IMG/VR virus record: IMGVR_UViG_3300042881_002504
Span: 1-22,612 of that record
Reading direction: 5' to 3' (one strand)
Length of the DNA: 22,612 nt
From: a virus
The translations under genes were made by a program, and so were the position numbers. How positions within the stretch are numbered: position 1 is the stretch's first letter; each line of letters starts with the position of its first letter. The notes beneath the pieces were generated by a model. It saw nothing but the letters and a program-made list of their open reading frames with translations, was not told the DNA's origin and searched no databases. Below are positions 1 through 22,612 of the stretch, in pieces.

Positions 1-28
1 CAACTGCATTTTCTTTTTCATCATTCAT
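1..28 (-). CDS. Start of an unidentified gene (partial, runs off left edge)
   Basis: An ATG at 28 on the minus strand overlaps the TGA stop of the methyltransferase gene as ATGA. It opens a frame reading M-N-D-E-K-E-N-A-V before the window ends. A purine-rich AGAGGTG and a closer AGG lie upstream. The tight overlap is typical of phage operons and suggests translational coupling with the methyltransferase. Nothing can be said about function from nine residues. Confidence 0.45.
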
Positions 29-735
29 AAACCTAGCACCTCTTGGCGTAATCGTTTAACTGCTACCTCGCAATACTGTTCTTCTCGCTCAATGCCTATA
101 GCCTTACGGCTCATATCTTTTGCCGCCCTAAGCGTAGTCCCTGAGCCAGCAAACGGATCTAGTATAGTTTCTACTCTTTTCTTTAGCTTAGTATCGGCCT
201 GGTCTATGCACCATTTCATAACGTCTAATGGCTTTTGAGTGGGATGCCATCTTTGCTCTGGACGCTGTTTAATCATTCCATTCCAAAGGTAATCAATACG
301 TCTTACAGCACCAGGCAGATTTGTCCAAGCTAATTCACAATCGGCAAAATCCCCTGTAATGTGTTTGTCCCAAACTAACCAACAAGCTGAAGGCGGCATA
401 GAATAGTAATTACCCCCAAAGATTATTGCTGGCTGAGTAATAAGCTGGTTGATTAAATCTTGGTCTACTGGCTTGTTATCCCAATCAGAAACCCCATAAT
501 CTTTTGCTACAGCTAACTTGCCTCGACTTTTGTTAGCCCCAGCAGCTTCCCCTATCCCATAAGGCGGGTCAGTAAGCACTAAATCCACAGGCTCTAATAA
601 CGGCAACACCTCCCTACAATCGGCATGGTAAAGGGTAACATAATCATCCTGGTAATAGGGGGTAGGTAATCTAGGATTTTTTAAAATTGGGTCAGCCTCT
701 ATAACTTCACCCTGTTTTAAATCGTTTTCATCCAT
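25..735 (-). CDS. DNA methyltransferase (beta-class N4-cytosine/N6-adenine)
   Basis: A 236-aa site-specific DNA methyltransferase that moves a methyl group from S-adenosylmethionine to an exocyclic amino group of adenine or cytosine. The catalytic motif DPPYGIG (motif IV, about residues 56-62) comes first and the SAM-binding motif DPFAGSGTT (motif I, about 194-202) comes last, which is the beta-class order. A target-recognition stretch lies between, with HPTQKP just before motif I. It is the last complete gene of the leftward early operon and is preceded by 480 non-coding bases. An AGGGG lies about 9 nt before the ATG. The length is right for an orphan phage enzyme, and no restriction nuclease is adjacent. 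Target sequence is unknown. Likely roles are protection from host restriction or marking of phage DNA; N6-A versus N4-C cannot be decided here. Confidence 0.93.
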   Translation of the reverse strand: MDENDLKQGEVIEADPILKNPRLPTPYYQDDYVTLYHADCREVLPLLEPVDLVLTDPPYGIGEAAGANKSRGKLAVAKDYGVSDWDNKPVDQDLINQLITQPAIIFGGNYYSMPPSACWLVWDKHITGDFADCELAWTNLPGAVRRIDYLWNGMIKQRPEQRWHPTQKPLDVMKWCIDQADTKLKKRVETILDPFAGSGTTLRAAKDMSRKAIGIEREEQYCEVAVKRLRQEVLGL

Positions 736-760
736 AAATTTTATCCCCTAACTATTACCA

Positions 761-788
761 ACTATACAAGAAATTGAAATAGTTCAAA
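761..788 (-). promoter_or_regulatory. Candidate promoter for the methyltransferase gene
   Basis: On the minus strand a TTTGAA/TTGAAC -35-like box (782-788) is followed after 15-16 bp by TATAGT (761-766), 26 nt before the methyltransferase ATG. The spacer is short of the ideal 17 bp and the area is AT-rich, so this is only plausible. Confidence 0.3.
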
Positions 789-951
789 ACACCCCATTGA
801 CCTTTGTTTTGACTTAACCCCCTAATACCCCCACCCCCCAGTCGAATGGAGAGATCTATTCTATCCAGTACGCACCGGCGTAAAGTCCCCCTCGCCCCCT
901 AAGGGGTATCACACTAACACAACACAACCGTAATACTAGCTCTTAAACTAG

Positions 952-1051
952 CACAATGTTTGAGCATACATAGCGGAATTTTTTGTGTGGGACTAGGCTT
1001 TGCAACACAGTGTTTGCGCCTAAAGTAGCGATTTTTTTGTGGGAGGTTAGG
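952..1051. repeat. Diverged tandem direct repeat, two 46-bp units
   Basis: Unit A is 952-997 and unit B is 1006-1051, start-to-start distance 54 bp. Both begin CACARTGTTTG, have TAGCG near the middle followed by a T-tract ending TTTTTTGTG, and close with TAGG. Roughly four fifths of positions agree when one small gap is allowed. Found by eye. The region is non-coding, so the similarity is not protein-driven. Confidence 0.6.
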
Positions 1052-1215
1052 TATAGACTTAACCGGTACCCTACTCGTTTTCAAATTTGCTACGTTTTTG
1101 GAATTTATAGCCTAGGATTCCCAGCTATACCCTTGATTTTACTACCTAAAACCCTAAATCTATACCTAAATATAGAATTGACCGATAAGTATTGTTATGT
1201 GTCATTAATAAATAA

Positions 1216-1551
1216 CTATGCGATATCATTCAACAATTGCATGAACTCATCAGGTGTCATGCCGCTTATCGCGTGGAGTGCTACCACTTCGCAGGGATGG
1301 TACATACGTTTAGTACGTTCTCTATACCTTAACTGCGCTTCAGTAATACCTATCGCCTTACCCATTTGGTCACGTGATAACCCTAGGTGTCTGCGCACTG
1401 CCTGGTATAAGTTACCCTTAGACTGAGGCAAGGTATGGTAATGTCCTACCCTTATCCTGGCATTAGGTCTCTTGTGCAATCGGTTATACCTTGTTTGGTC
1501 GACAGTAGGCCACACACCTAAAGAGTACCTGGTTGTGCTGCTTAGTTGCAA
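1216..1551 (-). CDS. Cro/C1-type helix-turn-helix regulator
   Basis: Up to 111 aa. The C-terminal half carries a helix-turn-helix of the XRE/Cro-C1 type: residues about 50-78 read as two helices around DQMGKAIGITEAQLRYRER, followed by a helical tail. This predicts sequence-specific DNA binding, probably control of phage transcription. The start is uncertain: the longest frame begins with TTG at 1551, where AAAGG sits only two bases upstream. There is no in-frame ATG before the HTH, and the stronger AAGGAGG at 1582-1588 has no start codon at a usable distance. The N-terminal 45 residues are basic and may not all be translated. It lies downstream of the replication gene, unlike the usual repressor position, so it may be a late-acting switch. 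Confidence 0.65.
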   Translation of the reverse strand: MQLSSTTRYSLGVWPTVDQTRYNRLHKRPNARIRVGHYHTLPQSKGNLYQAVRRHLGLSRDQMGKAIGITEAQLRYRERTKRMYHPCEVVALHAISGMTPDEFMQLLNDIA

Positions 1552-1681
1552 TACCTTTGGTTTGTTGTGAGCGTGACGCCTGCCTCCTTGCCTCTAGGTT
1601 ACGTTCTGTTATTCACCCTACTCTTACCTTAGCCCTATCGTTTATGTCGCAACGTAGGCCAAGCTAGGGCTGTTTAATTAG
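1552..1681. other. Intergenic gap with inverted repeat
   Basis: 130 bp between the replication gene and the HTH gene. It contains an inverted repeat AGCCCTA (1631-1637) / TAGGGCT (1665-1671) with a 27-nt loop and no T-tract in the leftward direction, so it is not a clear terminator. An AAGGAGG (minus, 1582-1588) lacks a nearby start codon. Confidence 0.35.
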
Positions 1682-2344
1682 CTACTCTGGCACATCGCTG
1701 TAGTCTATAGGCTCAGTCTTAGCTTTAGCTAGTAAAGTTTTCTTAAATTCTTGGTACTCAGCTCGTTCTTGTTTCTTGCGAGCGTCCTCTTTAGCTTTGT
1801 CTGCACTACTAGGCTTTGGCTTTGTTTCTACTAAATCTAAATTTTTATAAAACTCTAACGCGTTATTTGGATTATTAGATTTTGATCTAAGTTTAGATCT
1901 AGATCTAGATAGGTGTCCACTTTGGCCACTTGCTGTGACAAAATGGCCACTTGGAGTGACAATCTGGCCACTTCTAGTGTCCATTATGGCCACTTCGCCA
2001 GTGTTGTTAGCGCTTGAAGTGTCCACTTTGGCCACTTGGGTTTCTAGCTGTGTTTTTACACGCTGGAGGAAGTTGTCAGTTACCTTTAGCACTCTTGCCC
2101 TACCTTTTCCGCTGTGACTACCTGAAATGACGTTATCAGCTATGGAGCGGTCGATAACTCGCCTCATAGTCCGCAATGGAAGCCTTAAGTCTGCTGCCAT
2201 GGTTTCTATAGCTGCGAAACATTCCTGGCCTCCGTCGTTCCACCTGTGGATGTAATTTACTAGGGCTGCTTGATGATAGCTCAGGCCAATATCAAGATAC
2301 ACCTCAAATACTTGGCGAAAAAATCCTGGTTGTGTTAAGTTCAT
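1682..2344 (-). CDS. Replication initiator, lambda O-like winged-helix protein
   Basis: 220 aa from the ATG at 2344, chosen because AGGAAA lies 6 nt upstream; a GTG at 2380 would add 12 residues. Residues about 1-95 form a winged-helix-like domain (YLDIGLSYHQAALVNYIHRW, then a helix pair with LRLPLRTMRRVIDRSI) resembling the N-terminal DNA-binding half of phage O-type replication proteins. The middle is low complexity and coincides with the DNA iterons; the C-terminus is highly charged and probably disordered, with a possible contact surface for helicase loading. In lambda the O protein binds repeats inside its own gene and recruits the helicase loader. The same layout is seen here. No helicase-loader gene is visible in the window; it could lie off the left edge. 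Confidence 0.75.
   Translation of the reverse strand: MNLTQPGFFRQVFEVYLDIGLSYHQAALVNYIHRWNDGGQECFAAIETMAADLRLPLRTMRRVIDRSIADNVISGSHSGKGRARVLKVTDNFLQRVKTQLETQVAKVDTSSANNTGEVAIMDTRSGQIVTPSGHFVTASGQSGHLSRSRSKLRSKSNNPNNALEFYKNLDLVETKPKPSSADKAKEDARKKQERAEYQEFKKTLLAKAKTEPIDYSDVPE
1822..1850 (+). promoter_or_regulatory. Weak candidate rightward (antisense) promoter
   Basis: TTGTTT (1822-1827), 17 bp, TTATAA (1845-1850) on the plus strand, pointing through the iterons towards the terminator at 2365-2390. The area is AT-rich, so a chance match is likely. It is listed only because a rightward terminator exists with no rightward gene before it. Confidence 0.22.
1829..1912. other. AT-rich candidate DNA-unwinding region beside the iterons, with clustered GATC
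   Basis: Reading in the direction of the initiator gene, the iterons are followed by an A/T-rich stretch. It includes TAGATC tandem units and three GATC sites at 1884, 1896 and 1902. Iterons next to an AT-rich unwinding element repeat the lambda origin order. Confidence 0.5.
1913..2039. other. Candidate replication origin: five iterons inside the initiator gene
   Basis: Five copies of a 21-22 bp repeat with core TGGCCACTT begin at 1913, 1935, 1956, 1977 and 2019. Cores sit at 1923, 1944, 1965, 1987 and 2029, so spacing is 21, 21, 22 and 42 (one unit is degenerate). The flank reads GTGTCCA or GTGACAA. A spacing near two helical turns puts all sites on one DNA face, as for initiator-binding iterons. 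In the encoded protein the cores are read in two different frames (VAKVD/VAIMD against SGQIV/SGHFV/SGQSG), so conservation acts on DNA rather than protein. Confidence 0.8.
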
Positions 2345-2364
2345 TGTGTTTCCTGTATCTCTTG

Positions 2365-2390
2365 GCCGGTGTGACACCACCGGCTTTTTT
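2365..2390 (+). terminator. Intrinsic terminator pointing rightward, antisense to the left operon
   Basis: Perfect 7-bp stem GCCGGTG (2365-2371) / CACCGGC (2378-2384), loop of 6, then six T (2385-2390) on the plus strand. In the minus direction no T-tract follows the stem, so it should stop rightward transcription only. It lies between the replication gene start (2344) and the stop of the next upstream gene (2396). No plus-strand gene precedes it. Confidence 0.75.
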
Positions 2391-2395
2391 ATTGC

Positions 2396-2677
2396 TTAAA
2401 ATTGGCGCGCGATTAATTTCTTAAATCGTGTGCGGTGTGGATTGCTAACTATCGCATTACCAGCAACGCAAACGGCTCCGACGCTGGCAAGGTAATCAAC
2501 TAACTTGTTAAAATCCTTTACTGGTAAATTTAACAAAGCAGCGGCTTTTTCCTTTGGATACTTAAAGCAATAGCCGTTCATTTCCTCTTCCATAATCTCT
2601 TCCAGCAATTTAGCGGCGAGCTCCCCATATTTCTTTCTATCGTGCTTTTTAAATCGCTCCCATTCAAAATAAACCAT
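2396..2677 (-). CDS. Unknown small early protein
   Basis: 93 aa, with a perfect GGAGGT 4 nt before the ATG. I do not recognise the family. It is charged and mostly helical: an acidic amphipathic stretch around residues 20-33 (KLLEEIMEEEMNGY), then a part at about 46-80 that could be a small winged-helix (AALLNLPVKDFNKLVDYLAS, then a short hairpin). Its place between the excisionase-like gene and the replication initiator suggests a role in early regulation or replication. Its ribosome binding site overlaps the stop of the preceding gene (2679), so the two are probably translated together. Confidence 0.7.
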   Translation of the reverse strand: MVYFEWERFKKHDRKKYGELAAKLLEEIMEEEMNGYCFKYPKEKAAALLNLPVKDFNKLVDYLASVGAVCVAGNAIVSNPHRTRFKKLIARQF

Positions 2678-2678
2678 T

Positions 2679-2864
2679 TTACCTCCCCAATGTTTTTAAC
2701 CAGGCCTCAACTTCTGCGACCTGAAATCGTCTTACTTTGCCAATCCGAAGCACCGGCATACCTTTTTTAACTAGCATCTCAAACGTGCTCTTAGGCAGCG
2801 CTAGATGTCGCATTATTTCCTTGGTTGTAAGCCAACCTGCTGTTTTCTCTCTAATGTCTTGCAT
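2679..2864 (-). CDS. Excisionase/AlpA-like helix-turn-helix protein
   Basis: 61 aa. The pattern WLTTKEIMRHLALPKSTFEM, then a short wing with IGKVRRFQVAEVEAWLK, matches the MerR-like HTH fold of the HTH_17/excisionase/AlpA families, which bind short DNA repeats. Such proteins serve as recombination directionality factors or early transcription regulators. It is the first gene after the leftward promoter, about 25 nt from the predicted start of transcription, the place of a Cro- or Cox-like regulator. The ribosome binding site is weak (AGGG about 8 nt upstream). No integrase is visible, so a purely regulatory role is as likely as excision. Confidence 0.8.
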   Translation of the reverse strand: MQDIREKTAGWLTTKEIMRHLALPKSTFEMLVKKGMPVLRIGKVRRFQVAEVEAWLKTLGR

Positions 2865-2894
2865 GTATCACCCTATGTCATGGCGGTTTGTCTG

Positions 2895-2923
2895 ATACTA
2901 ACGCAGGGCAATCGTCCTGACAA
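2895..2923 (-). promoter_or_regulatory. Leftward early promoter
   Basis: On the minus strand TTGTCA (-35, 2918-2923), 17 bp, TAGTAT (-10, 2895-2900): close to the sigma70 consensus with ideal spacing. Transcription would begin near 2888, about 25 nt before the excisionase-like gene. Confidence 0.65.
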
Positions 2924-3010
2924 TTAAACTTTTTTTACAAGTATATTAAAAAGTCTGTAGACACGACTCTGTAAACCATGCCAATATCTGGAAACAGGGC
3001 AATGTTGCCC
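2904..3010. promoter_or_regulatory. Candidate operators: CAGGGCAAT at 2904 and 2995, palindrome at 2997-3010
   Basis: The 9-mer CAGGGCAAT occurs at 2904-2912, inside the leftward promoter spacer, and again at 2995-3003, downstream of the rightward promoter. The second copy is part of the palindrome GGGCAA-TG-TTGCCC (2997-3010). A repeated half-site at both promoters suggests a repressor such as one of the two HTH proteins. No T-tract follows, so the palindrome is not a terminator. Confidence 0.4.
2917..2947 (+). promoter_or_regulatory. Candidate rightward early promoter sharing the -35 region
   Basis: CTGACA (2917-2922) and TATATT (2942-2947) on the plus strand, spacer 19 bp. The -35 boxes of this and the leftward promoter occupy nearly the same bases, so polymerase could bind only one at a time. 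The spacer is long; an activator may be needed. Confidence 0.4.
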
Positions 3011-3028
3011 CGCAGCAGCAAGGAATGT

Positions 3029-3487
3029 ATGAGCATTAAAAACCAAGCAATAACTCTTATCCTGGCTAAGATAGCTAAGGGTATGAAGGCTCAGGATGCG
3101 ATTAACAGCGTCCTGGGCCAAGGTGTAGCAGATAAATTAAACCAATTAAGGAGACACAAGATGAAGAAGTTAATTCTAGCTCTAGCGTTAATACCAAGCA
3201 TAGCCGCCGCAGAGTGTGACAGTGAGTGCCAGCTCTTTGCTGAGCTGTACAACCTACCAGTGCCGACAAGCTCTGCGCCGTCTTACGGCTTGCCAGTGCA
3301 ACCGGCTTTACCTGTACCACAGGATAAAGGGCCATGGGGTACCGGCTACTCTATTGTCACTAGCACCAGGCCGCAGCGTAACCTGTACGACAGAGACGTG
3401 ACAGGCTCAGAGACAGTACAGCGGATTGTGCCTAACGACGCTCTAGGGCAGCCGATGCGAGGACTAGACTTAACAACAGGATGGTAA
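3029..3487 (+). CDS. Long form: helical N-terminal extension fused to the secreted protein
   Basis: An ATG at 3029 with AAGGAA 3 nt before it opens 44 codons (MSIKNQAITLILAKIAKGMK and onward, ending NQLRRHK) that run without a stop into the signal-peptide protein starting at 3161. The 44 residues look like an independent small helical protein with its own ribosome binding site, followed in the same frame by a second start with a stronger site. Either a 153-aa fusion is made, with an internal membrane-crossing segment, or two overlapping products are made. A further in-frame ATG at 2978 lacks a ribosome binding site. I cannot tell which product dominates. Confidence 0.45.
   Translation: MSIKNQAITLILAKIAKGMKAQDAINSVLGQGVADKLNQLRRHKMKKLILALALIPSIAAAECDSECQLFAELYNLPVPTSSAPSYGLPVQPALPVPQDKGPWGTGYSIVTSTRPQRNLYDRDVTGSETVQRIVPNDALGQPMRGLDLTTGW
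3161..3487 (+). CDS. Small secreted (periplasmic) early protein
   Basis: 108 aa from the ATG at 3161, chosen because AAGGAG lies 7 nt upstream and the protein then begins with a textbook signal peptide: MKK, a hydrophobic run LILALALIPSI, and an AAA cleavage site before ECDSEC. There is no lipobox cysteine at the right place, so a soluble periplasmic product of about 90 aa is predicted. It is rich in Pro, Gly and Ser, with a Cys pair at the mature N-terminus. I recognise no family. As the first gene of the rightward early operon, a secreted protein could serve superinfection exclusion or envelope modification; this is inference from position only. Confidence 0.7.
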   Translation: MKKLILALALIPSIAAAECDSECQLFAELYNLPVPTSSAPSYGLPVQPALPVPQDKGPWGTGYSIVTSTRPQRNLYDRDVTGSETVQRIVPNDALGQPMRGLDLTTGW

Positions 3488-3488
3488 C

Positions 3489-3542
3489 ATGGGAAGGATT
3501 ATTAGAGGTCTAATCGGTTTAGTAATGAGTTTGTTTGTATAA
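3489..3542 (+). CDS. Possible 17-residue hydrophobic peptide
   Basis: ATG at 3489 opens MGRIIRGLIGLVMSLFV, ending TAA at 3542, between the secreted protein and recT. It is basic at the N-terminus and then hydrophobic, like a tiny membrane peptide. An AGGA lies about 9 nt upstream. Too short to be sure it is translated. Confidence 0.25.
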   Translation: MGRIIRGLIGLVMSLFV

Positions 3543-3551
3543 GAGGAAATT

Positions 3552-4334
3552 ATGAGTAAAGAACTAACGGTAACAAATAATTTAGAGATGCTTAACACGT
3601 TGCGAAATACCGTGGCACCAGGGCTAACTGACCCAGAGTTTTTGTTGTTTGCTGAGATGTGCAGGGCAACCGGCCTTAATCCGGCCACAAAAGAGATTTG
3701 GGCTATCAAGGTAAATGGACGCTTGCAGCTAATGACGGGCATTAATGGCTTCTTAAAGATAGCTAATAGCCACCCTCAGTTTGATGGGATGGAAGTCACG
3801 TTTGAGTGGGAGGACAAGCATCTTATGAGTGCTACAGCTAAAGTGTACCGCAAGGATAGGCGATTCCCTAGCATAGCTACGGCGTATATGAGCGAGTACG
3901 GCAAGAAAACTGCTATATGGGCTCAGATGCCGTCGGTGATGCTTTCCAAGTGCGCGAAGGGGTTGGCGATACGAGAGGCATTTATAAACGAGCTGGGCGG
4001 CCTCTATACCCAGGAAGAGATGCCGTCAGAGTTTGCTCCGCCGAAGGCATACGAGCCGCCACCAATAGATCACACGATCCATGGTGACGTTTATGAGCCT
4101 AGACCGGCAGGAACGCCTAAGCCTAAAGCGGTAAAAACCTTTTACGATACTAGCTCACTAGATGGTGATCAGCGTTTAGCGGCTGAGAAGTATCTTAAAA
4201 CATGCCAGGCGGTGCAGATAACTGAAACAATCTGGAGAGCGCCTATCCGGCTAAACAGGTTAACCCAGTGCATAACGGAGGATGTCAAAGATGTCAGTGA
4301 AGACGAAAAGATTGTTATTGAGCAGCAAGGTTAG
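3552..4334 (+). CDS. bet: RecT/Bet-family single-strand annealing protein
   Basis: 260 aa. Phage recombinase that coats single-stranded DNA and anneals it to a complementary strand, working with a 5'-3' exonuclease. Residues about 20-155 match the RecT/lambda Bet core: LTDPEFLLFAEMCRATGLNP, TKEIWAIKVNGRLQLMTGIN, QFDGMEVTFEW, VYRKDRRFPSIATAYMSEYG, then MLSKCAKGLAIREAF and GGLYTQEEMP. The order and spacing agree with lambda Bet, and the length is similar to Bet (261 aa). The tail after residue 165 is Pro-rich and variable, as usual. AGAGGAAA precedes the ATG. Neighbours include an SSB-tailed protein and PD-(D/E)XK-type proteins that may act in the same pathway. No classic RecE or lambda Exo gene is seen. 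Confidence 0.92.
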   Translation: MSKELTVTNNLEMLNTLRNTVAPGLTDPEFLLFAEMCRATGLNPATKEIWAIKVNGRLQLMTGINGFLKIANSHPQFDGMEVTFEWEDKHLMSATAKVYRKDRRFPSIATAYMSEYGKKTAIWAQMPSVMLSKCAKGLAIREAFINELGGLYTQEEMPSEFAPPKAYEPPPIDHTIHGDVYEPRPAGTPKPKAVKTFYDTSSLDGDQRLAAEKYLKTCQAVQITETIWRAPIRLNRLTQCITEDVKDVSEDEKIVIEQQG

Positions 4335-4348
4335 GAGGTGTCTGTATT

Positions 4349-4558
4349 ATGGCAAGAAAGAGGAAAGTAAGAGCAAAGGTGTCATCATTCGGGAAACCTT
4401 ACGATGCTTGCAGAGAGGGATTCCGGCGGTGGACGACCTATGTCGAACCGGAGAGCCTGGAGCAAGTGAAGGGACTCTCTCAGATACTAAACAAAACAAC
4501 CTACGAGGTGGTAAATGAAGCGATCAAAGAGTATGTCCGTAAGCACCTCAGACGTTAA
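4349..4558 (+). CDS. Small basic protein, ribbon-helix-helix-like
   Basis: 69 aa, with AGGAGG (4333-4338) overlapping the recT stop and an ATG at 4349. The very basic N-terminus (MARKRKVRAK) is followed by a possible beta strand (RRWTTYVEP) and two helices (ESLEQVKGLSQILN, then TTYEVVNEAIKEYVRKHLRR). That is the strand-helix-helix pattern of Arc/CopG DNA-binding proteins, which bind operators as dimers. A role as regulator of the recombination operon is inference. The next gene starts inside its 3' end (4515). Confidence 0.65.
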   Translation: MARKRKVRAKVSSFGKPYDACREGFRRWTTYVEPESLEQVKGLSQILNKTTYEVVNEAIKEYVRKHLRR

Positions 4559-4691
4559 AAAGATAATCAATCGGCTGATAGATTCGTTTAAGAGTGATGA
4601 GCCTTTAAGCGTGTTCGAGCTTGGGCAGATTGATGGGCTTAGGTGGGTTATTGATTGTTTAGAACAAATAGAAACCCCCGAAGAGAATTAA
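4515..4691 (+). CDS. Unknown 58-aa early protein overlapping the ribbon-helix-helix gene
   Basis: ATG at 4515 with GAGGTG 4 nt upstream; TAA at 4689-4691. The 58-aa product starts MKRSKSMSVS, continues with VKKIINRLIDSF and ends in an acidic helix (LRWVIDCLEQIETPEEN). It overlaps the previous gene by 44 bp in another frame. A terminator stem covers its last codons. The good ribosome binding site and balanced composition support a real gene; function unknown. Confidence 0.6.
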   Translation: MKRSKSMSVSTSDVKKIINRLIDSFKSDEPLSVFELGQIDGLRWVIDCLEQIETPEEN

Positions 4692-4708
4692 CTCAACGGG
4701 GGCCTTTT
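4675..4708 (+). terminator. Intrinsic terminator
   Basis: CCCCCG (4675-4680) pairs with CGGGGG (4697-4702), with a smaller inner GAG/CTC pairing, followed by CC and TTTT (4705-4708). The T-tract is short, so it may be leaky. It lies over the 3' end of the 58-aa gene; genes from 4804 onward need read-through or their own promoter. Confidence 0.55.
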
Positions 4709-4803
4709 GGAAATATATGAGGAGTTCAGAGTATCAGAAAAAACGTAATTTTGTAAAGTTCAATACAGTATTAACAAATGTAGTAGTTAAATTAAGGAAA
4801 CAA

Positions 4804-5112
4804 ATGAATAAACCAGTGCAATCTTTTCGAGACAAGGGCGTAGATGTAGCGGTCTGGGAGACTAGGAATGGTGGTGTCAGCATCACTATCCGTAAGTCTT
4901 ACAAGGATAAGGCTACAGGCGAGTATAAGGAGAGTAAATATCTGTTTAAGGAGGATGCGGAGCGGCTAATAGAGCTACTCAAGCAAGCAGTGATTTATGC
5001 GTCAAATAGGTCGGCGCATAATGACGAGCATTTAGTTAGTGGCGGCTTTTCTAATCAGAAGGCGGCGCCAGCTAAGCACGAAGAAATAGATATGGATGAT
5101 ATTCCATTTTAA
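4804..5112 (+). CDS. Single-stranded-DNA-binding-type protein with SSB C-terminal tip
   Basis: 102 aa from the ATG at 4804, preferred because AAGGAAA lies just upstream; an ATG at 4717 would add 29 basic residues with a weaker site. The last residues, EIDMDDIPF, reproduce the acidic DDIPF tip by which bacterial SSB recruits repair and replication proteins. The body (about 12-65) has beta strands GVDVAVWETRNGGVSITIRK and an amphipathic helix FKEDAERLIELLKQAVIYA. This is not a classic OB fold by eye and looks more like a PC4-type ssDNA-binding fold. The link between SSB tips and RecT/Bet annealases is established in the literature, so its place two genes after recT fits a recombination or replication SSB. 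Confidence 0.65.
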   Translation: MNKPVQSFRDKGVDVAVWETRNGGVSITIRKSYKDKATGEYKESKYLFKEDAERLIELLKQAVIYASNRSAHNDEHLVSGGFSNQKAAPAKHEEIDMDDIPF

Positions 5113-5127
5113 AGAAGGAGAAAAATT

Positions 5128-5460
5128 ATGAACGAGATAACAATTAACGGCGAAACATATAGAAAAGTCCAAGAGGTGTCGATATATGCGCTAATCCGAA
5201 CTTATTCGGCTGGCGTACACTTTGGAGTAATCGTAAATCGTGAGGGCAAGGAGGTGCATCTTAGAGACGCTCGTCGCATCTGGTATTGGGAAGGCGCAGC
5301 ATCTTTGTCTCAAATGGCGGTCGATGGAGTTAGCAAGCCTGAGGAGTGTAAATTTAGCGTTACCGTCCCAGGGATTGTATTGACTGAAGCAATAGAGATA
5401 ATTCCTTGTACCGAAAAGGCTACTAAGCGCATTTTGGAGGTTCCAGAATGGAAAGCATAA
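5128..5460 (+). CDS. DUF6948-like protein
   Basis: 110 aa, with AAGGAG ahead of the ATG. The segments ALIRTYSAGVHFGVI, VHLRDARRIWYWEGAASLSQ and CKFSVTVPGIVLTEAIEIIP are the hallmark of a phage/MGE family I recall as DUF6948: a small beta-rich protein with no known activity, common near glycine-rich peptides in metagenomic phages. The stop lies 13 bp inside the next small gene, which starts at 5448, so the two are likely coupled. Confidence 0.75.
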   Translation: MNEITINGETYRKVQEVSIYALIRTYSAGVHFGVIVNREGKEVHLRDARRIWYWEGAASLSQMAVDGVSKPEECKFSVTVPGIVLTEAIEIIPCTEKATKRILEVPEWKA

Positions 5461-5576
5461 GTAATCTTTACGGCGATGGCAGAGGCGACGGTGACGGCAG
5501 CGGTGATGGCGATGGCAGCGGCTACGGCGGCGGTAGTGGCGATGGGGTAGGCAGCGGAGGCGGTACAGGGGCATGA
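5448..5576 (+). CDS. Gly-Asp-Ser-rich repeat peptide, 42 aa
   Basis: ATG at 5448 with GGAGG 7 nt upstream; TGA at 5574-5576 overlaps the next ATG (ATGA at 5573). After MESISNLY the product is a run of G-D, G-S, G-Y units, for example GDGRGDGDGSGDGDGSGYGG. Glycine is nearly half the residues. The DNA is GGY-GAY-GGC-AGC units, visibly richer in G+C than its neighbours. DxDGSG stretches recall acidic calcium-binding loops, but no full EF-hand or RTX repeat is present. Similar glycine-rich peptides beside DUF6948 are, from memory, found in other phages. The function is unknown; an unfolded or phase-separating peptide is possible. Confidence 0.7.
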   Translation: MESISNLYGDGRGDGDGSGDGDGSGYGGGSGDGVGSGGGTGA

Positions 5577-6058
5577 TTAGTTTACCTTACTCGTTTACGG
5601 ATTTATATCTTGCTATCAAAACAGCGGAGCTTAGGCAGTTTGAGGCTCAGGCTATGGGCTGTAAAGATAGGATGCCTCTAGCTTCTATATTTGATGCATT
5701 AGAGATTCACACTATTGGAGCTTTAGCAGAATTAAAGGTGGCGCATTGGCTAAAGTCTAATCAGGCTATGACTCATGCGACATTTAAAGATGATGCAGAT
5801 ATTGGCAAAGATGTTGAAGTTAGGGCTATTCGTAAGCGAGAAGGTAGATTAGTATACAGAGACAACGATGCGCCTGACAGGCGTTACATCCTAACTTATG
5901 TCAGCCGCAGTAATGTTGAATTGCTTGGTTGGTTGGAAGGATATAACGCACTAGAGATGGGCATTAGAGACAATCCTAGAGACGGCAAACCGGCTTGGTT
6001 TGTCACTCAGGATAGGCTCTGGGATATGGAATCATTTGAAAAGGAAATATATGACTAA
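5573..6058 (+). CDS. Putative PD-(D/E)XK-fold phage protein
   Basis: 161 aa, starting in an ATGA overlap with the Gly-rich gene. Residues in the usual order for a restriction-endonuclease-like core: Glu53 in a helix (GALAELKVAHWL), Asp76/Asp80 then E82-V83-R84 (DADIGKDVEVRAIR; Arg where Lys is usual), followed by strands RRYILTYVS and ELLGWLEGYNA and the C-terminal PAWFVTQDRLWDM typical of this widespread phage family. Family members are normally annotated hypothetical; nuclease activity is inference. Close to recT and an SSB-like protein, it could be the exonuclease partner, but the atypical Arg argues for caution. Confidence 0.55.
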   Translation: MISLPYSFTDLYLAIKTAELRQFEAQAMGCKDRMPLASIFDALEIHTIGALAELKVAHWLKSNQAMTHATFKDDADIGKDVEVRAIRKREGRLVYRDNDAPDRRYILTYVSRSNVELLGWLEGYNALEMGIRDNPRDGKPAWFVTQDRLWDMESFEKEIYD

Positions 6059-6584
6059 GACAATTACACTTAAAGACATTTTAACAACACAACCATATAA
6101 CTTTAACCCAAAAGAGCACTTACCAGAGGACTGGAAAGGTAGCATCTTTGATTGGTTGCATGACTCACGATTTACCATAGAGCAGCGCATTGTAGCGGCT
6201 ACACAGTTTCCGATTGTTACTCCAGCGGTGGGTAATCTCTTTGCGCTATGGTGTATCGATTCAGTTAAAGAATACCTAACACCTAAGCAAGTTGAGTTTC
6301 GAAACTCATTAGAAAACTTTATCACCGGCAGTATTAGTTCTGACGAGTTGGACAAGATGTGGAATGAGGCGTGGGATTATAACTCGTATGATGAGGAGGA
6401 GAACTATGGGCTTATGCTATGCGTAATACAATCTTTTAGGGGCGCTCTATGTCAGCAAGATCCAGGCATGTGCGCTTTCTGCGATATTAGAGACGCTCAC
6501 AAGTACGTTGGTACTTTCCAGAAGTTTGAGACTCAAGCGTTAGAAAAGCTAATAGAGCTTTTTAGGGAGGTTGGAGATGAGTAG
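6051..6584 (+). CDS. Unknown 177-aa phage protein
   Basis: Start at 6051 (AAGGAAAT just before ATG), overlapping the previous stop by 8 bp. I do not recognise it. Hydrophobic helices around residues 60-85 (VTPAVGNLFALWCIDSVKEY), an acidic middle (NSYDEEENYG) and a small Cys cluster near the end (CQQDPGMCAFCDI) that could bind metal. The last codons overlap the next small gene by 8 bp. Position within the early operon is the only hint of role. Confidence 0.65.
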   Translation: MTKTITLKDILTTQPYNFNPKEHLPEDWKGSIFDWLHDSRFTIEQRIVAATQFPIVTPAVGNLFALWCIDSVKEYLTPKQVEFRNSLENFITGSISSDELDKMWNEAWDYNSYDEEENYGLMLCVIQSFRGALCQQDPGMCAFCDIRDAHKYVGTFQKFETQALEKLIELFREVGDE

Positions 6585-6663
6585 GACGCCGGAAGAGTTT
6601 TGGACGTTAGTAATCTTTGGACTGATGTGTGGATTTGCTGGAATGGTATTGGCGAGGAAATGA
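6577..6663 (+). CDS. 28-aa single-pass membrane peptide
   Basis: ATG at 6577 with GGGAGG upstream, TGA at 6661-6663. Product MSRTPEEFWTLVIFGLMCGF followed by AGMVLARK: a short charged head, one hydrophobic helix of about 18 residues and a basic end, i.e. a tiny inner-membrane protein. It overlaps both neighbours (8 bp before; its TGA overlaps the next start), as expected for coupled phage genes. Its head R-T-P-E-E resembles the MKTPEE starts of two genes downstream. Confidence 0.55.
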   Translation: MSRTPEEFWTLVIFGLMCGFAGMVLARK

Positions 6664-7013
6664 TGAAGACACCTGAAGAGATGGCGGATATAGCAGAGGA
6701 GTGGGCGACTAATTGGGAAAGAGATCTCGACGATTCGGACACGATACTAAAACAGACGCACAAAGCAGCAGCGCCGCAGTGGATTAGCGTAGATGAGAGG
6801 CTGCCGGAGCTTAGGCAAGAGGTTCTTGTTATAAGAGATGGATGGTATGCGTTAGCTTGCAGAAGAAAAGTAGAGCGGAAACCATTACCACCCCCGCAAT
6901 TTAACAACATTGAAATATGGGAGTGGGATTATGGAGTAGAAGAAACATTTGTGCCGGATGGGTCGGTTACTCACTGGATGCCGCTACCTGAGCCGCCGAA
7001 GGAGGAGAAATGA
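6663..7013 (+). CDS. DUF551-domain protein
   Basis: 116 aa from the ATG at 6663, chosen because it gives MKTPEEMADIAEEW, parallel to the gene at 7207, with GAGGAA just upstream; an ATG sits one codon earlier. Residues about 38-112 match DUF551: QWISVDERLPELRQEVLVIR, a middle strand pair, WEWDYGVEE, and the closing VTHWMPLPEPPKE. DUF551 is a small phage/prophage domain of unknown activity. The acidic N-terminal 35 residues form a separate helix. It ends in an ATGA overlap with the next gene. Confidence 0.75.
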   Translation: MKTPEEMADIAEEWATNWERDLDDSDTILKQTHKAAAPQWISVDERLPELRQEVLVIRDGWYALACRRKVERKPLPPPQFNNIEIWEWDYGVEETFVPDGSVTHWMPLPEPPKEEK

Positions 7014-7201
7014 ATAACGAGCGTTTAGTATTTAGGCAAGTAGCCTTAAAATTATTGGAAATACGATCTAAAAACGACTATGACGCTATTACAACAGAAG
7101 ATTGGATTGACGAATGGTTAAAAGAAACAAAGCTTTTTGCTTATAAGTTGTATGATGCAGAATTAGATTTTGCGACATTAGAAGATTTAGAAGAGGATTA
7201 A
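7010..7201 (+). CDS. Unknown small acidic protein
   Basis: 63 aa, GGAGGAG upstream, ATGA overlap with the DUF551 gene. Two predicted helices (LVFRQVALKLLEIRSKNDYD and TEDWIDEWLKETKLFAYKLY), acidic tail EDLEED. No recognised family. Reliable as a gene because of spacing and ribosome binding site; function unknown. Confidence 0.65.
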   Translation: MNNERLVFRQVALKLLEIRSKNDYDAITTEDWIDEWLKETKLFAYKLYDAELDFATLEDLEED

Positions 7202-7206
7202 CACAA

Positions 7207-7827
7207 ATGAAGACACCTGAGGAGATGGCGCAACAATACGTCAGTACGATTGCAGATACACACTCAGTTAAAGCTGCTTGTGAAAAGGCGTTTATAGCTG
7301 GTTATCAAGCTGCACAAGAACACGCACACGCAGCATTAGAGGAGGCAGAGGCTAGGATACAAGAATTGCGGGATCAGCTAATGGAGGAGTCTGGCGGTAG
7401 GCTAAAGCTATTTAAAGATGATGCTGATGCAAAAGCAGCGTATCAAGAAGCATTGGAGGAGGCTAAATTGGAGAAGGCTAAATGGATAACTGAAAAGCAA
7501 AAGAAAGAGCTCTGCGGAATATTCAAACACGAAGACGAGATATGGCCTGATGGATACGTTCAACTCTGGATTCCAAACGACATCAATCGCTACGCTATTG
7601 TACTAGGTCGCAAAGGCCAAGATAGAGATGGAAAGTCCGTCCTAGTCGCAGGATTCCGCAATCCGTTTGGACCTGACCAAGAGCCTCTAATGCTTCCAGG
7701 AGATGAGTATAAGTATTGGTGCGAAACTCCAAGGCTCACTGAAGAGATGGAGAAAAAACGAAAAGAAGTTCTTGCTGAGCAGGACAAGGGCAATCCAATG
7801 TATCCATATCAGCAGGAGGATAAATGA
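7207..7827 (+). CDS. Unknown coiled-coil early protein with MKTPEEMA start
   Basis: 206 aa. The N-terminus MKTPEEMAQQYVSTI repeats the start of the DUF551 gene almost base for base over 24 bp. Residues about 20-50 (VKAACEKAFIAGYQAAQEHA) are typical of a phage N-terminal helix, followed by a coiled coil at about 40-60 and again at 72-95. The second half, from EKQKKELCGIF on, looks globular with beta strands (YVQLWIPNDINRYAIVLGRK) and may be a separate domain. Stop in an ATGA overlap with the small leader frame at 7824. No family recognised. Confidence 0.65.
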   Translation: MKTPEEMAQQYVSTIADTHSVKAACEKAFIAGYQAAQEHAHAALEEAEARIQELRDQLMEESGGRLKLFKDDADAKAAYQEALEEAKLEKAKWITEKQKKELCGIFKHEDEIWPDGYVQLWIPNDINRYAIVLGRKGQDRDGKSVLVAGFRNPFGPDQEPLMLPGDEYKYWCETPRLTEEMEKKRKEVLAEQDKGNPMYPYQQEDK

Positions 7828-7850
7828 GTAACGAAGAGAAAAAAGAATAA
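7824..7850 (+). CDS. 8-codon leader reading frame coupled to the next gene
   Basis: AGGAGG (7814-7819) is placed ideally for the ATG at 7824, which encodes only MSNEEKKE before TAA. That TAA forms TAATG with the start of the membrane protein at 7850, which has only a purine-rich AGAGAAAAAAG of its own. The strong site therefore seems to load ribosomes onto a minimal frame that hands over by reinitiation. Confidence 0.35.
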   Translation: MSNEEKKE

Positions 7851-8086
7851 TGATAAACCGCTTTATGGACTGGTTTTGCGAAGAAGGAATCCTTATAGTG
7901 GTGGGAGCGTCGATGCTTTTTATTGTTGGTTTTGCATCATGGCGCTCAACAAGATATCAGTGCGTTAAATACGAGACAAAAGTTAAAGATACATATCCTA
8001 CCTATATGAAGATTGGATATATGATGGTGCCAGTGGGCGGAGGCCGCAAAGAAGTAACTAATTGTGTTGAATGGAAACAAAGATAA
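7850..8086 (+). CDS. Small membrane protein
   Basis: 78 aa. Residues about 12-30 (GILIVVGASMLFIVGFAS) form one membrane helix, preceded by a short acidic N-terminus and followed by a basic, probably cytoplasmic, domain with two cysteines (RYQCVKYE, TNCVEWKQR). No recognised family. Translation is probably coupled to the 8-codon frame upstream through TAATG. Confidence 0.6.
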   Translation: MINRFMDWFCEEGILIVVGASMLFIVGFASWRSTRYQCVKYETKVKDTYPTYMKIGYMMVPVGGGRKEVTNCVEWKQR

Positions 8087-8113
8087 TAACTTTACCTAAA
8101 TAATGGAGGGAAT

Positions 8114-8410
8114 ATGAAGGTAAAATTAGCAGAGGCGTTGCTCCGCCGTAAGGAGCTACAAGGAAAAGTCGATATGCTTAAGCACATACAGGACAAGAAC
8201 CTGTTTGAGGTAAAAGCACAGAGACGACAAGTGACTGAGAGCTTGGACGATATTATCGCTCAGGTTCCTAAGCTAACAGCTTCGCAGGTTACTTCTGAGT
8301 ACGACTGGCACTCTCGCCAACTTCGGTTGGTAGATTCTGCAATCCAGCAAGCAAATTGGACTTGCGAGATTGAAGTCGATCAGACTGTAATGAGCGACTA
8401 TAAGGCGTAA
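8114..8410 (+). CDS. DUF6847/DIP1984-like protein
   Basis: 98 aa, GGAGGGA upstream. The sequence LAEALLRRKELQGKVDMLKH, the middle RRQVTESLDDIIAQVPKLTA and the end YDWHSRQLRLVDSAIQQANW match a family of small all-helical proteins (DUF6847, DIP1984-like) found in bacteria and phages. Structures of relatives are helical bundles; no activity is known. It is the last protein gene before the RNA segment. Confidence 0.75.
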   Translation: MKVKLAEALLRRKELQGKVDMLKHIQDKNLFEVKAQRRQVTESLDDIIAQVPKLTASQVTSEYDWHSRQLRLVDSAIQQANWTCEIEVDQTVMSDYKA

Positions 8411-8416
8411 TAAATA

Positions 8417-8762
8417 AGTTGGTGAGTTAGTGCAAGGATGGAGGTGTGCTGAGGAAAGCGTTCTCCTGCGCTTAATCAGGTAGGTGTTGCGCAACATCGT
8501 AGACGTTCGCCATTAGGAAATGGCAATACAGCAAAAATAGCTCAGCTGGTTAGAGCGAGAGATTGATAATCTTTAGGTCATTGGTTCGAGTCCAATATTT
8601 TGCCCCCGTAATGTGGATATGGGAAAACTGAAAGGAATTCCGACTATCTGAACAACGAACTGCGAAGAAGCGTATATCCGAATTGATGAACATGAGAACT
8701 GGTACTGAGTTAATTCCGAATAACCAACCTCAGGATTCCTACCTTGCATTAACTCACCAACT
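8417..8762 (+). ncRNA. Candidate structured RNA closed by a 21-bp stem and containing a tRNA
   Basis: 8417-8437 pairs with 8742-8762 without interruption: 20 Watson-Crick pairs and one G-U. Inside lie hairpin 8440-8466 (about 10 bp, loop GAGGAA), hairpin 8483-8498 (GGTGTT/AACATC, loop GCGC), perfect hairpin 8509-8524 (GCCATT/AATGGC, loop AGGA), the whole tRNA-Ile (8531-8604), a stem 8615-8620/8674-8679, and AGGAAT (8633-8638) with ATTCCT (8735-8740) near the closing stem. No credible protein gene lies here. The 3' strand ends two bases before tRNA-Ser, whose 5' processing would free the RNA. Large phage RNAs near tRNAs (GOLLD, ROOL) are known; this is shorter and I cannot match it to them. 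Confidence 0.7.
8531..8604 (+). tRNA. tRNA-Ile (GAT), without encoded CCA
   Basis: Cloverleaf read by eye: acceptor 8531-8537 with 8597-8603 (six pairs, the seventh is A-A), D arm GCTC/GAGC, anticodon stem AGAGA/TCTTT with loop TTGATAA (anticodon GAT at 8565-8567), variable loop AGGTC, T arm ATTGG-TTCGAGT-CCAAT. The discriminator is C (8604), followed by CCC rather than CCA; bacterial tRNA-Ile normally has A73. It sits inside the long-stem RNA. Confidence 0.85.
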
Positions 8763-8764
8763 AC

Positions 8765-8850
8765 GGAAGAGTGGATGAGCGGTTTAAATCACCTCACTGC
8801 TAACGAGGAGTGTTTCGGCACCGCAGGTTCGAATCCTGCCTCTTCCGCCA
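8765..8850 (+). tRNA. tRNA-Ser (GCT), CCA encoded
   Basis: Acceptor GGAAGAG (8765-8771) with CTCTTCC (8840-8846), discriminator G, CCA at 8848-8850. Anticodon loop CTGCTAA gives anticodon GCT, reading AGC/AGT. There is a long variable arm (GTG-CAC pairing), as required for Ser tRNAs, and T arm GCAGG-TTCGAAT-CCTGC. One A-C mismatch closes the anticodon stem. Looks functional. Confidence 0.92.
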
Positions 8851-8859
8851 ACAGGTTTC

Positions 8860-8927
8860 GGGCTGTAAGTGGAGATTTAACAACCTCCTCCAAAGAGACA
8901 TCCTCTCTGCTTACGGCCCACTTTTTT
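8860..8927 (+). terminator. Intrinsic terminator after the RNA segment
   Basis: GGGCTGTAAG (8860-8869) pairs with CTTACGGCCC (8910-8919), ten pairs including one G-U, with an inner AGAG/CTCT hairpin in the 40-nt loop, then A-C and six T (8922-8927). The ribosome binding site of the next gene starts right after the T-tract, so downstream expression needs read-through. Confidence 0.7.
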
Positions 8928-8937
8928 AAGGTAAGCA

Positions 8938-9219
8938 ATGGATACTGTAGACCTAGAAAAGTTAATAGCGCAGATGTTTCCTTTGTCCATGTTCGGGCAT
9001 GGGGAGCACCTAGAAACAGCTATTAAGGCTTACGCACAGGGCTTTAAAGATGCCTACGCTAAGAACGCAGATAATGTTACAATCAATGTCGTGAGAGGCC
9101 AGACGGCTAGAGAGTTGTTACTAAATAAAATTCTGCAAGGAGATAATCGTGCCACTAACAAAGAAGGGACTACGGATTCGTCAAGCGATGGAGAAGTATT
9201 ACGGGAAGGAGAAAGGTGA
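8938..9219 (+). CDS. Unknown 93-aa protein
   Basis: ATG at 8938 with AAGG 6 nt upstream, immediately after the terminator T-tract. Residues 1-60 look like a folded helical domain (MDTVDLEKLIAQMFPLSMFG, LETAIKAYAQGFKDAYAKNA, then a short strand VTINVV). The last 24 residues are Ser/Thr/Glu-rich and overlap the next gene by 71 bp, so this end may be tolerated rather than selected. No recognised family. Confidence 0.5.
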   Translation: MDTVDLEKLIAQMFPLSMFGHGEHLETAIKAYAQGFKDAYAKNADNVTINVVRGQTARELLLNKILQGDNRATNKEGTTDSSSDGEVLREGER

Positions 9220-9298
9220 GGACGTGTTCTACGCAAGCGAGAACAAAGGCACCATTAAAGGCGTGAAGAAGAAAAAGAAGAAGTCCAGTGGTAAATAG
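9149..9298 (+). CDS. Short basic phage protein (MPLTKKG family)
   Basis: GTG start at 9149 with a perfect AAGGAG 6 nt upstream; TAG at 9296-9298. The 49-aa product starts MPLTKKGLRIRQAMEKYYGK, continues with DVFYASENKGTIKGV and ends in a lysine-rich tail. I recognise this as a very common small phage protein, often near terminase or resolvase genes, with no known activity; the lysine tail suggests nucleic-acid contact. It overlaps the preceding and following genes. Confidence 0.7.
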   Translation: MPLTKKGLRIRQAMEKYYGKEKGEDVFYASENKGTIKGVKKKKKKSSGK

Positions 9299-9620
9299 TA
9301 GAGCCAAGGGCGCATCAGGCGAGCGAGAGCTGGCAAACAAACTAAAAGAGCATGGCTTTACTGCCAGGAGAACTCAACAGTTCTGCGGCAAGGCTGGCGA
9401 CTCTGATGTAGTATGCGAAGAGCTTGATAGCTATCATATAGAGGTTAAGCGAGTACAGAACCTTAACGTGGATAAGGCTATAGACCAAGCAACAAGAGAT
9501 TGCGGTGACAAAACTCCAATAGTATGCCATCGTAAGAATAACCGGCCTTGGCTGGTAACTATGTATATCGAGGACTTTTTAGCCTTGGTTCAATGCAAGA
9601 CGAGACCCCCATTAAGCTAA
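9288..9620 (+). CDS. Holliday-junction-resolvase-like PD-(D/E)XK nuclease
   Basis: 110 aa, GTG start at 9288 inside the end of the previous gene. The N-terminal pattern SRAKGASGERELANKLKEHG and the core Glu12, Asp40 and E52-V53-K54 (YHIEVKRVQN) give a complete PD-(D/E)XK metal-dependent nuclease site, followed by QATRDCGDKTPIVCHRKNN and a strand WLVTMY. Such proteins are usually called phage Holliday junction resolvases: they cut branched DNA made in recombination or replication before packaging. This fits the annealing-recombination set upstream. A general endonuclease role cannot be excluded. Confidence 0.78.
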   Translation: MVNSRAKGASGERELANKLKEHGFTARRTQQFCGKAGDSDVVCEELDSYHIEVKRVQNLNVDKAIDQATRDCGDKTPIVCHRKNNRPWLVTMYIEDFLALVQCKTRPPLS

Positions 9621-9913
9621 GTGAACTAACAATGGAAGAGTCCAAAGGGCATATTTGCCCTGAATACATCTTATGGCTTGCAGTTATTGATAGGGCTATC
9701 TCTGACCTATGCTCCCCAGCTCAAGAGCTAACGCCGCTTTATGCAGCAGATTTACATGGCTTCTTTTGGGAGAATATCCCAAGGCAGTATAACCTAGTCT
9801 ATATTTGCTCAATGCTGTTAGATAGGGAAGACGCCGTCGAAAAGATACGGCATAGAATTAAAACGATAGGACGGACTAAAAAGCCACAGTCCTACCGCTC
9901 CAGCAGAACCTAG
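9593..9913 (+). CDS. Unknown helical protein, end of the rightward operon
   Basis: 106 aa from the ATG at 9593 (28 bp overlap with the resolvase). An upstream ATG at 9548 would give a longer overlap, and none has a clear ribosome binding site. The sequence PEYILWLAVIDRAISDLCSP, FFWENIPRQYNLVYICSMLL and VEKIRHRIKTI resembles a widespread small phage protein with the order 'LW-AV-EQA-D ... W ... F-x-x-VC ... IR', of unknown role. Its TAG stop shares the self-complementary CTAG (9910-9913) with the stop of the opposing holin gene. Confidence 0.6.
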   Translation: MQDETPIKLSELTMEESKGHICPEYILWLAVIDRAISDLCSPAQELTPLYAADLHGFFWENIPRQYNLVYICSMLLDREDAVEKIRHRIKTIGRTKKPQSYRSSRT

Positions 9914-10098
9914 CGCTTCTTCTTCTTCTCAATGATTGACCAAGCTTGAGACGCTCCGTAAAGGATAGCTCCGCCAAGTACAGGCTCAGCAGCAGTAGCT
10001 AGGTTAGCAGCATCATGTTCAGCTACACCAACGGTTACTAATGCGCCAGCGGCTAGGGTAAGCAAGTGGCGAATGATGGATGCAAAAACGAACGGCAT
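9910..10098 (-). CDS. Putative holin (Pam3 gp28-like)
   Basis: 62 aa. A hydrophobic, glycine/alanine-rich protein with two likely membrane segments (IIRHLLTLAAGALVTVGVA, and VLGGAILYGASQAWSII) and a strongly basic tail KKKKR, the class II holin pattern. The IRHLLT-x-AGGALV and AEPV-x-GA-x-LYG elements match the family called Pam3 gp28-like putative holin, from memory. It would open the inner membrane at the end of infection. AAGGTG precedes the start, which overlaps the upstream gene by 46 bp. It is the last gene of the late operon. Confidence 0.72.
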   Translation of the reverse strand: MPFVFASIIRHLLTLAAGALVTVGVAEHDAANLATAAEPVLGGAILYGASQAWSIIEKKKKR

Positions 10099-10865
10099 AA
10101 GGCACCTTCAAATATAGATTTATTGTAACTACAGTTTCGACTTCTAGGATCTACAAACTTCCCCCGAATACAATTCATCCAGGGCTCCCAATAAAAGGAT
10201 AAATCACAATGCTTATACTTGGCTACCCATTTCTTTAGGTCGATAGTAGCTCCATCAATACCGTCTAGGTCAATTATACAAGGGGCAGATAAAGCAGGAT
10301 TAACTCCGTGTTGCTCACAGGTATATCCAGGGAGGCAGCGTTGCCGATATGGATTGTCCACCACGTTACACACAGGCACAGCAGTAGATAAAATATCGGT
10401 AAGTATTCTTCGACTATTCGCATTTAAGTCACACTCCAGGCATGGGCTAACATAGCAGGTTAAATTACTAACTCCTGCTATACGCCGGTTAAAGTTATCC
10501 ACAGCTTGTTTAAATCTTGTGCGTAACCTACTTCTAGGATTCTTTACAGCTCTATTAGCTGACGCCGCTGTATAGCCCCACAGCGCCTCATAGCGCCCGC
10601 AGCGCTTGTTTCTCATGCATGGGCTTTGTATTAGGTGGGCCCGTATAACTTTAGGTCTAGGGTCGTTTAACAGGCGGCTAAGGCACTTGCACTCATTACC
10701 AAAGGTATTCTCAAGGTAGCTAATAACTAGCTTATCCTGCCCGCTATAGAGCCTATTTACCCCATCACAGTTAAAGTCCTTGTGACATATCCCTAGCAAA
10801 CTAGGTGCAGCATGAGCAGATGCCAAGGAAAGCAATAATGCACAAATAGCACTAACCCATTTCAT
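10053..10865 (-). CDS. Secreted, cysteine-rich protein at the lysis end of the late operon
   Basis: 270 aa. A clear signal peptide (MKWVSAICALLLSLASAHA) is followed by a mature part with 18 cysteines, an even number that suggests many disulfides and a periplasmic site of action. Segments VIRAHLIQSP, LTCYVSPCLECDLN, CIIDLDGIDG and CDLSFYWEPWMNC are spaced like the beta strands of a TIM-barrel hydrolase, with acidic residues at strand ends. I do not recognise the family. Its place between the membrane coiled-coil protein and the holin suggests a role in lysis or in degrading an envelope or surface polymer; that is inference. Confidence 0.6.
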   Translation of the reverse strand: MKWVSAICALLLSLASAHAAPSLLGICHKDFNCDGVNRLYSGQDKLVISYLENTFGNECKCLSRLLNDPRPKVIRAHLIQSPCMRNKRCGRYEALWGYTAASANRAVKNPRSRLRTRFKQAVDNFNRRIAGVSNLTCYVSPCLECDLNANSRRILTDILSTAVPVCNVVDNPYRQRCLPGYTCEQHGVNPALSAPCIIDLDGIDGATIDLKKWVAKYKHCDLSFYWEPWMNCIRGKFVDPRSRNCSYNKSIFEGALCRSFLHPSFATCLP

Positions 10866-11101
10866 CGGTCTAGGGCCTTGTCCAGCTTAGAATCAATCTT
10901 ATCCAACCGACCTTTAATGTAAGCTAACTCCGTTTGAATAACTTGAACTTCAGCCGACACCACGTAACGGTGCGTCTCCAGCTCGTGCAGACTATTCTTA
11001 ACCGCTCGATAGTCCATGCTAATAAGAGAAACAAATACACCTATTACTGCCTTTATAAGTATATCAAACCAGTATTTAACTTCCGTAAAGTCGCCAGTCA
11101 T
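10862..11101 (-). CDS. Small membrane protein with coiled coil (holin/spanin-like position)
   Basis: 79 aa. One hydrophobic helix at about 11-30 (WFDILIKAVIGVFVSLISM) followed by a long coiled-coil segment (AVKNSLHELETH, then AEVQVIQTELAYIKGRLDKI). This layout resembles XhlA-type lysis accessory proteins. It has a 4-bp ATGA overlap with the gene downstream and a TAATG with the DUF5675 gene upstream. Assignment to lysis rests on layout and location. Confidence 0.55.
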   Translation of the reverse strand: MTGDFTEVKYWFDILIKAVIGVFVSLISMDYRAVKNSLHELETHRYVVSAEVQVIQTELAYIKGRLDKIDSKLDKALDR

Positions 11102-11517
11102 TAGTGCACCCTGCCTCCACCGTAAGCATCAATCACGATTAACTCTGCTTCGGGAGCACCCGCCATTAGATCCATAAACCTATTAAAGGCTGACCTACTA
11201 GCTAAGATAGCCGACTCGCTTCCAATCTTACCAAACTGCATACCAAGCAAGATACAACCATGTGTATCCTTATGCGTATTGCCAGCATGAAACAGGATAT
11301 GGTCCCGTTCTGGTACGTCCATCACTTGCCACGTTCTGCCAAACTTAGGGCTTTGTCTTGGCTTAATCTTATACCGGCCTACAGGTATGCAGCTAATCTT
11401 GCGTTCATTATCTCGCCAAGCATCTTCCAACGTAACAAACTCAGGCATGTCATTAATGCATAACACACCCATAGTTGCGCCGTTGTACTCTGATACTCTG
11501 ACAAGTCTTAGTTTCAT
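11101..11517 (-). CDS. DUF5675 family protein
   Basis: 138 aa. The pattern LRLVRVSEYNGATMGVL, FVTLEDAWRDNERKISCIPV, GRYKIKPRQSPKFGRTWQV, VPERDHILFHAGNTHKDTHG, CILLG fits DUF5675, a small beta-rich domain found beside phage lysis genes. The conserved His and Cys in HAGNTHKDTHGCILLG look like the fingerprint of L,D-transpeptidase/YkuD-like active sites, so a peptidoglycan-related role is plausible but unproven. It overlaps the fibre gene by 4 bp (ATGA). Confidence 0.75.
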   Translation of the reverse strand: MKLRLVRVSEYNGATMGVLCINDMPEFVTLEDAWRDNERKISCIPVGRYKIKPRQSPKFGRTWQVMDVPERDHILFHAGNTHKDTHGCILLGMQFGKIGSESAILASRSAFNRFMDLMAGAPEAELIVIDAYGGGRVH

Positions 11518-12488
11518 GGTAGTACAGTAGTAGCTGATAACTGATTCTCTAGCGCTGTTACCTTGGCGTTTAGCTCTTGAATAGCTTTTATAAGTAACGC
11601 TGTCATATTGCCATAACTAATAGCGTCAGGGCTTTCATCTGGCGCATATTGAACAAACTCAGACAATCCTATGGCATGAAGTTGCTCTGCTATCAATCCG
11701 GCAAAAACGTGGTCGCCATTATTTGTCGCTTTATAATACTTTGGCTGAATCTGAAGAACTTCTGCTAGACCTTTGTCGTAATCAACAACATCCGTTTTGT
11801 ATTTTAAAGATGAAGTAGAGCGAAATAATTCCCCGTTGGAATTGACATACATATTAGCGCCAATACCTGTTGTAAGATTATAAGGAGAACTTGCTTTGGC
11901 TCCGGTACTAATCAATCCATCATCACGAACAAGAAAAGCGGTATTGCCAGCGCTATCGACGCACAAAAAGCTATTCGTAGAAGAAGTTGTTCCCGCTCCT
12001 TGAGTCGTCAGTTGATAATTTAAAATAGGATTACGTCCTATTGCAATTTCGCCGGTATTAGCAATAACCATACGTTCAAGGTTATTTGTCCAAAGTCGTA
12101 ACGGCCCATTGGCACGATTGGCAACAAAAGTTTGCAATCCATCAGTTGTCTGCAAAATTATAAATTCATTAGCGGCACTGTTTCCATTCCCACGCAAGGA
12201 TAGTGCCGCTCCAGCACCGCCAGCGGCTACTGCTGTTAAAAGCTCTGTCGGGGTAGTAGTTCCAATCGCTACCTTAGCAGCATTAATAACGTTCTGCCCA
12301 CCGGCATTAAATGGTCCAGTCATTGAGTTAGAACCATCTTTGTTAATGCACTGATTAATACCAGTAGCAAAGTCATTGTCTTGGGTATCATGCCGACCAG
12401 CTTCTATACCTATACCAGACGAAGCATCACCAGCCCAGCCGCCTGTACCTGCATTGCCCTTTGTGTAAGACCCTCCGCTCCAGCCCAT
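11514..12488 (-). CDS. Tail fibre/spike protein with S74 intramolecular chaperone
   Basis: 324 aa. The N-terminus (MGWSGGSYTKGNAGTGGW, GIGIEAGRHDTQDNDFATGI, NQCINKDG) is the virion-attachment module seen in many podovirus fibres. The middle is beta-rich, with repeats of short strands (AIGTTTP, AIGRNPIL). From about residue 225 the Peptidase_S74 domain follows: STSSLKYKTDVVDYDKG, LQIQPKYYKAT, HVFAGLIAEQLHAIGLSEFV and a final coiled coil AIQELNAKVTALENQL. In this family the C-terminal domain trimerises the fibre and then cuts itself off with a Ser-Lys pair; the Ser of SSLKYK is the likely site. The receptor-binding part is short here. Confidence 0.88.
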   Translation of the reverse strand: MGWSGGSYTKGNAGTGGWAGDASSGIGIEAGRHDTQDNDFATGINQCINKDGSNSMTGPFNAGGQNVINAAKVAIGTTTPTELLTAVAAGGAGAALSLRGNGNSAANEFIILQTTDGLQTFVANRANGPLRLWTNNLERMVIANTGEIAIGRNPILNYQLTTQGAGTTSSTNSFLCVDSAGNTAFLVRDDGLISTGAKASSPYNLTTGIGANMYVNSNGELFRSTSSLKYKTDVVDYDKGLAEVLQIQPKYYKATNNGDHVFAGLIAEQLHAIGLSEFVQYAPDESPDAISYGNMTALLIKAIQELNAKVTALENQLSATTVLP

Positions 12489-12489
12489 A

Positions 12490-15189
12490 TTATGCCTCTA
12501 CTAAATTATTTAACTTTTCTAAATTATTTAAAACTTTTGTAACATACAAATATGTTTCTTCAGGAACTCCATAGCGACTATTTTTAGGCGCTCCTGCACG
12601 TTCTTTAATTTTAGAGTTTTGTTTGTATTTTACACCAAGTCGTTTAACTATTGTTTCCCAATCGTTGCTTTTAGCATCCGATATAGCAGACCTAATACTA
12701 CCTGGTCCCCAGTTGTATGCCGCTAATCCTAGCTTAACATCATCAAACGCATTGATTTGTTGTTGAAGATACTTACTACCACCTTCTACGTTTTGTTGTG
12801 GATCGGACGGGTCTACTCCTAACATTTTAGCCGTAGCTGGCATAAGCTGCATTAGCCCACTAGCGCCCTTAGAACTTACAGCGTAAGGATTACCAGCCGA
12901 TTCTACTTGCATTACAGCTTTAACAAGATTAACCGGAGCAAACCCTTCACCTGTTGGAATGCTTATATTTTGCTTGCCTACCTTTATTTCTTGCTTTTCT
13001 GAAGGGATAGGTTTTACCGGTTGTACTGGCTCTTCTTGTCCTAATGCTTTTAGGATTTCTTCATCTGTATAATTAGAGTCGGCTAATTCAGAAGTCAAAG
13101 ACGCAGTTCCGATTGCGCCCATGCCAAGCTGCTTGCTTCGCTTTGCTTTGAGCTGCTCTTGCATAATATCTAAGCCCGCCGCTGTTTCTCGTCCTGCGGC
13201 TGCTCCTGCAACTCCACCAGCTTTCTCTCCAGCTTGCCTCGCGCCACGCAATGCAGAAGTTAGTTGGCTAATACGTCCAAGCGTTTCTAATCCTTGCTCA
13301 GGCTCTCTAAATAATAGCTGTGCATAGTTTTTGTAAAATTCATCATCTTGGCGCCCACCAAGCATTTTAGACAACAACTTACCAGCAGCTCCTACAGGGT
13401 CTTTTCCAGCTTGTATTGCGCTTCTAATAGCTCCAAAGCTTTCCCCTAATGCTTCTTCTGCTTGTCTTAATGGAGTAGTAGGCGATCCCGCAAAATACTC
13501 TCTTTGCCCTTTTAAAATGTTTTGCTCTATTGTCAGAGGCTCAATAACAGAGTCATATTTATCACCAAGAGCTGCACGTAGTTTATTACGTAGATCTGGC
13601 GAGCCAATAATTTTATTTATTGGATTTCTTTCATCCTGTGCTTTTTCTACCGATCTTTGTAAATACGCGCGAACTCCCGACTCCCACTCGTCAAGTTTGC
13701 CAGCAGCAACAAAGTCATCCCTAAGGCTCGAAATAACATCAGCATCAAGAGCAAACACTCTGCCGATAGTCTCTGGTCTATCAGGGCTTACATTAGCCAA
13801 AAAGCCTATTTTACTTTGCTCTTTAGCCGTTAAGCCTTTAGACATTTGCGCAAAGGTATTAGTAGCTTGTGCGTAATCAGGCGATTCTTCTTTAATTGCT
13901 TTCATTAAAGCATTACGAGCGTCAGTAACTTTGCCAGCAGTAAACTTATTATCTAACGATCTGGCCTTTCCACTTAAATACTGTTGCGCCTGATGCAGTA
14001 CTTCTAAACTTGTATCTGATTTCTCCGCAAGCTCAGGGAGTTCTTTTCTTACGGCCTTAATAGCTTGTTGGATGCGAGGATTTGTCTGTACTAACTTAAC
14101 GGCACTTTCTGTTGTTAATTCTGGAGTGCGTTCAAATGCGGCTTCGTAAAGCCCTCTTGTAGCTTCTTTTCTAGCGACTCCCAACTCATCAAGTAAAGAT
14201 TTTGCACCTTCTACAAGCTTATTAGCTCCAGCGTTTACGTTACGAACTGGCGCAACTTTATCTAGTGTTTCGGTAATGCGATTAACTGCATTTGCTGCAC
14301 GTTCTTCAATAGCCGTCTTAGCTACTTCAATAGAAGCTGGATAGTTAGCAATTAATTTAGCTTGTTGATATAAAGCAGGAGAGCCTACAGCTTCGGGAAT
14401 AAATACAGGTTTGCCAAGCTCTCCAGCTCTTTGTAACGCTACTTCTGCGTTTGGTATAGTTTCTGGAGCTGTTTGCGATAATATTTTAGCAAGCTGAATT
14501 TCTTCAGGTGTATATTTTGCGCCACCTAATGTAATAGCGCCACGTTCGCTTCCTGCTGTTGTGCCAGCACGAGCCAATACGCCGCCTAATGTTTCGGTAG
14601 CATATTGAGCAGCCTTGCCAATTACAGGGCCAGCAACGGCACCAGTACCGCCGCCCATAAGCCCACCAGCTAACCGGTCTCCTGGTTGAGCAGACGCCGC
14701 CCCATAAATACCGCCTTGAGCAGCGCCAATAGCCGCAAGTTCTGCTACAGTTGGGGCCGCTTTTCCAGTTGCTCCTAATAACAATCTTGAAGCAAGTCCA
14801 GGAGCTGCCATTGTAGCCGCTGGAATAGTTCCTGCTATACCACCAACAAGTTCAGATGCTAATGCAGTCCCAGGATAAGCAGAACGCATTGCCTCTCGTT
14901 CTGCTTGTTGTGCAGCGAGCTGCTCTGAATATGAAGGGCCACCAGTAAGAGCACTCAATCCCGCCAGAGCTTCGTCGGCTAGCCCTAAAGTTAATCCTTG
15001 CCCGCCAAAAGATAGCGCCGTCCCTAGTCGTCCGTATAAATCAACATCACTTTGAGCTTTTTGCACCGCTTGACGAGCAGCAGCAAACTCTGCGGCTTTA
15101 TCCGCAGGAATAGTTGGCGTCGAAGCGGTCGGCGCACTTATTCCTAATGCTTGCAATACTTCTGCGTCTGAGTAGGCGTTCTCGTCCAT
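12490..15189 (-). CDS. Internal virion/ejection protein with lytic transglycosylase domain
   Basis: 899 aa. Residues about 745-850 form a soluble lytic transglycosylase (SLT) domain: catalytic Glu763 in AVMQVESAGNP, then SSKGASGLMQLMPATAK, GGSKYLQQQI and LGLAAYNWGPG. It would cut peptidoglycan locally during DNA entry. The N-terminal part has Ala/Gly-rich hydrophobic stretches at about 100-200, typical of ejection proteins that cross membranes, followed by a long helical middle. The segment Y-[ST]-D-x-E-[IV]-L-x-A-L-G appears at residues 6-16 and again at 707-717. The size, position and domain resemble the large T7 gp16-like internal proteins. It is joined to the upstream gene by TAATG. Confidence 0.85.
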   Translation of the reverse strand: MDENAYSDAEVLQALGISAPTASTPTIPADKAAEFAAARQAVQKAQSDVDLYGRLGTALSFGGQGLTLGLADEALAGLSALTGGPSYSEQLAAQQAEREAMRSAYPGTALASELVGGIAGTIPAATMAAPGLASRLLLGATGKAAPTVAELAAIGAAQGGIYGAASAQPGDRLAGGLMGGGTGAVAGPVIGKAAQYATETLGGVLARAGTTAGSERGAITLGGAKYTPEEIQLAKILSQTAPETIPNAEVALQRAGELGKPVFIPEAVGSPALYQQAKLIANYPASIEVAKTAIEERAANAVNRITETLDKVAPVRNVNAGANKLVEGAKSLLDELGVARKEATRGLYEAAFERTPELTTESAVKLVQTNPRIQQAIKAVRKELPELAEKSDTSLEVLHQAQQYLSGKARSLDNKFTAGKVTDARNALMKAIKEESPDYAQATNTFAQMSKGLTAKEQSKIGFLANVSPDRPETIGRVFALDADVISSLRDDFVAAGKLDEWESGVRAYLQRSVEKAQDERNPINKIIGSPDLRNKLRAALGDKYDSVIEPLTIEQNILKGQREYFAGSPTTPLRQAEEALGESFGAIRSAIQAGKDPVGAAGKLLSKMLGGRQDDEFYKNYAQLLFREPEQGLETLGRISQLTSALRGARQAGEKAGGVAGAAAGRETAAGLDIMQEQLKAKRSKQLGMGAIGTASLTSELADSNYTDEEILKALGQEEPVQPVKPIPSEKQEIKVGKQNISIPTGEGFAPVNLVKAVMQVESAGNPYAVSSKGASGLMQLMPATAKMLGVDPSDPQQNVEGGSKYLQQQINAFDDVKLGLAAYNWGPGSIRSAISDAKSNDWETIVKRLGVKYKQNSKIKERAGAPKNSRYGVPEETYLYVTKVLNNLEKLNNLVEA

Positions 15190-16361
15190 TACTTAATAAG
15201 CCCTCTTTCCTTAGCTATACGCATTGCCTCTTCTTTTGTAAGAACAGGTTTTTTGCCTGAAATGGTTGACCAAGGTTCCGCTTCGCCAATGTATGAAATA
15301 GCTTTCTTAGGGATGCCCCGCTCTTCTGCTAACCCCTCATAAAAGTCTTTAGTTGATTTATACCGGCTCGCTTGAGACTCGTAAGCACGTTGAGCAATTC
15401 GCATAATGCCTTGGCGAGTGTCTTCTTGTAGTCCACCTTCTCCAGATAACGCCCTAGCGAGCTCTCCCTTAAATCGATCGGGGATGCTCTGGCTTGCCAT
15501 AATAGCGGCCTGCTCACCTTCTCTTACAGCCATGCCTGGCTCTACTAATTGAACCGCACGACGAACTAGCTCTTGAGTTGCTACGGCACTTGGATCTTGT
15601 ACCGCCTTAGCTACTACCTTTGCCGCATTATCTATCAAGCTAAAGTTTTTTACCTCTGGTAATGCGTTAAATTCCTTACGAAGGCTATCTGCTTGGTCGC
15701 GTCGATCTACGCTTAATTTTGCCTGTGCTGTTAATGCTTCCCGTTCTGGCTTTGTTAAAAGACGTTGGGCTTCTGGATTAGCTAAAATACTAGCTGGATC
15801 TTTTGTTGGTGTTAATGAAGGGAAAGTAGCAGCTTGTGGTTCTATTGTTGGCGTAGTATCGGGCGTTCCTAAAAGTGCCGCTCTTTGCTGCTCTCGCTGT
15901 TTGTCAAACTCGCTAAGTTGAGAAAATGACATCCCTAAATCTTTGGCGCGAGCTATATCAACCTCCAAACCGGCGAGTGCTTGCTTAGTATCAAAATCTG
16001 CCTTTCGTTTTGCTTCCTGCTGCATTAATGCAGTCGATAGCGTAGAAAGCCTAGACTGATTCATAGGATCAGACACGCCGCCGATAAACTCTGTGCGAGC
16101 CTCTGGGGTAGTTTGCTTCATTAGCTGATTAGCTAAACTGTTTAGTTCTAGCGTATCTCTGGAAGCCTGTTGTCTAGCCTGATAACCTAGCAACGACTGA
16201 AGAAGAATTGAGCCTAGTCCAATACCAACGGCCTGACCTGTAGAGCCATAAGGATTGATTAACTGCGGCGTCATCTGGTTCAGCGTTTGTGCAGCTATAC
16301 CATAACCAGTATCAGCACCAGTGTAATTAAGTCCTGCTAATGCTTCTTCTAGTGTTGCCAT
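15189..16361 (-). CDS. Putative internal virion (ejection) protein
   Basis: 390 aa. A Gly/Ala-rich hydrophobic segment at about 40-62 (STGQAVGIGLGSILLQSLLG) is followed by long helical, Gln/Glu/Lys/Arg-rich regions up to about 350 and a short C-terminal fold (WSTISGKKPVLTKEEAMRIA). There is no enzyme motif. The composition, and the place directly before the transglycosylase-bearing protein, fit a pore-forming ejection protein. No family recognised. Ends in TAATG with the next gene. Confidence 0.6.
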   Translation of the reverse strand: MATLEEALAGLNYTGADTGYGIAAQTLNQMTPQLINPYGSTGQAVGIGLGSILLQSLLGYQARQQASRDTLELNSLANQLMKQTTPEARTEFIGGVSDPMNQSRLSTLSTALMQQEAKRKADFDTKQALAGLEVDIARAKDLGMSFSQLSEFDKQREQQRAALLGTPDTTPTIEPQAATFPSLTPTKDPASILANPEAQRLLTKPEREALTAQAKLSVDRRDQADSLRKEFNALPEVKNFSLIDNAAKVVAKAVQDPSAVATQELVRRAVQLVEPGMAVREGEQAAIMASQSIPDRFKGELARALSGEGGLQEDTRQGIMRIAQRAYESQASRYKSTKDFYEGLAEERGIPKKAISYIGEAEPWSTISGKKPVLTKEEAMRIAKERGLIK

Positions 16362-16362
16362 G

Positions 16363-17259
16363 TTACCTATTCAACCTGTTAGTTATTTGACCACCTACGC
16401 CTTGCACCACACCACCAACAACTTGAGCGCCAGTATTAGGCTGCTTGCCTGGGTATCCAGTATTTAAAGAGTTTCTTTCTAGAATCTCATACTCAGACAT
16501 TTGAGGAGCACCGCCACCACCGCCACGACGAGCCATACCTGCAATACGTTCAGCACTAGCTCTATCACCTCTTCGCATAGCATCTTCAAAGTCACGTTGT
16601 AGCTGCGCCTCCCTAGCTTGATACTGAGCACCAATTCCCGCCATGTACGGCTGCTGCAACACTCCCCACTGCTCGTAAGGTCGCATAGCTAAATCACCAG
16701 CCTGTCCAAACTGTTGCTGTTGAACACCGTAAGCCGCTTGCTCTGCTGCACCCATAGCTTCTTGGCGAGCCATATCCTGTCTATCGTTTAGCGATTTAAG
16801 CTCTAGCTGATATTGCTGACTACCAGGAGCAATCCCTTTGTTAGCCATAGTAGTTTCAAAGTCCTGGCGCTGTTGAGCAAACGCCTGATTATTGCGACGC
16901 TCAAACTGACCCATTACGTTTTGCCTAGCACGCTCCATCTCTTGCTCGAACTGTGGCTGATATTGCTCACCGCCAAACCTTTGAAGCATATTTTGATATG
17001 CTTGCCCTGCTCCCATAAAGCCTTCTTCTGTAACTGATTCAGGTGTAGGAGCTGGCGGGCCTTGCACTGGCGCTGTATTGCCGCCCTTGCCCTGTGACAT
17101 GTCCCTAGTTGGAGCTTTCTGCTGACCACGCATGGTATTGCCGTACTGGTCCTTATACTGACCAGCTCCGGTACGAACCCACTTGCTAGGGCCAGTAGGT
17201 GGTGGCGCTTGCTTGTTAGTAGCTTTTGGATCTTTTGTCATTGAACCATTTCTTGCCAT
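16363..17259 (-). CDS. Gln-rich virion protein
   Basis: 298 aa. The disordered, Pro/Gly/Gln-rich N-terminus (1-75) includes WVRTGAGQYKDQYGNTMRG, which resembles SPGVY motifs in neighbouring genes. Residues about 85-225 form long Gln/Arg/Glu-rich helices (QPQFEQEMERARQNVMGQFE; EAMGAAEQAAYGVQQQQFGQ), followed by a Gly-rich patch RRGGGGGAP. Likely an internal virion or tail-associated structural protein because of position; no homology recognised. Confidence 0.6.
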   Translation of the reverse strand: MARNGSMTKDPKATNKQAPPPTGPSKWVRTGAGQYKDQYGNTMRGQQKAPTRDMSQGKGGNTAPVQGPPAPTPESVTEEGFMGAGQAYQNMLQRFGGEQYQPQFEQEMERARQNVMGQFERRNNQAFAQQRQDFETTMANKGIAPGSQQYQLELKSLNDRQDMARQEAMGAAEQAAYGVQQQQFGQAGDLAMRPYEQWGVLQQPYMAGIGAQYQAREAQLQRDFEDAMRRGDRASAERIAGMARRGGGGGAPQMSEYEILERNSLNTGYPGKQPNTGAQVVGGVVQGVGGQITNRLNR

Positions 17260-17261
17260 AA

Positions 17262-18806
17262 TTATACCTGCCCGCCTAAATCGTAACGTATTTCAAAGCC
17301 ATAAATATCTAAGGTGGTATTCTTTATTGCACCACCAAACCGCACCGCCGCACAATGCCCCTGCCCCTTAACTGCGTACCTGTCAAACGTATATTCTACG
17401 TCAGCAGACCAGAGACTCCCCCAAGGGCTTCCCCAAGGTGTAAAGGTACTTGTAGGAGTTGTAACGCTTGTCACTACCGTTGACCTCTTAAAGTCAGTAT
17501 CTAAGCCTAAACTAAGGGTCACGCCTTTTTTAACTTTTAGCAACGGCCTTATATCTTTAAATGCTTTGTAGTTTCCTCTGCTACCGTAAAAGCTAAACGC
17601 AGTTCGTCCAGCAAAGGTAATAGCTTGGCCTGATGAGGTGGCAGTAATGGCATCAGCCTGGCCCGTTTCGCCCTTATAAACTATGCCAGTAAGGGATGCA
17701 TAAAACGGATGTTCAAATGCGTAGCAAGAAGAGTTAGCATGAGCCCCATCAAATAGTCTAAAAGTAGTCCAGCCTTTAGTGTCTAACGAGTACACTAGAA
17801 AGTAGTTCTCAGTGCTGGATTGAGGGACTGAGATATAAACCCGCCTACCTCTAGGCCATACAAAGCCAGACCAATCATGCGAAAAATTAAACGTCTCTGC
17901 GGCATTGGATATAATAGGATTAACCTTACCGCTTACCACCATTAAGGCTGATGCTGAGTCGCTTTGAAATAGTGCTGATATTGGTACTATACCGTCTTGA
18001 GTAACGATCCAAACGTCAGCATCTACTCTGATAAACGCTCTAAATCCTACCGGCTTGGCTATGTAATAATGAGCCACTAGGGACCAATCTGAAGGGCCAG
18101 TGCCGCTGTAAAAAACTAGCTCGCCCTCTGAGCTGCAAGCAAAGAACAAGTCTTGAGAGGTAGAAGCTGTCTGATTAGTGTAGCTACCAGCGAATAGCAA
18201 GTAGCCACCTTTGGTCATTACATACTTAATATCTAGAATCTCATCTAGCTTTGGAGAGCCGCCAGTTCCAGGTACATCAACTGAAGCATGTACCCAAACG
18301 GACATAGAGTTCTTTTGGACAAAGTAAAGCCTTCGCTTGTAAGCCGCTGCTGAAACTAGATTGCTTAATCCAGCGGAGCAGGTAAATGTTACGTTAGCAG
18401 CGTTGCCTGTGCCGGTATAAACTTGAGGAATATTTATGCCGTTACAAAGGTATAAGTTATTGGCAAATATCTCTGAGTTAAACCTGCTATCTGTATGCGG
18501 TGTTGGGTTAGTTACGGTCGATACTGTGCCGTCTGCTAGTATTTTATAAAGATTGCTATCAGTAGCAGCGATAAGATGCTTAGTTCCATCAGCAAGGGGA
18601 AGCTCCCGCATAAAGTTAATAGGGCTTGCAGGTATGCTAGTACCGCCAGTATTAAACTGAGTATACCCAAGTCTAACTGACGGTGCCCCCGCTCCAGGAA
18701 ATACGTTTACCAACTCCAACGCAAAGGATGGATCCATATTGTCTATTGGACTTACTGCGTCCAACCCTCCGTAAGGAGGTGACATTGTGAACCCTTGAAA
18801 TGCCAT
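17262..18806 (-). CDS. Beta-propeller-like tail hub/nozzle protein (P22 gp10-like candidate)
   Basis: 514 aa, beta-rich. It opens with MAFQGFTMSPPYGGLDAVSP, VNVFPGAGAPSVRLGYTQF, a start typical of podovirus tail proteins that sit under the portal ring. Repeated blade-like units follow: HLIAATDSNLYKILADGTVS, NLYLCNGINIPQVYTGTGNA, RRLYFVQKNSMSVWVHASV and DVWIVTQDGIVPISALF, up to a C-terminal beta sandwich (KAFKDIRPLLKVKKGVTLSL). P22 gp10 has the same propeller style and function, plugging the DNA channel. The assignment rests on pattern and on the gp4-like adaptor nearby. Joined to the upstream gene by TAATG. Confidence 0.6.
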   Translation of the reverse strand: MAFQGFTMSPPYGGLDAVSPIDNMDPSFALELVNVFPGAGAPSVRLGYTQFNTGGTSIPASPINFMRELPLADGTKHLIAATDSNLYKILADGTVSTVTNPTPHTDSRFNSEIFANNLYLCNGINIPQVYTGTGNAANVTFTCSAGLSNLVSAAAYKRRLYFVQKNSMSVWVHASVDVPGTGGSPKLDEILDIKYVMTKGGYLLFAGSYTNQTASTSQDLFFACSSEGELVFYSGTGPSDWSLVAHYYIAKPVGFRAFIRVDADVWIVTQDGIVPISALFQSDSASALMVVSGKVNPIISNAAETFNFSHDWSGFVWPRGRRVYISVPQSSTENYFLVYSLDTKGWTTFRLFDGAHANSSCYAFEHPFYASLTGIVYKGETGQADAITATSSGQAITFAGRTAFSFYGSRGNYKAFKDIRPLLKVKKGVTLSLGLDTDFKRSTVVTSVTTPTSTFTPWGSPWGSLWSADVEYTFDRYAVKGQGHCAAVRFGGAIKNTTLDIYGFEIRYDLGGQV

Positions 18807-19396
18807 TAGTATTTCTTCATTAATTGTGCTGGTAGACGAGCATTAAACTGCTGCATCTGCTGATTGTATTGGTTCATAGCTTGCTGCTGTGTTCCGTACA
18901 CACCAGGGCTTAAACGATACCTTCCACCCTGATTGGCTGATGCTTGTGGCATCTGCGGCATTGTCATTGGCTGGCCTAATCCGTTTTGTATTTGACCAAT
19001 ATATGGCTGATAAGAATTAGGGTTGTTTGGGTCAAATTGTGGAGCAGATGCGCCAAAATTAGGCATTTCTCTAAAATTATCTGGAGCTACACTACCTGGA
19101 TCTACCGCAACATTTCCTGCTATTTCGCCCATTCGCGCTCCCGCTCCGTTACCATATCGATTATTAAAATCATTTAATTGCTCTGGAGTAAGTTGATTTG
19201 CCCCAATTAAAGAAGATGGCAAAGTCCCTAAAGATTGCGCTGGAGGAGCTTGTGCAGGACGCTGTATTTGTCTTCCCCCCTTAGTTACAAGTCCACCGCC
19301 AGCACTACGATATACGCCAGGAGATAGCCTTTCTGTAGGTTTATTTTTAGGGTCGTTGCGTAATGCTCCACTTAGTTTCTTGCCACGCTCGCTCAT
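18806..19396 (-). CDS. Pro/Gln-rich low-complexity virion protein with two SPGVY motifs
   Basis: 196 aa, mostly disordered. RLSPGVY occurs at about residues 23-29 and again at 161-167; between them lie Pro/Asn/Gln-rich stretches (PQFDPNNPNSYQPYIG). The end is Gln-rich (QYNQQMQQFNARLPAQ). Probably a minor structural or assembly protein. It is linked to both neighbours by one-base TAATG overlaps, so it should be made in step with them. No family recognised. Confidence 0.6.
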   Translation of the reverse strand: MSERGKKLSGALRNDPKNKPTERLSPGVYRSAGGGLVTKGGRQIQRPAQAPPAQSLGTLPSSLIGANQLTPEQLNDFNNRYGNGAGARMGEIAGNVAVDPGSVAPDNFREMPNFGASAPQFDPNNPNSYQPYIGQIQNGLGQPMTMPQMPQASANQGGRYRLSPGVYGTQQQAMNQYNQQMQQFNARLPAQLMKKY

Positions 19397-20583
19397 TATT
19401 TATTCTCCTTAGTCTTGCTGTAATTTATTCTTAACGCTTCCTTAACCGTTTTAGCTGGACCAACCTGTCCCTTGTCGTTCATGTACATACCAGGGGATAC
19501 ACGAACTACTTCGCCTTTTGGCGGTTTCTGTGGCTTAGGTGGGGTAATGCCTACACCTGCTTGTTTAGCAAACTTTGATTTGCCCATCATGGCTTCAATG
19601 TTTGCCATTACTTCCGCTTCGTTTTTAGCGTTGCTTGCAGCGGCATTGACTAACATTCCTGTATATTGACCAGGAAAAAACTTAGCCTTTGGATCATCTG
19701 CTCCGTATATTCCCCGAATCATTGGGTCTATTTTTTCAGATGCAAACTTAGCTAGTGGATTAGAATAATCTACATCCCAAGCATTACGAGTAGTCTTTTC
19801 ATCTGTGTTTTTGTATTTAGTCTTACCGTCTAGTCCAATGTTAAACTTAGAGCCATCGGCAAGAGTAACCATGTAGTCTTTATCTGCTACGCCTGACTCT
19901 TTTAAGTCACCACGAAAATCATCACGTAACGCCTGAGCATTAGACTTGCCTGAAGTCATCATAGCGCCAATCGAGCGCTTACCCATTAGTCTAAGTGCGA
20001 TATTAGGAGCAGCTCCAAAAGCTATGTTAGCTCCTTGATTAATCCAATCAGCACGATTGCCACGACCACGCACAATATCTTTCATGCCTGATTCCCAAGC
20101 ATTATTTATTGTTGCCGCCGCTATAGCTACTGGCAAAGCAACTGAACCAATAGAACCTAATGTAGAAGCTCCTCCAGTAGCCCCTAAAGCACCTTTGCCC
20201 CCTAGTAATGCAGGTTGCGCTATGGCTCCAGGAACAGCAGCAGCCCCACCTGCTCCAGCAGTGCTAGCCCCTACTTTTGCTCCGGCGGCACCCGCACCAC
20301 CTGAGCTAAATAACCCACCTATGTTTGGGAATCCTCTCATAGCTTCGTTTGTTATTATGGATCCAGCTATAGCGCCTCCAGCCTGAGCCAATCCACCTTT
20401 TTGCTTGGCTGCGGCCTCTTCTTCAGCAATTTGCTGCGGTGTCTTGGGTTGACCAAAAACACCCGTAGTCTGATCGTAAGCTTCTCTATGGCCTAGCCCC
20501 TGGCTAGTCAACCAAGCGTAGTAAGCTCTAGGATTACTTCTAGCAAACGCCGGAGCGTTAGGATTCATCGCTTGTTCATTCAT
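19396..20583 (-). CDS. Putative ejection/internal virion protein
   Basis: 395 aa. The N-terminal helix-rich part (SNPRAYYAWLTSQGLGHREA) is followed by a long Gly/Ala-rich region (about 67-165, with repeated AGGA/GGAGAAG and a hydrophobic end SVALPVAIAAATINNAW), as in membrane-inserting ejection proteins. The C-terminal half is globular (YMVTLADGSKFNIGLDGKTK) and ends with VRVSPGMYMNDKGQV, which matches the SPGVY motif of the next gene. No enzyme site. The adaptor is just upstream. Confidence 0.6.
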   Translation of the reverse strand: MNEQAMNPNAPAFARSNPRAYYAWLTSQGLGHREAYDQTTGVFGQPKTPQQIAEEEAAAKQKGGLAQAGGAIAGSIITNEAMRGFPNIGGLFSSGGAGAAGAKVGASTAGAGGAAAVPGAIAQPALLGGKGALGATGGASTLGSIGSVALPVAIAAATINNAWESGMKDIVRGRGNRADWINQGANIAFGAAPNIALRLMGKRSIGAMMTSGKSNAQALRDDFRGDLKESGVADKDYMVTLADGSKFNIGLDGKTKYKNTDEKTTRNAWDVDYSNPLAKFASEKIDPMIRGIYGADDPKAKFFPGQYTGMLVNAAASNAKNEAEVMANIEAMMGKSKFAKQAGVGITPPKPQKPPKGEVVRVSPGMYMNDKGQVGPAKTVKEALRINYSKTKENK

Positions 20584-21446
20584 TATATCCAGCTCCCAAA
20601 TGCAGCTATTCCACTTCTTGCAAACTGAGTAGGTCTACTAAACCCACCCGCATAAACCACTTTACCTGCTTTAGTGCGGCCATACTCTTCGTGCAGTTGC
20701 ATATCAAACTGTGGCCTAACACCTTCAAGTCCATGTATCTGAGCAAAGCGCTCTAGTATGCCCTGCTCAAGTAACTTCTCTTGAAATATGCTTGTGTCTG
20801 TATCGGCTCTAAACTCGCTGTACGGGCCGTTGTAGTAGGTCCATGTCACACTACCATCAGACACACTTCCGCTTGTATGCGTCGGTGCTGTGGCTCCTGT
20901 AGTACCTCCAGCCGTAGTTGTGTAGTAATTGCCGTTGTATATGCAGTAAGAGTTGGCAGGAAAAGCGGTAGAAGTTACCCATGTTCTAGGCACTACGGAC
21001 CTATCAGCTATATACTCAAATATAAGTACTTGCCCTGCTGTGTTTGCTCCAGGTGTAGGACTAATAAACAATTCGTTATTACCTAACCCTCTAATCTGAA
21101 AGCGTTGGTAAATTGTAGGCATTAGTCCATAGCCCTGAAGCTGTGCATAATCCTGCTCAGAAATAGGGCCAAGGACACGCCATCTAGTGCTTTGATTCCA
21201 GAATGTCTCGTACTGGTAACTAGAAAAAGCCGCCGGTAGAGGGTAGGTTGACTGCCCATCTACCAGCGTTATTGAGCCAGCGGCGTAGCACTTTGGCCAA
21301 GGATACGCCTCAAAAATATCACGATTAATACGTTGAGCTATCGCTAAAAGCTGCTTAGTTGTCGTCTCTGTAGAGGTAAAGATATTAGACTCTACGGTGT
21401 AGCCAGCTTCGTTAGCGACATTCTGTATAACCGTAGCTATGCTCAT
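20583..21446 (-). CDS. Head-to-tail adaptor (P22 gp4-like) with an inserted beta domain
   Basis: 287 aa. The start MSIATVIQNVANEAGY, the helix QLLAIAQRINRDIFEAYPWP and the strands AAGSITLVDGQSTYPLP, RWRVLGPISEQDY, NNELFISPTPGANTAGQVLI are the usual elements of podovirus gp4-type adaptors that attach below the portal. Residues about 156-206 are an insertion of the WVTSTAFPANSYCIYNGNYY ... SGSVSDGSVTWTYYN type, a carbohydrate-binding-like beta module often found on fibres. After it the helical adaptor resumes (SIFQEKLLEQGILERFAQIH). It overlaps the upstream gene by 4 bp (ATGA). Confidence 0.72.
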   Translation of the reverse strand: MSIATVIQNVANEAGYTVESNIFTSTETTTKQLLAIAQRINRDIFEAYPWPKCYAAGSITLVDGQSTYPLPAAFSSYQYETFWNQSTRWRVLGPISEQDYAQLQGYGLMPTIYQRFQIRGLGNNELFISPTPGANTAGQVLIFEYIADRSVVPRTWVTSTAFPANSYCIYNGNYYTTTAGGTTGATAPTHTSGSVSDGSVTWTYYNGPYSEFRADTDTSIFQEKLLEQGILERFAQIHGLEGVRPQFDMQLHEEYGRTKAGKVVYAGGFSRPTQFARSGIAAFGSWI

Positions 21447-22093
21447 ACTCTTTTTGGTCTACCCCTTAGCCTTGGCGTTGCTGTTGGCTCATCATCTAAC
21501 GGGTCAGATGTACGCTCATCACGCAAGTCTGTTCCCTCGCTAGCCTCAATACGCTGCATAAGAAGCTCTAACTTCTCTTCTAACTTTGCGTACTTTGTCT
21601 GATACTGCTCTAGCTGGACTTTAAGTTTAGCTACATCATTCTGGTCAGAATTAGCAGCGGCCAACCACTCCTTAGCCAGTTTAACAAACTTGGATAGTGT
21701 TCCTAGCTTGCGCTTAGCATCCTCTGTAGCGTTAGCCACCTGCTCTACTGTTTTAAAGCCAAGATACTGAAACTCGCGCATGGCGGTCCCTGGTATCATA
21801 GGCCACTCAGCAAGCGGTGTCCCTTCAGTTACAGGCTCAGAACCAGCCATAAAAGCCTGGTACTTTTCTGGGTATTCGTGAATATCCTGTGGCTCAATAC
21901 GTCTAACCGTTGTATCTCCACCTGGAACCTGGATGCTAATAGAAGGAATCTCGTCAAATATAGGACGACCTTCTTTTAGCGACTTCTCTTCATTCTCGTT
22001 GTAAGCATAGAAAAACTGCACGTTCATTCCAGCATAGCGCTTTTTCTGCTGCTGCTGCCCTGACATTATGCTTCCCCAATCTACTTGTGCCAT
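21443..22093 (-). CDS. Conserved podovirus head-region protein, unknown role
   Basis: 216 aa, GGAG upstream. The order FDEIPSISIQVPGGDTTVRR, IEPQDIHEYPEKYQAFMAGS, EGTPLAEWPMIP, FQYLGFKTVEQVANATEDAK, KFVKLAKEWLAAAN recurs, from memory, in many environmental podoviruses between the capsid and adaptor genes. The C-terminus is a coiled coil (KLKVQLEQYQTKYAKLEEKL) with a charged tail ending in RGRPKRV, an AT-hook-like tip. A scaffold or head-assembly role is possible from the coiled coil and location. Confidence 0.65.
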   Translation of the reverse strand: MAQVDWGSIMSGQQQQKKRYAGMNVQFFYAYNENEEKSLKEGRPIFDEIPSISIQVPGGDTTVRRIEPQDIHEYPEKYQAFMAGSEPVTEGTPLAEWPMIPGTAMREFQYLGFKTVEQVANATEDAKRKLGTLSKFVKLAKEWLAAANSDQNDVAKLKVQLEQYQTKYAKLEEKLELLMQRIEASEGTDLRDERTSDPLDDEPTATPRLRGRPKRV

Positions 22094-22101
22094 TGTCTAA
22101 T

Positions 22102-22135
22102 CTCCATAAATAGGCGTCAGTGCCTACTTATTTAT
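22102..22135 (-). promoter_or_regulatory. Leader hairpin before the 216-aa gene
   Basis: TAGGC/GCCTA (22111-22115 with 22122-22126) with an outer ATAAA/TTTAT pairing across a 4-base bulge lies between the stop of the 105-aa gene and the GGAG of the 216-aa gene. There is no T-tract. It may stabilise mRNA or tune translation. Confidence 0.3.
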
Positions 22136-22139
22136 AGCA

Positions 22140-22457
22140 CTACCCTTCAATAACGACCAACGTATTGATAGGGCTACCGCTTGTTTGATAGGCCGTTATA
22201 GCTCCAGCCGGTACAAACCCTGCCTCAAACCGTAATATGTTAAGCCCTGCTGTGCTTTTTAGAACAAAGCATTTATTTGTAGAGGTTGGAGTTATTCCTG
22301 TTAAGGTCTGACCCTCCAGTCCAATAGCTATGTCAGCAGCGGAATTGTTTTGAATAAGTAGAAACTTACGAAAGCCATCAGCGGTGGCAATCGTTGTGCT
22401 AGTAGCCGTAGCGATTGTTGGGGTAGAGGTTACTGTATTACCGGCTAAACATGTCAT
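22140..22457 (-). CDS. Small beta-rich head protein (decoration/fibre-like)
   Basis: 105 aa. Thr/Ser/Ala-rich N-terminus (TSTPTIATATSTTIATADG), then FRKFLLIQNNSAADIAIGLE, LKSTAGLNILRFEAGFVP and a closing strand NTLVVIEG: a compact jelly-roll-like beta protein as used for capsid decoration or stabilisation. It lies just downstream of a stem-loop and another head gene, so a minor head protein is likely. No named family recognised. Confidence 0.6.
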   Translation of the reverse strand: MTCLAGNTVTSTPTIATATSTTIATADGFRKFLLIQNNSAADIAIGLEGQTLTGITPTSTNKCFVLKSTAGLNILRFEAGFVPAGAITAYQTSGSPINTLVVIEG

Positions 22458-22474
22458 AAATCACCTAATAAAGC

Positions 22475-22492
22475 GGGGGGATTGCTCCCCCC
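22475..22492 (-). terminator. G/C hairpin after the preceding head gene, possible partial terminator
   Basis: Six G (22475-22480) and six C (22487-22492) with loop ATTGCT. On the minus strand the hairpin is followed by GCTTTATT, a weak T-tract. Placed between two head genes, it may act as a leaky terminator or mRNA-stabilising stem that lowers expression of genes downstream. Confidence 0.5.
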
Positions 22493-22498
22493 TAATAA

Positions 22499-22612
22499 TT
22501 ATGTAGCTTTAGTAAACTTTAGGTAAAAGAAAGACGTTCCATTTGATACCACTACAAAGCAGTTAGTATCAGCGTCGTTATCTTTAACAATACCTACAAA
22601 ACCTGTTCCTAC
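22499..22612 (-). CDS. C-terminal part of a head protein gene (partial, runs off right edge)
   Basis: The frame reads V-G-T-G-F-V-G-I-V-K-D-N-D-A-D-T-N-C-F and on to FFYLKFTKAT before TAA at 22499-22501. The 37 visible residues are beta-rich (NCFVVVSNGTSFFYL), like the tails of small capsid-associated proteins of podoviruses. The start lies beyond the window. The strong hairpin just after the stop suggests a highly expressed gene. Confidence 0.6.
   Translation of the reverse strand, partial: VGTGFVGIVKDNDADTNCFVVVSNGTSFFYLKFTKAT

Follow-up and report, generated by a model that had tools for sequence, protein, structure and literature searches.

A predicted iteron origin within the replication initiator gene of a phage group

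The five repeats in the middle of the gene at 1682–2344 of the window, i.e. the entire 22,612-nucleotide stretch of viral DNA analysed here, are real and constrained at the DNA level, and they are very probably landing sites for the virus protein that starts DNA copying, located inside the gene of that same protein. Judging from sequence comparisons, we consider it highly likely that the 220-aa product of this gene is a phage replication initiator, with an origin in the part of its own gene that encodes the linker. The strongest support comes from a natural swap that exchanged the N-terminal domain, the repeats and the AT-rich flank as one block. The repeats are conserved as DNA and are followed by an unstable flank, and N-terminal domain, repeats and flank are inherited together, independently of the C-terminus.

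The repeat array and the gene that carries it

The features of the locus, in the order in which the gene is read, are as follows.

1682–2344, minus strand: predicted initiator gene, 220 aa, with ATG at 2344 (ORF call; matches to replication-initiation families)
2036–2344, minus strand: N-terminal winged-helix domain, residues 1–103, predicted to bind the repeats (AF2 model and structural matches)
2018–2036, minus strand: repeat 1, AGTGGCCA-AAG-TGGACACT; dyad 7/8; phase 2, VAKVDT
1995–2017, minus strand: spacer; length conserved, sequence unrelated over 18 nt in L002/L003 (codon alignment)
1976–1994, minus strand: repeat 2, AGTGGCCA-TAA-TGGACACT; dyad 7/8; phase 2, VAIMDT
1955–1972, minus strand: repeat 3, AGTGGCCA-GAT-TGTCACT; weaker dyad; phase 0, SGQIVT
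1934–1951, minus strand: repeat 4, AGTGGCCA-TTT-TGTCACA; weaker dyad; phase 0, SGHFVT
1912–1930, minus strand: repeat 5, AGTGGCCA-AAG-TGGACACC; dyad 6/8; phase 0, SGQSGHL
1802–1911, no strand: AT-rich flank, candidate unwinding element; 72% AT, starting with ATCTAG hexamers
1685–1828, minus strand: C-terminal region, predicted to recruit the replisome (alignments); this type is absent from L002–L004, L011, L042 and L045

Exact TGGCCACTT cores start at 1923, 1944, 1965, 1987 and 2029 on the plus strand (n = 5), and on the coding strand every unit reads as AGTGGCCAnnnTGGACACT or a weaker form of it. The original prediction described five repeats of 21–22 bp; the number of copies and the core steps of 21, 21 and 22 bp agree with this description, but the last step is 42 bp, so that the fifth copy sits two steps off, and no sixth copy was seen inside the 42-bp gap. 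With one mismatch allowed, the window contains 12 hits, of which 9 fall within 1914–2037, compared to 5.4 expected window-wide from shuffling. Repeats 1, 2 and 5 are 19-bp inverted repeats of the 8-3-8 form, and repeats 3 and 4 are weaker 18-bp forms; a dyad of this size could be covered by a winged-helix dimer. The array lies within the gene, between the parts that encode two protein domains. Within the gene, AGTGGCCA is found at nucleotides 309 and 351 in phase 2, encoding VAKVDT and VAIMDT, and at nucleotides 373, 394 and 415 in phase 0, encoding SGQIVT, SGHFVT and SGQSGHL, i.e. two cores in one frame and three in another, as had been proposed. Repeats 1 and 5 are nearly the same DNA, yet the encoded peptides are VAKVDT and SGQSGHL, respectively.

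A GC-skew switch at the site, suggested earlier as a check, is absent: the cumulative skew minimum in this half of the window lies near 3,000, and because this minimum coincides with a flip in gene orientation, GC skew is uninformative. No DnaA-box-like site was found near the window array; across the contigs, near-matches to the DnaA box occur only in L026 (one) and L023 (two).

The ORF list gives the gene an earlier GTG start; the ATG at 2344 was adopted, as in the relatives. The window protein weakly matches phrog_6643, phrog_270 and phrog_428, all annotated 'replication initiation protein' (E = 0.0014–0.016), and phrog_391, 'replication initiation O-like', is matched by 4 of 5 members (best 0.002). 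With HTH_36, the window protein scores 15.5 bits against a cut-off of 25, i.e. below the Pfam gathering score, and a search for solved structures similar to it by sequence found none. The full-length structure model was of low confidence (pLDDT 57.7), and a model of the N-terminal part was taken instead. This AF2 model of residues 1–109 is a winged helix (pLDDT 80.1, pTM 0.76), the top structural matches of which include MarR-type repressors on DNA and the DnaD N-terminal domain; the claim is kept to the general winged-helix fold because the VIA-align ranks are bunched at Z 8.5–10.6.

Given the resemblance to MarR-type repressors, the repeats might instead be operators, through which this protein or another phage regulator controls transcription of the gene, without any role in an origin. 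Three promoter-like matches touch the array, although the region as a whole contains little more than the background number (5 found against 2.9 expected). However, the array lies about 310 bp inside the coding sequence, away from the promoter, and a search of the five relative contigs gave 20 matches, every one of them within an array. Furthermore, relatives match replication-initiation families, and regulation alone does not predict that an unstable flank is swapped in the same block. An operator function is, in our assessment, very unlikely.

The flank that would be unwound at the predicted origin contains, by nearest-neighbour stability, the 40-bp minimum (1871–1910), with 0.12% of window positions less stable; for the stretch after repeat 5, positions of lower stability amount to 0.09–0.14% in the window and 0–1.2% in L023–L026. 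Stretches of 112 bp as unstable as the flank amount to 0.4–0.8% in the window. In the two contigs of the second repeat type described below, stretches as unstable as the flank amount to 0.35–3.7% (L042) and 1.1–5.6% (L045), the signal being weaker at 40 bp (3.7% and 5.6%). The flank occupies the same position in the same orientation in both repeat types, with a different sequence in each. Around 12487–12600, at the border of two late-cluster genes, lies the DNA of lowest stability in the entire window. In 110 bp of flank, GATC occurs three times in the window (1884–1905), once each in L025, L010 and L026, and five times each in L023, L042 and L045; Dam-type clustering of GATC as a common flank feature was rejected given the single GATC in L010, L025 and L026.

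Relatives and constraint on the DNA

Of 2.9 million viral contigs searched by protein, five matched (L001/L013/L024, L002/L012/L025, L003/L010, L004/L009/L026 and L005/L011/L023, where names joined by slashes denote the same contig). A DNA-pattern scan of viral_contigs for two neighbouring repeats returned exactly the same five, which indicates specificity rather than independence, because the pattern was derived from these same sequences. Neither the protein search nor the DNA pattern found relatives in cellular genomes, and there were no significant relatives of the window protein among cultured phages or plasmids. The L001 protein is 100% identical to that of the window and was excluded from the counts. 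The location of the repeats is shared by all five contigs of this first type, with five copies in L002/L003 and four in L004/L011; in the second repeat of L011, the protein sequence is altered but the half-site pattern AGTG[GT]CCA is retained. Together with two genes of a second type, seven genes were counted (window, L002, L003, L004, L011, L042 and L045), representing five independent lineages, three of the first type (window/L001, L002–L004 and L011) and two of the second. Repeats at this place in related phages, on which the original prediction had been staked, are present in 7 of the 7 distinct genes, in two sequence types.

Synonymous recodings of the gene drew on the codon usage of 20 window ORFs. 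Among 20,000 of these, AGTGGCCA occurred 0, 1, 2 and 3 times in 15,485, 4,082, 415 and 18 cases, respectively, compared to 5 occurrences observed; none of 5,000 recodings contained an exact repeat longer than 15 nt, compared to 20 nt observed. The earlier argument that protein selection is insufficient to account for the repeats is borne out, given that five copies were never reached in the 20,000 recodings.

Comparison of codons for the same residue revealed a consistent trend, whereby identity is higher in the array than in the N-terminal domain. Between the window and L002, identity extends to 35 of 35 such codons for the array but to 45 of the 87 for the N-terminal domain (p = 1.3 × 10−8); the respective values are 35/35 and 38/84 for L003, 27/27 and 39/85 for L004, and 19/21 and 50/85 for L011 (p = 0.0044). 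In the second type, 21 of 24 array codons and 23 of 61 codons of the N-terminal domain are identical between L042 and L045 (p = 2.6 × 10−5). L002, L003 and L004 are too close to one another to be informative in this test (p = 0.06 to 1). The constraint applies to the repeats and not to the whole stretch, because the sequence of the 18-nt spacer that separates repeats 1 and 2 has changed without any change in its length.

If the linker accepts any sequence, tandem slippage could in principle produce such an array, devoid of function: the linker is of low complexity, and the copy number varies, with five copies in the window as in L002/L003 and four in L004 and L011. Slippage does not account, however, for array codons that are identical across relatives differing in about half of the synonymous codons elsewhere, for the divergence of the 18-nt spacer while the repeats on both sides held, or for the recurrence of this pattern in a second, unrelated family of repeats, and we consider it highly improbable. 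The conservation could also reflect exchange rather than constraint, if the array was recently shared by recombination; indeed, the gene is mosaic, with swapped C-termini and breakpoints nearby. This explanation appears hardly plausible, given that the repeats are identical on either side of a diverged spacer of equal length, that the second repeat of L011 is altered in the protein and still within AGTG[GT]CCA, and that conservation of the array is seen again in L042/L045.

A natural swap between two repeat families

L042, a sixth contig, was found via the C-terminal domain of L002–L004; its N-terminal domain was missed by the searches with the first type. The L042 gene retains the C-terminal domain of L002–L004 (91% over 78 residues), whereas its winged-helix N-terminal domain, its repeat type and its AT-rich flank are different from theirs. 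DNA similarity between L042 and L025 ends at L042 position 3402 and returns at 4010, just past the AT-rich flank. The L042 repeat, a 19-bp palindromic CTGTATCAnnnTGATACAG, is unlike the first type; there are five copies of CTGTATCA, located between the two domains and read in two codon phases, and three of the five are full 8-3-8 dyads (8, 7 and 7 of 8). In L045, the second-type N-terminal domain and four copies of the second repeat are combined with yet another C-terminus. Thus, the repeat type follows the N-terminal domain, independent of the C-terminus, and tracks it in 7 of 7 genes.

The N-terminal domains of the window protein and L042 are distant relatives (24% identity, E = 8 × 10−4 in a single comparison). 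L042 and L045 match a replication-initiation family at 1 × 10−10 and 3 × 10−10 and the O-like family (phrog_391) at 4.5 × 10−4 and 4.7 × 10−8, respectively, and both exceed the HTH_36 cut-off (37.3 and 40). No relatives of L042 were found among cultured phages.

The neighbouring genes bear on a further explanation, namely that the repeats are bound by some other protein, of the host or of the phage, rather than by the N-terminal domain. A cassette encoding a 93-aa protein and an HTH_17 protein (2396–2864, minus strand), 5′ of the initiator gene, is found in the window, L024 and L023, and so accompanies the first repeat type in the window and L023. However, it is absent from L025 and L026, which still carry the repeats, as well as from L042 and L045; an XRE gene occurs with both repeat types, and a methyltransferase was found, among the contigs searched, only in L024 and L023. 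Some contigs in this survey are short, and L010 includes just 152 bp ahead of the gene. Among the factors tested, the N-terminal domain alone tracks the repeat type, in all seven genes, so that another binder seems very unlikely.

No helicase loader (P or DnaC-like) was recognised among the ORFs scanned, a subset of all ORFs. Two other genes lie near the initiator gene of L011, both on the minus strand. The product of 8488–9072 is similar to a DNA polymerase processivity factor (phrog_947, E = 1.1 × 10−4), with a Pfam beta-clamp match below the cut-off; the small protein encoded by 9133–9624 weakly matches a DnaJ domain (E = 0.0014, below the cut-off). Lambda initiation uses host DnaJ. In the window, 5448–5576 on the plus strand is a 42-codon frame, mostly Gly/Asp/Ser, that overlaps the end of the 5128–5460 gene.

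The DNA-level constraint, the dyad size, the unstable flank and the natural swap, all read from sequence, jointly support an iteron origin inside the initiator gene. Binding, dimerisation, opening, recruitment and replication itself are steps that we infer. The N-terminal winged-helix domain would bind the five repeats (1912–2036), with a dimer probably sitting on each full 19-bp dyad; the array, once occupied, would strain and open the adjoining AT-rich DNA (about 1802–1911), and the C-terminal region may then recruit host helicase or primase machinery.

Both repeat families have a common layout of full, weak, weak and full sites before the unstable DNA, a likeness that rests on five lineages, few for a rule. 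That two unrelated repeat families share this layout is suggestive of assembly by geometry. Tentatively, and with more doubt than confidence, the initiator might assemble by geometry rather than by sequence, with the outer sites occupied by dimers and the inner two bound from one side, giving a fixed orisome; its specificity domain, repeats and unwinding element would then be mobile, as a single cassette, between C-terminal partners.

Comparison with known systems

The gene had been described as lambda-O-like, a description that holds for the architecture; direct profile comparison (hhalign) with six lambda-O-type N-terminal domains gave no significant match (probability 0.4%, E = 0.15). The lambda origin lies in the middle of gene O, where 19-bp iterons, imperfect inverted repeats, are bound by O dimers and adjoin an AT-rich tract (PMC7466680, PMC5043065, PMC6022878); the N-terminal domain of O is suggested to bind DNA and the C-terminal domain to bind P, with a linker between them (PMC6022878). 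The window shares with lambda the (here predicted) mid-gene origin, 19-bp inverted-repeat iterons flanked by an AT-rich tract (PMC7466680), and iterons in mixed phases (four in lambda, five in the window). It differs in that the window protein is shorter, the repeat sequence is another one, and no P-like helicase loader was recognised downstream.

Repeats in two frames are not unique to the window, and this idea was rejected. In a comparator set of 7 genes, with phases taken from annotated iterons for lambda and from a crude k-mer scan for the others, the four lambda iterons are in phases 0, 2, 2 and 1, those of Bas106 in 2, 1, 1 and 1, those of LV-2017 in 0, 0, 0 and 0, and those of P22 (a short, loose match) in 1, 0 and 0. 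In MPK9, there are three scattered 10-mers, probably chance matches, and the crude scan found no iterons in BUCT566 and SEN22.

The rep gene of pSK41 contains, about midway along it, four Rep boxes that are the targets of the Rep N-terminal domain; the origin encodes the linker, and a primase-interaction domain is marked; pPR9 Rep is a hybrid modular initiator with an N-terminal putative HTH of pfam13730 (HTH_36) (PMC5703833). The pPR9 type, HTH_36, is the one matched above the cut-off by L042 and L045. By contrast, pSK41 and pPR9 are plasmids of Gram-positive hosts, and pSK41 has a RepA_N domain; the likeness is one of architecture. For the PLE satellites, the cited account describes a RepA N-terminal domain that covaries with the origin, a conserved C-terminus, and replication in cognate RepA/origin pairs only (PMC8263062). 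The PLE origin, however, is noncoding and outside the gene, and the PLE RepA domain is of the RepA_N type.

The present analysis provides a predicted origin and initiator for a phage group whose initiator has no significant relative in the cultured-phage collection, and the natural domain swap predicts which half of the protein sets origin specificity. Because this kind of system is familiar, an example is added rather than a principle: the window very probably offers a new instance of a layout already familiar in phage lambda and in certain plasmids.

Follow-up and report, generated by a model that had tools for sequence, protein, structure and literature searches.

Large non-coding RNAs that occur near tRNAs are known from phages and bacteria, and GOLLD, ROOL, and OLE are the best comparison for the RNA described here, with pseudoknots and loops that switch between palindromes. 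Two-piece tmRNA also has pseudoknots. In OLE and GOLLD, loop switching from GGCC to GAUC or AGCU is evidence for intermolecular kissing, the linker of GOLLD sometimes contains tRNAs, and ribosomes associate with GOLLD in pull-downs (PMC12286853). The tRNA-like domain of Y RNA is acted on by tRNA-modification enzymes, with PNPase binding also reported (PMC8394870), and has been suggested as a competitive inhibitor of an anticodon nuclease (PMC7790460). Permuted gene order around a tRNA-like domain is found in two-piece tmRNA, and in algae and archaea, splicing at bulge-helix-bulge motifs turns permuted tRNAs into functional ones (PMC3978253).

Here we describe a phage-encoded RNA with likenesses to each of these systems. 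The window, meaning the whole stretch of DNA that was analysed, is 22,612 nt long (IMG/VR record IMGVR_UViG_3300042881_002504, positions 1 to 22,612). The features of the element and its immediate neighbours in the window were as follows.

8114 to 8410, plus strand: gene for a 98-aa DUF6847 (PF20935) protein, the constant neighbour of the RNA (Pfam 33.1 bits, cut-off 27)
8417 to 8437, plus strand: 5' arm of the 21-bp outer stem P1a, AGTTGGTGAGTTAGTGCAAGG (sequence; pairing across members)
8449 to 8454, plus strand: 5' arm of the inner stem P1b, CTGAGG, after the GGCG-type internal loop (sequence; relatives by eye)
8456 to 8473, plus strand: left pseudoknot stem s1, AAGCG (8456-8460) with CGCTT (8469-8473) (parsed in 47 of 49 members)
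8465 to 8480, plus strand: left pseudoknot stem s2, CCTG (8465-8468) with CAGG (8477-8480) (compensatory changes at all four pairs)
8483 to 8498, plus strand: putative dimerisation (kissing) hairpin, 6 bp, loop GCGC at 8489-8492 (palindromic loops in relatives)
8509 to 8524, plus strand: short hairpin GCCATT/AATGGC before the tRNA (sequence and MFE)
8531 to 8606, plus strand: tRNA-Ile(GAT)-like module in the variable slot (ARAGORN; Rfam tRNA, 60.9 bits)
8635 to 8726, plus strand: right domain, with a repeated CCGAnUA / GAAC motif of ~8-nt period, ending in UAACCA (alignment A4; model R2)
8728 to 8733, plus strand: 3' arm of P1b, CCTCAG (sequence; relatives by eye)
8742 to 8762, plus strand: 3' arm of P1a, CCTTGCATTAACTCACCAACT (sequence; pairing across members)
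8765 to 8850, plus strand: free-standing tRNA-Ser(GCT) with a 7-bp acceptor and encoded GCCA, 2 nt past the stem (ARAGORN, Rfam)

The arms of P1a form 21 bp with one G-U pair, are separated by 304 nt, and close a region that contains the tRNA-Ile, exactly as the initial annotation of this DNA had read them. That annotation had also judged a chance origin of the stem unlikely, and folding energy and, more strongly, the comparison of relatives agree. The MFE of 8410-8765 was -115 kcal/mol, compared with -87.1 +/- 5.2 for shuffled sequences (z = -5.4), and none of 100 shuffles was as good. Among 52 non-identical P1a helices, 97.6% of positions were paired, a figure somewhat favoured by the best-match search used to locate the helices, compared with 44% when arms were swapped between members, which is a large contrast. 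The length of P1a ranged from 8 to 35 bp across relatives. The helix comparison thus bore out the covariation of the outer stem, for which a test had been proposed; covariation was massive in both P1a and the left pseudoknot, as counted with simple parsers on MAFFT alignments of members that are related to one another. Inside P1a, an internal loop of GGCG opposite GA was seen by eye in most relatives. The short hairpins noted earlier within the stem are present and include those at 8483-8498 and 8509-8524. The element is ~270-430 nt long across this widespread phage family. Sequence comparison establishes the conserved RNA, its stems, the palindrome-preserving covariation of its loop, and its modular tRNA-shaped inserts, and we are highly confident that this is a real, conserved class of phage-encoded structured non-coding RNA with the anatomy described.

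The distribution of the family was examined by a protein-guided search with DUF6847, which yielded 27 and then 80 IMG/VR loci as well as four loci in bacterial genomes, including Legionella maceachernii. A recurring element was present in the regions adjoining the DUF6847 genes. R1, a covariance model of the left domain, matched at E<=0.013 in almost all of 82 sources, nearly all of them DUF6847 loci; L232 and L260 gave no match. The element found with R1 usually followed DUF6847 closely; in L225, L255, and L257 it lay upstream of the gene. R2, a sequence-only model of the right domain, found that domain independently, in the window (E 1.9e-16) and also in held-out loci, among them L232, L261, and L262. 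Almost every IMG/VR DUF6847 locus had the RNA, as did three bacterial genomes and the isolated Vibrio phages 1.264.O and the PS32B/PS35B group (13 records). R1 matches in the Vibrio phages were weak (E 0.05-0.09), and L261, read by eye, shares the layout and has GCGC as its loop. Of the 22 Legionella genomes, one had both the RNA and DUF6847 and no other had either, and the element was absent beside full-length DIP1984-type genes in bacteria (L267 and L268). This association makes DUF6847 a putative partner of the RNA. The AlphaFold model of DUF6847 was poor (pLDDT 64), and its sole sensible PDB match was 3kdq, the function of which is itself unknown. Searches with nucleotide sequence were less informative. 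In blastn against phage records, no match spanned most of the window element and the listed matches all lay around the tRNA; the L016 element had no match, and scans with short DNA motif patterns returned mostly chance matches. In L262, an annotated hypothetical protein of Vibrio phage PS32B-4 (VPHPS32B4_0038, 3415-3624) overlaps the RNA and is probably a spurious gene call.

The left domain contains an H-type pseudoknot. Of 49 dereplicated members, 47 could be parsed in this way, with 19 distinct 5' strands for s1 and 34 for s2. RNAalifold analysis of the left domain gave compensatory changes in 9 of 9 predicted pairs. The left part also contains GAGGAAAGC, which resembles a conserved RNase P motif; RNase P RNA was rejected, as cmscan to E = 10 returned no match to it.

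We examined the ~6-bp hairpin that follows the pseudoknot. Its 4-nt loop was self-complementary in 41 of 43 scorable (even-loop) members and strictly Watson-Crick in 37, with about ten different palindromes that included GGCC, CCGG, GCGC, UGCA, GUAC, AGCU, UCGA, GAUC, and ACGU. A strict Watson-Crick palindrome is expected by chance in 1 of 16 loops, although binomial significance is overstated here by the relatedness of the members. The non-palindromic exceptions were mainly hairpins misplaced by the script; L219, for example, reads CUAG by eye. A DNA operator or other DNA palindrome was ruled out as the origin of the hairpin, since G-U pairs are present in at least 17 of 28 stems. A symmetric loop that switches between palindromes, the kissing-loop signature of homo-oligomeric phage RNAs in PMC12286853, was thus found in this family. 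Since GOLLD and OLE show the same signature, the RNA probably self-associates through the palindromic loop, as a homodimer or a larger assembly. For a kissing complex, 4 nt is a short loop, and an extended duplex of the whole hairpin may form instead.

The right domain is of a different kind. Its 92 nt show 65% mean column identity with near-invariant A positions (alignment A4), and the spacing of CGA is enriched at 8, 15-16, and 22-23 nt. The domain folded less stably than shuffled sequences in 38 of 45 members. In the window and the A4 relatives, it has almost no GG and little pairing, resembling a repeated protein-binding or tertiary motif. As judged from these sequence features, the mostly unpaired right domain probably binds a repeating partner, which is perhaps DUF6847.

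We next compared the contents of the variable slot, which held a linear tRNA, a circularly permuted tRNA, an anticodon arm alone, or nothing recognisable. With ARAGORN, 34 loci gave a linear tRNA. After circularisation of the slot sequences, ARAGORN detected permuted tRNAs in 17 loci, of which 15 had no linear one, and in none of 600 shuffled or 79 reversed controls. Further permuted cases (L024, L252, and L008) were recognised by the YrlA model. The permuted modules were without an anticodon loop of their own and kept paired acceptor stems and recognisable D and T arms. The loop that capped their acceptor stems was in many cases a tetraloop (GAAA, GAGA, TAAA, TTCA, TACA, or TAAG) and sometimes a longer linker. 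Because the acceptor stem is capped in this way, maturation by RNase P and RNase Z and subsequent charging look unlikely. In other members, such as L205, L209, L210, and L212, only an anticodon arm was seen by eye, typically with the loop CUGNUAA. Among the linear embedded tRNAs, 3 of 30 had a perfect acceptor stem and 3 of 30 encoded CCA (L004, L020, and L254), compared with 8 and 5, respectively, of 11 free tRNAs from those loci (Fisher p 2e-4 and 0.02). The slot content varied between close relatives: L005 and L006 are identical in the left domain yet carry different tRNA modules, and the slot is also the main point of difference in several other close pairs.

Several smaller observations were made on the modules. 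The inner regions of L021, L025, L228, and L250 have two permuted tRNA upper halves around one anticodon arm, as if derived from a tandem tRNA array, and those of L221, L238, and L249 have a second T-arm-like hairpin (GTGGTTCGATTCCAC or similar) after the linear tRNA-like module. Many members, including L013, L222, L244, and L227, have a pre-slot hairpin with a CTGTAA(A) or CAGTAAA loop; the same motif recurs in L023 and L027 without an obvious hairpin. The anticodons of embedded modules, read by eye, mostly correspond to ANN codons (Ile, Asn, Ser-GCU, Lys, Thr, and Arg) and Gln, and most codons starting with G were not represented.

The element was then compared with known RNA classes. An Rfam 15 cmscan of the window element at the gathering threshold gave tRNA only, and extension to E = 10 added weak sub-threshold matches, mostly on tRNAs. 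Relatives matched tRNA, YrlA-like modules, one unrelated int-alpA, and chance hits, and nothing else in Rfam. The covariance models of GOLLD and ROOL had no match in the window or the relatives, including at permissive E-values where these were used, and that of OLE had none either. Among open-licence PMC papers, preprints excluded, no description of the element was found. The proposal of the initial annotation that this is a structured RNA with a tRNA inside it, distinct from GOLLD and ROOL and probably of a new class, therefore stands: an Rfam-wide search of the kind it had suggested returned no described class for the window element beyond tRNA, and the stem covaries. Three main features lay beyond what that annotation could see, namely the palindromic loops, the exchange of tRNA modules, and the DUF6847 partner. 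GOLLD and ROOL are about 600-800 nt long, in contrast to the 270-430 nt of this RNA, which is moreover coupled to DUF6847 and holds its tRNA module, often permuted, inside a closed stem. Two-piece tmRNA has a similar permuted gene order around a tRNA-like domain, and pseudoknots, but no scan gave a tmRNA match and intact anticodon arms are present here. The circularly permuted tRNA genes of algae and archaea likewise encode the 3' half before the 5' half; in this RNA, by contrast, acceptors are capped and the module lies inside a larger RNA.

How might such an RNA act? In the mechanism that we propose, the long outer stem holds the left pseudoknot and the hairpin with the self-complementary loop, and two copies of the RNA would associate through that loop into a homodimer or a larger RNA assembly. 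The right domain, with its ~8-nt repeat, would bind a partner, perhaps DUF6847. The slot presents a tRNA-shaped module, whether linear, permuted with a capped acceptor, or an anticodon arm alone. Because most modules are without a usable acceptor end, the RNA most likely serves as a tRNA mimic that cannot be charged and that engages tRNA-binding factors while the phage infects its host; the two leading targets would be host anticodon nucleases, with which it would compete, and the ribosome, which it would occupy. As read from the sequences, a role in tRNA mimicry is likely in preference to one in tRNA supply. The whole explanation, a self-associating, DUF6847-paired RNA that displays tRNA mimics to tRNA-binding factors, seems to us somewhat probable. 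A more specific form, in which a self-dimerising scaffold with exchangeable non-chargeable mimics serves, with DUF6847, either to counter tRNA-cleaving immunity or to bind ribosomes, is tentative, and an anticodon nuclease as the specific target is a rather doubtful choice.

In our ranking, tRNA mimicry comes first, followed by passive cargo in a scaffold like that of GOLLD and then by the supply of tRNA. The second reading follows a proposal made for GOLLD and ROOL: the RNA would be a nanocage or scaffold, and the slot a tolerant cargo linker within the assembly that passively captures tRNA pieces not under selection. The same ecology (phages, near tRNAs), pseudoknots, palindromic kissing loops, and tRNAs in a variable linker all fit it. 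However, the element is half the size of GOLLD and ROOL, only one palindromic loop was found, and the paired acceptor stems and recognisable D and T arms kept by permuted modules suggest selection on tRNA shape. We therefore consider passive capture improbable.

Less probable again is a role as tRNA carrier, with the element as a precursor or protective scaffold: a functional phage tRNA would be cut free by RNase P and RNase Z, and the remaining RNA would be in two pieces. The initial annotation had envisaged such a split RNA after excision of the tRNA, and as a general picture this was unsupported. The linear tRNAs in 34 loci, the CCA encoded in three, and the free tRNA-Ser that follows the window element are compatible with a carrier of tRNAs. 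Against it are the capped permuted modules without an anticodon loop, the members with an anticodon arm only, and the linear modules, 27 of 30 of which do not have a perfect acceptor stem. These modules argue for a scaffold that displays mimics rather than one that carries excisable tRNAs. The tRNA-Ile of the window has 6 of 7 acceptor pairs, C73, and no CCA. CCA can be added by an enzyme, and excision of the tRNA-Ile from the window's own member may occur. Some members may supply tRNA, given the three embedded tRNAs that encode CCA and the few with full acceptors.

A phage Y RNA, which would bind Ro60 and recruit a nuclease such as PNPase through its tRNA-like domain, is very unlikely. YrlA (RF02553) has a comparable permuted tRNA-mimic domain of D, T, and acceptor parts, with a closed acceptor and entry via the anticodon-stem side, and the long terminal stem of the element is also in keeping with a Y RNA. 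The permuted modules matched the YrlA tRNA-mimic domain with E 1e-6 to 0.02, but the best score was 44.3 bits against a gathering threshold of 69. The strongest matches spanned model positions 23-89, a tRNA-like module of ~65 nt outside the Ro-binding stem. A permuted tRNA-like domain was seen in the permuted members only, the module of the window being linear. No TROVE/Ro60 gene was found in 32 phage records, some of them fragments. Unlike this RNA, YrlA has no pseudoknot, dimer loop, or right domain. Because the matches are below threshold, the strongest are confined to the tRNA-like part, and Ro60 is absent from those records, the element is not a Y RNA.

Least probable of all is a natural permuted intron-exon system, in which the flanking halves would form a self-splicing ribozyme, and the permuted tRNA would be circularised and matured by it: the gene order, with the 3' half before the 5' half inside a long stem, fits this layout, and in L017 and L022 the stem of the anticodon arm fits the permuted body, but group I and group II intron models gave no match (window E<=10, permuted members E<=5), the same scaffold also holds intact tRNAs, and the anticodon arm mismatches the body in L021, L024, and L025.

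With tRNA mimicry as the preferred role, the permuted or linear tRNA module may fool or occupy the host machinery that handles tRNA. The RNA is an apparently unrecorded class (not in Rfam 15) that joins a small set of ornate phage RNAs, and it brings together homo-oligomeric phage RNAs with linker tRNAs, as in GOLLD and ROOL, and the permuted-domain tRNA mimicry of Y RNA. Linear, permuted, and partial tRNAs in one scaffold provide a natural series that bears on which part of the tRNA the phage needs, and DUF6847 gains a candidate RNA partner. Because members occur in isolated Vibrio phages (the PS32B group and 1.264.O), expression, dimerisation, and deletion are directly testable; an anti-nuclease function can likewise be tested directly here, since inhibition of an anticodon nuclease by the tRNA-like domain of Y RNA has been proposed (PMC7790460).

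Finally, we inspected the neighbourhood of the element in the window. The tRNA-Ser(GCT) is a neighbour and lies outside the fold. A search for a promoter-like site upstream found none. After the tRNA-Ser, at 8858-8930, an imperfect hairpin of GGGCTGTAAG and CTTACGGCCC, followed by ACTTTTTT, is a possible transcription terminator with a long loop. A PDDEXK nuclease is encoded at 9288-9617 and a RecT/Bet-like annealing protein at 3552-4334. Large genes on the minus strand, at 12490-15189 and 17262-18806, match lytic tail/endolysin families and an amidase family.
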